DNA of 64,000 bases from NCBI GenBank assembly GCA_028715055.1, contig JAQTLE010000003.1, forward strand, positions 248,001-312,000, in the 5' to 3' direction. The position numbers were made by a program, and so were the translations under genes. Positions 1-64,000 of the stretch are shown piece after piece. The stretch comes from Sulfurovaceae bacterium. Lineage in GTDB: Bacteria > Campylobacterota > Campylobacteria > Campylobacterales > Sulfurovaceae. Positions within the stretch are counted from its first letter, which is position 1. Each line of letters opens with the position of its first letter. Under the pieces are notes generated by a model. It worked only from the letters and a program-made list of their open reading frames with translations, made no database searches and had not been told where the DNA came from.

Positions 1-34
1 TATCTATTTTCATTGCCAAATTTTCTTGTTTCAT
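1..34 (-). CDS. pstB: PstB phosphate ABC transporter ATPase (5' end only)
   Basis: Only the first 11 codons lie in the window; they begin MKQENLAMKI. The ATG at 34 overlaps the pstA stop codon in an ATGA arrangement, the usual translational coupling in pst operons. Position directly after pstA makes this the ATPase that powers the PstCA channel. The identification is by context only, since no ATPase motif is inside the window. Confidence 0.6.
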   Translation of the reverse strand, partial: MKQENLAMKID

Positions 35-855
35 ACTCTATCGTTTCCTTTTTTGGTTTTTGTAGCATATCGCCCTATAAGATTTATCATTAATACAATC
101 ACAGTTAATACAAATGATGCTGCCCAAGCCAGCTCTCTGCTTGCATCATCTGGGAAAGTAGCCAAACTATAAATACTAACTGTCAACGACGGATATTGTC
201 CGTTTAGATCCATGCTGAAAAACTGATTGTTGGCTGAAGTAAATAGTAATGGAGCAGTTTCTCCGATAATTCTGGCAAATGAAAGCAATATACCAGTAGT
301 GATGCCAACTTTTGCAGCTTTAAGTATTATTTGCAATATGACCTTATGTTTGCTTCCTCCTAGAGCTATACCTGCTTCTCTAAGTTCTTGCGGCACTAGC
401 GAAAGCATATTGTCCGTAGTGTTGATAATAATCGGCATCATCATTATCGCCAAAGCAACACTGCCAGCCCATCCGTTGTATGTATGAAATGGTGCTACCA
501 AAAATACATAAACAAAAACGCCGATTATTATAGATGGCGCACTCATCATTACGTCGCTTAAATTGCGAAGGATTAAAGAAAGTTTGCTCTGGTTGCTGTA
601 TTCGCGCAAATAAATACCAGCCATCATTCCGAGTGGAACAGCTATTATAGTAGCCAAAAATGCCATAGTAAATTGCCCAATAAGCAAATTGCGTATGCCG
701 CCATCTACTAAGTCGTTTGTAAATGTAGTTATATGAATACTAGATATTCCTTTGTATCCCAAAGTAATTAAGATCCAAAACAAAAAACCAATTCCTATCA
801 GGGCAGAAACGGTTGAAAGAATCAATATTACTTTATTTAAAAAAAGTCTATTCAT
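31..855 (-). CDS. pstA: PstA phosphate ABC transporter permease
   Basis: Inner-membrane permease of the high-affinity phosphate importer PstSCAB; it pairs with PstC to form the channel. The 274 residues contain about six hydrophobic segments. A binding-protein-dependent permease EAA-type loop (REAGIALGGSKHKVI) sits near residues 160-175, followed by the conserved ARIIGET segment. The length is normal for PstA. The start overlaps the end of pstC by 4 nt and the stop overlaps pstB, so the three genes are translationally coupled. Expression should follow the phosphate-regulated promoter upstream of pstC. Confidence 0.93.
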   Translation of the reverse strand: MNRLFLNKVILILSTVSALIGIGFLFWILITLGYKGISSIHITTFTNDLVDGGIRNLLIGQFTMAFLATIIAVPLGMMAGIYLREYSNQSKLSLILRNLSDVMMSAPSIIIGVFVYVFLVAPFHTYNGWAGSVALAIMMMPIIINTTDNMLSLVPQELREAGIALGGSKHKVILQIILKAAKVGITTGILLSFARIIGETAPLLFTSANNQFFSMDLNGQYPSLTVSIYSLATFPDDASRELAWAASFVLTVIVLMINLIGRYATKTKKGNDRV

Positions 856-1706
856 TTTGATTTCCTTCCTAAAAAGTAAAATTTAGCAAATGAAATTACA
901 CCAAAGCTGACCACAAATAGTATAAATGCCAGAAAGTACATACTTGATAGTTGTAGATCCATTGCTTCTGAAAAGTTGTTTGCAAGCAGTACAGGTATAG
1001 AAATAGTAGGATCAGTTAAATTGTGTGGAATACTTATGATAGAACCTATCAAAAATGCTACCGCCATAGTTTCACCCAGTGCACGACCCAATGCCAAAAT
1101 AATAGATCCTATAATGCCCGACTTAGAATAAGGCATTACAACATCTTTTATTACTTCAAATTTAGTAGCACCCATTGCATAGGCCGATTCTTTGAGTATG
1201 CCCGGCGTTGTATTCATCGCATCTCTAGTTATCGCTGCCATAAAAGGAATTATCATTATTGCCAAAACAATACCTGCGGTCAAAAGCCCTACACCATTGC
1301 CACCGATATTTTTTTGTATAATCGGAGCAAAATAAAACAATCCCCACATTCCATATATTATACTTGGAATGGCAGCTAAAAGTTCTATTGCAATCGAGAA
1401 AGGCTTTACGAGGTTTCTGTGTGCTATTTCAGTAAGAAATATAGCAATGCCCATCGCCAAAGGAATGGCTATGATCATAGCTATAAATGTACTTAAAATA
1501 GTTCCTATGATAGGTATCAGCCCTCCAAATACTCCACCAAATCCATCTTCCCCTGTTTCCCATTTAGTCGTTATTAAAAAATTAAATCCAAATGTATCGA
1601 TAGCATCTTTTGTATAAGTAAAAAGTACTGAGAATATGCCGATAAGTATAAATAATGTCAATAAAGCAGACAAAAAAGAAAACTGCTTAAAGAATTTTGC
1701 ACCCAT
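852..1706 (-). CDS. pstC: PstC phosphate ABC transporter permease
   Basis: Second permease of the PstSCAB phosphate importer. The protein has 284 residues, hydrophobic segments throughout, an EAA loop (KESAYAMGATKFEVI) near residues 170-185 and the downstream GRALGET segment shared with PstA. The length is typical. It lies downstream of pstS on the same strand, separated by 112 nt that hold a strong hairpin and its own PHO-box-like promoter. Permease and ATPase can therefore be transcribed apart from the binding protein. The gene ends in a 4-nt overlap with pstA. Confidence 0.94.
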   Translation of the reverse strand: MGAKFFKQFSFLSALLTLFILIGIFSVLFTYTKDAIDTFGFNFLITTKWETGEDGFGGVFGGLIPIIGTILSTFIAMIIAIPLAMGIAIFLTEIAHRNLVKPFSIAIELLAAIPSIIYGMWGLFYFAPIIQKNIGGNGVGLLTAGIVLAIMIIPFMAAITRDAMNTTPGILKESAYAMGATKFEVIKDVVMPYSKSGIIGSIILALGRALGETMAVAFLIGSIISIPHNLTDPTISIPVLLANNFSEAMDLQLSSMYFLAFILFVVSFGVISFAKFYFLGRKSK

Positions 1707-1737
1707 TATGAACCTTAGTATTTTATAAATTCAGATT

Positions 1738-1770
1738 ATTATAGATGAAAATAGTAACAATTTGATAACA
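1738..1770 (-). promoter_or_regulatory. PHO-box-like operator and -10 upstream of pstC
   Basis: Read on the minus strand, two 7-bp direct repeats TGTTATC and TGTTACT are separated by AAAT (1753-1770). Nine nucleotides follow, then a perfect TATAAT (1738-1743). The 7-4-7 layout in place of a -35 box is that of the enterobacterial PHO box. The same layout and spacing recur at three other places in this island. Confidence 0.65.
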
Positions 1771-1780
1771 AGAATGTAAT

Positions 1781-1805
1781 CAAATGGTGCATATGGCACC
1801 ATTTG
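1781..1805 (-). terminator. Hairpin between pstS and pstC (attenuator/terminator)
   Basis: Ten-base-pair perfect inverted repeat, CAAATGGTGC and GCACCATTTG, with a 5-nt loop just after the pstS stop. No clean T-run follows on the minus strand, so it may be a partial terminator or an RNA-stabilising hairpin. Either would let pstS exceed the downstream genes. Confidence 0.5.
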
Positions 1806-1818
1806 GAAGAAAGGATAT

Positions 1819-2820
1819 TTATTTTATGTGTTTGCTAGCCCAATAAGATCTGATTTGATTTTTTGTAGATAATGGAAGCGATACATAACCAAGATCAGAT
1901 ACTTGTTTATCACCATGTGAATAAGCCCAGTCAAAGAAAGCTGTTACTTTTTTGTCTTTATCCACGTTTTCTGTTGGAAGCAATATGAATGTTGATGCTA
2001 CGATAGGATATGATGTAGCGCCTTTTGGATCACCTATAACTGCATAAAAGTCATTCTTGGGAGACCATGTAGCATATTTTGCTGCGTCTTGGAAAGATTT
2101 TACAGTAGGTTTGATGAAATGACCCTCTTGGTTCTGTACTTGGGCAGCAGGAAGACCTAGTTTTATTTTATATGAATATTCTACATATCCTATAGAGTTT
2201 TTGATCTGTTGTATATTTGCAGATACACCAGAGTTAGATTTGCCCGCCACCAATTTAGGAGCTTGCCAAGTCGGCTCTTTACTTACTTTAAATGTCGGAT
2301 CTATTTTATTTAAAAAGTATGTAAAGTTATAAGTAGTACCTGATTCATCTGCTCTAACAGCAACAGTGATTGGTTGATGAGGAAGTTTAAGTCCTTTGTT
2401 GTCTTTTGTTATGACAGCATCATTCCAGTATTGAGCTTTTCCAGAAAAAATCGCTGCAATCGCTGCTCTACTTAGTTTTAATTGACCATCTTTAACGCCA
2501 TCAATATTATAGGCAAGTACTATAGAACCTATTACGGTCGGAAACATATATAGTTTTGCTGCTTTTAATTTTGCCTGTTCAAGCGGAGTATCAGAACCGC
2601 CAAAATCTACCATTCTTTTTGATATAGATGTTATTCCATCTCCAGAACCTGTCGATGTGTAATTCACTTGATTTTTAGTAGCACCATAGTATGCAGATGT
2701 CCATGCTTGGTATAGTGGAGCCGGGAAAGATGCTCCTCTTCCTTGTATAGAGTCCGCGTGAATCGAGCTGATAGCTACAGAAGCAACAACTGCCGATGTT
2801 ATAAGTTTTTTCAATGTCAT
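1819..2820 (-). CDS. pstS: PstS periplasmic phosphate-binding protein
   Basis: Phosphate-binding protein that delivers phosphate to PstCA. I place the start at 2820, where ATG follows an AAGGAA ribosome-binding site; this gives 333 residues beginning with signal peptide MTLKKLITSAVVASVAISSIHA. An in-frame upstream start at 2937 would add 39 non-conserved residues that cover the promoter and destroy the signal peptide, so it is unlikely. PstS hallmarks follow the signal: GRGASFPAPLYQAW, then STGSGDGI, DFGGSDTPL and ADESGTTYNF, which line the phosphate site. It is transcribed from a PHO-box-like promoter, divergent from a PhoB-like regulator. Confidence 0.95.
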   Translation of the reverse strand: MTLKKLITSAVVASVAISSIHADSIQGRGASFPAPLYQAWTSAYYGATKNQVNYTSTGSGDGITSISKRMVDFGGSDTPLEQAKLKAAKLYMFPTVIGSIVLAYNIDGVKDGQLKLSRAAIAAIFSGKAQYWNDAVITKDNKGLKLPHQPITVAVRADESGTTYNFTYFLNKIDPTFKVSKEPTWQAPKLVAGKSNSGVSANIQQIKNSIGYVEYSYKIKLGLPAAQVQNQEGHFIKPTVKSFQDAAKYATWSPKNDFYAVIGDPKGATSYPIVASTFILLPTENVDKDKKVTAFFDWAYSHGDKQVSDLGYVSLPLSTKNQIRSYWASKHIK

Positions 2821-2869
2821 TTTTTTCCTTGAGCTTGAGAAAGTTTGATTATCCTCTCGGATCGGATGA

Positions 2870-2902
2870 AGTATAAAATAATCTGATAACATTTTGATTA
2901 CA
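2870..2902 (-). promoter_or_regulatory. PHO-box-like operator and -10 upstream of pstS
   Basis: On the minus strand, TGTAATC and TGTTATC are separated by AAAA (2885-2902). A 9-nt spacer and TATACT (2870-2875) follow. The arrangement matches the pstC operator in repeat sequence, 4-nt spacer and distance to the -10. Confidence 0.65.
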
Positions 2903-2944
2903 TATGATAAGTCCAGATATCTACAAAAAAAGCTCAAATTGTTT

Positions 2945-2977
2945 TGTTATCATATTGTAATAATTATTCTATAAGAT
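2945..2977 (+). promoter_or_regulatory. PHO-box-like operator upstream of PhoB-like regulator
   Basis: TGTTATC and TGTAATA separated by ATAT (2945-2962), then 9 nt, then a weak -10 TAAGAT (2972-2977; GATAAT at 2975 is the alternative). It faces away from the pstS operator, so the two divergent boxes share one intergenic region. It suggests autoregulation of the response regulator. Confidence 0.55.
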
Positions 2978-3080
2978 AATGCAGTTTGCTAGGAATATAG
3001 TATATCGTGCATTAAGCAGAACCAACTTGCAATATGATAGTTGTCACAGTAATTGACAAATCTCAACATAAGGATTTACA

Positions 3081-3770
3081 TTGAAAAAAAACAAATCTAA
3101 TGAAATTGAAATTCTAGTTATAGAAGATGAACCAGATGTGCTTGAATTGATCGAATACATACTTGCAAAAGAAGGCTATAAAGCCACCGGTTTTTTATCG
3201 ACTGAGTATGTGGAACAATTTTTAGAAGAAGAAAGTCCATCATTGCTCATTGTAGATCGTAATCTTCCAGGTATAGAAGGTAGCAACTTTGTATCATATT
3301 TGCGCGACAATGGATATGAAGTGCCTGTAATATTTTTGACAGCTAAAAATGGTGACAAAGATATCTTGGATGGTTTTGATTCAGGCGGAGATGATTATAT
3401 GACAAAGCCATTCAAGCCCGGTGAGTTAGTCGCCAGAGTAAAAGCATTATTAAAACGAAGCGGTATTGCGTTGCATCAAAAAATGCGTTACAGGGACATG
3501 GTGCTTGATTGTCAAAAACAAGAACTTAATATTGATAATTCTAAATTGTCATTGACAAATCTAGAGTTTAAATTGTTGATCACTTTTATAAAAAATTCCC
3601 ATCAGACGCTTAGCAGAGATTTTTTACGCGATGAGGTTTGGGCGGATGATGGAAGCTTCAATGATAAAACTATAAATGTAGCATTAAATCGCCTTAAGAA
3701 AAAAATAGACCCATTAGATAATAAACATTATTTTGCACCAGTTTGGGGGATAGGATATAAACTCTCATAA
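3081..3770 (+). CDS. PhoB-like OmpR-family response regulator 1
   Basis: Two-domain response regulator of 229 residues. The N-terminal receiver has acidic residues E15/D16, phosphoacceptor D59 in LLIVDRNLPG, T87 and K109 in TKPF. The C-terminal winged helix (about residues 130-229) ends in the OmpR-type VWGIGYKL. The start is TTG at 3081 with AAGGA 6 nt upstream; no ATG fits. It is divergent from pstS behind a PHO-box-like site, so it is probably the activator of this regulon, by inference. No histidine kinase gene is adjacent. It closely resembles the regulator at 5587, indicating a duplication. Confidence 0.85.
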   Translation: MKKNKSNEIEILVIEDEPDVLELIEYILAKEGYKATGFLSTEYVEQFLEEESPSLLIVDRNLPGIEGSNFVSYLRDNGYEVPVIFLTAKNGDKDILDGFDSGGDDYMTKPFKPGELVARVKALLKRSGIALHQKMRYRDMVLDCQKQELNIDNSKLSLTNLEFKLLITFIKNSHQTLSRDFLRDEVWADDGSFNDKTINVALNRLKKKIDPLDNKHYFAPVWGIGYKLS

Positions 3771-3774
3771 GTAT

Positions 3775-3807
3775 TGTTATCGAAATGTTTCTTTTCTAGT
3801 TTAATAT
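3775..3807 (+). promoter_or_regulatory. PHO-box-like operator upstream of OlsF-like gene
   Basis: TGTTATC and TGTTTCT separated by GAAA (3775-3792), 9 nt, then a weak -10 TAATAT (3802-3807). It begins 5 nt after the regulator stop codon and suggests that the acyltransferase-regulator-PPK2 cluster has its own phosphate-responsive promoter. Confidence 0.55.
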
Positions 3808-3833
3808 ATGATATATCTTAAATAGGAAATACT

Positions 3834-5549
3834 ATGCAAGTACAAATAGAAAACTACATGCTTCATCATTATCCTAGGCTTTCGGCTGTTCCTGAAAAAA
3901 TGCAAAAACTTCTTTTTAATGCCCTAAGAACTTTTTTTCATGAAAAACAGATCAACACATTTTTAGAAGCAAATTCTCATAAAGAGACCTTCGGATTTAT
4001 TGAAGCCATACTCGACCATTTTAATATAAATATCGGTCTTCGCAAACAAGAACTTGATCATATACCTCCATATGGGAAAGTTATCATAATAGCAAATCAT
4101 CCACTTGGCGCATTGGATGCATTGGCTTTGATACATTTGCTCAAAGATGTGCGTAAAGATATAAAAATAGTAGCTAATTCTTTTTTGAATCAATTTGAGC
4201 AACTAAAAGATATTATAATACCCGTCGATAATGTTCAAAACAGGACAGATAAAAGTTCACTAAAAGAGATATACGATGCTCTTGATAATAAAATGGCGGT
4301 CATTATATTTCCCTCTGGAGAAGTAAGCAGAGCCAGAGCGGATGGCATCAAAGATACTGCATGGAAAAACGGGTTTTTCAAAATCGCCTCCAAAACCCAT
4401 ACCCCTATATTGCCCATCTATATAAAAGCAAAAAATTCTAAAACATTTTATATGCTCTCATGGATAAATCATTCTTTTGCAACTGCAACATTACCTCACG
4501 AGATGTTTAAATCTTTTAAAAAAATCATAGATTTTAAAATAGGAAAAGTTATAGCCTATGATTCATATAACTTGGGCGGTTTATCCACGAAACAAAGCGT
4601 TAAATTGCTCCGTAAACATTTTTATCGTATAGCCAAAGGCCACAAAGAAATATTCAAAACACAAAATATCATAGCAACTCCAGAAGCAAGAGCTGAGCTT
4701 AAAAAAGGACTAAAAAACGCTATGGTACTCGGTAAGACTTTTGATGGTAAACAAATATTGCTTTATTCTACCAACACGGAAGATTGTGTGCTTAATGAAA
4801 TAGGCAGACTAAGAGAGCTAAGTTTTCGTTTTGTAGGAGAAGGAAGCGGTAAAAAAAGAGATATTGATAATTTTGATATGTATTACCAGCATTTAATAGT
4901 ATGGGATGATGAGGCACTTGAGATAGCTGGAGCATATAGAATAGGTTTAGGCAAAAATATATTAGAATCACATAGCACAGATGGTCTATATACTTCATTA
5001 TTATTTGATTACAACTCTAAATTTGAATCTTATATCGCGCAAGGTATAGAACTAGGGCGTAGTTTTGTGCAGCCAAAATATTGGAATAGCAGAGCACTTG
5101 ATTATCTATGGCAAGGTATTGGTGCATTTATAAAATCACATCCTCAAATCCGCTATCTTTTTGGAGCTGTAAGTTTGAGCGATTCATTTAATAATGAAGC
5201 CAAAGCTATGATAATAGAGTTCTATACTCATTATTTTGATTCAAAATATCCATTAGTAACCCATAAATATCCATATAAAATATCGCAAGATGCCAAAGAC
5301 AGATGTAAGTCAATATTTGTTTACAATGATTACAAAAAAGATTTACAAATACTCAAAGAAGAGTTAGCCGCAATAGGATACTCAATACCTACATTATATA
5401 AGCAATACGGTGAAATATGCGAAGAAGGCGGTGTGCAATTTTTTGATTTTGGGTATGACAAAGATTTCGGTAACTGCATTGACGGATTCATATTGACAGA
5501 TCTATCATTGCTTAAAGAAAATAAACGCAATAGGTATATCGGCATCTAA
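3834..5549 (+). CDS. olsF: OlsF-like bifunctional acyltransferase (ornithine lipid synthesis)
   Basis: 571-residue fusion of two acyltransferase domains. The N-terminal half (about residues 60-270) is a PlsC-type lysophospholipid acyltransferase domain with NHPLGALD (H89, D95) and a FPSGEVSRARADG block. The C-terminal half (about residues 300-500) looks like the OlsB/hemolysin-type GNAT N-acyltransferase, with LRELSFRF, a DxxD stretch and GAYRIGLG. This layout and size match OlsF, which makes phosphorus-free ornithine lipids from ornithine and acyl-ACP. Start ATG 3834 has AGGAA upstream. The PHO-box-like promoter and pst context support a membrane-remodelling role in phosphate limitation. The amino-acid substrate cannot be read from the sequence. 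Confidence 0.72.
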   Translation: MQVQIENYMLHHYPRLSAVPEKMQKLLFNALRTFFHEKQINTFLEANSHKETFGFIEAILDHFNINIGLRKQELDHIPPYGKVIIIANHPLGALDALALIHLLKDVRKDIKIVANSFLNQFEQLKDIIIPVDNVQNRTDKSSLKEIYDALDNKMAVIIFPSGEVSRARADGIKDTAWKNGFFKIASKTHTPILPIYIKAKNSKTFYMLSWINHSFATATLPHEMFKSFKKIIDFKIGKVIAYDSYNLGGLSTKQSVKLLRKHFYRIAKGHKEIFKTQNIIATPEARAELKKGLKNAMVLGKTFDGKQILLYSTNTEDCVLNEIGRLRELSFRFVGEGSGKKRDIDNFDMYYQHLIVWDDEALEIAGAYRIGLGKNILESHSTDGLYTSLLFDYNSKFESYIAQGIELGRSFVQPKYWNSRALDYLWQGIGAFIKSHPQIRYLFGAVSLSDSFNNEAKAMIIEFYTHYFDSKYPLVTHKYPYKISQDAKDRCKSIFVYNDYKKDLQILKEELAAIGYSIPTLYKQYGEICEEGGVQFFDFGYDKDFGNCIDGFILTDLSLLKENKRNRYIGI

Positions 5550-5586
5550 AACCTTATAATATTGTTTTTTTGATATAATATATCGT

Positions 5587-6273
5587 ATGCTAAAAGAAAA
5601 AATAGAGATCTTGATTATTGAAGATGAAGAAGATATATTGGAGCTTGTAGAATATTTGCTTAAAAAAGAGGGATACAAGACCGCAGGCTTTTTATCTACA
5701 GAACATGTGCAGCAATTTTTGGATGAAGAGAGTCCATCTTTGATCATAGCAGATCGTAATCTTCCAAATGTTGAGGGCAGCGAGTTTATCTCAAATCTAA
5801 GAGACCAGGGATATACAATTCCAGTAATTTTTTTGAGCGCCAAAGATAAGCAGTCTGATATAGAAGATGGATTCGAAAGAGGTGGTGATGATTATATCAC
5901 AAAGCCATTTCAGCCAAAAGAGTTTATACTAAGAGTCAATGCGCTTTTAAGAAGAACGGGGACTTTGGCCTCGCAGGATATAATCAGATATAAAGAGATC
6001 ACTCTAAATCGTACAAAAAAAATAGTATCTGTTAAAAGTGAAGATATAGCTTTAACACAATTTGAATGCGATTTGTTATATTTTTTGATACAAAATGCCG
6101 GTAAAACTATAGAGAGAGAAATTTTGCACGATACATTATGGCAGGATAAAATGGAACATAGCAATTATAATGCTATGAACGTTGCGGTAAGCCGCCTTAA
6201 AAAGAAAATTGATCCAGAAGGTAAGCTTGGATATTTTCATGCCGTTTGGGGCATTGGATATAAATTTGAATAA
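5587..6273 (+). CDS. PhoB-like OmpR-family response regulator 2
   Basis: 228-residue paralog of the regulator at 3081. Receiver residues E13/D14 region, D56 in LIIADRNLPN and the TKPF lysine are intact, and the winged helix ends in VWGIGYKF. Shared segments such as GFLSTE, EESPSL and VIFL suggest a fairly recent duplication. It sits between the acyltransferase and PPK2 (37 and 14 nt gaps), probably in one transcript. The ATG at 5587 has no Shine-Dalgarno sequence and lies 7 nt after a TATAAT (5574-5579), so a leaderless transcript is possible. Another TATAAT is at 5555-5560. No partner kinase is nearby. Confidence 0.85.
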   Translation: MLKEKIEILIIEDEEDILELVEYLLKKEGYKTAGFLSTEHVQQFLDEESPSLIIADRNLPNVEGSEFISNLRDQGYTIPVIFLSAKDKQSDIEDGFERGGDDYITKPFQPKEFILRVNALLRRTGTLASQDIIRYKEITLNRTKKIVSVKSEDIALTQFECDLLYFLIQNAGKTIEREILHDTLWQDKMEHSNYNAMNVAVSRLKKKIDPEGKLGYFHAVWGIGYKFE

Positions 6274-6287
6274 AGAAAGGGGGATAT

Positions 6288-7139
6288 GTGGAATTTAACG
6301 AATTTTTAGAACAGTTTAATAAAGATGAAACATACAAAAGAAAAGTATTTAAAAAATACTCAGATGCAGTACAAGAAGATTCACTAGAACCCTTCCAAGT
6401 AGAACTTATAAAGTTGCAAGATCATTTGGAAAAACATCAAAAAAAGTTGATAGTTCTTATAGAAGGCAGAGACGCTTCCGGTAAGGGCGGAGCAATTAGA
6501 AGAATTACTAGATATATGAATGAAAAACATTACCGTGTAGTTGCTCTTGGAAAACCTTCGGATGTGCAAAAAACACAATGGTATTTTCAAAGATACGTTG
6601 AGCAGTTTCCTCATGGCGGAGAAACAGTACTTTTTGATAGAAGCTGGTATAATCGTGCCATGGTAGAGCCTGTGTTTGGTTTTTGTACCAAAGAACAATA
6701 TAAAACTTTTATAAAAAGTGTTCCGTTATTTGAAGCGGATTTGATAAATCATGGATTTTATTTTGTAAAAATATACTTTTCTGTCACAAAAGAAGAACAG
6801 CATATCAGATTTTTGGAGAGAGAACATAATCCTCTAAAACAATGGAAACTTAGCGAAATAGATATGCAGATGCAGGAAAAATGGGATGAATTCACTCTAA
6901 TGAAATATGAAATGCTCAAGCGTACGCATACAGAGAAGACCCCTTGGGCGGTAATAAGAAGTGTAGATAAATTTAAAGCCAGACTTAATGCTATAAAAAC
7001 TATTCTAAATCACGTTCCTTATGGGGGGCGCAATAATGAACTTGATTTTAGCGTAGATCCTGATATCGTACATGATGGACAAAGAGAGATAGAGATCATG
7101 GAAACAGATTTGCGTAATCAGGGTAAATTTATAGGATAA
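6288..7139 (+). CDS. ppk2: Polyphosphate kinase 2 (PPK2)
   Basis: Single-domain PPK2 of 283 residues. Members of this family transfer phosphate between polyphosphate and nucleotides. Walker A is EGRDASGKGG (residues about 59-68) and the Walker B/lid region is DRSWYNR (residues 118-123), both diagnostic. Start is GTG at 6288, preceded by AGAAAGGGGG; the ATG at 6286 is out of frame and soon hits a stop. It follows the second PhoB-like regulator by 14 nt, so it should be co-transcribed with the phosphate-island genes. Polyphosphate turnover fits that setting. Nucleotide preference (GDP or ADP/AMP) cannot be decided here. Confidence 0.9.
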   Translation: MEFNEFLEQFNKDETYKRKVFKKYSDAVQEDSLEPFQVELIKLQDHLEKHQKKLIVLIEGRDASGKGGAIRRITRYMNEKHYRVVALGKPSDVQKTQWYFQRYVEQFPHGGETVLFDRSWYNRAMVEPVFGFCTKEQYKTFIKSVPLFEADLINHGFYFVKIYFSVTKEEQHIRFLEREHNPLKQWKLSEIDMQMQEKWDEFTLMKYEMLKRTHTEKTPWAVIRSVDKFKARLNAIKTILNHVPYGGRNNELDFSVDPDIVHDGQREIEIMETDLRNQGKFIG

Positions 7140-7276
7140 AAATCCGATCCATCGTAGGTACAATAGATCGGACAAAACAAGGAAGGAGTAAAAGAATTGT
7201 ATGCAATATCTTTGCAACAATGTAATTATAACTCCTAACGGTAAATCAATATACAATAAAATAGAGAAAATAGTTA

Positions 7277-7825
7277 ATGTATAATAAACAATTTTTATGT
7301 GGTATAGATGAAGCTGGTCGTGGGCCATTAGCCGGATCCCTAGTAATTGCCGGCGTTGTATTGCATCGCCATATAGAAGGCTTGATGGATTCAAAGAAGT
7401 TATCAGAAAAAAAAAGAGAATCTTTATATACTAAAATAATCCAAAATTCAAGATACCATATAGCTGTATATGATTCTAAGCAGATAGACGAAGTAGGCAT
7501 GTCTGTATGTATTTCTATGGGCCTTAGAGAAATTATGTACCATTTGCCTGAGTGCGATTATCTATTTGATGGCAATTGCACTTTTGGAGTGCAAGGTATA
7601 ACAACTATGATAAAAGCAGATGAGCAGATAACAGAAGTTAGTGCAGCTAGTATTTTAGCCAAAGTTACTAGGGATAGAATGATGATGGAATTGGCTTCTA
7701 GATATCCGGAGTACGAATTTGATAAACATAAAGGGTATGGAACAAAAGCACATATAGAGGCTATAATCAAATATGGCAGATGCGAATTGCACCGCAAGAG
7801 TTTTAAAATCAAAGGGATTGATTAG
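7277..7825 (+). CDS. rnhB: Ribonuclease HII
   Basis: 182-residue type 2 RNase H that removes ribonucleotides and RNA from RNA-DNA hybrids. The signature GIDEAGRGPLAG is at residues 9-20 (D11, E12 metal ligands), a further acidic site is in YLFDGNC, and ASILAKVTRD follows in the second half. The length is slightly below the usual 190-200 residues but the domain is complete. Its own ribosome-binding site is poor, and a 27-codon reading frame from 7201 overlaps its start, so translational coupling is possible. Confidence 0.94.
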   Translation: MYNKQFLCGIDEAGRGPLAGSLVIAGVVLHRHIEGLMDSKKLSEKKRESLYTKIIQNSRYHIAVYDSKQIDEVGMSVCISMGLREIMYHLPECDYLFDGNCTFGVQGITTMIKADEQITEVSAASILAKVTRDRMMMELASRYPEYEFDKHKGYGTKAHIEAIIKYGRCELHRKSFKIKGID

Positions 7826-7874
7826 GTAGAAGTTGGTTTTCGTTCTTCCATACAACTATTTGACGACACTAGTT

Positions 7875-7935
7875 CATCATCATCGTGCTTGGTCAAGATG
7901 GATTCACCGAATTCCTACTTCAGGAGGAATGACGG
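7875..7935 (-). repeat. Family B double-hairpin repeat (degenerate copy)
   Basis: On the minus strand it starts GTCATTCCTCC, forms a GGAAT-type hairpin, and continues to ATCCATC and GCACGATGATG. It matches the element inside priA (55028-55087) in order and in several blocks but is eroded. Its translation gives a spurious reading frame between rnhB and aroC. Confidence 0.6.
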
Positions 7936-7940
7936 GTTTG

Positions 7941-8018
7941 CAGTCACTGTGAGACTTTACAAAAGTCGTGGCAGTCCACTTTATGTTATGTGGATTGTTT
8001 CGTTACTTGCAATGACGG
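7941..8018 (+). repeat. Family C repeat (CACTGnGAGACTTT...GCAATGACGG)
   Basis: A short hairpin GACTTT-ACAAAAGTC followed by TGGATTGTTTCGTTACTTGCAATGACGG. The same parts in the same order occur at 52983-53063 and, inverted and partial, at 26207-26246. With the family B copy it fills the 266 bp between rnhB and aroC, where I see no gene. Confidence 0.6.
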
Positions 8019-8091
8019 TCATCGTGCCAGATATTTGGATTGCGCATCCCGGTTTTTTCACAAGAATGACATTTCTTGTACGTATTTGTTG

Positions 8092-9165
8092 CTATTTATA
8101 GATCTTTTCCATATGCTCCATTTTGCTGCCAATATTTAGCAATACCATATCAGCAAGTACCAAAGCCATCATGGTTTCACAAACTACACTTCCTCTTATC
8201 GCAACACATGGGTCATGTCTGCCTTTGAGCGAACATATCGTCTCATTCCCATCTTTTGTAATTGTGCGTTGTTCTTGAAATATAGATGGAGTTGGTTTAA
8301 AGTATGTAGTTACTATTATATCATCACCATTACTTATTCCGCCAAGTATGCCGCCGGCTTTATTGGTCTCAAAACCTTGCGAACTTATCAAATCATTGTT
8401 TTGAGAGCCTTTAAGCGTTGCACTTTTTATTCCTTCTCCGATTTCAACGGCTTTGGCTGCATTTATACCCATCATGGCTTCAGCCAATACGGCATCAAGT
8501 TTATAATAAAGAGGCTCACCTAACCCGATAGGTACCCCGGTTGCTATTGTAAGTACGGAGCCGCCGATAGAATCATGAGCATTTTTTGCTTCTTCGATTG
8601 CTTGTATCTGCTCGCTTTCTATTGATTTGTCAAGAGCATGTATAAGACTTGTCTTGGCGTAATCAAAATCATTCGTTTTGCCTTCTATACCGCCTATAGC
8701 TTTTATACCGCTTTTAATATTGATACCTATAGTATTAAGCATTGATTTTGCTATCGCTCCAGCCGCAACTCTAGCTGCTGTTTCTCTGGCACTGCTTCGT
8801 CCACCGCCTCTATAATCTCTAATGCCATATTTGTGCCAATATGTAAAATCTGCATGTGCAGGACGAAAAATGTCTTTTACGGAGTCATAATCTTTGCTTT
8901 TTTGGTCTTCATTGTATATGATCATAGCAATAGGCGTTCCGGTGCTTTTGCCCTCGAAGACCCCAGATAGTATAGATACTTTGTCTCCCTCTTTGCGACC
9001 TGTTTCTAGACTGCTTTTACCGGGCCTTCTACGATCTAGCTCACTTTGGATAAATGATTCATCAATTGCTAGACCGGCTGGAACGCCATCTACTATACAG
9101 CCTAAAGCCGCACCATGGGATTCTCCAAAAGTAGTTAATGTAAATTTTTTACCAAAAGTATTCAT
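8092..9165 (-). CDS. aroC: Chorismate synthase
   Basis: 357 residues catalysing the last shikimate-pathway step, EPSP to chorismate, using reduced FMN. The N-terminal signature [21 protein letters not shown], the central [20 protein letters not shown] and the late [10 protein letters not shown] are all present. The length is standard. It starts immediately after the rnc stop (9166), so the two genes are an operon. The 3' side abuts a repeat-filled intergenic region. Confidence 0.97.
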
Positions 9166-9843
9166 TTATTTGCCTTGTGACAATATATTTAATGCAGTAT
9201 GAGCAGCTTTTTGTTGGGCTTCTTTTTTGCTTTTGCCTTGTGCTGTAGCTATTTCTTTTCCATTTAACGTAAGGGCAATTTCAAATTCTTTTTTATGATC
9301 AGGTCCAAATGCGCGTATAAGTTCATAATCGGGTGTTACACCGTATTTTGCTTGAGTTAATTCTTGAAGAGCAGTTTTGTAGTCTCTAGAAAGAGTTTGC
9401 AAATCAATAGTAGGATAACAATCTTCCAATAATTTTATGACTATTTTCCTAGCTGTTTCTAATCCACCTTCTAAATAAATGGCGCCTATTATTGCTTCAA
9501 AAGCGTTAGATAACAAAGACGGTTTAGATCTACCGTCATTATTTTCTTCGGCAAGCGAAAGGTAGATGTGCTGTCCTAAATTTAATGTTTTTGCCAAAAG
9601 TGCAAATCCGTTTTCATTTACAAGTGATGCTCTTATTTTTGACAGTGTCCCTTCATCCGAATCTCTAAATCTATCATATAAATATTCGCCTACTATCAGA
9701 TCTAATACTGCATCTCCCAAAAACTCAAGCCGCTCATTATTATAAGGCTTTTTAAAACTCCTATGAGTTAAAGCCTCAATAATCAATTGCTTGTCATTAA
9801 AAACATACCCTAATCGGCGTTCTAATTGACCATAATTATCCAT
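9166..9843 (-). CDS. rnc: Ribonuclease III
   Basis: 225-residue double-strand-specific endoribonuclease for rRNA processing and RNA turnover. The catalytic motif [14 protein letters not shown] is at residues about 35-48 and the second acidic cluster [15 protein letters not shown] follows. The C-terminal double-stranded-RNA-binding domain runs from about residue 155, with the [13 protein letters not shown] helix at the end. A TATAAT on the minus strand (9867-9872) lies a short distance upstream. aroC follows with no gap. rnc-aroC linkage is usual in this group. Confidence 0.96.
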
Positions 9844-9866
9844 TATTACTCCTTAATGTGGTCTTT

Positions 9867-9872
9867 ATTATA
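9867..9872 (-). promoter_or_regulatory. -10 hexamer for rnc-aroC
   Basis: Perfect TATAAT on the minus strand, 24 nt upstream of the rnc ATG. Campylobacterota sigma-70 promoters typically rely on an extended -10 and lack a clear -35, as here. Confidence 0.45.
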
Positions 9873-9998
9873 GCATATTATGTGTTATTGTAAGTTAGAA
9901 GAGGGTGATACAAATTTTTATTTATTTGATTTAAAAAAGTGGGTTTAAGATATTGATAGAATCTTAATTTTGAGTATAGTTTGAAAAGCTATTTAATT

Positions 9999-10559
9999 TC
10001 AGCTGCCTGCTTTGTAATATTTTGATATACTGGTACCGAAGTCATCTCTATAGTCCTTGTGTTCTCTAGCATATTTTTCAGCACTTCCTACTCCTCCAAA
10101 GTGTGAAGCTATTAACATAGATTTGGCAAAAGATGGGTTGCTAAGGTCAAAACCTTTTTGTAAAAGTCTTTTGGTATTAAGTTTAAGCATAGTATCCATA
10201 GCTTTATCTTGCAAATCTACATTATTTAAAAAAGCTTGCTTTCCGCCTTCTATATTCCAATTTGATGGGTCATCTAGGAATTTTGTTAGATTATATCCAT
10301 TTTTCCACATCACTTTTGCCGCTCTTGTTTTAGTTTCCATTGTATATGTCAAGGCTTTGTAATTTTCTAATTTAAGCAGCCCAATATCAACTAAGCTCAT
10401 AGCACCAAATTGATATTTTCCTAAAAATCCGTTGCGATTTACTATATCGTGTTTACCCGATGACTCCATTTGTGATATGATGCTTTTTACTTCACTGTAA
10501 ACATTTTCGTTTGCATTTGCAAATACCATCGCAATTATCAACATATATAAAAATTTCAT
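9999..10559 (-). CDS. Exported lysozyme-like (transglycosylase-fold) protein
   Basis: 186 residues with a signal peptide ending near ANA (residue 16) and a short mature domain. QMESSGKHDIVNRNGFLGKYQFG (about residues 31-53 of the precursor) resembles the ESSG...YQFG active-site region of lytic transglycosylases and lysozymes, where the Glu is catalytic. A later SHFGGVGSAEKY segment also fits a muramidase fold. It lies 9 nt downstream of rlpA on the same strand, so two peptidoglycan-acting proteins are co-expressed. Confidence is good for an exported wall hydrolase, low for the exact family or substrate. Confidence 0.6.
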   Translation of the reverse strand: MKFLYMLIIAMVFANANENVYSEVKSIISQMESSGKHDIVNRNGFLGKYQFGAMSLVDIGLLKLENYKALTYTMETKTRAAKVMWKNGYNLTKFLDDPSNWNIEGGKQAFLNNVDLQDKAMDTMLKLNTKRLLQKGFDLSNPSFAKSMLIASHFGGVGSAEKYAREHKDYRDDFGTSISKYYKAGS

Positions 10560-10568
10560 TTTTGACTT

Positions 10569-11003
10569 CTATTGTGCCAATTCAATTTTGGCATTAAATA
10601 CACCATTACCGACTACGTCAAGTTCTTTAGCTGCTGCATAAGATATGTCAAGCACTCTAGACTTTACAAACGGACCTCTATCATTCACCCTTACTATTAC
10701 ACTTTTATTTGTTTTGATATCGGTTACTTTGAGAAGTGTGCCAAATGGAAGACGAGGGTGTGCAGCTGTTTTTTTGCTGCTATCGAATTTCTCTCCGCTA
10801 GCAGTACGGCTGCTATCAAATCTTGAACCATACCAACTGCATTTTCCAGATGCATAACAAACATATTTTACTGATTCATTATTTTCAGTATTTGCAACAT
10901 TTGTATCTTGCGCACTCTTAGTTACATTAACATCATTTGTTTCTGCAAACATACCAGTCACTATTAAGCATATCGAGAATATTTGTAAGCCTAGTCTACT
11001 CAT
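10569..11003 (-). CDS. rlpA: RlpA-like septal ring lytic transglycosylase
   Basis: 144 residues with an N-terminal signal segment (to about residue 20) and a double-psi beta-barrel domain. The diagnostic GKCSWYGSRFDSSRTASGE, TAAHPRLPFGTLLKV and VNDRGPFVKSRVLDIS segments are all present. No SPOR domain and no lipobox cysteine are visible, so it is a minimal soluble form. ATG 11003 has AAGGA upstream and overlaps the 3' end of rnhA by 8 nt. RlpA enzymes cleave naked glycan strands; the next gene encodes another lysozyme-fold protein. Confidence 0.88.
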   Translation of the reverse strand: MSRLGLQIFSICLIVTGMFAETNDVNVTKSAQDTNVANTENNESVKYVCYASGKCSWYGSRFDSSRTASGEKFDSSKKTAAHPRLPFGTLLKVTDIKTNKSVIVRVNDRGPFVKSRVLDISYAAAKELDVVGNGVFNAKIELAQ

Positions 11004-11445
11004 AAGTGTTTCCTTTAAATTTTATAGCTTCTGCTTTTGCCATTTGATCACAAAGTTCATTTTCTATGTGTCCGTCATGTCCGCGTACCCATTCAGCACA
11101 GATTGTATGCAAACCGGAAACTTCTATATACATTTCCCATAGATCTACATTTTTTACTTTTGCAAAGTTTTTGGCGATCCAGCCAGACAACCATTTGTTG
11201 ATAGCATTGACAACATAACTGCTATCTGAAATTATAGTCACATTACAAGGTTCTTTGAGGAGTTTTAAACCTTCAATAACGCCTAGAAGTTCCATTCGAT
11301 TATTGGTAGTATGCACTTCACCGCCGCTAAAATGTTTACGATGTCCTTGGTATTCAAGTATTCCGCCATATCCTCCCGGTCCAGGATTTCCTAAACTTGA
11401 ACCATCAGAGTAAAGAGTTATTGATTTGCGTTGTTGTTTTTGCAA
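10996..11445 (-). CDS. rnhA: Ribonuclease HI
   Basis: 149-residue RNase HI that degrades the RNA strand of RNA-DNA hybrids. The four catalytic acids are visible in YSDGSSLGNPGPGG, NNRMELLGVIEGL, ISDSSYVV and ELCDQMA, with a histidine in VRGHDGHIEN. Start is TTG at 11445, supported by GGAGGA 5 nt upstream. That ribosome-binding site lies inside the coding end of the upstream TPR gene, giving a true 41-nt gene overlap. The 3' end overlaps rlpA by 8 nt. Confidence 0.95.
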   Translation of the reverse strand: MQKQQRKSITLYSDGSSLGNPGPGGYGGILEYQGHRKHFSGGEVHTTNNRMELLGVIEGLKLLKEPCNVTIISDSSYVVNAINKWLSGWIAKNFAKVKNVDLWEMYIEVSGLHTICAEWVRGHDGHIENELCDQMAKAEAIKFKGNTYE

Positions 11446-12448
11446 TTTGTTCCTCCACTTTTACCGAATTTATAGCTTTACAGTTGGGACATCTTTTAAA
11501 GCCTACTGGAAATATATGTTTGCAACTGTCACACATATATGAAAAATATAACTCCCCATCATTATAGCCATTGCTTTTGGCGATGGCAAGTATATCTAGA
11601 CTAAATATATCACTAATTTGCGGTGGCGTATCGATAAAACCCTTTATGTAATATAGAGCTTTTAAAGATTCGTGAGCATTTATTATGTCTATGTCCAATT
11701 TGGCGCTATCTAGGAACCACAATATATCTAATATTTCTTTTGTATGATTTTCATCAAATATACTCCACGCTTTTAAATGATCATTACGGAAAAGATATTC
11801 CATAACAAGACGGTAAAGCGATGGATGTTGTTTGTAAAGTTCTAGCAATTTGAAGTTTTTGTCTTCTTTGTTGATTTTTTTATTTGCCATAAGTGCCTCT
11901 AATTCAAAAAAAGCTTCTAAATTACTCGTATCTTCCCCCATCGTTTTAAGAGGTATTAAAGTTTCTTGGGCTTTTTTAAAATCTTGCATCATCTCATATA
12001 CAACACCAAGAGAGTATAGCACTTTTTGGCTTCTCGGTCTTTTAGATAATATATTTAGATAGATAATTTTTGCTCTTTCTAAAAAACCGGCATGCAAATA
12101 AGTATTGCCTAAGTGCTCCATAAGTTCAAGCTGTGGTAATTCTTCTTGAATATTTTTGATTAGATATAAATATATTTCAACAGCCTTTTGATATTCTCCA
12201 TTATGTTCAAAAGCTTTAGCCAAAGTGGAAAGAGGAGCAAGCATATGTTCTTTGTAGACAAGATTTTTGGTATCAATATTAAATTCGCTGCTTTCGAATT
12301 TTTCTAAAAAACCTAAAAGTGAATTATGTTCTTTTTGTTTTTTATATATCTCCCATCCATATGCAGCCAATGCTATGATGAATCCCAAAAATACTATAAG
12401 CAAGATACTAAATAACGGGTCATTGTATCTTGGTAAAATGTTTTCCAC
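11405..12448 (-). CDS. LapB/YciM-like membrane-anchored TPR protein with zinc-ribbon end
   Basis: 347 residues: one N-terminal transmembrane helix (about residues 10-30), a series of tetratricopeptide repeats (about 65-200) and a C-terminal rubredoxin-like zinc knuckle with CDSC and CPNC. This order matches LapB (YciM), which in E. coli regulates LpxC turnover and lipopolysaccharide assembly. The proteobacterial protein is somewhat longer (about 390 residues). Its last 41 nt also encode the ribosome-binding site and first codons of rnhA. Role in this organism is inferred. Confidence 0.72.
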   Translation of the reverse strand: MENILPRYNDPLFSILLIVFLGFIIALAAYGWEIYKKQKEHNSLLGFLEKFESSEFNIDTKNLVYKEHMLAPLSTLAKAFEHNGEYQKAVEIYLYLIKNIQEELPQLELMEHLGNTYLHAGFLERAKIIYLNILSKRPRSQKVLYSLGVVYEMMQDFKKAQETLIPLKTMGEDTSNLEAFFELEALMANKKINKEDKNFKLLELYKQHPSLYRLVMEYLFRNDHLKAWSIFDENHTKEILDILWFLDSAKLDIDIINAHESLKALYYIKGFIDTPPQISDIFSLDILAIAKSNGYNDGELYFSYMCDSCKHIFPVGFKRCPNCKAINSVKVEEQIAKTTTQINNSLL

Positions 12449-12752
12449 TTTAGCGCCTCTTTTGTAATTTATTAGTTTGATTATATCAAATTTGCTTTAA
12501 TGATGGGATGATGAGCATTAATAAGCATTTTTATGCGGTTTATTGCTAAAGAAAACTTACAATCTATTATACGGCACCTTTGTCACATTTCAAGAGTATC
12601 ATATAAACTTTTACGATCGTATATTTTATACCGCTGCATTATTGAATAACGGCATAAATTAAATGATTTAAATAAGTTTTTGAGTAACTAAAAAGTATTA
12701 CAGCACGATGCCAATCATCCAAAGTGTATATCAAATTTGATATAATGATAAA
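12449..12752. other. Divergent intergenic region between TPR gene and dnaG
   Basis: A 304-bp AT-rich gap with no credible gene. It must hold promoters for both flanking genes. The clearest signal is an 18-bp perfect palindrome at 12727-12744 overlapping the dnaG -10; the half-motif TATATCAAATTTG recurs near 12482 on the other side of the gap. Confidence 0.5.
12727..12746 (+). promoter_or_regulatory. Palindromic operator overlapping the dnaG -10
   Basis: Perfect 18-bp palindrome TATATCAAATTTGATATA (12727-12744) whose right end forms the TATAAT at 12741-12746. The dnaG ATG is only 7 nt downstream. That places the expected transcription start on or next to the ATG. Confidence 0.45.
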
Positions 12753-14411
12753 ATGATAGATACAGCTTCGATTGAAATGCTCAAAAATACTATTGATATT
12801 GTTGATGTGATAGGCAATTATATAGAGCTTAAAAAAGCAGGCGCCAATTATAAGGCATGTTGCCCTTTTCACGGAGAAAATACACCATCTTTCGTTGTTA
12901 GCCCAAATAAGCAGATATACCATTGTTTTGGATGTGGGGTAGGCGGGGATAGTATCAAATTTGTGATGGAGCTGGAAAAACTATCTTATCCCGAAGCTGT
13001 AGAAAAACTGGCGACTATGTTCAATGTTTCACTTATATATAGTGAAGTTAAGGGCGACTATAGTGAAGCAAAAAGAGTGCTTGAAGCCATGCAAACATGG
13101 TATGTCAAAAATCTTAGCCATGCTAATAACGCTTTATCATATCTCCATAATCGTGGGATAAATCAAAATTCTATAGAGACATTCGGTATAGGTTTTGTGC
13201 CCTCAGGAAGTGAAGTGATGAATTTTCTTCACTCCACTTTTATTCCTCTCGGCGCTGCCGAGGAAGCCGGGGTTATAGCTACCGGAGAAGATGGCAGATA
13301 CGCAAGACTTGTAGAGAGGATTACGTTCCCGATATATTCTACAAGCGGAGGACTTGTAGGGTTTGGCGGACGAACTATTTCTAATCATCCAGCCAAATAT
13401 ATCAATTCGCCGCAAACAAAACTATTTAATAAGTCACGTTTATTGTATGGTTATCATCAGGCTAAAGAACACATTTATGAATCACGCAAGATAATTATTT
13501 GTGAAGGTTATCTTGATGTGATCATGTTGCATCAAGGAGGTTTCAAAGAAGCAGTGGCCACTCTTGGTACAGCACTTACTAATGAGCATTTGCCGCTCCT
13601 TAGAAAAGGGGAGCCAAAGGTCATATTGGCGTATGATGGAGACAAAGCAGGAATTGCAGCTGCGCTCAAAGCCGCTCAAATGCTCTCAATTGCAGGATTT
13701 GACGGAGGGGTTGTGCTTTTCCCGAATGGACAAGACCCAGCTGATCTTATAGCAAAGAATGAAAGCGGCCTTGTAGCCAAATTATTTAGAGAATATAAGC
13801 CTCATATCGAGTTTGTTATAGAGAAACTCAGCAGTGGGTACGATCTCTCTAATCCAAAAGAAAAAGAGAGTGCATTTGGAGTTATACGGTCTTTTTTGGG
13901 TGGATTGAGCGATGTTTTGCAAGAGTCATATATACCTTTTGCTGCTTCTACGTTAGGAGTATCTGCCGCATTATTTGGCAAAGGCAAAAAAGTTCAAAGA
14001 TTACAGACAGTATCCAGCCAAACAAAATATGATATAGAGCAACTTAGTCTTTTAAAAACATTATTGGAATATCCGAGGCTTATCAATGATGTGTTGGATA
14101 TGATCCATCCTAAGATGTTTGGTATATATGAAGAATATTTTCATGCAGTTATCTCAGGAGATAACGAGCATCAACTTGTGCGTCAGCTTTTACTTAATGA
14201 AAATGCAAAAGTGATGAGCGAAACGGATCTGCAAAAAGCTTTGAGAAATTTTTTAATTAAATATTACAAAGATAAACGAAAAAGTATAATGATGGACAAT
14301 ACAGTATCTATGGGAAGAAAAATACTTCTTAATAATAAGATATGTAAAGAGATTATACCTAAGTTAGAAAGAGGAGAAATAGTAGAATATGAGAGCATTG
14401 GCATTATTTAG
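12753..14411 (+). CDS. dnaG: DNA primase DnaG
   Basis: 552-residue primase that lays RNA primers for replication. An N-terminal CHC2 zinc site is formed by C37, H40, C58 and C61. A TOPRIM core follows with ICEGYLDV and AYDGDKAG acidic motifs (about residues 250-310), and the C-terminal region should bind DnaB. The ATG at 12753 has no Shine-Dalgarno and sits 7 nt after a TATAAT, suggesting a leaderless transcript. The 3' end overlaps the next gene by 23 nt. DnaB is encoded in the same window at 57922, far away. Confidence 0.96.
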   Translation: MIDTASIEMLKNTIDIVDVIGNYIELKKAGANYKACCPFHGENTPSFVVSPNKQIYHCFGCGVGGDSIKFVMELEKLSYPEAVEKLATMFNVSLIYSEVKGDYSEAKRVLEAMQTWYVKNLSHANNALSYLHNRGINQNSIETFGIGFVPSGSEVMNFLHSTFIPLGAAEEAGVIATGEDGRYARLVERITFPIYSTSGGLVGFGGRTISNHPAKYINSPQTKLFNKSRLLYGYHQAKEHIYESRKIIICEGYLDVIMLHQGGFKEAVATLGTALTNEHLPLLRKGEPKVILAYDGDKAGIAAALKAAQMLSIAGFDGGVVLFPNGQDPADLIAKNESGLVAKLFREYKPHIEFVIEKLSSGYDLSNPKEKESAFGVIRSFLGGLSDVLQESYIPFAASTLGVSAALFGKGKKVQRLQTVSSQTKYDIEQLSLLKTLLEYPRLINDVLDMIHPKMFGIYEEYFHAVISGDNEHQLVRQLLLNENAKVMSETDLQKALRNFLIKYYKDKRKSIMMDNTVSMGRKILLNNKICKEIIPKLERGEIVEYESIGII

Positions 14412-15372
14412 CGGAGGACTTGACAGCATGCTCGCAGCGAAAGTAGTCGCTGATATGGGTATTGAGGTTATAGCCTTGCATGTCAAGATAGGTTTTGGAA
14501 GCAAAAAAGACATAGAAGACATCTTGCGGCAAAGAGCATTGATAGCAGGAGCTTCATTGAAGACTATTGATGTAAGAGAAGAGTATATACAAAAAATCCT
14601 TTTCAATCCCATCCACGGATATGGAAAAAATTTCAATCCATGCATAGATTGTCATGCATATATGTTCCGCATAGCAAAAGAACTTATGAGCGAATTTGAT
14701 GCATCATTTATTATTACCGGTGAGGTGTTGGGCCAGCGTCCTATGAGCCAAAGAAGCGATGCCTTAAGACATGTCAGCCGTTTAGCAAACGATATAAATG
14801 AAAAACTTATATTAAGACCGCTATCAGCCAAGCTAATGGAGCCTACTACTCCAGAGATAAAAGGATGGGTAGATCGGGAAAAACTGTTTGATATATCTGG
14901 AAGAGGCAGAGATAGACAAATAGCAATGGCTGCAGAGTATGGTTGGGAAGAATATGAAAGTCCAGGGGGCGGGTGTCTGCTAACGGATATACACTACAGT
15001 CAGCGCATAAAAGAGCATATTTCACACGATAGATTTGATGTAGAGGATATAGATATATTAAAATTTGGGCGACATTTCAGGCTTCCGGATAATGCCAAAC
15101 TAATAGTAGGCAGAGACGAGATTGACAATGAGGCATTAAAAGGTATTGATAGCTGCAAATATATTCCCGTTACATTGCCAGTGATCGGTCCTTTTTCGCT
15201 TATCAGTGCAATGGCTTCGCCAGCAGACAAAGAATTAGCTGCCAAGATAGCCGTCACTTATGCCAAAAGCAAAAAAGATGAAGTTTATGATATAGCAGTA
15301 GGTGATGAGGTTTACCGTGCCACTCCTTTTGCTTCCAAGCAAGATACCCACCGCTATTTTTTCAACGCCTAA
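14389..15372 (+). CDS. PP-loop ATPase of the tRNA-thiolation/NFACT-R type
   Basis: 327 residues. An N-terminal PP-loop SGGLDSM (residues 8-14) marks an adenylating ATPase of the MnmA/ThiI/argininosuccinate-synthase superfamily. A CIDCH pair of cysteines (near residue 84) and TGEVLGQRPMSQ follow. The C-terminal part, from about residue 215, resembles an NFACT-R RNA-binding domain. A role in tRNA sulfuration is plausible, but the substrate is not known to me and true MnmA is usually a separate gene. It overlaps dnaG by 23 nt and its stop lies in a terminator hairpin. Confidence 0.6.
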   Translation: MRALALFSGGLDSMLAAKVVADMGIEVIALHVKIGFGSKKDIEDILRQRALIAGASLKTIDVREEYIQKILFNPIHGYGKNFNPCIDCHAYMFRIAKELMSEFDASFIITGEVLGQRPMSQRSDALRHVSRLANDINEKLILRPLSAKLMEPTTPEIKGWVDREKLFDISGRGRDRQIAMAAEYGWEEYESPGGGCLLTDIHYSQRIKEHISHDRFDVEDIDILKFGRHFRLPDNAKLIVGRDEIDNEALKGIDSCKYIPVTLPVIGPFSLISAMASPADKELAAKIAVTYAKSKKDEVYDIAVGDEVYRATPFASKQDTHRYFFNA

Positions 15373-15385
15373 GCTATTTTTAGGC
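15367..15385 (+). terminator. Hairpin at the end of the dnaG operon
   Basis: GCCTAA and TTAGGC arms with a 7-nt loop; the stop codon TAA lies in the left arm. A short TTT follows. It probably ends transcription before the tRNA-Ala gene. Confidence 0.4.
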
Positions 15386-15418
15386 TTTGGTGGTATAAAA
15401 TTTCAATTCCTAAGCTGT

Positions 15419-15494
15419 GGGGCATTAGCTCAGCTGGGAGAGCGCTTCGCTGGCAGCGAAGAGGTCAGCGGTTCGAGCCCGCTATGCTCCACCA
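15419..15494 (+). tRNA. tRNA-Ala (anticodon GGC)
   Basis: 76-nt cloverleaf: acceptor GGGGCAT with ATGCTCC (one G-T pair), D arm GCTC/GAGC, anticodon stem CTTCG/CGAAG with loop CTGGCAG giving anticodon GGC, T arm AGCGG-TTCGAGC-CCGCT and an encoded CCA end. It reads the alanine codons GCC and GCU. Confidence 0.95.
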
Positions 15495-15632
15495 TTCTAC
15501 AATCTAACACAATCCAATTTATATTCACTATAACTTAAAAGATATATTTAGCTACCATTATTTTACCTGTTTACTTTCGTTAAATATACATTAGGTAAAC
15601 TTTTAAAAAATAAATAATAAATAGGCGATATT

Positions 15633-16844
15633 ATGAAAAATTGGTTTTCCAAGTTGAATAAATGGGTGAAGTGGATTATTTGGCTGTTGTTAGCTACATT
15701 GACAGCGTTTGCAATAAAATATTTTTTCTTTCCCGCTGAAGTAGAAAACCCATACGTGACTGCTCCTGTGGTCAAAATGGACTTGGAAGATACAGTACTG
15801 GCTACCGGCGTAACAAATGCTTATAAGCAAGTAAGTGTAGGTGCTCAAGTTTCCGGTCAGATCAAATCTCTAAATGTCAAATTAGGACAAAACGTCAAAA
15901 AAGGAGATGTTCTAGCTGTAATAGATGCCCAAACACAAAGAAACAATTTGCAAAGTGCAGAGGCTCAACTAGTAAGCAATGAAGCTTCTTTGATTAGTCA
16001 AGAAGCTTCATTGCAAAAAGCTAAACTAGAATTTGATCGTCAAGCTATGATGATAAAAAGCGGAGCTACTTCTAAAGCAGAATATGACAGTGCCAAAGCT
16101 TCATTAGCTTTAGCCAAAGCAAATATAGCTAGCGCAAAAGCTGATATAAAACGTTCAAAGCTGACAATAGAAACTGCTAAGGTTTCTTTGGGATATACCG
16201 AAGTCCTAGCCCCAATGGATGGGACGGTGGTTTCTATAGCAGTAGAAGAGGGACAAACTGTCAATGCCAATCAAACTACACCTACCATACTTGTTCTTGC
16301 TGAGTTGGATAAGATGACTATAAAAGCAGAGATTTCTGAAGGAGACGTATCACGCCTTAAAGAAGGTATGGATGTTGACTTTACTATCCTGGGAGATAGC
16401 AATCATCATTATAAGACCAAACTCCGTTCTATTGATCCTGGACCAACTGCTCTAGTTGACAATAGTAATACAGATGTCAATACCCTTACTGATGCTATAT
16501 ACTATTATGGCATGATGGATGTACCAAATTTAGATAGAAAACTAAAAATAGCAATGACAACCCAGGTGACAATTTATGTAAATAAAGTCAACAATGTATT
16601 AGCTATCCCATCAGTTGCCCTTGGTGTGCAAAATAAAAAAGGCGAATATCAAGTAGAAGTGTTAAATAAAGACAACAAGATAGAAAAAAGATGGGTACGC
16701 ATAGGAGTCAATAATAATATCAATGCACAGGTACTTTCAAATCTAAAAGAGAATGAAATGGTTATAGTGTCTCAAGCTGCAACAACTGTTAATGATTCAA
16801 CTAAAGCTCGAGTACAATCTAGAATGTCAAGAATGGTGATGTGA
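15633..16844 (+). CDS. macA: MacA-like periplasmic adaptor (membrane fusion protein)
   Basis: 403 residues with one N-terminal transmembrane helix (about 14-35). The lipoyl/barrel-sandwich half-motifs are [29 protein letters not shown] and [17 protein letters not shown], flanking an alpha-helical hairpin of Ala/Ser/Lys-rich heptads (about residues 105-190). Beta-barrel and membrane-proximal domains follow. It bridges the MacB transporter and an outer-membrane channel. The next gene, macB, starts 1 nt after its stop, and the channel gene follows, so a complete tripartite exporter is encoded. Substrate unknown; macrolides, peptides or lipoproteins are family precedents. Confidence 0.9.
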
Positions 16845-16845
16845 T

Positions 16846-18795
16846 ATGTCACCAATTTTGGAAATCAAAAATCTTTATCGTAAATTTCCATCCGGAGATG
16901 ATGAGGTAGCCGTACTAAAAGATATAAACCTTACCATAGAAGCCGGAGAGCTAGTCGCTATCATAGGACAATCGGGTTCTGGTAAAACTACTTTAATGAA
17001 TATATTGGGATGTTTGGATCGTCCCAGTAGTGGAAGCTATAAGGTGCACGGTAAATCTACAGCCGATATGGAGCCGGATGAACTTGCTGAGCTTCGCAGA
17101 GAGCATTTCGGATTTATATTCCAACGCTATCATTTACTAGGAGACATGGATGCTTTGGGCAATGTGGAAGTACCTAGCATATATGCCAATTATTCATACG
17201 AAGAGAGAATAGAGAAGGCTAGCAAATTACTAACAAGACTTGGACTTGGGGAACGAATGAAGTATAAACCAGGTCAACTCTCAGGTGGTCAACAACAAAG
17301 AGTAAGTATAGCAAGAGCACTTATGAATGGTGGAGATATAATCCTGGCAGATGAGCCAACGGGAGCCTTGGATAGTCGTAGCGGTGAAGAAGTGATAGGA
17401 ATATTGCAAGAACTTCACGCCGATGGCCATACTATCATCATAGTAACGCATGACATAAGTATAGCAAATACTGCTCATAGGATAATAGAGATAAAAGATG
17501 GAGAGATCATCTCTGATAAACGCACCAAGGACGTGGAATATCAAGCTAAAACCATTACGGATAATAAAATGCAAGTCACTCATCCTTGGGAAGGGGCAAT
17601 AAATAGATTTAATGAAGCTTTTAAAATGGCATTTAAAGCTATGTTGGCTCATCGTATGCGTACATTCCTAACAATGTTAGGCATTATCATAGGTATAGCC
17701 TCCGTGGTATCGGTTATAGCATTAGGCGAGGGTTCGCGTCAAAAAATACTTAAAGATATAAGCAGTATGGGTACAAACACTATAAATATCTATCCAGGCA
17801 AGGGTTTTGGAGATCGTGATGCCAGGAAGATTCATACACTAACCGTAGCAGACGGTGAAATTTTAAAACAACAAAATTTTGTAGACAGTGTTACTCCAAG
17901 TGTAAATGATAGTGTCACAGTAAGATATAAAAATATCTCAATTGATGCCCAGATAAAAGGGGTAGGAGAAGATTTCTTTAAAGTAAAGGGAATAGAGATA
18001 GACAAAGGCATGATGTTTGATAGAAAATTGGTAGGAGAATATGCACAAGTAGCCGTCATAGATCCAATAACACAAAAAGAATTATTTGATGAAGATGTAG
18101 ATCCTATAGGTAAAGTCATTATGTTAGGAAGCGTACCTGTGCGTATCATAGGATTAAGCAAAAAACTATCCAGTACCTTTATGGGAGCCGATACCTTAAA
18201 TATTTGGGTGCCATACACTACTTTAATGAGCAGAATGCTTGGGCAATCATATCTTAACAATATTACGGTGAGAGTTTCTGATAATGTAACCAGTGCCGCA
18301 GCCGAAGCAGGTATAAATAAAATTTTGTTACAACGTCACAGAACACAAGATTTTTATCTGGCAAATCTAGATAGTATCCGTCAAACTATTGAGAGTACTA
18401 CTGCTACAATGAGGTTGCTTATATCAATGATCGCCGCGATCGCTCTTGTTGTCGGCGGTATCGGGGTGATGAATATTATGCTGGTATCTGTAACTGAGCG
18501 TACAAGCGAAATAGGCATTCGTATGGCAGTAGGGGCGAGACAGAGTGACATCATGCAGCAATTTTTGATAGAATCAGTTGTGGTTTGTCTAATTGGCGGT
18601 GTGCTTGGAATTTCATTGGCACTTTTAATAGGACAGGTATTTGGACAAGTGAGCGATATGTTCAGTATGATTTTTTCAGTCAGCTCTATCATTTTTGCAT
18701 TCGTTTGTTCTACACTTATAGGCGTTGTTTTTGGATTTATCCCGGCTAAGAATGCAGCCAAGCTTGATCCTGTAGTTGCACTCAATAGAGAATAG
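16846..18795 (+). CDS. macB: MacB-like ABC exporter (ATPase-permease fusion)
   Basis: 649 residues. The N-terminal ATPase has Walker [10 protein letters not shown] (about residue 41), the signature [15 protein letters not shown], Walker [12 protein letters not shown] and the switch VTHD. A transmembrane helix near residue 285, a large periplasmic MacB_PCD domain and three C-terminal FtsX-type helices follow, including the conserved [18 protein letters not shown]. The length is standard for MacB. It acts by mechanotransmission with MacA and a TolC-type channel. The start is 1 nt after the macA stop. Confidence 0.95.
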
Positions 18796-18804
18796 GATTT
18801 GAAG

Positions 18805-20127
18805 ATGAATAAAATAAATATATCCATTATTTCGGCATTTTTATTATTTAGCGGATGCGCATCCAAAAATATAAGCATGCCAACTAATAATACTCGAAAT
18901 ATTTATAATGATACCAAATGGTGGGAGAATTTTAGACAAGCGGATTTGAATCTTTTGGTAGAAAATGCTTTAAAGCAAAATACCTCGCTAATAATAGCTA
19001 GCTACAAGCTCCAACAAGCTGAACTAAATGTGGATCTGGCAAGCAATAGCATGCTCCCAGTATTTTCTGGTTCACTAGAAGCCTCAAGCTCGCGACCTTT
19101 GGATAAGCATAGTGCTAGCACTAGGAGTGTAGGGGCAAATATAGGAGTAGGGTACGAGTTAGACCTCAGAGGTAAATTGTCTACTATTAAAAATATAAAA
19201 GAGCTTGAAGCATTAGCTACCGAGCAAGATCTGCAAGCAAGTAAACTTTTTATTGAAGGCGAGGTAGCCAAGTTATATTGGCAGCTTGCTTATTTTAACG
19301 AAAATATTTATCTATCACGTCAAAATATAGATTCATCTACAAAAATAGTCGATCTTATCAATACTAGATATAAAGCAGGAGCAGTATCTAAACTTGATCT
19401 TCTTTTGGCCGAGCGATCATTGGCCAGTCAAAAAGCATCTTATGAAAAATTGCTTCAATCTAAAGCAGAAGCTATGCATGCATTGGCAATAATATTGGAC
19501 ATAAAACCTGCTGAATATGACAATAAGTTACCAGATAGATTTCCTCTTGCTCCATTATCAAATATGCAAGCCAATATACCAGCGGATGTATTATCAAATA
19601 GACCGGATATGCACGCAGCTCAAATGAGATTAAAAGAATCAGGATTAAATATAGATGTAGCTAAGTCTAATTTTTATCCATCTTTTAACTTAACAGGTAG
19701 TATCGGTACCGGCTCAAATGCTTTAGCGGAAATATTCCGTAATCCTGTAGGTGTTTTGGGATTAAATATAATATTGCCTTTTTTAAATTGGAATGAAAAC
19801 AGTATAAATCTTAAAATTTCAAAAGTAGCATATGAACAAGCCAAGGTCGAATTTCGCCAAAAGCTTTATAATGCCCTAGGAGAAGTCGAAGATGCATTGT
19901 CAGCAAATGAACAGTATGCATTGGAAGGGGAAGAGCTAAGACAAGCTTATTTGCAAGCTCAAGAAGCAGAAAAACTTTATGGGATAAGATATCGTGCAGG
20001 AGCCGCGAGTCTTAAAGATTGGCTTGATGCTGGGGAAACCGCAAGAAATACTCAGTTGTCATATGTTGAAAATCTTTATAGACAATATATCAATAGAGTT
20101 GATTTGTATTTGGCTCTTGGAGGATGA
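18805..20127 (+). CDS. NodT/TolC-family outer membrane efflux lipoprotein
   Basis: 440-residue outer-membrane channel of the RND/MacAB type. The N-terminal lipoprotein signal ends in the lipobox FSGC. Two outer-membrane efflux repeats follow, with YKAGAVSKLDLLLAERSLASQ in the first half and YRAGAASLKDWLDAGET in the second, and ADVLSNRPDMHAAQ between. I start at ATG 18805, 7 nt after AGGA; the TTG at 18799 would be too close. It directly follows macB, completing the exporter. A long imperfect hairpin lies after the stop. Confidence 0.92.
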   Translation: MNKINISIISAFLLFSGCASKNISMPTNNTRNIYNDTKWWENFRQADLNLLVENALKQNTSLIIASYKLQQAELNVDLASNSMLPVFSGSLEASSSRPLDKHSASTRSVGANIGVGYELDLRGKLSTIKNIKELEALATEQDLQASKLFIEGEVAKLYWQLAYFNENIYLSRQNIDSSTKIVDLINTRYKAGAVSKLDLLLAERSLASQKASYEKLLQSKAEAMHALAIILDIKPAEYDNKLPDRFPLAPLSNMQANIPADVLSNRPDMHAAQMRLKESGLNIDVAKSNFYPSFNLTGSIGTGSNALAEIFRNPVGVLGLNIILPFLNWNENSINLKISKVAYEQAKVEFRQKLYNALGEVEDALSANEQYALEGEELRQAYLQAQEAEKLYGIRYRAGAASLKDWLDAGETARNTQLSYVENLYRQYINRVDLYLALGG

Positions 20128-20144
20128 TAATCTAAATTGTTTGA

Positions 20145-20183
20145 TTAATGCCTCTGGCGGCGCGTCATTGCCAGAAACATTAA
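20145..20183. terminator. Bidirectional hairpin between convergent genes
   Basis: Arms TTAATG/CATTAA and TCTGGC/GCCAGA nested around an 11-nt loop, with 2-nt internal gaps. It lies between the efflux channel gene and the convergent porin gene, where a shared terminator is expected. There is no strong T-run. Confidence 0.5.
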
Positions 20184-20211
20184 AAACAAAAGGGAGTAGG
20201 CTAGTCAAATA

Positions 20212-20892
20212 CTAGAATGAAGTACTTATGGCACCAATTACATGATTTTCATCACTCAATCCTGCATCAGCATTAAAATTAGTATATGCTATGCTAGCAG
20301 TAAATTTGCCTATAGGTTTTGAAAATTTTATACTATAGTTGCTACCATAATTTTCATAATCGCCATAAGCTGCACAGAATGCTATATCATATGGTAAATT
20401 ATATGCTGCATCAAGTTCCCAGTAATCAGACTTATCTAGACCGAATGGTGCATTTGTATTTAAATAATATTTACCGCTAAGTCCTAAATTTCCTATATTT
20501 TTGCTAAGACCAAAATATGCTTCTTGGAAATTTAAATCATGTGTGCTATTTGGATAATTATACGCAATATATCCCAGATCATAACCGATACCGGCCAACT
20601 CACCTTTATATCCGCCATATAGATCAAGTTCCATTGATGCTTCATAACCTGAAAATTCAACATTTGATCCCCATGTCCCGGCATAAAAACCTTTATAACC
20701 CAAATCAATTCCACCTTGAATAGCCGCTGAATTACTAGTTTGGCTCAGACCTCTCCACACATAATTGCTAGTTAAAGCCATATTCGCAGAATATGTAAAA
20801 TCCGATTGTTCTGCAGCGACTATATCCCCATCGGCATATATAAAGCTGCTCATTGCCATGATTGCTATTAAACTTAATCTTTTAAATTTCAT
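20212..20892 (-). CDS. TorF-family putative outer membrane porin
   Basis: 226 residues with a signal peptide ending near YADG (residue 20) and a beta-strand-rich mature part. The conserved N-terminal block FTYSANMALTSNYVWRGLSQT and alternating aromatic strands (GGIDLGYKGFYAGTWGSN, SMELDLYGGY) are typical of the TorF/Gcw_chp family, which ends in phenylalanine as here. Members are thought to be small porins, but substrates are not known. It stands alone, convergent with the MacAB-channel operon. Confidence 0.8.
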   Translation of the reverse strand: MKFKRLSLIAIMAMSSFIYADGDIVAAEQSDFTYSANMALTSNYVWRGLSQTSNSAAIQGGIDLGYKGFYAGTWGSNVEFSGYEASMELDLYGGYKGELAGIGYDLGYIAYNYPNSTHDLNFQEAYFGLSKNIGNLGLSGKYYLNTNAPFGLDKSDYWELDAAYNLPYDIAFCAAYGDYENYGSNYSIKFSKPIGKFTASIAYTNFNADAGLSDENHVIGAISTSF

Positions 20893-20992
20893 CTTTTTTC
20901 CTTCTTCTTATGATGTAACAAAGTATAACAACATATTGAGCATAAAATAGTAATATATATGATTAAAAATTAGGCAATAGAGAATAAATAAT

Positions 20993-21015
20993 GTGACACC
21001 CAAAATGGGTGTCAC
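20993..21015 (-). terminator. Terminator of the cytochrome c peroxidase gene
   Basis: Perfect 9-bp stem GTGACACCC/GGGTGTCAC with a 5-nt loop just after the stop, followed on the minus strand by ATTATTTATT. Confidence 0.6.
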
Positions 21016-21020
21016 GATTG

Positions 21021-22130
21021 TTATTTAACAATAGGTTGAGGAGTATTTTGAGTGCTTGCCGGAAGCATAGGATAAGTTATAACCGGTTTTCTTCCTGTAA
21101 GTGATTTTAGGAATGTTTCGATTTTGGCCGTATCTTCATCGCTGATTTCTGTACCGAGTTGAACTTTACCCATTGTTTGGATAGCTTCTTTTAGAGTCCA
21201 AATTTTGCCATTGTGGAAATACGGAGCTGTCTCTTCAACATTTCTAAGCGTTGGCACTTTAACCATTTTGTTTGCATCGCCTTTAAAGTCACCAACGTCT
21301 TTATATTGATATATTCCTTTTGCATCAAAAATTCGCATTTCCCCACCGAGTGCAATGCCGGTATGACATGCGGTACATCCTTTGTCTATAAATAGTTTTA
21401 AACCCTCTTTTTCTTTATCGGATAATGCATGGATATCCCCGTTCAAGAAATCATCAAATCTAGAAGGAGTAACCAATGTTCTTTCAAATAATCCTATAGT
21501 TCTTGCTATTAGCTCAAAAGTAATCTTTTCATTATCGCCATATGCTTTTTTAAACTCTTCTACATATGCAGGAATTGAAATCACTCTTAATGTCACTAGT
21601 TGTTTTGGAGAGGCCATTTCCGGACCTGCTTGCATTGGACCTTGAGCTTGATCTTCTAGGTGTTGACTTCTGCCATCCCAAAATTGTATTTTATTAAAAA
21701 CTGAATTATAGACTGTCGGAGAGTTTAGGTGATGCGGATTGGCAGTCCATTTGTCACCAATAGCAGCTTCTAAACCATCCACTCCGCCAAGCGCAAGATT
21801 ATGACAGGTATTACAGCTAATCAAATTGCTTTGAGATAATCTAGGGTCAAAATATAATTTTTTACCTAGCTCTATTTTATCTTCCGTGAAAGTATTATTT
21901 ACGTCTTCGGTTAATTTTTTTAGAGCTTCTGTATCTTTTGGTATAGCTTTAAGCCCAGCTGCTAAAGCTTTTTTAGCAAGCTCGTCTGTTATTGCAAGAG
22001 TTGCGACTTTTGTCGGCATCGTATTGGCACTTATTGTGCTTTCATTATTTTCTGAAGATTTTTTTTGACATCCTGCTAATACAAGTAAAGAAATTAATCC
22101 TGCTGAGATTACGATCGACTTAGTTTTCAT
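21021..22130 (-). CDS. Di-heme cytochrome c peroxidase, predicted lipoprotein
   Basis: 369 residues. The N-terminal signal ends in LVLAGCQKK, a lipobox, so the enzyme should be lipid-anchored rather than freely periplasmic. Two heme-binding CxxCH motifs, CNTCH and CTACH, lie about 150 residues apart as in the CcpA/MauG family. The ERTLVTPSRFDDFLNG and VPTLRNVEETAPYFHNG segments are also typical of bacterial peroxidases that reduce hydrogen peroxide with cytochrome c electrons. It is monocistronic with its own hairpin terminator. Confidence 0.92.
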   Translation of the reverse strand: MKTKSIVISAGLISLLVLAGCQKKSSENNESTISANTMPTKVATLAITDELAKKALAAGLKAIPKDTEALKKLTEDVNNTFTEDKIELGKKLYFDPRLSQSNLISCNTCHNLALGGVDGLEAAIGDKWTANPHHLNSPTVYNSVFNKIQFWDGRSQHLEDQAQGPMQAGPEMASPKQLVTLRVISIPAYVEEFKKAYGDNEKITFELIARTIGLFERTLVTPSRFDDFLNGDIHALSDKEKEGLKLFIDKGCTACHTGIALGGEMRIFDAKGIYQYKDVGDFKGDANKMVKVPTLRNVEETAPYFHNGKIWTLKEAIQTMGKVQLGTEISDEDTAKIETFLKSLTGRKPVITYPMLPASTQNTPQPIVK

Positions 22131-22296
22131 TATTTTTTTCTCCTCATTAAATTATGTATCTAAATTATACACTAATATAAAAAAATTTGTTACAAAATTA
22201 TTTTTTTTAGATACAGTCATTTAGCAGATGGCCGAAAATATGGATCGTATTGTGATTATTCTTTAAATAAAAATTTATTAATGAAAACTATATTGA

Positions 22297-22989
22297 TTAT
22301 CTAGCAGTATTTATAAGAGAAACAAAGTTATTTACATCAAGAGAGGCACTGCCTACCAGCACCCCATCAACATTAGGAATAGAAGTTATATCTTTGATAT
22401 TAGCAGTATTTACACTGCCGCCATACAAAAGTGGCTTTGAGCATAGTGCTTTTAATGCCTTATGTGTTGTGGCAATTTCAAGGTCAGTAGCACTTTTGCC
22501 TGTACCAATTGCCCATATAGGTTCATAGGCAATTATAAGATTTTTATAATTAGTATCAATTCCGGTAAACTGACCCGCTAAATAATCTATGACAACATTA
22601 TCGCCTTGCTCGCGAATTTCCAGAGGCTCGCCTATGCAATATATTATCTCAAAATCATGCTCTTTAAAAAATGTGAATTTTTTTGCAATGTCTTCATCGG
22701 ATTCTTTAAGAAGCTGTCTTCTTTCGCTGTGTCCTATCAAAATAGTTTTTATACCGAATTCTTCAAGCTGTTCAAGACCTATTTCTCCTGTGAATGCACC
22801 ATTTCTTGCAGGATAAGCATTTTGTACCCCGATAGTTACATTGCTGTTATGAGATAGTATGGCAGTAGACGGTGGAAATAGGTAAAATTTGTCATTTTTA
22901 TTGTTTGCAATTTTTTGTTCTAATTGTTCTAGATAAGCCAAAGTTGAGGCTCTAGTGTGGTTAGTTTTGAAATTTGCAGCAAATATCAT
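22297..22989 (-). CDS. tpiA: Triosephosphate isomerase
   Basis: 230-residue TIM-barrel enzyme interconverting dihydroxyacetone phosphate and glyceraldehyde 3-phosphate. Active-site K8 is in ANFKTN, the histidine in GHSERR and the glutamate in [22 protein letters not shown] binds the phosphate. The protein is about 20 residues shorter than the usual 250, as in other Campylobacterota. It overlaps pgk by 4 nt and ends the gapA-pgk-tpiA operon. Confidence 0.96.
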
Positions 22990-24179
22990 TTAAGTACCGC
23001 GATACCCGGTAATATTTTACCTTCTATCAATTCCAGGCTTGCTCCACCACCTGTACTAACAAAACTCATCTCTTCTATATCCCCGGCTCTTGCTGTTACG
23101 TCGGCTGTATCTCCACCGCCTACTATGGTCGTAGCATGACTTTGAGCGATATTATGAGACATCATAATACTTCCTTTTGAGAATTTGTCTATTTCATATA
23201 CGCCCATGGGACCATTCCACATTATCGTTTGTGCATCATTTAGTGCTTCTCTAAAAAGTCTGCTTGTAGCAGGTCCGATATCTAGTCCCATCCATTCTTT
23301 TGGGATCTCTTGAGATGGAAGGAATTTAATCATAGATTCACTGCTAAACTTATCTGCTACAACCAAGTCAACGGGTAGATAAAATTTTACACCTCGTGTC
23401 TTGGCTCTAGCCATGATCTTTTTTGCATCATCTAGTAGATCATCTTCGACTATAGATTTACCGATCTCAAGTCCTTGTGCTTTTAAGAATGTAAATGCCA
23501 TCCCGCCGCCGATTACAATCTTGTCAACCTTTTCTACCAGATTTATAAGGGCTTGCAGTTTACCAGAAACTTTACTGCCACCTATGACGGCTACAAAAGG
23601 ACGAGTTGGATTTTCTATTACTCTACTAAAGAAGTTGATCTCCTTATTCATCAAAAATCCAATTCCTCTATTTTCAGGAGCAAATTGTTGCGCAAGAGCA
23701 TAGATAGAAGCATGTTTACGATGACAAGCACCAAAGGCATCATTGATATAAACATCAGCAAATGATGCCAGTTCTTTGGCAAAAGCTTCATCATTCGTTG
23801 TTTCTCCCGCTTCATATCGGAGATTTTCAAGAAGTAGTATTTCGCCCGGTTTTAAACTAGCCGCTTTGCTTTTGGCGTCCGGCCCTATTACGTCATCTGC
23901 CATTTTTATTTCATCATCAAGCTTAAGTAATTTACGAAGTCGAAGTTTTACAGGCTTGAGTGAATATTTATCTTCATATTTTCCAGGTTCGGGTCTTTCA
24001 TAATGTGAAGCCAAGATTATCTTGCAATCTCTATCAAGACAATATCTAATGGTTGGCAGTGCCTCTCTGATACGTCTATCGTCAGTGATATTCCCTTCAT
24101 CGTCTTTGGGTACATTAAAATCACATCTTATAAATACTCTTTTACCGTCTATATCTATATCTTTAATCGTTTTTGGCAT
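22986..24179 (-). CDS. pgk: Phosphoglycerate kinase
   Basis: 397 residues, the full length for bacterial PGK. RCDFNVP and HYERPEPG near the N-terminus bind 3-phosphoglycerate, and the C-terminal [13 protein letters not shown] and [13 protein letters not shown] segments bind nucleotide. It lies between gapA (9-nt gap) and tpiA (4-nt overlap), so the three are co-transcribed and jointly handle triose phosphates, probably mainly for gluconeogenesis in an autotroph (inference). Confidence 0.97.
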
Positions 24180-24188
24180 ATTTTTTCT

Positions 24189-25187
24189 CTATTTTTTACT
24201 TACATGAACTGCTAAATCGACCAAACGACAAGAGTATCCCCATTCATTGTCATACCAGGAGAGAACTTTTACCATATTGTCGCCAATTACTTGTATAGTA
24301 TCCATTGCTACGACCGTACTAGTCTCTTCGCCTATAAAATCACTTGAAACTCTATATTCATTGTCAATACCCAAAATTCCTTTATGTGTGGTATTGCTTG
24401 CCACTTCAAAAGCTTTTTTGACATCATCAAGTGTAATATTTTTTTCTAAAGTTACAGTCAAATCTACTATAGAAACATCGGCAGTCGGAACTCTTATTGA
24501 TTGTCCGTTGAGTTTGCCATTTAGTTTCGGTAATACTTTGCCGATAGCTTTAGCAGCTCCTGTTGTGGTAGGAACTAGATTAGCTGCGCCGGCTCTGCCT
24601 TTTCTCATATCTTTTTTACTTGGTTTGTGATCAAGTATTGGTTGTGAGCTGGTATAACTATGAATAGTCGTCATAAGCCCTTTTTTTATACCAAAATTAT
24701 CATCAAGTACTTTTACAAGTGGAGCTAGACCATTTGTAGTGCAACTTGCATTTGAGATAATACTCTCGCCTTTGTATTCATTTTCATTTGCACCGATAAC
24801 ATAAGTAGCTGTATCATCCTTAGCAGGAGCAGAAAATATAACTTTTTTAACCCCATTATCAAGATATGGCTGCACACCTTCGGCTGTAAGAAACACTCCT
24901 GTACACTCCAAAACGATCTCGGCTCCAAGACTGGCAAAATCAAGTTCTTTTGGATCTCTACTGTCTAATATTTTGGCTTTGGTATTGCCCATATATATAT
25001 AACCGTCAACAACTTTAACGTCATTTCTAGTACCGTGTACACTATCATATTTTAATCCATATTCAATAGTCTCATCAGATCCGCTAACATTAACTGCCAC
25101 TAATTCTATATCATCTCTTTTCGATATGATTTTAGCTACACATTTGCCGATTCTTCCCAATCCGTTGATTGCGACTTTGACTGCCAT
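24189..25187 (-). CDS. gapA: Glyceraldehyde-3-phosphate dehydrogenase
   Basis: 332 residues. The NAD(P)-binding INGLGRIGK is at the N-terminus, the catalytic cysteine is in SNASCTTNGLAPLV (about residue 150), and SWYDNEWGYSCR is near the C-terminus. It is the first gene of gapA-pgk-tpiA, divergent from nadD across 66 bp. The arrangement is conserved in Campylobacter as far as I recall. Coenzyme preference is not predicted. Confidence 0.97.
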   Translation of the reverse strand: MAVKVAINGLGRIGKCVAKIISKRDDIELVAVNVSGSDETIEYGLKYDSVHGTRNDVKVVDGYIYMGNTKAKILDSRDPKELDFASLGAEIVLECTGVFLTAEGVQPYLDNGVKKVIFSAPAKDDTATYVIGANENEYKGESIISNASCTTNGLAPLVKVLDDNFGIKKGLMTTIHSYTSSQPILDHKPSKKDMRKGRAGAANLVPTTTGAAKAIGKVLPKLNGKLNGQSIRVPTADVSIVDLTVTLEKNITLDDVKKAFEVASNTTHKGILGIDNEYRVSSDFIGEETSTVVAMDTIQVIGDNMVKVLSWYDNEWGYSCRLVDLAVHVSKK

Positions 25188-25253
25188 ACTCTCTCCTAAG
25201 CTTATGATTATTATGATAGAATTTCATTATTCTACAATAAATGAGGTTATTTT

Positions 25254-25808
25254 TTGGTTAAAAGCACTAAGGCTGTCGTAGCTATTTTTGGTGGGAGCTT
25301 CGATCCGCCACATTTGGGACATCAAGCAATAGCCAAAAAAGCATTGGAAAAGCTGGATATAGATTATCTCTTGATATTGCCTGTATATCAAAATCCTTTT
25401 AAAAAAGTTCCATTTGCATCATCTCAAAAACGATTGGGTTGGTGCAGAAAAGTATTTGATGACAAGCATATTATCGTAGATTCTTATGAGATAGATAATG
25501 AGATTTGCTACACTTATGAAAGTGTAGAGCATTTTAATTCTATTTATGATGTTCGTTACATAATAATAGGTGCTGATAATTTAGAAAAGATAACTCTATG
25601 GCGTAATTTTGAGTGGTTAAATGATACAATCATATGGGTAATAGTAACTAGAGGAGATAACCCTTTAAATACTACAGCTTTACGCTCATTTAAATTGCTT
25701 CATATTGATACGCCGATCAGTTCTACTTTTATAAGGGAGAATCGTGACATATCAAGTGTGGATGAAAAAATAAAACATGAAGTTGAAAAATACTTTGAAA
25801 GTAATTGA
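25254..25808 (+). CDS. nadD: Nicotinate-nucleotide adenylyltransferase
   Basis: 184 residues; adenylates nicotinate mononucleotide in NAD synthesis. The GGSFDPPHLGHQ nucleotidyltransferase motif is near the N-terminus, and ISSTFIR near the C-terminus. The start is TTG 25254: GAGG lies 7 nt upstream and no ATG is suitably placed. The 3' end stops just before rsfS, with which it forms the widespread nadD-rsfS pair. It is divergent from gapA. Confidence 0.94.
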   Translation: MVKSTKAVVAIFGGSFDPPHLGHQAIAKKALEKLDIDYLLILPVYQNPFKKVPFASSQKRLGWCRKVFDDKHIIVDSYEIDNEICYTYESVEHFNSIYDVRYIIIGADNLEKITLWRNFEWLNDTIIWVIVTRGDNPLNTTALRSFKLLHIDTPISSTFIRENRDISSVDEKIKHEVEKYFESN

Positions 25809-25827
25809 TAAAAAATTAAGGGAAAAA

Positions 25828-26172
25828 ATGACTACAAAAAGCATGGATGAAAGAATAGACGCTATTGTTAAAGTATTGGATGAAAAAAAAGCAGAAGATA
25901 TAGAGGTATTTAATCTAGATAATGCTGATTATATTGCAAAAAGAGTAGTAATAGCTAATTCTCTTGGTGGTAAGCACACCGGGGCACTTTTTGACCATCT
26001 TAAAAATGAGCTAAAACCTCAAGGAGAAGTATTTTTGGGTTCAGATGTAAGTGATGAATGGGTAGTTGCAGATATGGGCGATATATTGGTACACATAATG
26101 ATACCGCAATATCGTCAGCGTTATTCATTGGAAGCTTTTTTGAGCGAACTTACAGCTAAAAAACAAGATTGA
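25828..26172 (+). CDS. rsfS: Ribosomal silencing factor RsfS
   Basis: 114 residues; binds ribosomal protein L14 and blocks subunit joining in starvation. Conserved RsfS segments are KKAEDIEVFNL, YIAKRVVIANSLGGKHTGALFDH and SDEWVVADMGDILVHIMIPQYRQRY. I start at ATG 25828 behind AAGGGA; a longer frame from 25777 would overlap nadD by 32 nt and add residues outside the family domain. The region downstream is repeat-filled with no terminator that I can single out. Confidence 0.93.
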   Translation: MTTKSMDERIDAIVKVLDEKKAEDIEVFNLDNADYIAKRVVIANSLGGKHTGALFDHLKNELKPQGEVFLGSDVSDEWVVADMGDILVHIMIPQYRQRYSLEAFLSELTAKKQD

Positions 26173-26595
26173 TATATTTTCAAAAATACATTATTTTGTA
26201 AAACTAGACCGCCACGACTTTTTGCAAAGTCTCGCAGTAATGAGAGTTTGTCATTGCGAGATGAAAAAACTGTAATAAACGACAATTGTTTTTCGTTTTA
26301 GGTTTGAAACCAAAGGCGATGTCTCAAAGAGACCGCCAAAGGCTGGACGAAGCAATCCATATTCTACGTCATGCTGAATTTATTTCAGCATCTCTATAAT
26401 TTAGATCCTGAAACGAGTTCAGGATTTAAAAGACATGGATCTCAAAGACGATTGATGTCATTCCGTGCTACGACACGGAATCCATAAAAAAATGGATACC
26501 GAATCGAGTTCGGTATGACTGGAGTCTGTCATTGTGTATATATCACAACATTTTGCTTGCGATGACATGCTAATGTAAGTTGCAATAACACCCCG
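26173..26595. repeat. Repeat cluster between rsfS and argS
   Basis: No gene in these 423 bp. From left to right: a family C piece on the minus strand (26207-26246); a CTGAATTTATTTCAG palindrome within 26369-26394; an ATCCTGAAACGAGTTCAGGAT palindrome (26405-26424 region); and a family B double hairpin (26457-26519). Similar units recur around 31, 34.7, 36.2 and 39 kb. Confidence 0.7.
26457..26519 (-). repeat. Family B double-hairpin repeat
   Basis: GTCAT and ATGAC ends with two internal hairpins, ATTCCGTG...CACGGAAT and ATACCGAA...TTCGGTAT, joined by an ATCCAT/ATGGAT segment. It is nearly the reverse complement of the copies at 30920 and 34771. Confidence 0.75.
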
Positions 26596-28296
26596 CTAAA
26601 GTTTATCCACAACCTCAATGCCAAGAATTGATAGACCTTGTTTAATTATATTTGCCGTCAAATTCGCCAATAGCAATCTGCTCATTTTTGTCTCAAAGTC
26701 AATGCCTTCTTTGAGGATAGGACTAGATTCATAAAATTGCATAAATAATGTCGCCAGCTCATAAAGGTAGCTCGTCAAATGATGAGGCATGGCGTCATCA
26801 GCGGTTTTGGTTAGTGTATCTTCAAATTCTAAAAGCGATATGCCAAGTTTATGTTCGATATCGTTTTTGATGACAATTTCTCCTTCTAGCTCTCCATCAA
26901 AACGACGCAAAATACTTTGGATCCTAGCATATGCATATTGCATATAAAGAGCTGTATTGCCATCAAAACTTAGCATCTTATCCCAATCAAATATATAATT
27001 TGATTCACGGTTTACTGACAGATCCGCATATTTCAAAGCACCGATTCCAACTACTTTAGCAGTATGCTCCAAGACATCGTTATCTAACTGTTCTTTACTT
27101 GATATCGTATCTTTTGCTCTGATTATTGCCTCGTCAAGCAAATGTATTAATTTGACTGTGCCACCATCTCTTGTTTTAAATGGTTTACCGCTTTTGTCCA
27201 TCATCGTTCCAAAAGCTATGTGCTCTAAGCTTGTATTTTTATCGACGAAATTTGCTTCTTTGCTAACCCAAAATACTTGACGAAAATGTTCACCTTGTCT
27301 GGCATCAACTACATAGCATATACGTTTAGCATTTAATGTTTGGCTTCTATACCATAATGCAGCCAGATCTGTTGTTGCATACAGGTATCCACCATCACTT
27401 TTTTGGACGATGAGAGGCACTTCGCTATTTGGCAAAAATATACATTTTGCACCGTTGCTTAATTTTATAAGTCCTTTTGCTTCAAGTTCTTTGATAACCT
27501 GTGACAGCATATCATTATAGGCACTTTCTGCTCTTACATCTTCTTTTCTAAGCTTGACCCCGAGTTTATTGTAAACCTCTTCACAGTGTGTCAATGAAGT
27601 ATCTATAAATTTTTGCCACAATCCTAGGCAGTAGCTATCACCGCTTTGAATCTTTACGACATATTCGCGCGCTTTATTGGCAAATGAAATATCTTCATCA
27701 AATTTTGCTTTGGCCAGCTTATAAAAGTGTTCTAAGTCTTTGAGCTCTTCGTAAGATCTGCCTTCGTTTTGTACTTCTTCCAGATATGCAATTAGCATAC
27801 CAAATTGAGTACCCCAATCTCCTATATGGTTTTGGCGGATCACATCGTATCCCAAAAATTCAAATAGATTTGCAAGCGTATCGCCTATAATGGTAGAGCG
27901 CAGATGTCCTACATGCATCTCTTTTGCCATATTTGGTCCAGAATAATCTACTACAATTGTTTGATTTTTTTTATCTCTTGATATGCCTAGATTTATATCT
28001 TTGGATATTACATTTAATTCTTTTGAAAGCCAATCATTGCTTATCCAAATATTTATAAATCCCGGACCTGCAATCTCCACTTTTTCTATGATATTCAAAG
28101 TGATATGTTTAGTTATGTTTGTAGCAATTTCTCTAGGGTTTAATCCAAGTGATTTGGCTAGACTCATTGCACCATTGTATTGAAAATCACCAAATTCTTT
28201 ACGTGTAGCATTCGTTACACTTTGCATTGGCGCATCTATATTTGCTTCATGTAAAGCAGATGATATAATATTGTTTATTGTTGATTTAAGTTTCAT
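26596..28296 (-). CDS. argS: Arginyl-tRNA synthetase
   Basis: 566-residue class I synthetase. The HIGH-type motif is HVGHLRSTIIGD (about residue 125), preceded by VDYSGPNMAKEMH. The N-terminal Arg-S domain contacts the tRNA D-loop, and the C-terminal DALR anticodon-binding domain contains NGNTALYMQYAYAR-like helices around residue 440 onward. The length is normal. It lies downstream of tatA and gmk on the same strand, an order also remembered from Helicobacter pylori. Confidence 0.96.
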   Translation of the reverse strand: MKLKSTINNIISSALHEANIDAPMQSVTNATRKEFGDFQYNGAMSLAKSLGLNPREIATNITKHITLNIIEKVEIAGPGFINIWISNDWLSKELNVISKDINLGISRDKKNQTIVVDYSGPNMAKEMHVGHLRSTIIGDTLANLFEFLGYDVIRQNHIGDWGTQFGMLIAYLEEVQNEGRSYEELKDLEHFYKLAKAKFDEDISFANKAREYVVKIQSGDSYCLGLWQKFIDTSLTHCEEVYNKLGVKLRKEDVRAESAYNDMLSQVIKELEAKGLIKLSNGAKCIFLPNSEVPLIVQKSDGGYLYATTDLAALWYRSQTLNAKRICYVVDARQGEHFRQVFWVSKEANFVDKNTSLEHIAFGTMMDKSGKPFKTRDGGTVKLIHLLDEAIIRAKDTISSKEQLDNDVLEHTAKVVGIGALKYADLSVNRESNYIFDWDKMLSFDGNTALYMQYAYARIQSILRRFDGELEGEIVIKNDIEHKLGISLLEFEDTLTKTADDAMPHHLTSYLYELATLFMQFYESSPILKEGIDFETKMSRLLLANLTANIIKQGLSILGIEVVDKL

Positions 28297-28336
28297 AAAT
28301 TGTTCGTGTGAATAAAGCTAAGTTGCCGAGGCAACA

Positions 28337-28555
28337 TTAACTGTTTTGAGTTGTTTTATCAGTTTTAATTTCTGATTTCTCTGAAGTAGATATCTCTTTA
28401 GTAGGTTTATTTTCTTCTTCTTCGTTTACTGCTTCTTTAAAGTTTTTAATCCCTTGTCCCAATCCTTTTGCCAGTTCAGGTATTTTTTTTGCTCCAAATA
28501 AAAGCACGATTACAGCCAATACTATCAGCCAATGCGTAATACTAAATGATCCCAT
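28337..28555 (-). CDS. tatA: TatA twin-arginine translocase subunit
   Basis: 72 residues: a single N-terminal transmembrane helix ([16 protein letters not shown]), the [21 protein letters not shown] amphipathic helix and an acidic-to-lysine tail. This is the TatA/E pattern. It forms the protein-conducting assembly with TatC, which is not in this window. It sits between gmk and argS on the same strand. Confidence 0.93.
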
Positions 28556-28601
28556 TTTCTTTCCTTTGTGGTATTCTATGGGGCATTATACCCCATTTTG
28601 T

Positions 28602-29204
28602 CTAATTTTTCCAATATTTTACTATATTGTCTATTTCTTCATAGCTTCTTTTGAGTCTGGCAGCATTTGCTATAGTTATAAACTCTTTTGTTGCTTGTTC
28701 TATCGTTTCGTTTATAATTATAAAATCAAATTCTTTAATTGATTCTATCTCTTTTTTTGCATTTATTATGCGTCTTTGTATAATGTTTTTATCGTCAAGA
28801 GAACGAAGATTTAGCCTGCGTTCCAATTCGTTTAGAGTAGGAGGCGTGATAAAGATAGAAGTAGTAATGTCATTTAACAGTTTACGCACAAGGTTGTGTC
28901 CTTGTACATCTATGTCAAATATAACCAATCTGCCTTCATCTAAAGCTTTAATAACAGGTTTTAACGAAGTGCCATAATAATTATCATGGACTTTGGCATA
29001 TTCCAAAAAATAACCAGCTTCTATATCTCTTTCAAATTCTTCTTTGCTTACGAAAAAATATTCTCTGCCATCCGCCTCTCCAGCTCTGGGAGTTCTTGTG
29101 GTAGTAGATATCGAAAAATAATAACTGCCTATATGTTGCGTGGCATTGTTAATAATAGTGCTTTTGCCAGCACCGCTAGGTCCGGAGAGTACCAAAATAG
29201 CCAT
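28602..29204 (-). CDS. gmk: Guanylate kinase
   Basis: 200 residues; phosphorylates GMP to GDP. The P-loop GPSGAGKST is at residues 7-15. The GMP-binding TTRTPRAGEADGREYFF segment follows, and IDVQGHNLVR carries the Walker B region. The length is usual. Its start overlaps the stop of the upstream receiver-like gene by 1 nt; tatA and argS follow. Confidence 0.96.
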   Translation of the reverse strand: MAILVLSGPSGAGKSTIINNATQHIGSYYFSISTTTRTPRAGEADGREYFFVSKEEFERDIEAGYFLEYAKVHDNYYGTSLKPVIKALDEGRLVIFDIDVQGHNLVRKLLNDITTSIFITPPTLNELERRLNLRSLDDKNIIQRRIINAKKEIESIKEFDFIIINETIEQATKEFITIANAARLKRSYEEIDNIVKYWKN

Positions 29205-29776
29205 TAAGACTCTTTTGGAAAACGGATACTAATAGTAATTTCCGCATCCGCCAAAAGCTTTTTGAGTTTTTTTGGTTTCATTTTTAGGAGTGCAAATAAA
29301 ATTCTTTTTTCTTTTGATTCTTTATTTTTTTTAAACACATAAGATAAATTGTCTTCATATACTTGATTGCCATTACTAGCCTTAGGCTTTTCCAGAAGTT
29401 CTTTGATCTGTTCTATATCCCCGGCATTTAAAATTTTATTGCTGATCGGCTTTTGGGATATTGTTTCAGATGATGTATCAGAATTGATCAAATTAAATAA
29501 TTGCGTTGGTAAAAATGGTTTTGAAAGAATTTTTGTTGTTTTTAATTCATCAAAAAAAGTTTTGACATTGGTCAATAATATTGTATTTTTATTTGATATC
29601 AATTCTGCCATATCAGGATTATAACAACCATCATCAATAATAAATAGATCATAATCTTCATTGATGGTATTTATATCATCAGTTTCTACAACGGTATGTT
29701 CAGTGTCTTTTATAGAGAGTTCTATCAGTTTTGAAACAACAGGATTTTTGTTGATAAGTGCTATTTTCATACCCAT
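29204..29776 (-). CDS. Degenerate response-regulator-receiver-like protein
   Basis: 190 residues from the ATG at 29776, which follows GGAG by 8 nt; a longer frame to 29845 would run into tRNA-Arg. The first 110 residues resemble a receiver fold: an early strand IALINKN, DLFIIDDG at the phosphoacceptor position and ILSKPFLPTQL at the conserved lysine. The acidic pocket at the N-terminus is missing. The C-terminal 80 residues are Lys/Glu-rich and of unknown type. By position before gmk it may correspond to the poly-E-rich protein of Helicobacter pylori, which I cannot confirm. Confidence 0.5.
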   Translation of the reverse strand: MGMKIALINKNPVVSKLIELSIKDTEHTVVETDDINTINEDYDLFIIDDGCYNPDMAELISNKNTILLTNVKTFFDELKTTKILSKPFLPTQLFNLINSDTSSETISQKPISNKILNAGDIEQIKELLEKPKASNGNQVYEDNLSYVFKKNKESKEKRILFALLKMKPKKLKKLLADAEITISIRFPKES

Positions 29777-29837
29777 AATAAATACTCCATGAATCTTTTG
29801 TAAATATTGTATTATAAAATTGATTAAAAAGAAAAGA

Positions 29838-29914
29838 TGGTACACCCATCAGGATTCGAACCTGAGACCTTCGGTACCGCAAACCGATGCTCTATCCAGC
29901 TAAGCTATGGATGC
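29838..29914 (-). tRNA. tRNA-Arg (anticodon GCG)
   Basis: 77-nt cloverleaf on the minus strand: acceptor GCATCCA/TGGGTGT, anticodon stem TCGGT/ACCGA with loop TTGCGGT giving anticodon GCG, T arm TCAGG-TTCGAAT-CCTGA, and encoded CCA. A G34 anticodon for arginine CGN is unusual, since most bacteria use ACG modified to ICG. Confidence 0.93.
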
Positions 29915-29987
29915 ACTATATATGTAGAAGTCGAATTATATCCAATTATTGCTTAAAAACCATGTTTGATGACTAGATTTACTTTTA

Positions 29988-30114
29988 TACCTTTCTTTTT
30001 ACTAAAGAAAGGTAACCAAAGAAAAGCGTCACCACTCACGAACCGCTACGCTAGATTTTTGCGACATATGCTCAAAATCTCGCTGCTTTTCGAGCGTTCG
30101 GGTGACATTATTTT
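29988..30114 (+). repeat. Family A two-hairpin repeat, copy 1
   Basis: Hairpin I TACCTTTCTTT/AAAGAAAGGTA; GCGTCACC closing arm; hairpin II AGATTTT/AAAATCT; closing GGGTGAC; end ATTATTTT. It lies between tRNA-Arg and the uracil-DNA glycosylase-like gene. No coding potential. Confidence 0.85.
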
Positions 30115-30149
30115 AAATGAATTGCTTCTTGTCTTGCAATGACACGCTA

Positions 30150-30866
30150 TTATGTTTTTCTCATTAAATCCATAGGCTCGAATAGCTCTAATGCTTTCTT
30201 GTTGGAGATAAACGATAGGTTGTATGGATGTTCTAACTCTATGGCTTCAAAAGAGGAAATTATAGGCAAAGATTTATAGAGCTCTTTGGCCGCATTACCG
30301 AACAATATAAGTTTGACTTTGTGGCTATCAAGTGATGACAATAGATCAACCATGAATGATCTCCAAGCCTTAGCATGGATAGCAGAGCTTTGTTTGTCTG
30401 TAAAAACTAAAGATGTATTTAACAATAGCACACCATTGGTTTCAAAATTTTTTCTAAGCTCATCTATCGAATTGATAAGATTTGTTTTGTTTATTTTCTC
30501 TATAGCTTTAGGTGAAGTATCATCGATCTTTAAATCACCTCTGGCGACTAAAGCCATTTTTATAAAATTTCTTAGGCTTGTCGCACGATTAACTTCTTTG
30601 GATAAAGTTCCATTGGAGCCAAAGATCTCTTTGACTGCGCCGTCTATAAATGCATATCCTGATGCACTTTGCTTTCTTGGATATGGATCCTGCCCAAAAA
30701 GTACAAATCTTACATTATCTTTTGACATGGTACGAAATGCATTGAAGATATTTGTCTTTATGGGTATATATTCGGCATCTTTATTTAAAAAATCAAGATA
30801 TTTATCATCTAAAGAACCAAGATCGATATCCCATGATTTATCTATATTATGTATTGCATTTTTCAT
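30150..30866 (-). CDS. Uracil-DNA glycosylase-like protein
   Basis: 238 residues. The water-activating motif GQDPYP (about residues 59-64) retains the catalytic aspartate of family 1 enzymes, but the usual following histidine is proline. NTSLVF is present in the middle, and the C-terminal HPYNLSF replaces the usual HPSPLS while keeping the histidine. It therefore looks like an active but divergent uracil-DNA glycosylase. Repeat elements flank the gene on both sides, so it appears to be a single-gene unit. Confidence 0.8.
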   Translation of the reverse strand: MKNAIHNIDKSWDIDLGSLDDKYLDFLNKDAEYIPIKTNIFNAFRTMSKDNVRFVLFGQDPYPRKQSASGYAFIDGAVKEIFGSNGTLSKEVNRATSLRNFIKMALVARGDLKIDDTSPKAIEKINKTNLINSIDELRKNFETNGVLLLNTSLVFTDKQSSAIHAKAWRSFMVDLLSSLDSHKVKLILFGNAAKELYKSLPIISSFEAIELEHPYNLSFISNKKALELFEPMDLMRKT

Positions 30867-30919
30867 TTCAACTCTTTTGTTATTGCAATGACAATATTGT
30901 AATGGAATGACAGACTCCT

Positions 30920-30985
30920 GTCATACCGAACTTGATTCGGTATCCACTTTTTTCATGGATTCCGTGTCGTAGCACGTAACGACAA
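30920..30985 (+). repeat. Family B double-hairpin repeat
   Basis: GTCATACCGAAC...TTCGGTATCCA hairpin, a short CTTTTTTCA-type joint, then TGGATTCCGTGTCGTAGCACG. The right half is slightly eroded (GTAACGAC in place of GGAATGAC). A CTGAAATAAATTCAG palindrome follows at 30991-31012. Confidence 0.7.
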
Positions 30986-31027
30986 AGACACTGAAATAAA
31001 TTCAGCATGACAGAGAAGTTAGTCATC

Positions 31028-31885
31028 CTAAACCAAAACATCAATGATCACAAAAGCCAAAAACATAAATCCAAGATAACCATTAACCGTAAAAAATGCT
31101 TTGTCTATCTTGCTAAAATCTTTATGTACTATATAATGCTCGTATGATAGCATCACGGCACTTGTAATTATCGCTATTTGCGCGAAGAGTCCTAAATCGG
31201 CATCGATCACGAAAAGTGTCCAAAAAATTATTGTTAGGACATGAAAAACTGCAGCTATTATCATTGTTTTGGATGCTCCGAACTTTGATGGAATTGAATG
31301 CAGTCCGTGAGCTTTATCAAATTCCATATCTTGCAGAGAATAAAGCAGGTCAAATCCGGCAACCCAAAACATTACACCGATTGCCAGATAAATAGACCAT
31401 AATGGGATCGTACCCAAAACGGCCACAGCTCCTGCGATCGGTGCAAGTCCTAGACTGACTCCAAGAACCAAGTGAGCCAAGGAGCTAAATCGTTTGAATA
31501 TCGTATAAGCTCCCAGCACTATCAAAAATGGGATCGAGAGTTTCAAAGCTAAAGGATTGATGAGAAAACTCACAGCTATAAAAAGAAGTGCATTTAGAAT
31601 TATAAACCCTACCATACCCGTAGAGCTTATGCGACCATCGACTGATGGTCTAGTAAGTGTGCGAGGATTTAAAACATCTATGTCACGATCCAAATAACGA
31701 TTGACTCCCATGGCGAAGTTTCTGGCACTTACAGCTGCAAAAACTCCCAAGATGAGAAGTTTCCATCCAAACCAACCGTTTGCACTCACCAACATAGCTA
31801 TAAATATAAAGGGTAAAGAAAATACAGAATGCTGGAACATTACCAGTTCAGAGAAATCGTTTATATATTTTGATACTTTGTTCAT
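31028..31885 (-). CDS. mqnP: UbiA-family prenyltransferase, MqnP type
   Basis: 285-residue membrane prenyltransferase with about eight hydrophobic helices. The two magnesium-prenyl-diphosphate sites are NRYLDRDIDVLN (NxxxDxxxD) near residue 65 and YSLQDMEFDKAHGLHSIP near residue 185. In menaquinone-making Campylobacterota this gene is regarded as MqnP of the futalosine pathway, attaching the polyprenyl tail. The 4-hydroxybenzoate route is the alternative and cannot be excluded from sequence alone. A family A repeat lies just upstream. Confidence 0.8.
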   Translation of the reverse strand: MNKVSKYINDFSELVMFQHSVFSLPFIFIAMLVSANGWFGWKLLILGVFAAVSARNFAMGVNRYLDRDIDVLNPRTLTRPSVDGRISSTGMVGFIILNALLFIAVSFLINPLALKLSIPFLIVLGAYTIFKRFSSLAHLVLGVSLGLAPIAGAVAVLGTIPLWSIYLAIGVMFWVAGFDLLYSLQDMEFDKAHGLHSIPSKFGASKTMIIAAVFHVLTIIFWTLFVIDADLGLFAQIAIITSAVMLSYEHYIVHKDFSKIDKAFFTVNGYLGFMFLAFVIIDVLV

Positions 31886-31931
31886 TTTCGTTCCTTATTA
31901 TATTATCGGGTTGATTTTTCATCTTTGTTTA

Positions 31932-32056
31932 TACTTTTCTTTTTATAAAGAAAAGTAACAAAAGAAAAGCGTCACCACTCACGAATCGCGACGTACGATT
32001 TTTGCGACACGTGCTCAAAATCGTCCTGCTTTTCGAGCGTTCGGGTTACATTATTT
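31932..32056 (+). repeat. Family A two-hairpin repeat, copy 2
   Basis: Hairpin I TACTTTTCTTT/AAAGAAAAGTA (C to T paired with G to A relative to copy 1); hairpin II ACGATTTT/AAAATCGT. Followed by ATTATTTT and a fragment GTCATCGCGAACAAAGTG (32096 on) that recurs at 36136. Confidence 0.85.
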
Positions 32057-32129
32057 TCTAGAAACTGCTTCGTCATTTGATTTCTCGCAATGACTGTCAT
32101 CGCGAACAAAGTGTGGCGATACATTCTCT

Positions 32130-32681
32130 TCATAAATGCGGGATCTTTATCTTACTATTGAGTGACCATGCAATTACTAGGACAAATACAGATACCACAA
32201 AAATATTTGTAACCAATCCACCTATATATAATAACCATAATATCCAAAGCAGTATAGCTCCAAGAGGAGTAGGAACCCCGGTAAAATATTTGGTGACCTC
32301 TCCCGCATCATTAGCTAGATTAAAGCTCACAAGTCTTCTAAGGCCACTTATCACATACCATATAAATATCAAACCGACAATTAATTTTATAAAACCATTG
32401 TCAAATTCAAGTGCAAAAAATAGAAAAAATGATGGCATGACTACAAATGAGAGAAAATCAGCGAAACTATCCAGTTGCACGCCAAATTCAGTGGATAGCC
32501 CATACTTACGGGCTACCTTGCCATCCATTATATCAAAAGCTCCTGCCATCCATGCGAGTACGGCAGCTATGGCAAATTCTTTTTGAGTGACCAGATATAT
32601 AGCGATCATACCAGACGTGATATTGGCGAATGTAATTAGATTGGCTAGATTGAAGTGATAATTTGGTTCGAATAATTTCAA
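32130..32681 (-). CDS. pssA: CDP-diacylglycerol-serine O-phosphatidyltransferase
   Basis: 183-residue membrane enzyme making phosphatidylserine, the precursor of phosphatidylethanolamine. The CDP-alcohol phosphotransferase signature spans DGKVARKYGLSTEFGVQLD and continues SFADFLSF. About five or six hydrophobic segments are visible. It is about 50 residues shorter than the Helicobacter and Campylobacter proteins I recall, apparently at the C-terminus. The stop lies close to repeat DNA, so an old 3' truncation by the repeat cannot be excluded. Confidence 0.85.
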   Translation of the reverse strand: MKLFEPNYHFNLANLITFANITSGMIAIYLVTQKEFAIAAVLAWMAGAFDIMDGKVARKYGLSTEFGVQLDSFADFLSFVVMPSFFLFFALEFDNGFIKLIVGLIFIWYVISGLRRLVSFNLANDAGEVTKYFTGVPTPLGAILLWILWLLYIGGLVTNIFVVSVFVLVIAWSLNSKIKIPHL

Positions 32682-32735
32682 TTTTTTCCTTATTTAGTTA
32701 ATCTCGTCTTTGCGAGACTCAGAGATGTTTGTCTA

Positions 32736-32859
32736 TACTTTTCTTTTTATAAAGAAAAGTAACAAAAGAAAAGCGTCACCACTCACGAATCACGACGCAT
32801 AATTTCTGCGAAGCCTCTCGAAATTATGCTACTTTTCGAACGTTCGGGTGACATTATTT
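32736..32859 (+). repeat. Family A two-hairpin repeat, copy 3
   Basis: Hairpin I TACTTTTCTTT/AAAGAAAAGTA. Hairpin II is wholly different in sequence, GCATAATTTC/GAAATTATGC, yet fully complementary. It lies in the 327-bp gap between the porin and pssA, which also holds the porin terminator. Confidence 0.85.
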
Positions 32860-32951
32860 ATTATATATTGCTACATATTTATTCACAACACTAATATAAG
32901 ATAATAACAAAAAATGGATAAAAAAGAGGAGATAATAGGAGAAAAATAGGC

Positions 32952-32982
32952 ATAAAAAAAGCCCAAGACCGAAGTCTTGAGC
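32952..32982 (-). terminator. Rho-independent terminator of the porin gene
   Basis: Minus-strand stem GCTCAAGAC/GTCTTGGGC with a TTCG tetraloop followed by a run of seven T. This is the clearest intrinsic terminator in the window, suiting a highly expressed gene. Confidence 0.9.
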
Positions 32983-33008
32983 AAATATAACTTTAAGAAA
33001 AGATATTC

Positions 33009-34250
33009 TTAGAAGTTGTATCTAGCAACAACTCTAACAAGGTTAGCGTCACCAGCAACTACGTCAGAATAAACATAAGCAACAGCTGCGCTTAGGTTAT
33101 CAAGAAGTGTAGTTGAGTAAACAAGGTCAAACTCGTTGAAGTCATTATACAATACAGGACCACCATTTTCATAAGCATATACACCAGTTAGGTTACCGCC
33201 AAGAACATCAGCGCCAGCAGTAACTACGAATTTATCCATATCTTTGCTAAGGTTAGCCGGGAAAACTTGGTTCAAAGCAGTATCAGTATAAAGAACAGAT
33301 GTGCTACCTGTTAGACCATGCAAACTACCTACTTGGAACATACCAAGGTCAGAAGCATTTACGTGATCGTATGCTAAAGATACATTAACAACGTCAAGTT
33401 TACCGCTGATCATTGCACCAACTGCATTAGTATCATCAGTAAGTGCATCATCCATTACTGCACCACCTTGAATGCCTATGTTAGCCATACCTGCATTGTA
33501 CTGTAGATCACCCCAAAGGATGTTAAGGTCATTACCTGGAGTTGCAACAAAGTCATTACCATAATACCATGAACCAGTCAATGTCAAATCAGCGATAGAT
33601 TTGTTTTGAGCAGTAAGCATCCAAACACCGTTATCGTGATTTAGATCAGAGAAATAACTCATATCAGCAGCCATACCGTTGCGGTTAGCTCTATCTACCC
33701 ATGCGCCAACAAGAACTGTGTCTGGAAGGTCTGTATTTACAAGAAGCACACCGTCGAAAGTATTTGCAAATACATTCCAATTTTCAGAGTAAGCAAACGG
33801 AGAAAGTGATTTTGGAAGCTCTTGTCTACCAGCTTTAAGTGATGTATTACCCATACCGTAAGTTAGGTAAAGTTGAGAGATCCAACCACCAGTAAGATTT
33901 CCTGCATCGCTTTGCATTATATTGCTTACAAGATAATGCTCTAGTCCAAGTGTAGCAAGACCGTCAAGTTGAGCACCGAAACCGATACCGGCAAAAACGT
34001 CAGAGTTTGTAGCTGTCAATTGAAGGCCAGCATCCGCGCTTGAAGCAGCTTGATCAAAAAGATCGCCAATACCAGCACCAGAAATACCAGCATCGTCAGT
34101 TTGATAGTAAACTACGCCTTGACCGCTAAATTTCCAATTTGATACAGCTACCGGAGCCGGTACGCTTACCGCTGGTTCAACTGGAGCGATATCGCCGCCC
34201 GCCATGATCATAGTAGAAGCTACTATTGAAAGTAACAAAGTTTTTTTCAT
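33009..34250 (-). CDS. Major outer membrane porin-like protein
   Basis: 413 residues from ATG 34250, which follows GGAGT; a longer frame to 34292 lacks a ribosome-binding site and spoils the signal peptide MKKTLLLSIVASTMIMA. The mature protein is Gly/Asn/Asp/Tyr-rich with alternating strands (NWKFSGQGVVYYQTDD, LTGSWYYGNDFV, KLDVVNVSLAYDHV), no cysteine and a terminal VRVVARYNF. That is the profile of the abundant trimeric-type porins of Sulfurimonas and Arcobacter relatives. The strong terminator supports high expression. Confidence 0.82.
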   Translation of the reverse strand: MKKTLLLSIVASTMIMAGGDIAPVEPAVSVPAPVAVSNWKFSGQGVVYYQTDDAGISGAGIGDLFDQAASSADAGLQLTATNSDVFAGIGFGAQLDGLATLGLEHYLVSNIMQSDAGNLTGGWISQLYLTYGMGNTSLKAGRQELPKSLSPFAYSENWNVFANTFDGVLLVNTDLPDTVLVGAWVDRANRNGMAADMSYFSDLNHDNGVWMLTAQNKSIADLTLTGSWYYGNDFVATPGNDLNILWGDLQYNAGMANIGIQGGAVMDDALTDDTNAVGAMISGKLDVVNVSLAYDHVNASDLGMFQVGSLHGLTGSTSVLYTDTALNQVFPANLSKDMDKFVVTAGADVLGGNLTGVYAYENGGPVLYNDFNEFDLVYSTTLLDNLSAAVAYVYSDVVAGDANLVRVVARYNF

Positions 34251-34432
34251 TCTATACTCCTTTTTTGTTTTGAATGACCACAAGTATAACACAGAATATT
34301 TATAAATGTCAAGAAAATTAACGGAAAATTAATAAAAAAAAGTAGTTTTTATATCAAAGTCCGCAATACAGGGGCTTTGTAAGGAGTAAGATTTGTTTAT
34401 AAATAGTTTATTTATGATTTTCTCTCTAAAAG

Positions 34433-34508
34433 TGGTGGCTCGAGGCGGAATCGAACCGTCGACACGCAGATTTTCAATCTGCTGCTCTACCGACTGAGCT
34501 ATCGAGCC
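34433..34508 (-). tRNA. tRNA-Phe (anticodon GAA)
   Basis: 76-nt cloverleaf on the minus strand: acceptor GGCTCGA/TCGAGCC, D arm GCTC/GAGC, anticodon stem GCAGA/TCTGC with loop TTGAAAA giving GAA, encoded ACCA end. The T stem GACGG/CCGCC has one A-C mismatch. Confidence 0.94.
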
Positions 34509-34653
34509 ATTTTGAAGAGAGTGGAATTATAGCGTATAAAGTTTAAGGTTTGCTGAAATTAATGGATAATTAATGTAATTTCTTTGCTAGTCGCCACAAG
34601 GACAGACTTCCGCCATCCTGAACTTGTTTCAGGATCTTTAACTTGTTTTTTAC

Positions 34654-34763
34654 TACCTTTTTATAAAGGTAGCGCCAAAAGCGTCACCACTCACGAACCG
34701 CGACGCTAGATTTTTGCGACATATGCTCAAAATCTCGCTGCTTTTCGAGCGTTCGGGCGACAT
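34654..34763 (+). repeat. Family A two-hairpin repeat, copy 4
   Basis: Short hairpin I TACCTTT/AAAGGTA; GCGTCACC...GGGCGAC closing stem; hairpin II AGATTTT/AAAATCT. It is preceded by the ATCCTGAAC/GTTTCAGGAT palindrome at 34614-34637 and followed directly by a family B copy. Confidence 0.85.
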
Positions 34764-34770
34764 CCACTCC

Positions 34771-34835
34771 GTCATGCCGAACTTGATTCGGTATCCACTC
34801 TCTTATGGATTCCGTGTTGTAGCACGGAATGACGG
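34771..34835 (+). repeat. Family B double-hairpin repeat (best-preserved intergenic copy)
   Basis: GTCAT-GCCGAACTTGATTCGGT-ATCCA, joint, TGGAT-TCCGTGTTGTAGCACGGA-ATGACGG. Both hairpins are intact and the outer GTCAT/ATGAC ends are complementary. It ends just after the murD stop region. Confidence 0.8.
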
Positions 34836-34838
34836 GGT

Positions 34839-36062
34839 CTACAACGCTTTAACGCTATTCATAAATACATCACCTCTTTCTTTGTAGGAGCTGAATTGAT
34901 CCAAGCTCGCTGCTGCAGGAGAAAGTAGAGCTACCGAATCTAAAGTATGGTTTTTGCCAATTTCATGCACTGCATTTGCAACCGTATCACACTTGATAGC
35001 ATTTAATTTATATTTTTTAGATAATTTTAAGAGTTTGTCTTGGTTTGCTCCTACAGTATATATAGTAGGATTGAATGGTTTGATAGCTATGAAAAGCTCA
35101 TCGAGTTCAACTCCCTTGTCATCACCTCCGAGTATGAGATGAAGCGGTTTGTCACCATATACTTTAACTGCTTGGATAGTAGCATCCAGATTAGTAGCTT
35201 TGGAGTCATTTACCCAAAGGCGTCCCTTGGCATCTCTTAACTCTTCTTGACGATGCCCTTCTATAATAAAGGCATTCATGCATTCGTAGTCGATCTCATC
35301 ATACAATACCTTGGTAACTGCAAGTGCAAGTAATGCATCTTGAAGAAATGCGCCTTTGAATCGCAGCTTGGATGCATCTATCCCAAAATAATTTGCCACA
35401 AATTCATTTGTATCATACTCTACTACAAAAGCATTGGTTTTAGGCAACGGCAAACCGGCTGGAACTAAGGCAAGTTCGCCTTCCCTCATCGTGAGAAGAG
35501 GTGCAAGTTTATCAGCAGTGTACCCCGCGGCACTACCATGCCAATCGAGATGATCAGGCGTAATAGGCAACAATAGGTATATATTTGGCGAAGCTGTGTG
35601 TGTGTAGTGAAGCGTAAATGAGCTTGTTTCCAGTACCCAAATAGGGGCGCCTGGATCAAGCTCAGCTAGCGGAGTACCGATATTGCCACCGCTAAGTGCC
35701 CCTCTTTTAGTCAGTAAATGAGTAACCATTTGAGTAGTAGTAGTTTTACCATTGGTGCCACTTATCCATATATTGTATGGCTTGTCTTTCATTTGGCCTA
35801 ATATATAGTCGTATTCGCTTAATAAATATTTGGCGTTAGAGACCAAAGGATGAGACGGCTTGAAACTAGGTGTCATCACTTCCAAGCTGCTAGCATCCGG
35901 GTCGAATAGATGTGATGGTAATATTTGATTGCCACTTTCATCTATATAAGGCTCTTTCGTATTGTCATCAAAAAATGTACATCCACCGCCATGAAGTTTG
36001 GCAATAGCTTTGGTGGTCTTTCCGTATCCAAAAAGGGTAGGTTTTATATTATTATTGTTCAT
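34839..36062 (-). CDS. murD: UDP-N-acetylmuramoylalanine-D-glutamate ligase
   Basis: 407 residues; adds D-glutamate to UDP-MurNAc-Ala in the cytoplasm. The Mur-ligase ATP motif is WISGTNGKTTTTQM (about residues 100-113), HLDWHGSAAGY carries the metal-binding histidine, and VNDSKATNLDAT and GGDDKGVELDEL match the C-terminal domain. It is about 40 residues shorter than E. coli MurD, mostly at the N-terminal domain, as usual in the group. It follows mraY on the same strand across a repeat-containing 226-bp gap. Confidence 0.94.
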   Translation of the reverse strand: MNNNNIKPTLFGYGKTTKAIAKLHGGGCTFFDDNTKEPYIDESGNQILPSHLFDPDASSLEVMTPSFKPSHPLVSNAKYLLSEYDYILGQMKDKPYNIWISGTNGKTTTTQMVTHLLTKRGALSGGNIGTPLAELDPGAPIWVLETSSFTLHYTHTASPNIYLLLPITPDHLDWHGSAAGYTADKLAPLLTMREGELALVPAGLPLPKTNAFVVEYDTNEFVANYFGIDASKLRFKGAFLQDALLALAVTKVLYDEIDYECMNAFIIEGHRQEELRDAKGRLWVNDSKATNLDATIQAVKVYGDKPLHLILGGDDKGVELDELFIAIKPFNPTIYTVGANQDKLLKLSKKYKLNAIKCDTVANAVHEIGKNHTLDSVALLSPAAASLDQFSSYKERGDVFMNSVKAL

Positions 36063-36135
36063 TTTGTTCCTTGATGACTTTTTGATGTTGGAATAATACC
36101 ACCATTGCTATAAAAAATGGAATTTATCGTGTTTA

Positions 36136-36269
36136 GTCATCGCGAACAAAGTGCGGCAATCCGATTTCTTCATGGATTCCGGCTCAAAGTACGGAATGAT
36201 AAAATTTTCGTCATGCTGAATTTAGTTCAGCATCTCTGTTTTAGATCCTGAAACAAGTTCAGGATGACT
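36136..36269. repeat. Repeat cluster between mraY and murD
   Basis: Contains GTCATCGCGAACAAAGTG (also at 32096), a GCTGAATTTAGTTCAGC palindrome (36210-36236) and ATCCTGAAACAAGTTCAGGAT (36244-36264 region). No gene. The elements have separated two cell-wall genes that are adjacent in relatives. Confidence 0.65.
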
Positions 36270-36288
36270 AAAAACACATTTTTTATTT

Positions 36289-37347
36289 TTATCTAATTTT
36301 TAAAGTTATAAGCGCTAAAACATTTGATAAAAATGCTACCATCCAAAAACGAACTATTATCTTGTTTTCTGCCCATTTTTTGAGTTCAAAATGATGATGA
36401 ATTGGGGCCATGAGGAATATTCGTTGACCTCGAAGTTTATAGCTTCCCACTTGCAAAATAACAGAAACAGTTTCGGCAACAAAAACAAGCCCTATCAAAA
36501 GAAGTAAAACTTCACTTTTGCCTAAAATTGCCAAATATGCTATAAAACCGCCGGCAGCCAGACTGCCAGTATCTCCCATAAAGATCTCAGCAGGGTAGCA
36601 GTTGTACCACAAGAACCCTAGCAATGCACCCATAAATGCTCCAATTAATATAGTTACTTCTCCAACTCCGTTTATATGTGGAATGAGAAGATAATGACTA
36701 AGTTCAATATGCCCGGTAGCATATATTATAAATCCTAGAGTAGCAAGCGATATAGTAGATGGTACAGTTGCCAGCCCATCCAATCCATCTGTAAGATTTA
36801 CTGCATTTGTAGTAGCCAAAAATACTATTACCCAAAATGGGATTGACACATAGCTCATATCAAATAATGGGGTTTTTAAAAATGGTATATAAAACTGTGT
36901 AGAAAAATGCATAAAAAATAACAGTCCGACCACCACAAGAGAAACTGCAATTTGAAGTAAAAATTTACCTCTAGGAGTGAGTCCTTCTAGATTGTTGCCT
37001 GACATTACCTTGCCTAAATCGTCTTTCAATCCTATGAAACCGAAACCTATGATGGTTACAAGTCCGCCTAATAGGTATAGATTGGTAAGATTGCCAGCTA
37101 TCAATGTTGCAATTACAGCAGAGATCACGAATACTGCTCCGCCCATGGTCGGGGTATGTTTTTTGCCTTCATGCGCAGGTACATATTTGTTGATAGGTTG
37201 ATTTGCTTTTTTGGCAATTGCCCAACGAATATAGCGAGGCATCAAAAAAAGCGACAATGATAGAGAGAGAAAAAAGGCGATACCGACCCTGACGGTGATA
37301 TAACCAAAAAGTTTAAAAGACAGAAAATGGGCAAGAGCATAAAGCAT
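36289..37347 (-). CDS. mraY: Phospho-N-acetylmuramoyl-pentapeptide transferase
   Basis: 352-residue, ten-helix enzyme that forms lipid I. Conserved cytoplasmic motifs are TPTMGGAVF near residue 70, [35 protein letters not shown] with the catalytic aspartates, [12 protein letters not shown] and the histidine triplet in [12 protein letters not shown]. Length is standard. It is divergent from gpmI, the same order that I recall in Campylobacter. Confidence 0.97.
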
Positions 37348-37528
37348 TTACAAACTTCTTTTGTATGGAATTTTAGGCGTATTTTACTATCATTTTGATA
37401 AAACAAAGATATAAAAATAATAACAATAAAGCTTCATTTTTTTATCTTAAACCATATTTATCAATGAATTTGTTATAATAATATATTAGAGATTATGCAA
37501 TATATTTATATTTCAAAAAAGAGAATTC

Positions 37529-39016
37529 ATGACAGGCCAAAAAACATTACTCATTATTACAGACGGCATAGGGTATAAGCCAACAAGCCAATGCAATGCA
37601 TTTGCAGATGCTACCAAGCCAACATATGATCGGCTTTTTGCTCATGTACCACATACTCTTATTTCTACCCATGGACTTAGCGTAGGATTGCCGGGTGGAC
37701 AAATGGGTAATTCTGAGGTTGGGCATATGACTCTTGGAAGCGGTAGGATCTTGTATCAAGATCTGGTCAAGATTTCCAAAGCGTTAGATGATGGAAGCAT
37801 GGCAAAAAATGAAGTTTTGCTAGAAGTTTTTGCTAAAAGCGATATTATTCATCTTATAGGTCTAATGAGTGATGGTGGTGTGCATTCTCATATAGAACAT
37901 ATCATAGGAGTTGCTAAAATAGCCAAGGCAAACGGGAAAAAAGTATGGCTGCATCTCATTACTGACGGTAGAGATGTAAGTCCTACATCAGCCCAGGAAT
38001 ATTTAGAGCAGGTAGAAGCTATATGTGATGAAAGCATTTCAATAGCCACCATAGGCGGTCGTTTCTATACTATGGATAGGGATAAGAGATGGGATAGGGT
38101 TGAACTTGGTTACAGAGCTATCGTAGAGGCAATACCAAAAACCTCATTTTGTCCAAGTGAATATATCAAGCAGAGTTATGCCAAGGGTGAGAATGATGAG
38201 TTTATAGAGCCTGCAGCATTTGATGAATATAACGGTATGACGGATGGGGATGGCGTTATCATGATGAATTTTCGATCCGATAGAGCAAGAGAAATCACTC
38301 AAGCTCTGGGGGATAGCGGATTTAGCGAGTTTGCTACTAAAGAATTAAAACTTCATATTGCTACTATGACGGCTTATGATGCCTCATTCCCATATCCTAT
38401 AATGTTTCCAAAAGTTAATCCGTATAATACATTGGCCGAGGTTATAAGTCAAGCCGGACTTAGACAGATGCATACTGCTGAAACTGAAAAATATGCTCAT
38501 GTGACTTTTTTCTTTAACGGTGGAGTAGAAGAGCCCATGAAAGGCGAAGACAGGGTACTGATACCAAGTCCGGATGTGCGTACATATGATATGAAGCCTG
38601 AAATGTCTGCTCCGCAGGTAGGAGAGGCCACCAAAAAAGCCATAAATGATGGATATGATTTTGTGGTAGTAAATTTCGCTAATGGCGATATGGTAGGGCA
38701 TACAGGCAATTATGAAGCTGCAAAAGAAGCCGTCCAAGCAGTAGATAAAGAAATAGGCGAGATATTGGATGTCGCTGCAAAAAATAATTATGCAGTGATA
38801 ATCACAAGCGATCATGGTAATTGTGAAGAGATGTGTGACCCGGAAGGACATGTTCTTACCAATCATACGGTCGGAGAAGTGTGGTGCTTTGTGGTAGCAA
38901 ATGGTATTAAAAGCATCGTTAATAATGGTGGGCTGAATAATATAGCCCCTACGGTTTTGAAGCTTATGGGGTTAGAGATTCCAAAAGAGATGGATAAACC
39001 ATTATTGTTGGGGTAG
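37529..39016 (+). CDS. gpmI: 2,3-bisphosphoglycerate-independent phosphoglycerate mutase
   Basis: 495-residue alkaline-phosphatase-superfamily mutase with two manganese ions. D12 in LLIITDGIG and the phosphoserine S62 in [13 protein letters not shown] are visible, followed by [11 protein letters not shown] and the C-terminal ligands in [11 protein letters not shown] and [10 protein letters not shown]. The length is a little under the usual 510. It is divergent from mraY; a repeat cluster follows its stop. Confidence 0.97.
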
Positions 39017-39025
39017 GGAAGTTCA

Positions 39026-39187
39026 GTCATCCTGAACTTGTTTCAGGATCTATAAAGAGTTTTTCTTTCACTACTTTTTTAGAAAAAGTAGCACAAAAAG
39101 CGTCATCCTCACGAACCGCTACGCAAGATTTTTGCGGCATATGCTCAAAATCTCGCTGCTTTTCGAACGTTTGGGTGACATTATTTT
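39026..39187 (+). repeat. Family A copy 5 preceded by an ATCCTGAAC palindrome
   Basis: 39026-39051 is the GTCATCCTGAAC/GTTTCAGGATCT palindrome. 39072-39187 is family A with hairpin I CTACTTTTT/AAAAAGTAG and hairpin II AGATTTT/AAAATCT, ending GGGTGACATTATTTT. It fills most of the 282-bp gap after gpmI. Confidence 0.8.
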
Positions 39188-39298
39188 AAATGGATTGTTT
39201 TTTTCATCTTGTGGCGAATCATAAAATTAAGATAAAATCAATAAGGTAATAATTTTTTATGATATGATTTTATAAATGATTTTACGCAAGGACAATCT

Positions 39299-39643
39299 AT
39301 GGAAACAAAAATCAAAGAATCGGTAGCTGTATTGCTAGCACATATCATCAAAAAAGATAAAAGAAGTATATCAAAAGAAGCGCCGTTATTTTGTTCCATA
39401 TTGGGAGCAAATTTTGAATGTAGCCAAAAGGAAGCATCGTCTTTGTTGGAAAATGCTCTAAAGAGCGATTATGATCTAGAAGAGCATTTAGATATTATAA
39501 ATCAGGCTTGCTGCAATGACAAATTAAGTAAAATGCATTTATTGGAACAATTGAATCATATTATATACTCAGATAAGATAACACCACAAGATTATGAAGA
39601 GTTCGAATATATTAAAAATCGTCTGTTTTCTTGCGAAGCATGA
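39299..39643 (+). CDS. Small acidic helical protein, TerB-like
   Basis: 114 residues, all helical, cysteine-containing and soluble. Segments such as ESVAVLLAHIIKKDKR, EEHLDIINQACCNDKLSKMHLLEQLNHIIYSD and DYEEFEYIKNRLF recall the tellurite-resistance TerB/DjlA fold, a helical module found in membrane-stress proteins. The resemblance is weak and I would not assign a function. It precedes fabG by 23 nt on the same strand and is probably co-transcribed with it. Confidence 0.6.
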   Translation: METKIKESVAVLLAHIIKKDKRSISKEAPLFCSILGANFECSQKEASSLLENALKSDYDLEEHLDIINQACCNDKLSKMHLLEQLNHIIYSDKITPQDYEEFEYIKNRLFSCEA

Positions 39644-39666
39644 AATAAAATCAAAAAAGGAGAATT

Positions 39667-40410
39667 ATGAAATTTACGGGTAAAAATGTATTAGTCACAG
39701 GTGCTAGCAGAGGAATAGGAGCAAAAATAGCTATTTCGTTAGCCGGATATGGATTAAAAGTGTGGATAAATTACCGCAGCGGGGAAGCCGGAGCACTTGA
39801 AGTCAAAAAAATTATAGAAGATGCCGGCGGTAAAGCTGAAATCATAGGATTTGATGTAAGTGACGAGATAGCTTTCGTAGAAGGAATCAAACATATTATA
39901 ACAACTGACGGTGAGCTTAGTTATTTAGTAAATAATGCGGGTATTACAAATGACAAATTAGCACTTCGTATGAGCGGCGATGATTTTATGAGTGTAATAG
40001 AAGCCAATCTTAAATCTGCTTTCATAGGATGCAGAGAATCACTTAAAGCTATGAGCAAACAACGTTTTGGAGCAGTGGTAAATATTTCATCCATAGTAGG
40101 CGAGAGTGGAAATGTGGGACAAACTAATTATGCGGCGAGCAAGGGCGGTATGATAGCTATGAACAAGAGTTTTGCACTTGAAGGTGCGAGCAGAGGTATC
40201 AGGTTCAATACCATTACTCCCGGTTTCATAGCTACAGAGATGACTGAGGTGTTAAAAGATGAGATCAAAGCAGCATTTACTGCAAAAATACCATTAGCTA
40301 GATTTGGAGAAGCTTCAGAAGTTGCTGACGCAGTAGCATTTTTGCTAAGCGATCATGCCAGCTATATTACGGGCGAGACACTCAAAGTCAATGGCGGTAT
40401 GTATCTATAA
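39667..40410 (+). CDS. fabG: 3-oxoacyl-ACP reductase FabG
   Basis: 247-residue short-chain dehydrogenase of the fatty-acid elongation cycle. TGASRGIG binds NADPH, NNAG is present, and the Ser-Tyr-Lys triad is in NISSIVGESGNVGQTNYAASKGG. PGFIATEMT and a C-terminal TGETLKVNGGMYL are FabG-typical. AGGAG lies 5 nt upstream of the ATG. The response regulator follows after 15 nt. Confidence 0.95.
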   Translation: MKFTGKNVLVTGASRGIGAKIAISLAGYGLKVWINYRSGEAGALEVKKIIEDAGGKAEIIGFDVSDEIAFVEGIKHIITTDGELSYLVNNAGITNDKLALRMSGDDFMSVIEANLKSAFIGCRESLKAMSKQRFGAVVNISSIVGESGNVGQTNYAASKGGMIAMNKSFALEGASRGIRFNTITPGFIATEMTEVLKDEIKAAFTAKIPLARFGEASEVADAVAFLLSDHASYITGETLKVNGGMYL

Positions 40411-40425
40411 ATTTTAGGAGAAGAC

Positions 40426-41079
40426 ATGCAAGCAAGATTATTATTATTGGAAGATGACAGATTGCTCAATGCAACCCTCAAAGATTTTCTAGAAGATGAA
40501 GGTTTTGGCGTAGATGCTGCATTTGATCCATATAGTGCATTTGATCTGACATACAAAAGAAAGTATGATTGTTATCTTTTGGATGTCAAATTGCCGTATG
40601 AGAGCGGATTTGATATGCTTTCGAAGTTGCGAAACAGCGGGGATATGACACCAGCCATGTTTATAACCTCTAAAAATGATACAGCGTCTTTACAACAAGG
40701 TTTTGACGTAGGAGCTGATGACTATCTTAAAAAACCTATTGATTTGGATGAATTATCATGTCGTGTGCGTGCTCTTCTCAAGCGACAAACCAGGGTTGAA
40801 AAGGTACCTGTAGGTGAATATTATTTTGATATATATAGTAAAAAACTTTTTAATGATAATGAAGAATTGGAGCTTAGTATAAAAGCCGGACAGCTTTTGC
40901 AGCTTTTGCTTGAAGCAAATGGTCGAGTGTTGACATTGGATGAAATCAAATCCGCTCTTTGGAGCAGCGCAAGCGAAGCAAGTGATGGTTCGCTTAGGGT
41001 CTATATCACACAGCTAAAAAAATATTTTGGTGACAGCATCCAAAATATCAGAGGTGTCGGATATTGTTTGGAAAGATAA
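40426..41079 (+). CDS. OmpR-family response regulator (paired)
   Basis: 217 residues: receiver with E9/D10/D11, phosphoacceptor D53 in YLLDVKLP and KKP lysine near residue 105; C-terminal winged helix ending in IRGVGYCLER. The kinase gene at 41064 overlaps its 3' end by 16 nt, so this is a classical cognate pair. It follows fabG by 15 nt in the same apparent operon, an unusual position within fatty-acid genes. Target genes are unknown. Confidence 0.9.
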   Translation: MQARLLLLEDDRLLNATLKDFLEDEGFGVDAAFDPYSAFDLTYKRKYDCYLLDVKLPYESGFDMLSKLRNSGDMTPAMFITSKNDTASLQQGFDVGADDYLKKPIDLDELSCRVRALLKRQTRVEKVPVGEYYFDIYSKKLFNDNEELELSIKAGQLLQLLLEANGRVLTLDEIKSALWSSASEASDGSLRVYITQLKKYFGDSIQNIRGVGYCLER

Positions 41080-41918
41080 AAAAAGAAATAATAATCGCCA
41101 TTGTATTTTTTGAAGCTTTGATGATGTTGCTATGGACTATGTCATATTTTTTTTTGCAATCCTATGGTTTTTCATCTAGTTCATTATGGTTTTCTTTGGT
41201 ATTGATGTTCGCAGCATCAATGATCTTAGGATATATATTTGCATCCTATCTTTTAGAATCAAAATATCAAATGGAACGAAATTTGATATTTATTACAGAT
41301 GAAATAATCCATGAACTTAATATCCCACTAACTACTATCACTGCAAATACAAACATGCTTTCAAAAACAGCACAAACAGATAAAGATAAGGTCAGATTAG
41401 AGCGAATAGAACATGCCACGATCAGATTAAAAAGACTTTATGAATCATTAGTTTATACTATAACAAAAGAGATCACACCGGTACAAAAAGAGGAATTTGA
41501 ACTCTCTAAAGTGATAAAAGAATGCAGTGAACCGTTTTTGGCCCAGGAAAGAAATGAGTTTATATTCGATTTGATGCCGATCAAAGTAATAGCGGATAAA
41601 ATAGGGTTTGAACAGGTTTTAGAAAATATCATATCCAATGCTATGAAGCATTCGCCTATAGATAAACCTATAAATATTGTACTTCGTCCAAATAAACTAG
41701 AAATTATAGATAATGGCGATGGTATGGACGATACTGAAATGCTGCATATATACGAGAGGTACTATCAAGGAGATATTGAGAGCGACGGCAGGGGGATTGG
41801 CCTTGCTGTAGTCAAAAATTATTGTGACAACGAGGGCATAAATATAACAATTTATTCTAAAAAAGGAGAAGGTACAAGAGTGATTTTGGATATTTCTAAA
41901 ATTATTACTCACTCTTAA
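41064..41918 (+). CDS. Compact sensor histidine kinase
   Basis: 284 residues from TTG 41064 (GAGG 9 nt upstream). Two transmembrane helices (about 9-31 and 42-64) are joined by only about ten residues, so there is no periplasmic sensor domain and no HAMP. The H-box is DEIIHELNIPLTTI with H83. The N-box ENIISNAMKHS, DNGDGMDD and GRGIGLAVV complete the ATPase. The architecture is that of intramembrane-sensing kinases that read membrane state. Its operon with fabG suggests, but does not prove, a link to lipid synthesis. Confidence 0.88.
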   Translation: MFGKIKKEIIIAIVFFEALMMLLWTMSYFFLQSYGFSSSSLWFSLVLMFAASMILGYIFASYLLESKYQMERNLIFITDEIIHELNIPLTTITANTNMLSKTAQTDKDKVRLERIEHATIRLKRLYESLVYTITKEITPVQKEEFELSKVIKECSEPFLAQERNEFIFDLMPIKVIADKIGFEQVLENIISNAMKHSPIDKPINIVLRPNKLEIIDNGDGMDDTEMLHIYERYYQGDIESDGRGIGLAVVKNYCDNEGINITIYSKKGEGTRVILDISKIITHS

Positions 41919-41988
41919 TACTAACTTAACATTTGTATGCAATACTTCTCTTACCCCTTTGTAAAAAACGTACCTAAAAGAATAAAAG

Positions 41989-42651
41989 ATGAATAGCCAT
42001 CGCTATATGATTGCTTTTGTCGGTAGTTTATTCATCTATATTTTTTTTGGGATTTTATTTTTCATTATTTCCCATTTTTCATATGATAATGATAATGTTA
42101 TTAAAAAAGAATCGAAATTACATATAATATTAAATTTGAAGCAATTACAGAAATCACAGCCACAAAACAACCCATGCTGCTGTTCAACAAAACCCAAACA
42201 AGAACGACCCAAAACGGTTTCTAAAAATCCAACAGCATTCCAAAAAGCTAAACAAATATCAAAGCCAAAACAAGAAAAATCAGTATCCATAAGCAATAAA
42301 CAAAGTACTTCATTATCAAAACAATACGCAATACCACAAGAAACCTCTGATATTGTAGCTCCAAATAAGATAGACAGTAGCGCATTTGAAGCCATGATAA
42401 AAAATCGTATCATACAAAATAAGTTTTATCCTCTAATTGCAAAAAATGCAGGTATAGAAGGGGTGGTAAATGCATCTTTTGTGATACTTCCGAACGGTAA
42501 TGTTGGCGAGATCAGCGTAAACGGTTCAAATGCACTCAAGAGTGCAGCCAGAGAAGCAATTTACAGAGCATTTCCCATTGATGTGAGGAATTGCCCTGTA
42601 AATTTACCAATTACAATGCATATATCTTTACGTTATTCATTGGTTGAGTAA
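41989..42651 (+). CDS. TonB-like protein with cysteine-triplet linker
   Basis: 220 residues: one N-terminal transmembrane helix (about 8-27), a Lys/Gln/Ser-rich periplasmic linker (about 45-125) and a C-terminal TonB fold (about 130-220) with KNRIIQNKFYPLIAKNAGIEGVVNASFVI and a late IYRAFP. No ExbB or ExbD gene is nearby. The linker contains three consecutive cysteines (PCCCS, near residues 62-64), odd for an oxidising periplasm. The ribosome-binding site is weak. It could energise outer-membrane transport or act in another TonB-fold role. Confidence 0.7.
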   Translation: MNSHRYMIAFVGSLFIYIFFGILFFIISHFSYDNDNVIKKESKLHIILNLKQLQKSQPQNNPCCCSTKPKQERPKTVSKNPTAFQKAKQISKPKQEKSVSISNKQSTSLSKQYAIPQETSDIVAPNKIDSSAFEAMIKNRIIQNKFYPLIAKNAGIEGVVNASFVILPNGNVGEISVNGSNALKSAAREAIYRAFPIDVRNCPVNLPITMHISLRYSLVE

Positions 42652-42829
42652 AATTACTATTATTTATATAATATATTAGTTATTGTAACAATATGCAAAA
42701 GCCCAAAAAGCAGTTTTTAGAAGTATTATTTATTATCTAAAATCAAAAAAGTTATATTTGTATTGCTTAAAAGTTATATTATTTTATTGTGCTTTTCGTT
42801 TTAGTTTGGTGCTTTTATGATTTTTTCGA

Positions 42830-42835
42830 TATACT
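42830..42835 (+). promoter_or_regulatory. -10 hexamer for acpP
   Basis: TATACT, 33 nt upstream of the acpP ATG, in a T-rich stretch. AAGGAG (42859-42864 region) gives a strong ribosome-binding site, as expected for abundant ACP. Confidence 0.4.
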
Positions 42836-42868
42836 TCTGCGTATTATTTAATTATCAAGGAGTATCAA

Positions 42869-43099
42869 ATGGCATTATTTGATGAAGTAAAAGACGTAGT
42901 TGTAGAGCAACTAAATGTTAGTCCAGATGAAGTAAAAGAAGAATCTAGATTCGTAGAAGATCTTGGTGCTGACAGTTTAGATGTTGTTGAGTTGGTTATG
43001 GCTCTTGAGGAAAAATTCGATATCGAAATTCCAGACGATCAAGCAGAAAAAATTGCAACTGTTGGTGATGCAATCAACTTTATCAATAATAACAAATAA
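42869..43099 (+). CDS. acpP: Acyl carrier protein
   Basis: 76 residues, strongly acidic. S36 in [20 protein letters not shown] is the phosphopantetheine attachment site, and the family length is exactly matched. It carries acyl chains for FabF, FabG and probably for the OlsF-like acyltransferase in the phosphate island. fabF follows after 99 nt; a C4/G4 hairpin at 43112-43126 lies between them and may lower readthrough. Confidence 0.97.
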
Positions 43100-43198
43100 G
43101 ACATCGAAATGCCCCTTTGAATGGGGGGGATTGAATTGGCTTATGTAAAAAGTTTTTTTATTTTTTATATTAGCCAGAGCAAAGAATGAGGAGAAATC

Positions 43199-44410
43199 GT
43201 GAAACGAGTAGTAGTAACAGGTCTAGGTATGATAAACAGCTTAGGACATGACAAAGAGAGTTCTTTTGAAGCAATTGTAGCTGGTAAATGTGGTATTAAA
43301 ACAATAGAGCTTTTTGATCCTACTGAGCAATCAGTTCGTATAGCAGGTGAAGTTGTAGGATTTGATCCAAATGAAGTAATGGATCCAAAAGAAGTTAAAA
43401 AAGCAGATAGATTTATCCATCTTGGCATAAAAGCAGCCAAAGAAGCTATGGCTGATGCAGCATTTACAGATGAGTATGATGGTGAGAGATTTGGTATTTC
43501 ATCTGCTTCAGGCATAGGCGGACTTCCTAATATAGAGAAAAATTCACTTGTTTGCGAAGAAAAAGGCCCTCGTAGAATTTCTCCATTTTTTATACCATCG
43601 GCACTTGTAAATATGCTTGGCGGGTTTATATCAATAGATCATGGATTAAAAGGGCCAAATCTTTCATCTGTTACAGCATGTGCGGCCGGTACTCACGCTA
43701 TCAATGAAGCAGCGAAAACTATTATGATAGGTGGAGCGGATAGAATGTTGGTAGTTGGCGCAGAATCTGCGATTTGTCCTGTAGGAATAGGCGGATTTGC
43801 ATCTATGAAAGCACTTAGTACAAACAATGAAAATCCACAACAATCTTCTAGACCGTTTGATGCGGATAGAAATGGATTCGTAATGGGTGAGGGCGCTGGT
43901 GCATTAGTTCTTGAAGAGTATGAAGCTGCAGTAGCAAGAGGAGCTAAAATCTATGGAGAGATCATAGGTTTTGGCGAAAGCGGAGATGCAAATCACATTA
44001 CTACGCCAATTGTAGATGGTCCGACACGTGCTATCAAAGCAGCAATGTCAATGGCAGGTAATCCAAAAGTAGATTACATCAATGCACACGGCACTAGCAC
44101 TCCAGCTAATGATAAAAACGAGACAGCTGCTATCAAAAATGCATTTGGTTCTAATGTTCCAGCAGTTAGTTCTACAAAAGGTCAAATAGGCCATTGCCTT
44201 GGTGCTGCAGGGTCTATCGAAGCTGTAATAACTCTTATGGCCATGAGAGACAGTATTTTGCCTCCAACTATCAATTATACTACACCTGATCCGGATTGTG
44301 ATTTGGATTATGTTCCTAACGAGGCAAGAAAAGCAAATATAGATGTTGCTATGAGCAATTCATTTGGCTTCGGCGGTACTAACGGCGTTGTTATTTTTAA
44401 AAAGATTTAA
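43199..44410 (+). CDS. fabF: 3-oxoacyl-ACP synthase II
   Basis: 403-residue elongating condensing enzyme. The catalytic cysteine is in TACAAGTHAI (about residue 163), the two histidines are in NAHGTSTPANDKNE and GQIGHCLGAAGS, and the C-terminal NSFGFGGTNG is present. Start is GTG 43199 with GAGGAG 5 nt upstream; no closer ATG. accA follows after 9 nt, so acpP-fabF-accA form a fatty-acid cluster. Confidence 0.97.
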   Translation: MKRVVVTGLGMINSLGHDKESSFEAIVAGKCGIKTIELFDPTEQSVRIAGEVVGFDPNEVMDPKEVKKADRFIHLGIKAAKEAMADAAFTDEYDGERFGISSASGIGGLPNIEKNSLVCEEKGPRRISPFFIPSALVNMLGGFISIDHGLKGPNLSSVTACAAGTHAINEAAKTIMIGGADRMLVVGAESAICPVGIGGFASMKALSTNNENPQQSSRPFDADRNGFVMGEGAGALVLEEYEAAVARGAKIYGEIIGFGESGDANHITTPIVDGPTRAIKAAMSMAGNPKVDYINAHGTSTPANDKNETAAIKNAFGSNVPAVSSTKGQIGHCLGAAGSIEAVITLMAMRDSILPPTINYTTPDPDCDLDYVPNEARKANIDVAMSNSFGFGGTNGVVIFKKI

Positions 44411-44419
44411 GGATTTCTT

Positions 44420-45355
44420 ATGGTAACCTATCTTGATTTCGAAAAGCGTATCGAGCATCTAGATGAGGCTATAGAATCCGCTAAAGCAGGCGGAGATCAA
44501 AAAACTCTTGAAAAGCTACAGCATGATTTAGATAAAGAGGTGCAAAAAACTTATGGTAGCCTCAATGATTATCAAAAGCTTCAATTAGCTCGTCATCCGG
44601 ATCGTCCATATGCACTTGATTATATTAGATTGATTTTAGAAAATAGTTATGAAATTCATGGTGATCGTGCATTTCGCGATGATACTGCACTTGTTTGTTA
44701 TATCGGATGGATCGATGGCCATAAAACAATGGTTATAGGTGAACAAAAGGGAAGAGGTACAAAAAATAAAATCAAAAGAAATTTTGGTATGCCAAATCCA
44801 GAAGGCTATCGCAAAGCATTGCGTGCAGTTAGACTAGCTGAGAAATTTGATATACCAGTACTTTTATTAGTAGATACCCCTGGCGCTTATCCAGGGCTTG
44901 GAGCAGAAGAAAGAGGCCAAAGCGAAGCTATTGCTAGAAATCTATTTGAATTTACAAGTATCAAAGTACCACTTATTTCTGTAGTCATAGGTGAAGGTGG
45001 AAGCGGTGGAGCATTGGCTATTAGCGTTGCTGATAGACTTGCTATGATGAGATATTCTGTATATTCAGTTATTTCTCCTGAAGGTTGTTCGGCTATATTG
45101 TGGGATGATCCAAAAAAAGTTGAAGTTGCAACAAAAGCACTCAAAATTACACCTGATGATTTGTTGAAGCACCATCTTGTAGATGATGTACTAGATGAGC
45201 CATTGATCGGTGCCCATAGGGACAAACAAAGTGCTGCAAAAGTACTGAAAGCATACTACTTAAAATCATTAAAAGAGCTCCAAGCTTTGTCTACTGAAGA
45301 CATGTTAGAAAAGAGATATATCAAGCTTACTTCTGTCGGCGCATATACTGAATAA
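44420..45355 (+). CDS. accA: Acetyl-CoA carboxylase carboxyltransferase subunit alpha
   Basis: 311 residues; with AccD transfers the carboxyl group from biotin to acetyl-CoA. The N-terminal coiled segment is followed by [44 protein letters not shown] and [11 protein letters not shown], which shape the CoA site. accD is not in the window. The gene is 9 nt after fabF and 11 nt before the dedA gene. Confidence 0.97.
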
Positions 45356-45366
45356 ATAGGTCTTGT

Positions 45367-45978
45367 ATGATGCACGATATTGCCCAATGGATAGTTGATG
45401 CCATTGGTGGCGTCGGCTATATTGGTATATTCGTTTTGATGTTTTTGGAAAGCACTTTTATACCAATTCCAAGCGAAGTAGTTATGATACCTGCTGGTTA
45501 TTTATCTCAAAAAGGAGAGATGAATTTTTTAATCGCTACACTTATGGGTGTGCTCGGTTCTCTAGGCGGAGCATTGTTTAATTATTTTTTTGCTTTGAAA
45601 TACGGCAGAGCATTTTTGACAAAATATGGCAAATATATACTTCTTACTCCGGAAAAATTAGAAAAGCTTGAAGTTTTTTTCAATAAACACGGAGAAATAT
45701 CTACATTTAGCGGCAGGCTGATTTTGGGTGTGCGGCATCTAATATCTATACCTGCCGGATATGCCAAGATGAATTTGTTCAAATTCTCTTCTTATACCAT
45801 TTTAGGATCTGCTATTTGGGTATTGGTATTGATGTTCGTGGGTTATTTTGTTGGTTCAAACGAAGCGTTAGTCAAGCAATACCTAGGCCGCGCAACTACA
45901 ATAGCTTTGGTATCTATCGTGGTTATAGCTATCATTTATGTATGGAAATTGGAAAAAGAAGTTTTAGAAGAAGATTAA
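45367..45978 (+). CDS. DedA-family membrane protein
   Basis: 203 residues with about five hydrophobic segments. The conserved [19 protein letters not shown] and the later [20 protein letters not shown] are the DedA/VTT signatures. Family members are linked to undecaprenyl phosphate or other lipid-carrier recycling and to proton-dependent membrane homeostasis. It follows accA by 11 nt; whether the link is functional is unclear. Start may be 45367 or the next ATG at 45370. Confidence 0.9.
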
Positions 45979-45999
45979 GTTAATTATTGTTTGAGCCCT

Positions 46000-46025
46000 A
46001 TCAAATCCCATTGTTAGGATTTGAT
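46000..46025. terminator. Hairpin between convergent genes
   Basis: Nine-base-pair stem ATCAAATCC/GGATTTGAT with an 8-nt loop, lying between dedA (plus) and the YdcH gene (minus). AATTT follows on the plus side. Confidence 0.45.
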
Positions 46026-46035
46026 AATTTAGACA

Positions 46036-46260
46036 TTATGCTTGTGCTTTTTTAAATTCTAAAATAAGTTTAAGTACTTCGTCTTTGAGAAGAAGTTTTT
46101 CTTTTTTGATTTCTTCGCGTTCTGCGTCACTCATATGAGCTCTACCTTCATCAACATCTTTTGCTATTTGATCAAGTTCATTGTGTTTTTCGAAAATTTT
46201 TGCAAAATGTGCATTTGATTCTCTGAGAGCAGTTATCTCATCTCTGTATTCATGTAACAT
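46036..46260 (-). CDS. DUF465 (YdcH) family small protein
   Basis: 74 residues, a helical hairpin with HEYRDEITALRESNAHFAKIFEKHNELDQ and a lysine-rich KKEKLLLKDEVLKLI second helix. This matches the YdcH/DUF465 family, whose function is not established. It lies downstream of argJ with its own short leader and is convergent with dedA. Confidence 0.82.
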   Translation of the reverse strand: MLHEYRDEITALRESNAHFAKIFEKHNELDQIAKDVDEGRAHMSDAEREEIKKEKLLLKDEVLKLILEFKKAQA

Positions 46261-46323
46261 AGTTATTCCTCATTATGTGATATTATTATTGTACCTTCTT
46301 TGTCTTTAGAGGAGTATTAAAAT

Positions 46324-47529
46324 CTAAGTACGATATTCCGCATTTATCTTCACATAATCATAACTAAGATCGCAACCATAGCAAGTGTAGCTTCCGTTTC
46401 CAAGCCCCAAATTACAAGTAATTTTAAAACTATCTTGTTTCATGATCTTATATGCTTTTTCTTCTCGTTCTTTATCCAATTCTCTCTGCTCTCCTGAATA
46501 AATAAGCAAATTATCATAATAAATCACAAGCTTATCTTCATCGCATTCTATACCACTCGCTCCTATAGTAGAGGCTATTCTACCCCAGTTTGGATCTTCT
46601 CCAAAAAGTGCTGTTTTGACCAGCAAAGAATTACTAAGTAATATGCTGGCTTTTTTTGCCTCTTCGTCATTCGTAGCTCCGTTTACTTCGAAAGCAACGA
46701 CTTTAGTAGCACCTTCACCATCGCGCAATATCATCATAGCTAGTTCAAACGTGATTTTTTTTAAGGCTTCTTTGAACGCATCTTTATCATATGCGCCACT
46801 TGTTTTGTTAGCTAGCAACAAAACCGTATCATTTGTAGATGTATCACCATCAACAGATATACGATTAAATGAACTTTCAACCGCAATTCCAAGCAATTCA
46901 TCCATATCGTCTCTTGGAATATCTGCATCGGTTATGATGAAGCATAGCATAGTAGCCATTGCCGGATTTATCATGCCGGCACCTTTTGCAATTGCAGCTA
47001 TATGAAATGAATTTCCATCATCTAGAGTGATTTTAAAACAAATCTCTTTTTTGAAGCTGTCAGTTGTCATGATAGCTCTAGCGGTTTTTTCACTATGTTT
47101 GGCATCAAAATCAAAGTTATCGAATGCATTGGCAAGCTTATGAATAGGCAGTCTGTATCCAATCACACCGGTAGAACTCATAATAGGATTGTGAAGATTG
47201 GTTTTGATTTTTAATTTATCAAAAAGAATATCGATATCTTCTATCCCTTTTGCTCCTGTCATTGCATTTGCATTTTTTGCATTTATGAGTATAAAATTGG
47301 TTTGAAAGCCTTCATCGTATCTTTGAAAATGTTTGATAGGAGCAGCTGCAAAGCGATTTGTAGTAAATCTTGCTACCACATCGCAAGGTTCGTTACTACG
47401 AATAAAAGCTACATCGCCATCTAATGAGCCATCATCATTTTTTTTGGTACGAAGACCCACATTGTAAGAATCACTAAAGAAACCTTGGACATTGTCAAGA
47501 CCGTTTTTAATTGAAAGAATTTGAAACAT
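46324..47529 (-). CDS. argJ: Bifunctional ornithine acetyltransferase/N-acetylglutamate synthase
   Basis: 401 residues. ArgJ moves the acetyl group from N-acetylornithine to glutamate in arginine synthesis. The autocleavage site with the nucleophilic threonine is in NPAMATMLCFI (about residue 195). FNRISVDGDTSTNDT and GEDPNWGRI are other family hallmarks. It also yields ornithine, the head group that the OlsF-like enzyme would use. It is downstream of rpmB on the same strand. Confidence 0.95.
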   Translation of the reverse strand: MFQILSIKNGLDNVQGFFSDSYNVGLRTKKNDDGSLDGDVAFIRSNEPCDVVARFTTNRFAAAPIKHFQRYDEGFQTNFILINAKNANAMTGAKGIEDIDILFDKLKIKTNLHNPIMSSTGVIGYRLPIHKLANAFDNFDFDAKHSEKTARAIMTTDSFKKEICFKITLDDGNSFHIAAIAKGAGMINPAMATMLCFIITDADIPRDDMDELLGIAVESSFNRISVDGDTSTNDTVLLLANKTSGAYDKDAFKEALKKITFELAMMILRDGEGATKVVAFEVNGATNDEEAKKASILLSNSLLVKTALFGEDPNWGRIASTIGASGIECDEDKLVIYYDNLLIYSGEQRELDKEREEKAYKIMKQDSFKITCNLGLGNGSYTCYGCDLSYDYVKINAEYRT

Positions 47530-47579
47530 TGGAGTTTCTCCAAATTAAATTTTGTAGTATAGAGTTAATAAATTGGTTA

Positions 47580-47642
47580 AAGAGCGACTAGTCGCGAGGG
47601 CACTCTGCCGAAGAGCTAATTTTGAGCTTTGCCCAAAATTAG
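47580..47642 (-). terminator. Hairpin cluster downstream of rpmB
   Basis: On the minus strand TAATTTTG/CAAAATTA with a 9-nt loop starts at the rpmB stop. A perfect 12-bp palindrome GCGACTAGTCGC follows near 47583-47594, with CTCTTTAA after it. It probably terminates or attenuates rpmB before argJ, but the T-run is short. Confidence 0.4.
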
Positions 47643-47851
47643 TTATTTTCGATAGTTGCTTTTTGAGCTATTTTTTTCATAGTTCTAAGCGTAGAAGCAG
47701 CTACTTTGATTTTTTTTGTAGTACCGTCTTCTAGTGTAATTCTAAGTGTTCTTAGATTTGGAAGTTGTCTTCTTTTTGTTTTGTTGTTTGCGTGTGATAC
47801 GTTATTTCCAGTTAATGGACCTTTGCCGCTTATTGCACATCTGTTTGCCAT
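47639..47851 (-). CDS. rpmB: Ribosomal protein L28
   Basis: 70 residues. The N-terminal [31 protein letters not shown] block is diagnostic for L28, and STLRTMKK is near the C-terminus. The length is slightly above the 62-64 of Helicobacter. It is divergent from rpe. Just downstream on the minus strand a TAATTTTG/CAAAATTA hairpin overlaps the stop. Confidence 0.96.
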
Positions 47852-47979
47852 AATATCTGCCTTTATTTAAAGTAATGAATGTGATATTTTGTCTACGATA
47901 TGGGACAAAATTGACATTTTTGTGTGCGATTATAGCCAAAATAGCCTAAAGATTGCTTAAATAAAAAATCTTTTTGTGT

Positions 47980-47985
47980 TATAAT
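47980..47985 (+). promoter_or_regulatory. -10 hexamer for the rpe operon
   Basis: Perfect TATAAT, 22 nt upstream of the chosen rpe start. The ATG overlapping it at 47984 is therefore unlikely to be the start codon. Confidence 0.6.
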
Positions 47986-48007
47986 GTGGTCAAAAAAAAG
48001 GACATCT

Positions 48008-48649
48008 ATGCTTGTAGCCCCTAGTATTCTTTCGGCCGATTTTGGCAATTTGGCTAGAGATGTAAAAGCCATTTGTGATGGTGGTTGCGATTTTGTGCAT
48101 GTGGATGTTATGGACGGACATTTCGTGCCAAATCTAACAATAGGACCGGTAGTAGTAGAGTCTGTTGCTAAATCTACTATAAAACCTCTTGATATTCATT
48201 TGATGGTGGAAAATAATACTTTTTTTGTAGATCTATTTGCTCCATTTAAACCAGAATTTATTTCCTTTCATATAGAAGCCGAGAAACATCCTCATCGTTT
48301 AATTCAAAAGATCCGTTCTCTTGGTATTCGTCCAGCATTAGCATTAAATCCTCATACACTGCCCGAATCTATTGAATATTTATTAGAAGACGTGGATATG
48401 GTACTGCTTATGAGCGTAAATCCAGGATTTGGAGGCCAATCATTTATTCCATCCGTGCTAGAAAAAGCTAAAAAGCTCAAATCGCTGATAGAAATTAAAA
48501 ATCCAAGATGTCTCATAGAGGTAGATGGCGGCGTAAGCGACAGAAATATAGAATTATTAAAAGAAGCCGGAGTGGATATAGTAGTAGCCGGGTCTTTTGT
48601 TTATAAATATCCAAGCGGCATAGCGCGAGCAATAAGTGCATTAAAATGA
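48008..48649 (+). CDS. rpe: Ribulose-phosphate 3-epimerase
   Basis: 213-residue TIM-barrel enzyme interconverting ribulose and xylulose 5-phosphate. APSILSADF at the N-terminus, VDVMDGHFVPNLTIGP with metal-binding residues, HLMVEN and MSVNPGFGGQ are all in place. Start ATG 48008 follows AAGGA; a frame from 47984 would begin inside the -10 hexamer. It overlaps trpF by 4 nt (ATGA). Confidence 0.96.
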   Translation: MLVAPSILSADFGNLARDVKAICDGGCDFVHVDVMDGHFVPNLTIGPVVVESVAKSTIKPLDIHLMVENNTFFVDLFAPFKPEFISFHIEAEKHPHRLIQKIRSLGIRPALALNPHTLPESIEYLLEDVDMVLLMSVNPGFGGQSFIPSVLEKAKKLKSLIEIKNPRCLIEVDGGVSDRNIELLKEAGVDIVVAGSFVYKYPSGIARAISALK

Positions 48650-49236
48650 AAATAAAAATCTGCGGTATCACTAATCTTGAAGATGCGCTTGATTCGTGTA
48701 ATGCAGGAGCAGATGCCCTCGGATTTGTGTTTTATGAAAAATCTCCTAGGTATGTTTTGCCGCAAAAAGCCAAGGAGATCATAAAAGAATTACCTCCGTT
48801 TGTAAAAACCATAGGACTTTTTGTAAATGTAAATATATCAGAGGTGGATGATATTTGTAATTTTGCAGGTATAGATATGGCTCAAATCCATTTTGATGCA
48901 GATGATGATTTTTTTACTAAGCTGCAGACGCCATATATACGAGTCATTAGAGCAACTTGCAAAGAAGACATAGAAAAATATAAAGATAGTTATATCATAG
49001 TCGATGCTTTTGTTGAGAGTTATGGCGGAGAAGGTAAAAGAGTAGCACTTGATTGGTTTGATGGGATGGATTGTTCCAAGATTATATTGGCAGGCGGATT
49101 GACCTCTGAAAATCTGATCGAATTAAAAGGCCATAATTTTTATGGAGTAGATGTCAGTTCCGGAGTAGAGATAAGCAAAGGCAAAAAAGATGTCACTAAA
49201 GTGAAAGAGTTTATAGCTAATGCAAAAAGTCTTTGA
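48646..49236 (+). CDS. trpF: Phosphoribosylanthranilate isomerase
   Basis: 196 residues; third step of tryptophan synthesis. KICGIT at the N-terminus carries the catalytic cysteine, VFYEKSPRYV follows, and LAGGLTSENL and VDVSSGVEISKGKKD bind phosphate near the end. It is translationally coupled to rpe and overlaps the exonuclease gene by 17 nt. No other trp gene is in the window. Confidence 0.95.
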   Translation: MKIKICGITNLEDALDSCNAGADALGFVFYEKSPRYVLPQKAKEIIKELPPFVKTIGLFVNVNISEVDDICNFAGIDMAQIHFDADDDFFTKLQTPYIRVIRATCKEDIEKYKDSYIIVDAFVESYGGEGKRVALDWFDGMDCSKIILAGGLTSENLIELKGHNFYGVDVSSGVEISKGKKDVTKVKEFIANAKSL

Positions 49237-50014
49237 ACAGCTCACAAAAACATTTCGCCATCATGGCGGCACGATCAGCCAAGAGACTTTTGATACTATT
49301 GTGTATAAACATACTACTCTTTTTGAAGAAAGTGATACTATTTTCTATCTGCTTCAAGCCTCAGGGTATCCTATAGAAAACTCAGAAGAGGGCGGGTATA
49401 GATACAAACCGTATTTTACTCCATACCACGAAGAGAGATTTTGTATAGTTGATATAGAGACCAATGGCAGCAAACCATCCTCCTCGCAGGTCATAGAAAT
49501 AGGTGCGGTTATGATGCAGGGCGGAAAGATCATAGATAGATTTGAGACATTTGTAGAGTGCGCATTTTTACCCGATTATATCACAAAAGTAACTGGTATT
49601 GAACCCATTGATCTGCTTGGCGCCCCAAGTCCAAAAGAGGCATTGACGAGTTTGCGTCTTTTCATGGAAGATACTATATTTGTAGCTCATAATGCTAGTT
49701 TTGATGCCTCTTTTTTGTCTGCGTCATTCCATCGTCATGGGCTTGGTGATCTGGGTAATCCGATCATGTGCAGTATCGATCTGGCAAAACGGACTTTTGA
49801 GAGTGAAAGGTATGGGCTGGCATATCTCATAGAATCTTTGGCTATCCCAACCACTGTGCATCATAGAGCATATAGTGATGCTTTGTCGGCTTCTTATGTG
49901 ATGCAAAAGAGCTTAGAGACTATTCCAGAACATGTCAGAAGCAGTGATGACCTGGTTAAATTTGCATCGTCGAGTCAAAAAGAGAGAAGAGCCAAAAAAG
50001 AGAGTAAAAGTTAG
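49220..50014 (+). CDS. DnaQ-like 3'-5' exonuclease
   Basis: 264 residues. The DEDDh exonuclease motifs are visible: VDIETNG (about residue 75), HNASFDASFL and HRAYSDALSA near the C-terminus. About 70 N-terminal residues have no clear assignment. Campylobacterota relatives annotate it as a DNA polymerase III epsilon-like subunit and place it after rpe. Whether it is the replicative proofreader or a separate repair nuclease is open. It overlaps trpF by 17 nt. Confidence 0.85.
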   Translation: MQKVFEQLTKTFRHHGGTISQETFDTIVYKHTTLFEESDTIFYLLQASGYPIENSEEGGYRYKPYFTPYHEERFCIVDIETNGSKPSSSQVIEIGAVMMQGGKIIDRFETFVECAFLPDYITKVTGIEPIDLLGAPSPKEALTSLRLFMEDTIFVAHNASFDASFLSASFHRHGLGDLGNPIMCSIDLAKRTFESERYGLAYLIESLAIPTTVHHRAYSDALSASYVMQKSLETIPEHVRSSDDLVKFASSSQKERRAKKESKS

Positions 50015-50087
50015 CTATCATTATTTTAACTAATATTGTCTACTTTTGGTTTATCAAATGGGAAACTATTATATGATTTTTTCTTTA

Positions 50088-50200
50088 GATACTTTTTTAT
50101 AAAAGTATCGCAAAAATCGTCATCCTCTCGAATCGCGACGCGAGATTTTTGCGACATATGCTCAAAATCTCGCTGCTTTCAAGGTCGTTCGAATGACATC
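50088..50200 (+). repeat. Family A two-hairpin repeat, copy 6
   Basis: Hairpin I GATACTTTT/AAAAGTATC; hairpin II GCGAGATTTT/AAAATCTCGC, the longest perfect arm. Closing arms GTCATC and GAATGAC. It lies between the convergent exonuclease and gamma-carbonic anhydrase genes. Confidence 0.8.
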
Positions 50201-50206
50201 AATATT

Positions 50207-50731
50207 TTATTGATACTGGTTTTTGAATTTTACATACCTAGCAGCTGAGGCGTAAAGTTCCGCTACTTCTTCATCCGTAAGTTCCCGTACTACTTTAGCA
50301 GGGCTTCCCATTATGAGACTTCGCGGTGGAAATACTTTGTTTTTAGTCACCAATGCCCCGGCACCTACGATTGATTCTTTGCCGATGACCGCACCATCTA
50401 GTATAGTTGCACTCATGCCTATCAAACAAGCATCCTCGATAGTGCAGCCATGCAGCATGACGCGATGTCCGACTGTGACATCATTGCCTATAATAGTAGG
50501 ATATCCATCGCTCATATCATCAAGTTTATGATGTGTGACATGCACCATACTAAGGTCTTGGATATTGCTTCTGTCTCCGATTTTTATATAATGCACGTCA
50601 CCACGTACTACGCATCCGAACCATACTGCACTATCTTCACCCATTTCTACACGCCCGATGACGCTCGCACCTTCAGCTACCCAGCTATTAGCGCCAAGTT
50701 TTGGGGTATAGTTTTGAAAATTTGTTATCAT
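50207..50731 (-). CDS. Gamma-class carbonic anhydrase-like protein
   Basis: 174 residues from ATG 50731 (AGG upstream). A longer frame from 50764 would start inside the -10 TATAAT. Left-handed beta-helix hexapeptides run through the protein (SVIGRVEMGEDSAVWFGCVVRGD), and the three zinc-ligand histidines are in MVHVTHH and VGHRVMLHGC. A C-terminal helix ends in KFKNQY. The family includes carbonic anhydrases and inactive relatives; activity is likely but not certain. Family A repeats flank it on both sides. Confidence 0.85.
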   Translation of the reverse strand: MITNFQNYTPKLGANSWVAEGASVIGRVEMGEDSAVWFGCVVRGDVHYIKIGDRSNIQDLSMVHVTHHKLDDMSDGYPTIIGNDVTVGHRVMLHGCTIEDACLIGMSATILDGAVIGKESIVGAGALVTKNKVFPPRSLIMGSPAKVVRELTDEEVAELYASAARYVKFKNQYQ

Positions 50732-50755
50732 ATTTTTGCCTATATTTTTTTTGAC

Positions 50756-50761
50756 ATTATA
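50756..50761 (-). promoter_or_regulatory. -10 hexamer for the gamma-carbonic anhydrase gene
   Basis: Minus-strand TATAAT, 24 nt upstream of the chosen ATG, in an A/T-rich leader. Confidence 0.5.
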
Positions 50762-50771
50762 CAATAAAAAC

Positions 50772-50885
50772 AGTCACCAGAACGCACCTTGAAAGCTAGA
50801 TTTTATCAAGGCGGTTAGCCTAAATAAAATCGTGCGATTCGAGAAGGTGACGATTTTTGTACTACTTTTTCTAAAAAAGTAGTAC
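50772..50885 (-). repeat. Family A two-hairpin repeat, copy 7 (inverted)
   Basis: The only copy on the minus strand. Hairpin I ACTACTTTTT/AAAAAGTAGT; hairpin II GATTTTAT/ATAAAATC with an extra inner AGGC/GCCT pair and a different loop. Divergent but with both stems intact. Confidence 0.75.
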
Positions 50886-50913
50886 AAAGAAAAATATTAT
50901 AAAAATTGTTCAA

Positions 50914-50940
50914 TACTTCGACAAGCTCAGTACGAACGGC
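50914..50940 (+). repeat. CTTCGACAAGCTCAGTACGAACGG repeat
   Basis: A short unit known to me as common between genes in many unrelated bacteria. One copy, 9 nt from the uvrB stop. Not seen elsewhere in this window. Confidence 0.6.
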
Positions 50941-50949
50941 TTTGCTTAA

Positions 50950-52926
50950 TTACAAATTCTTTATCTTGGCTATTTGGTCACGCAACCTAGCTGCTTCTTC
51001 AAACTCCAAGTTTTTGGCAGCTGCAAGCATCTTGGCTTTTAATTCATTCATGAGTTTTTGTCTCTCGGCTTTGGGCATTTTATCAAGCTTATCTTTTTTA
51101 TTATATAGCTCTCCATGCTCTTCTAACTTGAGATTGGCATCTAACTCTCTTATGGTAGTTTGAGGAGTTATTCCATGTTCTTCATTGTAAAGTTCTTGTT
51201 TTTCTCTGCGCTCGCTTGTGGTTTTGATGGTAAATTCCATAGCCGATGTTATGCGATTGGCATACATCAATACTTTTCCGTTTACATTTCTAGCAGCTCT
51301 TCCTGCTGTTTGTATTAGTGAAGTTTGGGAGCGCAGAAATCCTTCTTTGTCAGCATCAAGAATTGCAACAAGGCTCACTTCTGGTAAGTCAAGTCCTTCA
51401 CGAAGCAAATTGATACCAATGAGTATATCAAATTCTCCAAGTCTCAAAGAACGGATGGTTTGATTTCTCTCAATGGCATCCATATCTGAGTGCATATGTC
51501 TAGCTTTTAGTCCCAGATCATTGTAATATATTGCTAGTTCTTGCGCCATTTTTTTAGTAAGCACTGTTACTAGCACCTTTTCGCCACGCTCTATAACACG
51601 CTTCATTTCATCATATAAGTGTTCTACTTGATGAGTGCTAGGAACTACTTCTATGAGAGGATCCAAAAGCCCAGTTGGGCGAACCACCTGACTAGCTATT
51701 ACGCTGGAATATTCGAGTTCAAGAGGTGCTGGTGTAGCAGATACAAATAAATAATGAGGAGCTTTTTCTATAAACTCATCAAACATCAAAGGGCGGTTAT
51801 CGAGTGCCGAAGGGAGTCTAAATCCATACTCTACTAGCACCTCTTTTCTACTCCTATCTCCTGCATACATTCCGCGAAATTGGGGCAGGCTTACATGTGA
51901 TTCATCTACAATGACCAGATAATCTTCGCTCATAGCCTCGAAATAGTCTTGGAGTGAATATGGGGTTTCGCCCTCTTTTTTACCAGTTAGGTGCCTGGAA
52001 TAATTCTCAATACCTTTGCACATACCTGTAGCTTCCAGCATTTCAAGGTCAAATTCGGTGCGTTGTTTGAGTCTGGCATATTCTACCATGCGACCCTCTC
52101 TCTCATAAAATGCCAATCTCTTACCTAGCTCGTCTTCTATATTTTTCATAGCAAGAGCTAGCTTTTCTTTGCCTACTATAAATTGATTGGCAGCGTATAT
52201 GGTTACCACTTTTGGCGAAGTTCCTTTCTCGCCGGTCAAGGCATCGAAATAATACATATCTTCTATCTCATTGCCAAAAAACTCTATACGCAGAGCCTCT
52301 TCTTGATTATATGCCGGAAATATATCTACTACATCGCCATTGACCCTAAAATCCCCTCTATCAAAAAAATTATCATTTCTCTTGTACCCCATCTCTACCA
52401 GTCTAAGCAAAAGAGCTTTTTGTGGATAATTTTGACCGATCTCCAAGCTTTGCACCACAGAACTATAATCTTCGGGTGAACCAAGTCCATAGTTGGCAGA
52501 TACCGAGGCTATGACTATGACATCTTTGTGGCTAAGCAAACTTGCTGTAGTACTCAAGCGCAAGCGTTCCAATTCTTCATTTATAGAGCTGTCTTTTTCT
52601 ATGAAAAGGTCTTGGCGCGGTATGTAAGCTTCCGGCTGATAGTAGTCATAATAGCTTATGAAATACTCTACGCGATTGTCCGGAAAAAAGCTTCTAAATT
52701 CACTATATAGCTGAGCAGCCAATGTTTTGTTATGAGTCATGATGAGAGTCGGACGTTGGATAGTTTCTATGATCTTTGCCATAGTATATGTTTTGCCTGA
52801 GCCGGTAACTCCAAGCAGGGTTTGATAGCGATTACCATCCAATATAGAACTGCTCAATTGTTCTATGGCTTTTGGCTGGTCTCCTGAGGGAGCATAAGGA
52901 CTATTAACTCGGAAAGGTTTTTTCAA
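50950..52926 (-). CDS. uvrB: UvrABC excinuclease subunit B
   Basis: 658-residue DNA-damage recognition helicase. Walker A is [10 protein letters not shown] (about residue 35), followed by the beta-hairpin [12 protein letters not shown], the DESHVSLPQ box, [15 protein letters not shown] and a C-terminal UVR domain ([13 protein letters not shown]) that binds UvrC. I start at TTG 52926, which follows AAGGAAG and gives the usual N-terminus [16 protein letters not shown]; a longer frame to 52959 would translate the ribosome-binding site. It is preceded by a repeat element. Confidence 0.96.
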
Positions 52927-52982
52927 AAAATTCTTCCTTCTATTTTGATATAACGCCAACAGCTTGTAATTACAAAGAGAGC

Positions 52983-53063
52983 GTCACTGCAAGACTTTGC
53001 AAAAGTCGCTGTTGTCCATTCTTTTTATGTATTGCTTTGTCGCTTTGGTCCTCGCAATGACGA
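52983..53063 (+). repeat. Family C repeat
   Basis: CACTGCAAGACTTTGCAAAAGTCG followed by TATTGCTTTGTCGC...CTCGCAATGACG, matching 7941-8018. It separates uvrB from the small coiled-coil genes. Confidence 0.6.
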
Positions 53064-53125
53064 CTTCTTTTTAAATATTTGTGATATTATAACAAAATAA
53101 AATCACAACCCAAAGGCGAATATAA

Positions 53126-53332
53126 ATGCATGCACTTCAAAAACTCCAAGATAAACTTGAAGAATTAAAAATCACGTTTGATTTATTAAAAGAAGAAAAT
53201 GAAACGTTAAAAATGCAAATTTCTAATATAGTCCCATTGGAAGAAGAAATAGTAGTATTAAGACAAGAGCTTAGTCAAAAAGATGCAGAAATAGAAACTA
53301 TTATTGCTAAAATAGAGGCACTACTGGAGTAG
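53126..53332 (+). CDS. Small coiled-coil protein (ZapB-like)
   Basis: 68 residues forming one continuous predicted coiled coil (LQKLQDKLEELKITFDLLKEE..., Glu/Leu/Lys heptads) with no other domain. Size and pattern recall ZapB-type division factors, but short coiled coils are poorly diagnostic. Its stop is 2 nt before the next small gene, which resembles ZapA, and this pairing is the main support. Confidence 0.55.
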   Translation: MHALQKLQDKLEELKITFDLLKEENETLKMQISNIVPLEEEIVVLRQELSQKDAEIETIIAKIEALLE

Positions 53333-53334
53333 CG

Positions 53335-53562
53335 ATGCAAAAAATAGCTATTACTATAAATGGTTCAAGATATGAATTTGAGGTCGATAATAAATTGGCA
53401 AAATTTATTATAGATGATCTAACCAATGCAGATCTAGCTTTTAATCAAGACAATAAAACCGATAAACTCCTCAAAGCATATCTTCGTTTAGCCAAACAAG
53501 TAAGCGAACAAGAAAGGCAAATAGACACCATCATATCCAAAATCGAAGATATGAATAAATAG
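53335..53562 (+). CDS. ZapA-like small protein
   Basis: 75 residues. The first 30 residues (KIAITINGSRYEFEVDNK) form the short beta-hairpin of ZapA-like proteins, and the rest is a helix ending in a coiled coil (RLAKQVSEQERQIDTIISKIEDM). ZapA binds FtsZ and bundles protofilaments. The protein is shorter than E. coli ZapA (109 residues). It follows a coiled-coil gene by 2 nt, so the two are co-translated. Confidence 0.6.
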   Translation: MQKIAITINGSRYEFEVDNKLAKFIIDDLTNADLAFNQDNKTDKLLKAYLRLAKQVSEQERQIDTIISKIEDMNK

Positions 53563-53676
53563 AGTTTATTGCTAAAAATTTATCTTTTCTTGACATTATA
53601 GTTTTTTAGTATTACAATTGTAATAAGTTTTCACCAAAATGGTGGATTCTTATAATTTACTAAAACAGGAGTTAAC

Positions 53677-54048
53677 ATGAGAAGAGGTTTTACAATGATC
53701 GAATTGATCTTTGTTATTGTAATTATAGGAATTTTGGCAGCTGTTGCCATACCAAGACTAGCAGCAACTAGAGATGACGCAAGAGCGGCTACAATGCTTA
53801 CCAACCTATCAACTTGTATTTCAGATGTTGGCGCTGCATATACAGCAAGAGGCGCTTTAGATACTACAATGCAATCTTGTACTGGAGTTACAAATGATGC
53901 TTGCTTTAAAGTAGCTGCAGGTACTGACGGTACTTCGATTGATGTTACTGTTGTTGGTACTGATGCAGCATGTACGGCAGCTTCTACTAAAGCGACTGCT
54001 CAAGGACTGATTACTAATCATCAGTTTGGCGGACAAGGCATACAGTAA
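53677..54048 (+). CDS. Type IV pilin-like/pseudopilin 1
   Basis: 123 residues with a class III signal: RRG before the cleavage point, then FTMIELIFVIVIIGILAAVAIP, with glutamate at position 5 of the mature protein. The C-terminal domain is Thr/Ala-rich with four cysteines (CIS, CTG, CFK, CTA), perhaps two disulfides. It is a type II secretion or transformation pseudopilin. It has its own terminator and precedes a second pseudopilin gene. comEC in the same window supports a competence role. Confidence 0.9.
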   Translation: MRRGFTMIELIFVIVIIGILAAVAIPRLAATRDDARAATMLTNLSTCISDVGAAYTARGALDTTMQSCTGVTNDACFKVAAGTDGTSIDVTVVGTDAACTAASTKATAQGLITNHQFGGQGIQ

Positions 54049-54062
54049 TCTTTCTAAATTTA

Positions 54063-54083
54063 AAAGAGGCTTTTTGCCTCTTT
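54063..54083 (+). terminator. Intrinsic terminator after pseudopilin 1
   Basis: Perfect 8-bp stem AAAGAGGC/GCCTCTTT with a TTTTT loop, followed by GTAATTTCTT. It separates the two pseudopilin genes transcriptionally. Confidence 0.7.
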
Positions 54084-54183
54084 GTAATTTCTTCACAATC
54101 TATTCATTTTTACACTTTCAAACCAATTTTTTTGTATTTGTTTTTATGATATACTATGAATATCATTTTTAATTAGGAGCTTC

Positions 54184-54633
54184 ATGAGAAAAGCTTTTAC
54201 TTTAATAGAACTTGTTTTTGTTATTGTTGTCATAGGGATATTAGCATCTATTGCTATACCAAGGTTTGCAGTTACAAGAGACGATGCCAAGATAGTAAGC
54301 GCCAAGGCTACCATAGCATCAGTACGTTCAGCGCTCTCTACTGAGCGACAATTGCGTACGCTTAGAGGAGATTTTACTGCTATCACATCTATTGATAATG
54401 ATGGAGTTGCGGACACCGCTATATCTACATTTAGTGCAGATAAAGATGGCAATAGTAATTCTGTTTTAGAATCAATAATTCCTGTGTGTGCCAATAATAG
54501 TGACAATGGTTGTTGGCAAGATTCACTACATTATCGTATGCCAGGAAGCGGGACTGTCGTAACATTTACATTGACAAACGGACAATTTAATTGTGATGTT
54601 ACAGAGGCTAATTGCAAAAAATTAACACGATAA
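54184..54633 (+). CDS. Type IV pilin-like/pseudopilin 2
   Basis: 149 residues. Prepilin signal RKA-FTLIELVFVIVVIGILASIAIPRF with the mature Glu5, then a helix and a globular part with cysteines in PVCANNSDNGCW and FNCDVTEANC, likely disulfides. It is related to the preceding gene but not a close copy. AGGAG is 5 nt upstream of the ATG. priA follows after 68 nt. Confidence 0.9.
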   Translation: MRKAFTLIELVFVIVVIGILASIAIPRFAVTRDDAKIVSAKATIASVRSALSTERQLRTLRGDFTAITSIDNDGVADTAISTFSADKDGNSNSVLESIIPVCANNSDNGCWQDSLHYRMPGSGTVVTFTLTNGQFNCDVTEANCKKLTR

Positions 54634-54701
54634 TAACATTCTACGCTAAAAAATATTTTGTGGTATAATAAAATATCTATATTCAATCAAAAGAGTCAAT
54701 C

Positions 54702-56633
54702 ATTTATTACTATCACATCGCATTATTAAATTCATCGGCCCCAATATTTACATATCATTCTGCTGAGTCATTGGAGATCGGCTCTATAGTGCAAGTACCC
54801 GTAAAAAGCACAATCAAGGATGCTGTTGTATTAATAAAAACATCAAAGCCGGAGTTTGAGACATTGGCCGTGTCTGATATTACTAACAAGTATTACAATA
54901 CTATGCAATTAGAGCTTGCCAGATTTATATCATCATATTATTTTTCATCAATATCTGAAGCATTGGCTTTGTTTATACCGTTTGAAAATGTGGAATGGAG
55001 AAAGGAGAAGGAAGAAGAAGACAATATGTCATTCCTGCGAAGGCAGGAATCCATTATGGATCCCCGTGTCAAGCACGAGGATGACGGAAAATTGAAGGCC
55101 GAGGACGATATGGTACTACTGCCCACCCTTACCGCCGCCCAACAAAAAGCATTGCAAGAGATTGAAACATACCAAAGAAGTTTACTCTTTGGAGTAACCG
55201 GCGCAGGGAAAACAGAGATATTTATACACCTAATAAACCAGGCTATAACCAATAACCAAAACGTGATAATGCTTATGCCGGAAATTGCCCTTACTCCTCA
55301 GATGCTTGAGCGTCTTAGTAAATATTTTGGCAATAATGTAGTTATCTGGCATTCGAAACTTACTAAAAATCAAAAAGAAAATATCTTGAGCCGTATTGCT
55401 TCAGGCGAAGTGCATATAGTTGCCGGAGCCAGGTCAGCTTTGTTTGTACCGCTCGAAAACATAGGACTGATAATTGTAGATGAAGAGCATGATGATAGCT
55501 ATAAATCAATGACAAGGCCACGTTATCATGCTAGAGATGTAGCAGTATTGATAGGAGAAAAAATAGGAGCAAAAGTTGTATTGGCTTCTGCAACGCCGTC
55601 AGCTTCATCATATCACAAATATCCGATAGTCAGGCTCAAAGAAGCCTATATATCTACAGCCAAAAGCTATAAATTTATAAGCGGAGACAGTGTGAACAGT
55701 GAGTGTATAAAAGCACTCGACAACACAATAAAACAAAGTGAGCAAGCTATAGTATTTCTACCTACGCGCGGTAATTTTAAGTATCTTTATTGCCCGTCGT
55801 GCGGAACAACACACAAATGCCCGTTTTGCTCTGTAGGAATGGCGCTCCATCGTAATCATAAACATCTTAGATGTCATTATTGCGGCTATACAGAGTCGAT
55901 AGCTCAAAGCTGCAGCGAATGCGGATATGCACCTTTGAGCAGTGAACGCATAGGCACAAAAGAGGCGATAGAACTTATAAACGAATCATTGCCCAAGGCA
56001 AGAGTAGTACAATTTGATAAAGACAGCATCACTACACCAAAGAAATTAGGTTTGGCTTTATCGCAATTGGCCAACAAAGAGACAGATATATTAGTAGGCA
56101 CTCAGATGCTAAGCAAGGGTCATGATTACCCGGATATCACATTAAGTATAATCATGGGGCTTGATTACATGCTTGGCTTAGCTGATTATAGAGCCAAAGA
56201 AAGAGCGATCAGTTTATTGTTTCAGATAGCCGGAAGAAGCGGAAGAACTAAAGATGCTTTGATTTATATCCAAAGCTCGCATAGCCATTTCTTTGAACCG
56301 TTTTTGAGTGATTATGAACTGTTTTTGAGAGATGAGCTTGAATTTAGACGCATAGCATCATATCCTCCGTTTGTATCAATGGCTAGAGTGCTTATAGCTC
56401 ATGCTAAGCCTGATGTAGCCGAAAAACAATTGAGCAATACTTTAGAGGCATTAAAAGGCTTTAATAATATCGAGATAATAGGATACGGCAAAGCTCCGGT
56501 CGAAAAGATAGCAAGTCGTTATCGATATCATATCTTGCTTCGTTCAAATAGCAAAAAAGCATTGCTTACTGCTCTTCATGCGATAGCAAAAAGAGGAATA
56601 GAAATAGACATGGACCCGGTGGATTTTTCGTAA
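54702..56633 (+). CDS. priA: Primosomal protein N' (PriA) with in-frame repeat insertion
   Basis: 643 residues if translation starts at ATT 54702, preceded by AAGAG at 54691-54695. The residues that follow (YYYHIALLNSSAPIFTY) match the conserved PriA N-terminus; the first canonical start, TTG 54771, would remove 23 of them. Helicase motifs are GVTGAGKTE, VDEEHDDSYK and GTQMLSKGHDYPD. Eight zinc-site cysteines lie in CPSC, CPFC, CHYC and CSEC. Residues 109-129 are encoded by a family B repeat and lie in the linker before the helicase core. PriA restarts collapsed replication forks. Confidence 0.92.
   Translation: MYYYHIALLNSSAPIFTYHSAESLEIGSIVQVPVKSTIKDAVVLIKTSKPEFETLAVSDITNKYYNTMQLELARFISSYYFSSISEALALFIPFENVEWRKEKEEEDNMSFLRRQESIMDPRVKHEDDGKLKAEDDMVLLPTLTAAQQKALQEIETYQRSLLFGVTGAGKTEIFIHLINQAITNNQNVIMLMPEIALTPQMLERLSKYFGNNVVIWHSKLTKNQKENILSRIASGEVHIVAGARSALFVPLENIGLIIVDEEHDDSYKSMTRPRYHARDVAVLIGEKIGAKVVLASATPSASSYHKYPIVRLKEAYISTAKSYKFISGDSVNSECIKALDNTIKQSEQAIVFLPTRGNFKYLYCPSCGTTHKCPFCSVGMALHRNHKHLRCHYCGYTESIAQSCSECGYAPLSSERIGTKEAIELINESLPKARVVQFDKDSITTPKKLGLALSQLANKETDILVGTQMLSKGHDYPDITLSIIMGLDYMLGLADYRAKERAISLLFQIAGRSGRTKDALIYIQSSHSHFFEPFLSDYELFLRDELEFRRIASYPPFVSMARVLIAHAKPDVAEKQLSNTLEALKGFNNIEIIGYGKAPVEKIASRYRYHILLRSNSKKALLTALHAIAKRGIEIDMDPVDFS
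55028..55087 (+). repeat. Family B double-hairpin repeat inside priA
   Basis: 60 bp: GTCAT-TCCTGCGAAGGCAGGA-ATCCA, joint, TGGAT-CCCCGTGTCAAGCACGAGG-ATGACGG. The length is a multiple of three and no stop is introduced; it is translated as SFLRRQESIMDPR...HEDDG. Sequence on both sides is Glu/Lys-rich linker. Confidence 0.88.
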
Positions 56634-56660
56634 TTTATAGTTTTTGGTTCACTGTTTTTC

Positions 56661-56780
56661 TACCTTTCTTTTTAAAAAGAAAGGTAACCAAAGAAAAGCG
56701 TCACCACTCACGAACCGCAACGCAAGATTTTTGCGGCATATGCTCAAAATCTTGCTGCTTTTCGAGCGCTCGGGTGACAT
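56661..56780 (+). repeat. Family A two-hairpin repeat, copy 8
   Basis: Hairpin I TACCTTTCTTTTT/AAAAAGAAAGGTA; hairpin II GCAAGATTTT/AAAATCTTGC, which differs from copy 6 by a paired G-A and C-T change. It lies between priA and ispG. Confidence 0.85.
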
Positions 56781-56860
56781 TGATTTATATAATAGAAGAT
56801 AGTATTATAGTTTATTGTGATAAAATCACCTATATAATTATGAGCAGATGAAAGTACAAA

Positions 56861-57919
56861 ATGCAAGAACGATACCCAACCAAAAAAATATTTGTAGGCA
56901 ACGTAGCAGTTGGCGGAGATGCTCCAATATCTGTGCAGTCTATGACATTTAGCAATACTCATGATGTGAGTGCTACAGTAGAGCAGATAAACAGATTGCA
57001 TTTTGCTGGAGCAGATATAGTGCGTGTAGCAGTGCCAACCATGGAAGATGCCTTGGCTCTTAAGGAAATAAAAGCTAATACTTCTTTGCCTATCATTGCC
57101 GATATTCACTTTAATTATCGTTTGGCTCTTGAAGCTGCCAAATGGGTAGACGGCATAAGATTTAACCCTGGCAATATCGGAGAAAAAAGTCGTATAAAAG
57201 AGATAGTCAAAGCATGCAAGGAACGAAATCTGCCTATACGCATAGGAGTAAATGCAGGTTCTCTTGAAAAGGAGTTTGAAGATAAATATGGTACTACTGC
57301 CGAAGGCATGGTAGCAAGCGCTGAGTATAATATTAAATTTTTGGAAGATCTGGATTTTACGGACATCAAAATATCACTTAAAGCCAGTGATGTTCAAAGA
57401 ACAGTAGATGCGTATAGAATGTTAAGACCAAGAAATCATTATCCATTTCATCTGGGTGTTACAGAAGCAGGTACATTATTTCATGCGACCATCAAATCAT
57501 CGATTGGGATAGGAGCATTGTTGCTTGATGGTATAGGTGATACCATGAGGGTATCAATAACCGGAGAACTTGAAGAGGAGATACGAGTTGCCAAAGCAAT
57601 ACTAAAAGATAGCGGCAGAGCAAAAGGCGGGATAAATATAATATCATGCCCAACATGCGGCAGGATAGAAGCTGACCTAGTAAGTGCGGTTGCTGAGGTA
57701 GAACGCCGCACAGCTCATATAACGGCACCTCTTGATATATCAGTAATGGGATGTGTAGTAAATGCTATAGGAGAAGCTAAACATGCCGATGTAGCTATAG
57801 CATTTGGAAAAGGGAGCGGACTTGTTATGGTCAAAGGCGAAATAGTAGCTAAGCTTCCTGAGCGAGAACTTGTAGATAGATTTATAATCGAAGTAGAGAA
57901 TATGGCAAAAGGCGAATAA
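56861..57919 (+). CDS. ispG: 4-hydroxy-3-methylbut-2-enyl-diphosphate synthase (IspG)
   Basis: 352-residue iron-sulfur enzyme of the MEP isoprenoid pathway. The N-terminal TIM barrel has [13 protein letters not shown] and [12 protein letters not shown], and the [4Fe-4S] ligands are in SCPTCGR and [16 protein letters not shown]. Length is normal. It supplies isoprenoid precursors, for example for the menaquinone tail attached by the MqnP-type enzyme. dnaB begins 2 nt after its stop. Confidence 0.96.
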
Positions 57920-57921
57920 TT

Positions 57922-59346
57922 ATGGAAAATATGTACAATTTAAATATAGAGCGAGCTGTGCTCTCAGCGGTGCTCTTTGATCCGCAAATTTATGAAGAAG
58001 TAGCAAGCAGTCTAAAAGCAAAAGATTTTTACCTGCCATTTCATCAGTATCTCTTTACTGCTATGGAAGAATTAACAAGAGAAGATAAACCACTGGCTGA
58101 AGAGTTTTTGATATCCAAGCTTCAATCTATGGGCAAGTTTGATGAAGGGCTTATGATGGAAATGCTATCAGCAAACCCTATTACAGATACCAAAGCGTAT
58201 ATGGCAGAGATCAAAGCAAAGTCGATAAAAAGAGCTATAGTAACTTTAGCAACTGAGATAAAAAAAGTAACCATTGAAGATGATCTGTCAAGCGATGATG
58301 TGATGAATCTCGTAGAAAAGAAACTTTATGAGATAACACAAGAGAGTACCTCTCAAGATTTTAGAGATGCCAAAGCCATCACAATTGCAGCAATTGCTGA
58401 GATAGAACGACTAAAAGCAATGGGTAATTCAAAACTTATAGGTGTAGATACAGGCTTCCGTAATCTAAATGATAAGACAAGCGGTTTTGGCAAAGGAGAC
58501 TTAGTAATAGTAGCCGCACGTCCGGCTATGGGTAAAACGGCACTTGTGTTAAATATGGCGCTTAAAGCGATCGAGAGAAATGAAGGTGTAGCATTTTTCT
58601 CACTCGAGATGCCTGCAGAGCAATTGATGCTTCGTATGCTTTCAGCTAAAACTTCAATACCTCTTCAAGCCCTTAGGGTAGGGGACCTAAAAGATGACGA
58701 ATGGGAGAGAGTATCATCAGCTACTCATGAATTATCACAAAAAAAACTTTTTGTTGATGATGGCGGGTATGCTACTATTCATCATATCAGAAGTAAATTA
58801 CGCAAGATCAAATCCCAACATCCTGAGATCTCTGCAGCATTTATAGACTACCTCCAGCTAATGGTGGGAGATGGCAAAAGAAGCGGAGATAATCGCCAAC
58901 AAGAGATTTCAGAAATTTCAAGAGGCCTCAAACAGCTAGCAAGAGAACTCCAGATGCCCATAATCGCTCTTTCTCAGCTCAATCGTGGACTTGAAGCAAG
59001 AGAAAACAAACGACCAATGCTAAGCGATCTGCGTGAATCAGGGGCAATCGAACAAGATGCCGATATTATCCTTTTTGTTTATCGCGATGATGTTTACAGA
59101 GAGGCCAAAGAAAAAGAAAAAGAAATGAAGGCCAAAGCTGAAGGCAAAGATTACAAAAGCGAATATGTGCGAAAAACAGTTGAAGAAACCGAGTTAATTA
59201 TAGGGAAGCAAAGAAATGGACCAACCGGTACAGTTAATCTAGAATTCCAAAAAAACTTTACTCGCTTTGTAGATGCGACGACAGGGCCTAAGCATGAAAT
59301 TGTTTTTGAAATGAAAGAATCTACTATACATATGCCTCCTATTTGA
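57922..59346 (+). CDS. dnaB: Replicative DNA helicase DnaB
   Basis: 474 residues. The N-terminal primase-interacting domain begins LNIERAVLSAVLFD, and the RecA-like C-terminal domain has Walker A ARPAMGKTAL (about residue 200), FIDYLQLM and LSDLRESGAIEQDAD. The GPTGTVNLEFQ strand near the end is also conserved. It unwinds the fork and recruits DnaG. It is 2 nt after ispG and 3 nt before comEC. Confidence 0.96.
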   Translation: MENMYNLNIERAVLSAVLFDPQIYEEVASSLKAKDFYLPFHQYLFTAMEELTREDKPLAEEFLISKLQSMGKFDEGLMMEMLSANPITDTKAYMAEIKAKSIKRAIVTLATEIKKVTIEDDLSSDDVMNLVEKKLYEITQESTSQDFRDAKAITIAAIAEIERLKAMGNSKLIGVDTGFRNLNDKTSGFGKGDLVIVAARPAMGKTALVLNMALKAIERNEGVAFFSLEMPAEQLMLRMLSAKTSIPLQALRVGDLKDDEWERVSSATHELSQKKLFVDDGGYATIHHIRSKLRKIKSQHPEISAAFIDYLQLMVGDGKRSGDNRQQEISEISRGLKQLARELQMPIIALSQLNRGLEARENKRPMLSDLRESGAIEQDADIILFVYRDDVYREAKEKEKEMKAKAEGKDYKSEYVRKTVEETELIIGKQRNGPTGTVNLEFQKNFTRFVDATTGPKHEIVFEMKESTIHMPPI

Positions 59347-59349
59347 TAG

Positions 59350-60624
59350 ATGAAACTAACTAAGCCGCAAATTTTTCCAACAACGAAATCATTTTGGATA
59401 GTTATGGCTATGTTTGCTGCCATACTAATAGCTCGCGTATTTTATTTTTATATTGAATATCAAGAATTTATCACAAAACCATTTTATTTTACATACGGGA
59501 ACGTTATTAGTCTAGAACAAAAGTCTGATGCAACTTATCCTCATACTCTTTTAAAGATACATAGTGATGACGGACTTGAATTTTATATCAAATCGTATAC
59601 CAAAATAGCAGAAGGTGCCAAGCGTCTTCGTGTGCAAATTTTTCCGGATGAAAAAATAAGTTTTCTAAAATATATCAGTACTTTTTTTGTCAAAGGAAAA
59701 GTAAAAGAAATAGTTCAAACAGAACAAACATTCAGAGATAAGATAATTTCTGATATTAGAAGTCAACATGCTGACAATGGTATCAAAAGTTTATATCCTG
59801 CTATGTTTTTTAATACTCCCGTAGACAAAGAACTCAGAGATAAAGTCATTGTTCTTGGCATCAGCCACCTTATAGCTCTGAGCGGGTTTAATCTAAGTAT
59901 ATTGTGGGGTGTGATTTATTATGGATTTTTCTGGCTATTTTATCGTCCATTGCAGCAACGATATTTTCCATATAGATATGCACTTTTTGATTTGGGATTG
60001 GTTTCTATAATATTTTTGGGAATTTATGTATATATGACTGATTTTTCTCCGTCACTTATACGGGCTTATCTTATGGTGGTTATAGGTTGGGGAATTTTAT
60101 TGGCCGGTATGGAACTTGTAAGCTTTTCTTTTTTGGCTATTGTGGGTGCATTGCTATTGATTGTATTTCCGTCTTTGGTTTTATCTCTTAGTTTTTGGTT
60201 CTCAATAGCAGGAGTGTTTTATATATTTTTGATACTTCATTATAGCAAAGAAGTAAATAAACACATAATAGCTTGGCTTCTTATTCCACTTGGTGTTTTT
60301 GTTCTTATGCAGCCGATTGTGCATGGATTTTTTGGTGCAACGTCTGCTTATCAGCTTTTATCAATTCCTTTAGAATTTGTTTATATCGTTTTTTATCCAA
60401 CTACAATGGTTTTGCATGTTATTGGATATGGCGGGATATTTGATAATGCATTATCGATGCTTTTTGCATTTCCGCCTCAAGAAACAACTGAAAATTTGTT
60501 GCCTTGGTGGGCACTAAGCGGATATGCTGCGCTCAGTCTTAGCGCTATAAAATATAAATATCTATTTTGGACTTTATGCGCTGTAACATTAGGATATAGT
60601 ATCTATCTCTTTGCCTTCATTTAA
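59350..60624 (+). CDS. comEC: ComEC/Rec2-family DNA uptake channel
   Basis: 424 residues, mostly hydrophobic. The N-terminal part has a DUF4131-like OB region (KQKSDATYPHTLLKIHSDDG), and the central competence domain carries LGISHLIALSGFNLSILWG and ITDFSPSLIRAYLMV-like helices. The C-terminal metallo-beta-lactamase domain of long ComEC proteins is absent, as in Helicobacter and Campylobacter forms. It would pass single-stranded DNA across the inner membrane. Its 3' end overlaps the convergent yihY gene by 36 nt. Confidence 0.9.
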   Translation: MKLTKPQIFPTTKSFWIVMAMFAAILIARVFYFYIEYQEFITKPFYFTYGNVISLEQKSDATYPHTLLKIHSDDGLEFYIKSYTKIAEGAKRLRVQIFPDEKISFLKYISTFFVKGKVKEIVQTEQTFRDKIISDIRSQHADNGIKSLYPAMFFNTPVDKELRDKVIVLGISHLIALSGFNLSILWGVIYYGFFWLFYRPLQQRYFPYRYALFDLGLVSIIFLGIYVYMTDFSPSLIRAYLMVVIGWGILLAGMELVSFSFLAIVGALLLIVFPSLVLSLSFWFSIAGVFYIFLILHYSKEVNKHIIAWLLIPLGVFVLMQPIVHGFFGATSAYQLLSIPLEFVYIVFYPTTMVLHVIGYGGIFDNALSMLFAFPPQETTENLLPWWALSGYAALSLSAIKYKYLFWTLCAVTLGYSIYLFAFI

Positions 60625-61404
60625 AAGATGGCAAAATTTAGCTCCATGCAAGAATATTGCCCATGAGAGATAAATCCATAAAAAGAAAAACAGTAAAATG
60701 CTCACACTGCCATATATAGTGTTATATGCTTGGTTTCTAGAAATATATATGACAAATAGACTTTTTGATATATACCAAACAAAAGATGCTATAAATGAAC
60801 TTGTCATTGACGCCCATGGCGCTATAGGACGATTTGGAGATATTTGATAAGCAGCAAAGAACATAACCCATGTAATTAAAAATGGTAAAATGGCTGCTAT
60901 TACAGCATGAACATTTAATTTGTCTTCCAAATAAAAAGATATATAAATTGAACTACTTATGCCAATAGGAATTAAAATAATAAATAAAATATAAACTTTA
61001 AACGCTTCCCATAAACCTCTTTTTGGAGTTTCAAAAATATCATTTATAATGTAATCATAGGTTTTGAAAAACAGAATAACTGCAAATACGACATAAAAAG
61101 AACCTATTATGCCCAATTGATCTGAGTTATGTAAAAAAGATTCTAGCTGCTTTAAAATAATTTGTGAGTTTGCCGGTATCAAGACAGAGAATAAAAATAG
61201 TTTTAATTCCTCAAGAAGCGTATCAAAAATCGGTAGTACAGTAAATACTGATAATAATACCACCATAAGCGGTATGATAGCAAAAATAGTATCCCAACTA
61301 AGACTTGAGGCGTAATACCCTATCTTACTTTCAAAAAGTTCATAAAAAAAATCACGAACAAAAACGTAATAGTTTTTTAGTAGTTTTTTAAAATCTTCCT
61401 CCAA
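60589..61404 (-). CDS. YihY/BrkB-family membrane protein
   Basis: 271 residues with about six hydrophobic segments. The family block YYASSLSWDTIFAIIPLMVVLLSVF follows a short cytoplasmic N-terminus, and later FYLEDKLNVHAVIAAILPFLITW and ISKSLFVIYISRNQAYNTIYGSVSILLFFFLWIYLSW segments match the YihY pattern. The function of the family is not settled; it is not an RNase BN. It overlaps comEC tail to tail and lies 16 nt after glcD. Confidence 0.85.
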   Translation of the reverse strand: MEEDFKKLLKNYYVFVRDFFYELFESKIGYYASSLSWDTIFAIIPLMVVLLSVFTVLPIFDTLLEELKLFLFSVLIPANSQIILKQLESFLHNSDQLGIIGSFYVVFAVILFFKTYDYIINDIFETPKRGLWEAFKVYILFIILIPIGISSSIYISFYLEDKLNVHAVIAAILPFLITWVMFFAAYQISPNRPIAPWASMTSSFIASFVWYISKSLFVIYISRNQAYNTIYGSVSILLFFFLWIYLSWAIFLHGAKFCHLLNEGKEIDTIS

Positions 61405-61420
61405 TATTTATTCCTTGAAG

Positions 61421-62818
61421 TTATTTATTGTTTGGCAGTAATCCCATTTTTCCTGGATTGAGAATATTGTTCGGATCAAATGCTTTTTTTATGGCTTCAA
61501 ACAATGCAAGTTCAGCTTCATTGAAAGCAATATTCATAAATGGGGCTTTGCTCATACCGATTCCGTGTTCTCCGCTCAAGGTTCCCCCCATCTCAACAAC
61601 AGTTTTAAATATCTCTTCTATTGCATGATGTCCAAGTTCAAGTTGTTTTTCATCTTTGCCGTCAACCATGACATTTACATGTATATTGCCATCTCCGGAG
61701 TGGCCAAAGCATGGGACTTTAAGACCATATTTGTTTCCTATGGCATATATTGCTTTTAGAGCATCTGGCAGTTTGCTTCGCGGAACAGAGATATCTTCAT
61801 TTAATTTTTTGGATCCGTAAATTGTAATAGATTGCGATGCATTACGTCTAGCAAACCAAAGTTTATCTCTTTCTTTTGCATCATGCGCAATATTAAAATC
61901 ACTTGCCCCATTTTCTTTAAAAGAACGTTCAAGTGTTTGGAGTTGGAATTCTACCTCCTCGATCACATTGCCGTCCACATCGCCAATAAGCAATGCCCCG
62001 GCATTTTCAGGTAATTCAACTTTTAATTTTTCTTTTAATGCTTGCACTACCAAGCTATCCAAAAATTCCATAGCAACCGGATTTGCTCCAGCTGCGAGTG
62101 ATTTGAAAACAGCATTCATTGCGTCTTCTACGGTAGGAAAAACTCCCATATATGCTTTTGTAAATTTTGGTTTTGGCAATAGTTTTAGTGTAATTTCTGT
62201 AATTACGCCCAAGGTTCCTTCACTAGCTATCAATATGCCTGCTACATTGTACCCGGCCACATCTTTAATGGTTCTTTTGCCGGCTCGTATTATATTTCCG
62301 TTTGCCAAAACAGCACGAAGAGCCATTACATAATCTTTTGTGATGCCGTATTTTGCAGCACGCATACCACCGGCATTTTCGCTTACATTTCCGCCAAGAG
62401 TAGAATACTCTTCGCTTGCAGGATCTGGCGGATAAAAAAGTCCGACTTCTTCGACAGCCCTTTGAAGATCTTTATTAACTACTCCAGGCTGTACAACGGC
62501 AACCAGATTTTGCATATCGATCTCTAGGATCTTGTTCATATGCTTTTCCATAGCCAGTATAATACCGCCGCTAGCCGGGAGCGCACCGCCTGTAAAACCG
62601 CTGCCGGCACCTCTGGCTGTTATGATTATGTTATTTGCATTGCAATAGCGAAGGATTTCGCTGACATCGCTTTCGTTTCTTGGAAAAACTACGGCATCAG
62701 GCTCGTATCTTGTGCGTGTCGCATCATAACTATATGCGATTAAATGGGCTTTGTCGCTATACACATTCTCTAAGCCTACGATATTTTCAAAGGCTTGTAT
62801 ATGAGTTTTGCTTATCAC
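61421..62818 (-). CDS. glcD: FAD-linked glycolate/lactate oxidase GlcD-type
   Basis: 465 residues. The PCMH-type FAD domain has YEPDAVVFPRNE, ITARGAGSGFTGGALP and NVSENAGGMRAAKYG; the C-terminal FAD-oxidase domain has HSGDGNIHVNVM and LSGEHGIGMSKAPF, which carries metal-binding histidines. The substrate may be glycolate, D-lactate or 2-hydroxyglutarate; glcE and glcF are not adjacent here. It overlaps the pgbA-like gene by 4 nt (ATGA). Helicobacter has the same pairing as I recall. Confidence 0.9.
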   Translation of the reverse strand: MISKTHIQAFENIVGLENVYSDKAHLIAYSYDATRTRYEPDAVVFPRNESDVSEILRYCNANNIIITARGAGSGFTGGALPASGGIILAMEKHMNKILEIDMQNLVAVVQPGVVNKDLQRAVEEVGLFYPPDPASEEYSTLGGNVSENAGGMRAAKYGITKDYVMALRAVLANGNIIRAGKRTIKDVAGYNVAGILIASEGTLGVITEITLKLLPKPKFTKAYMGVFPTVEDAMNAVFKSLAAGANPVAMEFLDSLVVQALKEKLKVELPENAGALLIGDVDGNVIEEVEFQLQTLERSFKENGASDFNIAHDAKERDKLWFARRNASQSITIYGSKKLNEDISVPRSKLPDALKAIYAIGNKYGLKVPCFGHSGDGNIHVNVMVDGKDEKQLELGHHAIEEIFKTVVEMGGTLSGEHGIGMSKAPFMNIAFNEAELALFEAIKKAFDPNNILNPGKMGLLPNNK

Positions 62819-63498
62819 CTAATTTGCTCCACGTCATTATAATAATTATTATCAGAAGCCATACCAAACCAACCGGTTTTTATTTTTTTAAATCTTGTAA
62901 AAAATGGAATTTGCCCTTCGTTAGGAGTTTCCATAGCTTCTTGGGCAATAATTTGTTCGCTTACCGGATCATAAATTACTAAACCGCCTTTTTTTACTAT
63001 AGCTATAAGGCCAACTTGGTAAGATTTCGCAAATGCTGCAAGGTTTTCTTTTGTTATATCTTTTTCTTTATTTTCCGACATGAATGCTGCATATAGGTCA
63101 GGATGGATCCACTTTTTGTTATATTTTGTTGTAATATTTTGATATGTTGCTTCATCGGGTGCCAATAGCATGACATTATCATAGAGATATCCACCGATTA
63201 CTTTATCGCCCACGGCCACTTTTGTAGCAATATTTGGCAGGTTGCTATTTTCCATAAGAGGTTTATCTTGTATCTTGGCATTTCCATCCAATGAAGTTTG
63301 TACTACATATGTTGTAGCAGCTTCTAACCCTTCATCATATTTATGTATAACTATACCGCTCATGCCATTCGCCTGAAATGGTATTGATAATTGCAGCGTA
63401 TTATTTTGAGTACTCGTTATTGTACTTTCGGTTGATGCAGGGAATAAATCTGCAAAAAGCGGTAAAGAAATTATCGCCATTAAAATAAACTTACGCAT
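62815..63498 (-). CDS. pgbA: PgbA N-terminal-domain protein
   Basis: 227 residues with a signal peptide MRKFILMAIISLPLFA. It resembles the N-terminal domain of the plasminogen-binding protein PgbA of Helicobacter (GIVIHKYDEGLEAATTYVVQ, WIHPDLYAAFMSENK) but lacks the lysine-rich C-terminal extension that binds plasminogen. In a presumably free-living organism host binding is unlikely; an envelope role is more plausible. It is translationally coupled to glcD and divergent from the csd3-like gene. Confidence 0.78.
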   Translation of the reverse strand: MRKFILMAIISLPLFADLFPASTESTITSTQNNTLQLSIPFQANGMSGIVIHKYDEGLEAATTYVVQTSLDGNAKIQDKPLMENSNLPNIATKVAVGDKVIGGYLYDNVMLLAPDEATYQNITTKYNKKWIHPDLYAAFMSENKEKDITKENLAAFAKSYQVGLIAIVKKGGLVIYDPVSEQIIAQEAMETPNEGQIPFFTRFKKIKTGWFGMASDNNYYNDVEQIR

Positions 63499-63581
63499 AA
63501 AAAATATCCTTAATATTAATTTATTATAAGATTATACACGTGAAATATTAAAATTTGCCTCTTTTTGTAGATTTTTTTGGC

Positions 63582-63587
63582 TATAAT
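63582..63587 (+). promoter_or_regulatory. -10 hexamer for the csd3-like gene
   Basis: Perfect TATAAT in GGCTATAATTTAG, 33 nt upstream of the ATG; AGGA precedes the ATG by 4 nt. Confidence 0.5.
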
Positions 63588-63620
63588 TTAGCAACATTAA
63601 ACGCAAAATATTAGGACTAA

Positions 63621-64000
63621 ATGAAAAAAATTATCATTTTATTGTTGATGATTTCTTCTTTGCTATGGGGAGCAAAAGTAACTCAACTCAAATGGAAATC
63701 TGGGGAAAAATTTTCTTCATATCTTCAAACTAAAAACATATCATTATCACTGTTAAAGTCTTTAGATGAGCTTGAGCAGCAAGTAGTAGGTGAGATTCAA
63801 GGCGGTCAAACATTTTATGAGATCAGAGACGACAAAGGCACTCTTGTTCGTGTATTGATACCTATCAGCTCTACGATGCAGATCAAACTTTCAAAAGATG
63901 CAAAATTAGATCAATATCGTTTTTCTATAGTGCCTATCAATTTTAAAGAAACTACATACTTTGGAAGTGTAAATATATCAAAAGATCTTTGGCGTGATAT
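63621..64000 (+). CDS. csd3: Csd3/HdpA-like peptidoglycan endopeptidase (5' part)
   Basis: First 126 codons; the gene runs off the window. A signal peptide (MKKIIILLLMISSLLWGA) is followed by LKWKSGEKFSSYLQTKNISLSLLKSLDEL and EIQGGQTFYEIRDDKGTLVRVLIPI, the N-terminal inhibitory domain of Csd3 as I recall it. The M23 catalytic domain is expected beyond 64000 and is not seen. In Helicobacter the enzyme trims cross-links and sets helical shape, and lies near pgbA and glcD as here. Confidence 0.7.
   Translation, partial: MKKIIILLLMISSLLWGAKVTQLKWKSGEKFSSYLQTKNISLSLLKSLDELEQQVVGEIQGGQTFYEIRDDKGTLVRVLIPISSTMQIKLSKDAKLDQYRFSIVPINFKETTYFGSVNISKDLWRD

Follow-up and report, generated by a model that had tools for sequence, protein, structure and literature searches.

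Since the work on Rickettsia it has been known that palindromic repeats can lie in frame within genes for replication and repair. The Rickettsia element RPE-1 is like the insert reported here in being a palindrome inserted in frame that adds residues to housekeeping proteins, but by its description it is set apart as a longer and distinct element. The CGTC-tagged REPs defined by Di Nocera et al. (2013; PMC3733652) include RPE-4 and RPE-6 of Rickettsia conorii together with dRS3 of Neisseria, and Sulfurovum sp. NBC37-1 carries both CGTC and GTAG repeats. The same study reports REPs within replication and repair genes, some of them in frame, and attributes no dedicated transposase to the CGTC repeats. 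Its intragenic REPs of one functional category lie mostly at differing sites, recB being the gene that is hit at the same site in two Xanthomonas species, and its text does not name PriA. A further described system, the REPtrons formed by GTAG REPs and RAYT (Y1 transposase) genes, is matched by relatives of our locus, where many PriA linker inserts are GTAG...CTAC dimers and RAYT-like genes adjoin such repeats; it differs from the locus itself, whose insert is of the CGTC type and whose genome has no detectable Y1 transposase. The kind of element described here is known; what is new is the recurrent, multi-family and fast-turnover occupancy of one linker.

The window, that is, the whole stretch of 64,000 nucleotides that we analyzed, belongs to a 1.76-Mb Sulfurovaceae genome. 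The host gene is priA, and it is intact. The features of the locus are as follows.

54702-56633, plus strand: priA (replication restart helicase), start codon uncertain; defined by a homology-extended open reading frame, Pfam matches and fold matches.
54972-55124, plus strand: codons of the variable linker from the 3'-DNA-binding domain (3'BD) to the helicase core (IPFENVEW ... LLPT); pLDDT below 50 at model residues 116-133.
55027-55086, plus strand: CGTC-type REP heterodimer, an in-frame insert in priA, 60 bp from tag to tag, predicted to encode about 20 residues (SFLRRQESIMDPRVKHEDDG).
55027-55053, plus strand: left unit, with tag TGTC, 8-bp stem, 4-nt loop and tail CCA; CGTC-1 pattern.
55057-55086, minus strand: right unit, with tag CGTC, 9-bp stem, 5-nt loop and tail CCA; CGTC-3/4 pattern.

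The open reading frame runs from 54771 to 56633, and homology with other PriA proteins starts at about 54699-54705. Because no ATG, GTG or TTG lies upstream of 54771, and given where the homology begins, the start is likely to be ATC at 54699 or ATT at 54702. Positions 54690-54771 of the window hold none of these three codons in priA ahead of residue 23 of the conserved 3'BD, and in the relatives L011, L013 and L108 priA likewise has no ATG in the start region. The product matches the Pfam families PriA_3primeBD, DEAD, Helicase_C, Zn_ribbon_PriA and PriA_C, and its best PDB matches, by sequence and by fold, are PriA; together these place the 3'BD, the helicase lobes, the Cys-rich region and the C-terminal domain. 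Its relatives are PriA proteins of Sulfurovum and other Sulfurovaceae, the closest full-length one at 83% identity.

The left hairpin reads TGTC-ATTCCTGC-GAAG-GCAGGAAT-CCA and the right one, on the minus strand, CGTC-ATCCTCGTG-CTTGA-CACGGGGAT-CCA; both stems are paired at every position, G-U pairs included. None of 200 shuffles folded as stably as the element (z = -4.3), and its G+C content is 0.55 versus 0.39 for the gene. The element is open in two of three coding-strand frames and in one of three on the opposite strand, so that its passage in frame is not improbable. The peptide fragment SFLRRQESIMDPR is predicted from this frame. A first-pass annotation, made from the letters of the sequence, had described a 60-bp element with two hairpins at 55028-55087, adding about 20 residues to priA in frame and without a stop, in the linker before the helicase core, and had likened it to Rickettsia palindromic elements. 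The length, hairpins and frame were borne out by reading the sequence and by the comparison with shuffles, while the coordinates were one base off. The gene assignment is confirmed by PriA_C, PriA_3primeBD, Zn_ribbon_PriA and the fold, the linker position agrees with the AlphaFold model and the alignment, and the likeness to Rickettsia holds in that RPE-4 and RPE-6 are themselves CGTC REPs (PMC3733652).

CGTC-tagged REPs have an unpaired tag (CGTC, or TGTC/CCTC) at one end, a stem of 8-9 bp opening with complementary AT, a loop of 4-5 nt and a short unpaired tail, mostly CCA; they are multi-copy, lie chiefly between genes, are often dimeric and have no flanking tyrosine transposase. The window element has TGTC at the left and CGTC at the right, CCA on both units, and the same stem and loop lengths, AT stem start, dimeric form and mostly intergenic copies; a Y1 transposase (PF01797) was not found in the window genome, which agrees with the report that CGTC repeats have no dedicated transposase (PMC3733652). 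Since tag, stem, loop and tail all fit the published definition, the element is a CGTC-tagged REP dimer, of an RPE-like kind that is already known. The GTAG tag of RAYT-mobilized REPs is absent from it. It departs from the published CGTC REPs in that a single linker here holds many families across one bacterial family. A search of the flanks for a target-site duplication gave only the similar words GACAATATG and GACGATATGG, which are weak and imperfect. We rejected an RNA gene at 55018-55096, where the Rfam match to the Francisella sRNA FtrB scores 39.8 bits, below the gathering threshold of 66; the sub-threshold match suggests that the FtrB family overlaps a CGTC-type palindrome.

Copies of the priA element occur elsewhere in the window genome with E-values down to 1e-13. 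Among the 18 matches to CGTC-type units that we examined there, only the priA copy lies within a convincing gene. The statement of the first-pass annotation that the other copies are intergenic was upheld, with the refinement that some fall within short repeat-made open reading frames or an N-terminal over-extension. Genomes of the same genus have up to 25 matches to CGTC-type units. The window also holds six copies of another repeat, about 140 bp long (GTAACCAAAGAAAAGCGTCAC...), one of them directly downstream of priA.

56652-56792, 29980-30120, 31923-32063, 32727-32867, 34635-34775 and 39053-39193: copies of the family of about 140 bp, with a partial copy near 50093.

Comparison with relatives identifies the segment as an insertion. 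In the other Campylobacterales families the link between 3'BD and helicase core is 18-24 residues long in 19 of 20 genomes, the exception being a low-complexity link of 50 aa without a recognized repeat; in G004 and G008, which belong to the genus group of the window genome, its length is 20 aa. Because the window segment is absent from these short links, its residues are inserted rather than native, as had been claimed. Close relatives carry different inserts, so that we found no empty site whose flanks agree with the window at every base. In the alignment of PriA from close relatives, which had been suggested as a check, simple presence or absence would mislead: the closest relatives hold unrelated repeats. 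The insertion is real, yet it is not the peculiarity of one gene copy that it had seemed, as unrelated repeats occupy the linker across Sulfurovaceae.

The AlphaFold model of the window PriA has an overall pLDDT of 88, falling below 50 in the link, and so places the insert in a connection, predicted to be disordered, that runs from the 3'BD to the helicase core. In E. coli PriA a mobile winged-helix domain separates the 3'BD from helicase lobe 1 (PMC10175261; PMC13377028). The window protein lacks the winged-helix domain that E. coli and K. pneumoniae have at this place, where the model and the fold match give only the disordered link; the second-best fold match is 6dcr, a crystal form of E. 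coli PriA without the winged helix. Its absence is a lineage trait and no sign against PriA identity, since the other Campylobacterales families also have only the 18-24 aa link in 19 of 20 genomes.

We compared the link in 78 PriA proteins with both flanks aligned, of which 45 have long links (more than 24 residues, a cut chosen once the lengths had been seen) and 33 short ones; repeat families were assigned by end motifs and peptides. The linker is the sole internal position in this alignment with inserts of at least 15 aa. Mfd, the only control protein, has one internal insert, of 16 aa, across 30 Sulfurovaceae genomes. Ranked by structure against the rest of their gene, 31 of the 45 long links and 0 of the 33 short ones fall in the top 5%. 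The inserts comprise CGTC units, several GTAG families, CTCGTTCCC units and tandem repeats such as AGCGTTC, all in frame; those of separate families are non-homologous, and their peptides are unrelated in sequence. Within the window group, CGTC dimers occupy the linker in the window genome (G000), STA_25 and UBA7648, and GTCATTGCGAGG-type elements do so in UBA5622 and two SulCav genomes. Marine Sulfurovum linkers contain CTCGTTCCC...GGGAACGAG dimers and GTAG...CTAC dimers, the latter with five or more types of stem; the tandem repeats are found in other genomes. Four inserts (L065, L067, L079 and L082) are decayed and show no strong pairing. The PriA linker is thus a recurrent landing site, not a one-off.

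For CGTC, CTCGTTCCC and three of the five GTAG groups we confirmed dispersed genomic copies, mostly intergenic; for the GTAGC, GTAGGGGC, TTGCGAGG and RHSGLDPES types we did not. One genome has 51 matches to the CTCGTTCCC type, and of about 20 CTCGTTCCC places other than priA that we read there, none lay within a convincing gene. What looked like another insertion, in the helicase core of UBA7648 PriA (L108), is a run of N in the record and was rejected. In L097 (JACXUO010000031.1, 640-830) the 3'BD and linker are mostly deleted and out of frame, through an assembly fault or in a broken gene.

Occupancy turns over quickly. PriA of L078 and L090, from sister species, are 96% identical outside the linker, yet the first carries a CTCGTTCCC dimer and the second a GTAG dimer; L084 and L093 against L089 (92-93%) show the same CTCGTTCCC/GTAG swap. 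Among the pairs that differ in hairpin family, the rest of PriA is 91-96% identical. A quick tree of PriA without the linker, in which many forks are weak, requires at least 18 changes for 34 repeat carriers in eight families, a count that is indicative only and could be inflated by exchange of linker alleles between species.

In-frame units also occur outside PriA in Sulfurovaceae, in a methyltransferase-like gene, an alanyl-tRNA synthetase and others. The 820-aa methyltransferase-like open reading frame (G007, L259, 346-2805) contains two separate in-frame CGTC units, SVIPAKAGIH and SVIPAQAGIH. In-frame GTAG units are found in L192 (G074), L280 (G076), and L276 and L300 (G060, G063), with an alanyl-tRNA synthetase, an FAD oxidoreductase-like gene and a 421-aa open reading frame as hosts. 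Y1 transposase (RAYT-like) genes are present in most of the Sulfurovaceae genomes compared, and in three they are flanked by copies of PriA-linker palindromes.

G061:C231:19640-20305, G060:C131:27209-27872 and G027:C77:18275-19021: Y1 transposase (RAYT-like) genes between palindrome copies.

The reading that we consider probable is an insertion-tolerant linker in which resident repeats settle again and again, subject to selection for reading frame. The CGTC-tagged dimer inserted into the link joining 3'BD to the helicase core, and palindromic units abundant in each genome would land repeatedly there. In-frame insertions would do little harm there, because only a short flexible connection stands where other PriA proteins have the winged-helix domain. 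The GTAG and CTCGTTCCC units were probably mobilized by RAYT-type Y1 transposases, and the CGTC units would have moved by an unspecified route. Purifying selection would retain only frame-preserving insertions, which may later decay or be deleted, or may give way to a new insertion or to a linker allele acquired by recombination with a relative. Tolerance by itself may fall short of explaining so high an occupancy by repeats.

The insert might instead be kept for a function, with a hairpin in priA mRNA or DNA tuning the PriA level, or with the length and charge of the linker partly replacing the winged-helix domain. We regard this as unlikely. Most Sulfurovaceae species examined are occupied, hairpin is swapped for hairpin with the frame kept, and many species have hairpins of great stability; but the 33 short links of 78 leave many Sulfurovaceae with short, unpaired links, and the existence of decayed inserts, the unrelated peptides of different families and the tandem repeats at the same site all speak against it. 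Quite unlikely, too, is a maintained slot for interchangeable hairpins, in which selection would favor the presence of a hairpin or of a long linker while the resident repeat families take turns in supplying it; if true, such a slot would serve a PriA that has no winged helix by regulating either its synthesis or its binding to forks.

Also unlikely is that the hotspot stems from targeted insertion and not from tolerance, with a transposase or the repeats themselves preferring this exact position. Some GTAG dimers do end in CCTAC, coinciding with the native Pro-Thr codons of the link (CCTACx), and most of the genomes compared have RAYT-like genes, but CGTC, CTCGTTCCC and tandem repeats occupy the linker without a CCTAC end, insert boundaries vary by several codons between families, and the window genome has no Y1 transposase. 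An assembly or binning error that merged an intergenic repeat into priA is extremely improbable: the assemblies are of MAG type, repeats break contigs, and the frame-shifted L097 is a possible assembly fault, but the frame is open on both sides of the element, independently assembled genomes, including the single-contig G031, hold in-frame inserts at the same site, and errors would fail to preserve the reading frame across so many linkers. The idea that PriA had these residues ancestrally and that they resemble repeats by accident, for which nothing speaks beyond their being in frame, is refuted by near-identical DNA copies between genes of the window genome and by their absence from PriA of other families.

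With tolerance, colonization and frame filtering as the favored reading, the many repeat families in one linker, with swaps at 96% PriA identity, constitute a natural allele series of an essential-type helicase. In-frame repeats may be neutral passengers or may change the protein that hosts them; this series bears on that question and allows direct tests of neutrality, selection and insertion targeting.

Follow-up and report, generated by a model that had tools for sequence, protein, structure and literature searches.

The window analyzed here, a stretch of 64,000 nucleotides from a 1.76-Mb draft genome (23 contigs) of a Sulfurovaceae bacterium, contains a priA gene with a pseudopilin-like gene on its 5' side and with ispG and dnaB beyond it (Table 1). 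The product is identified as a PriA helicase by its Pfam domains (DEAD, Helicase_C, Zn_ribbon_PriA, PriA_C and PriA_3primeBD, all over the cut-off) as well as by a structural match of model residues 2-642 to PriA chains; since all of the expected PriA domains are present above the Pfam cut-offs, the gene looks intact. A terminator scan yielded a terminator-like site at 54063, between the two pseudopilin-like genes, and none on the forward strand between the second of these genes and priA. Judging by the position of the extended -10 promoter-like element TGGTATAAT, which is overlapped by the in-frame TAA, transcription of priA would start near 54676. The coding region also includes an in-frame part of an interspersed palindromic repeat (SFLRRQESIMDPRVKHEDDG, 55029-55088), located in the linker that joins the DNA-binding and helicase domains of PriA; further partial copies of this repeat are present in the genome (9 matches, this one included), and the same linker in genomes G005 and G009 carries apparently different inserts.

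Table 1. Features at the priA locus (window coordinates).
Feature	Position	Strand	Remarks
Pseudopilin-like gene, 5' neighbor of priA	54184-54633		Named from its translation
TGGTATAAT, extended -10 promoter-like element	54661-54669	+	TATAAT recurs 5' of AUH-started priA in genera g1 and g8
In-frame TAA closing the priA frame 5' of the start	54669-54671	+	11 codons upstream
AAGAG, Shine-Dalgarno-like site	54691-54695	+	Six bases (TCAATC) between AAGAG and ATT
ATT, start codon of priA	54702-54704	+	Relatives; alignment with E. coli PriA 6dcr_A
priA CDS	54702-56633	+	643 codons + stop, counted from ATT
TTG, first canonical in-frame codon (codon 24)	54771-54773	+	Use removes residues 1-23
ispG	56861		Beyond priA; named from its translation
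dnaB	57922		Beyond priA; named from its translation

After the TAA, the priA frame reads NIYIQSKESI-IYYYHIALLNSSAPIF, and codon 24 is the first ATG, GTG or TTG in it; the sole in-frame GTG just 5' of priA (54660) is followed by a stop two codons on. The sequence-only reading had placed the start at the ATT codon, with AAGAG 6 nt before it, and had named TTG 54771 as the first canonical codon, with no ATG, GTG or TTG in between; re-reading of the window found these positions to be exact.

N-terminus of PriA and gene-start controls

An AlphaFold2 model of PriA built from 15 sequences (mean pLDDT 85) places two beta-strands of the DNA-binding domain at residues 2-8 and 16-20 (block pLDDT 94 and 91). 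In VIA-align comparisons with the solved PriA chains 8fak_H, 6dcr_A (E. coli) and 4nl4, the alignment opens at residue 1 or 2 of both partners, and at residue 1 of both for E. coli PriA 6dcr_A; the match to 8fak_H has a Z of 31.0 and an rmsd of 3.7 over 594 aligned residues. A sequence-profile search with the N-terminal domain hit no solved chain at E 0.001; a match came from the fold comparison.

As controls, the downstream genes were read in the same loci, and a canonical start (ATG, GTG or TTG) was found at the expected place in 31 of 31 ispG genes, and no more than two codons away from it in 21 of 21 dnaB genes, the remainder of the 90 loci offered being without that start or duplicates. 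Among 63 genes of the window paired with those of genome G005, priA has the greatest gap between the point where the protein becomes alignable and its first canonical codon (31 codons in the window and 23 in G005), the runner-up being a gene with a gap of 12 codons whose leader runs into ATG. A first cut-off of 5 codons flagged 16 of the 63 gene pairs in both genomes, including priA, because near-identical DNA extends into leaders. Overall, the relatives described below, the predicted fold and the gene-start controls bear out the start proposed from the sequence, and translation of priA would almost certainly begin at ATT 54702. An odd initiator tRNA was also considered and rejected: 22 of the 30 tRNA loci in the same genome were scanned (39 tRNA matches in all), and they include four tRNA-Met(CAT) genes, two of which look like ordinary initiators by eye; none of the tRNAs scanned has the anticodon TAT.

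Start codons of priA in the genus, family and order

A search of 11 genomes of the window's genus (g1) gave a priA match in 9, and the start of the main copy, readable in 8 of them, is ATA in 6, ATT in 1 and ATC in 1, and never ATG (one of the eight, G006, has a run of N further down within priA). Excluded from this count are an additional shorter copy in G001 and a broken one in G009, each with ATA, the main G009 copy, which is truncated at a contig end, and two genomes that gave no N-terminal match. In G001, the 5' part of priA is duplicated upstream of the full gene (L011 and L036, G001:C28:20561-21959), forming an open reading frame of 179 codons; both copies open with ATA, as does the broken copy in G009 (L042, G009:C24). 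The priA leaders of L124 (G088), L041 (G001) and L042 (G009), which belong to species of two nominal genera, are nearly identical, and this sequence similarity suggests either that the priA region was transferred or that one of the genomes is misplaced.

A broader survey read 190 distinct starts of priA in 186 genomes; metagenome assemblies make up most of the named relatives. Within the family, 138 genomes had a match and 120 were counted, the others being G183 (cut by a contig end), G185 and G191 (duplicates of counted sequences), nine unfetched full matches and six partial ones; across the order, 238 genomes had a match (27 of them within the family), and 66 outside the family were read. 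Three contig-end rows were set aside (L006, as well as L186 and L308, both ATA), and L184, L230 and L309 were dropped, having ATA at the place and a canonical codon 5-7 codons upstream. Firm AUH starts (AUU, AUC or AUA) are present in 36 rows from 35 genomes, the window's included (17 ATA, 11 ATC and 8 ATT). Inside the family they comprise all 10 rows of g1, 18 of 24 in the genus g8, 1 of 6 in g4 and 1 of 55 in g3; outside it, they were observed in families f9 (3 of 3), f6 (2 of 4) and f16 (1 of 10). No ATG, GTG or TTG occurs anywhere between the upstream stop and the start in 32 of these 36 rows, and the other four have a TTG upstream, at a distance of 10 (L020), 12 (L023), 21 (L145) or 31-32 codons (L012). 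The priA gene of the window has an AUH codon at the protein start, without a canonical start nearby, and the codon class is kept in relatives.

The alignment check proposed in the sequence-only reading, namely, whether ATG stands at this codon in relatives, yielded ATG in 12 of 124 family rows and in 0 of 10 same-genus rows. Of the six g8 sequences that are not AUH-started, one carries ATG at the place, four carry it two to four codons upstream, and one has TTG a single codon upstream; with ATG at or near the start in five of the 24 sequences of g8 and TTG in one, the AUH trait can be lost. Elsewhere in the family (90 rows outside g1 and g8), TTG or GTG stands exactly at the place in 68 rows and ATG in 11. 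On a weak tree of the N-terminal domain (189 rows, ~96 residues), where AUH labels include the three dropped rows, the AUH state requires at least 16 changes vs. a mean of 35 for shuffled labels, and at least 12 codon changes are needed among 38 AUH rows (shuffled mean 16).

We further compared codons around the start in 26 AUH-started priA genes of g1 and g8. Because these rows were picked for AUH, the fixed AT of codon 1 is there by construction, which does not apply to the protein boundary. At the third base of codon 1, pairwise identity is only 31% (ATC 10, ATA 9, ATT 7). Residues 3, 4, 8, 11-14, 17 and 18 are 85-100% identical and residue 2 is 52% identical, and the downstream priA codons show conserved amino acids with free third bases. 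Codons 5' of the start are 11-33% identical as protein (33% and 17% for the two immediately preceding it), except for the Shine-Dalgarno codon (60%), at whose place GAG is found in 20 of the 26 genes, a clear conserved feature upstream. The absence of ATG is, on its own, weak evidence of selection against it, because a third-base G is rare at four-fold sites of these genes as well (GCG 0, ACG 0 and CCG 2 of 26).

Ribosome-binding sites, promoters and leader hairpins

Duplex energies of Shine-Dalgarno sites, computed with an assumed standard anti-Shine-Dalgarno tail, have medians of -6.7 kcal/mol for AUH rows of g1 and g8 (28 rows) and -4.2 kcal/mol for AUH rows elsewhere (11 rows), these 39 rows including the three dropped ones, vs. 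-1.2 to -2.8 kcal/mol for non-AUH rows (121 rows; AUH stronger, P = 4e-10). The window's own AAGAG is moderate by eye, and it is as a group that the AUH sites are stronger. This difference may partly arise from AUH-started priA standing apart from its upstream gene, whereas elsewhere priA often abuts it. Of the AUH rows, 14 of 18 in g8 and 6 of 10 in g1 have TATAAT within 70 bases, compared with 10 of 85 non-AUH rows in the family's other genera and 4 of 59 in other families; no clear link is seen for AUH rows outside g1 and g8 (1 of 4 and 2 of 7, i.e., 3 of 11). In these two genera, priA seems to have become independent of the pseudopilin genes, with its own promoter and ribosome site and a poor start codon.

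Leader folding was assessed on 65-base leaders with 200 shuffles each, using z <= -2.5 as a threshold, which was reached by 10 of 14 g8 AUH leaders with TATAAT, 1 of 4 g8 AUH leaders without it, and 4 of 10 g1 AUH leaders. Well-folding leaders are found in three non-AUH rows of g8 too (L202 and L231 with ATG, L138 with TTG); among the AUH leaders that fall short of the threshold, L003, L036, L041, L042, L185 and L220 have z values of 0.1 to 1.2. The window's own priA leader has a z of -1.6, and a hairpin there is not clear. Many g8 leaders contain AATCTCCTCAA, which shares bases with the -10 box and is complementary to TTGAGGAGATT at the Shine-Dalgarno site; the hairpin in g8 leaders such as L161, L190 and L156 and in the g1 leaders L005, L012, L018 and L020 pairs the priA Shine-Dalgarno site with a stretch at or near the -10 box, and four g1 genomes have other complementary arms. 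A covariation check was run on 14 leaders picked for showing the hairpin (13 AUH and L202). Out of 154 hairpin cells, 87% pair and 20 do not; the 38 cells that depart from the commonest pair comprise 15 with one side changed and pairing retained, 3 with both sides changed, and the 20 unpaired ones. Compensatory changes in these chosen leaders are not above those in shuffles (264 and 129 of 500 shuffles were as high).

The left arm of the hairpin lies largely at or before the expected transcription start; therefore, RNA started near the promoter would be without most of it, and read-through RNA would have it. A comparable arrangement is the leader of phage T4 gene e, in which a long RNA hides the ribosome site and a near-promoter RNA does not. 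It may serve as a model for the priA hairpin of the relatives, whereas the window's own leader is not clear in this respect. As a lead from sequence, the leader hairpin seen in some relatives could mask the ribosome site when the RNA comes from read-through. A further-reaching proposal, in which several lineages carry a double lock on priA (an AUH start policed by IF3 and a hairpin hiding the Shine-Dalgarno site in read-through pseudopilin RNA, with RNA from a promoter at or inside the hairpin leaving the ribosome site free), appears to us speculative and rather improbable. If it were true, PriA output and, hence, replication restart would follow the state of translation initiation.

Interpretation of the AUH start

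The explanation that we consider likely as a whole combines an AUU start, a kept AUU/AUC/AUA class, poor initiation and a low level of PriA. With the initiator anticodon, AUU, AUC and AUA form pairs at two positions. The ordinary initiator tRNA would presumably read the AUU at 54702 and place formyl-methionine at residue 1. The AUU/AUC/AUA class would be kept by selection in g1 and several related lineages, poor initiation yielding little PriA per mRNA; stronger Shine-Dalgarno pairing may make up for part of the AUH weakness, and a low, capped PriA level would be the selected outcome. The probable brake, by analogy with infC, sigR and ccpN, is proofreading of the codon by IF3. Initiation from non-canonical codons is repressed by this factor (PMC5472188), and in Staphylococcus aureus AUH starts gave ~10% of the AUG output in poor medium, with ccpN reaching up to 30% in rich medium (PMC13009471).

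A conserved non-canonical start that limits a protein is an already known phenomenon. In E. coli, an AUU start limits the product of pcnB (poly(A) polymerase), which is needed in small amounts only; the AUU start is shared with priA, although the gene and the phylum are different. In other bacteria, infC, encoding IF3, has an AUU, AUC or AUA start with poor initiation enforced by IF3 (PMC5472188; PMC13009471), which resembles the AUH start and the proposed IF3 brake of priA here. Streptomyces sigR is similar in having a conserved non-canonical start with the first two bases fixed (of 34 species, 32 have GTC and 2 have GTT), but its start, which is accompanied by a strong Shine-Dalgarno site, is of the GTN class, sets a ratio to an anti-sigma factor and has been demonstrated experimentally (PMC5472188). 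Staphylococcus ccpN (AUA) and cvfC1 (AUU) also have conserved AUH starts, and their Shine-Dalgarno sites are strong; they are other genes, established by Ribo-Ret and reporters (PMC13009471). A non-canonical priA start, its recurrence in an order, and an exchange of ATT, ATC and ATA were not found among the literature matches listed. A term search of a Campylobacter Ribo-seq study (PMC11955535) found neither priA nor terms for non-canonical starts, and a passage search of PMC12122000 and PMC10175261 yielded nothing on PriA copy number or the N-terminal domain.

The infC case differs from priA in that its product is IF3 itself, forming an autoregulatory loop, and infC in priA's group starts with a conserved TTG in 24 of 25 genomes (loci L315-L339; 26 genomes were searched, one had no match, and the 25th of those matched, L333, was missed by the search motif). 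On these grounds, infC-like autoregulation of the AUU type is not favored. The hint of autoregulation in the sequence-only reading went unsupported: nothing here ties PriA to its own translation, and we know of no PriA activity on its own translation initiation.

The chief alternative is relaxed selection, according to which little PriA is needed, any AUN works, and AUU, AUC and AUA reflect neutral drift instead of a kept brake. It is in line with the free variation of the third base of codon 1, which matches the composition of these AT-rich priA genes, with the five g8 sequences that have ATG at or near the priA start, and with the prevalence of TTG and GTG, weak starts as well, in the rest of the family. 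We nevertheless regard it as unlikely, since start codons normally stay at or revert to AUG (AUG-to-AUU switches being 1 of 61,358; PMC5622118), stronger Shine-Dalgarno sites accompany AUH-started priA, and two genera retain the AUH state as the codon itself keeps changing. Selection thus probably maintains the weak AUH start as a brake on priA.

Regulated control atop the weak start, whereby the IF3 level or PriA would alter priA translation with the state of the cell (growth, DNA damage), is compatible with the kept brake and not exclusive of it. It draws on the repression of sigR at GTC by IF3 (PMC5472188), the shift of ccpN AUA efficiency with medium in S. aureus (PMC13009471) and the influence of IF2 isoforms on PriA-dependent restart in E. 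coli (PMC3334882); we find it doubtful, however, as no sensor or binding site was identified at priA here, and infC itself has TTG and not AUU in 24 of the 25 genomes.

A protein starting downstream, at TTG 54771 or later, with the conserved stretch acting as a leader with another role, is very improbable. Its basis is that TTG 54771 is the first canonical codon in the priA frame, and it is largely refuted by codons 2-18 evolving as protein (amino acids fixed, third bases varying), by the varying position of the next canonical codon downstream, which is 5 to 148 codons away across the 36 AUH rows (the GTG of L025 being five codons downstream), and by the modelled fold, in which residues 2-20 form two strands of the DNA-binding domain. 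The sequence-only reading, which had named such a protein as a refuting possibility, had held that a start at 54771 would cost 23 conserved residues; these include both predicted strands. The sequencing error that it had also named as a refuting possibility has a practically negligible likelihood: although this is a single draft genome, the same codon class recurs as ATT, ATC and ATA at the same place in 35 genomes (the window's included), and an error would leave ATG in close relatives, where there is none. A pseudogene is ruled out by the relatives and the intact PriA domains.

Few bacterial genes started by AUU, AUC or AUA are known, and gene finders restricted to ATG, GTG and TTG miss them; here, such a gene finder would cut 23 residues from PriA. 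The occurrence of ATA, ATT, ATC, TTG, GTG and ATG at one position provides a natural series in which to examine how initiation fidelity may set the level of a DNA-repair protein. Retention of the AUH start through two genera and further lineages suggests that a low supply of PriA has been selected for.
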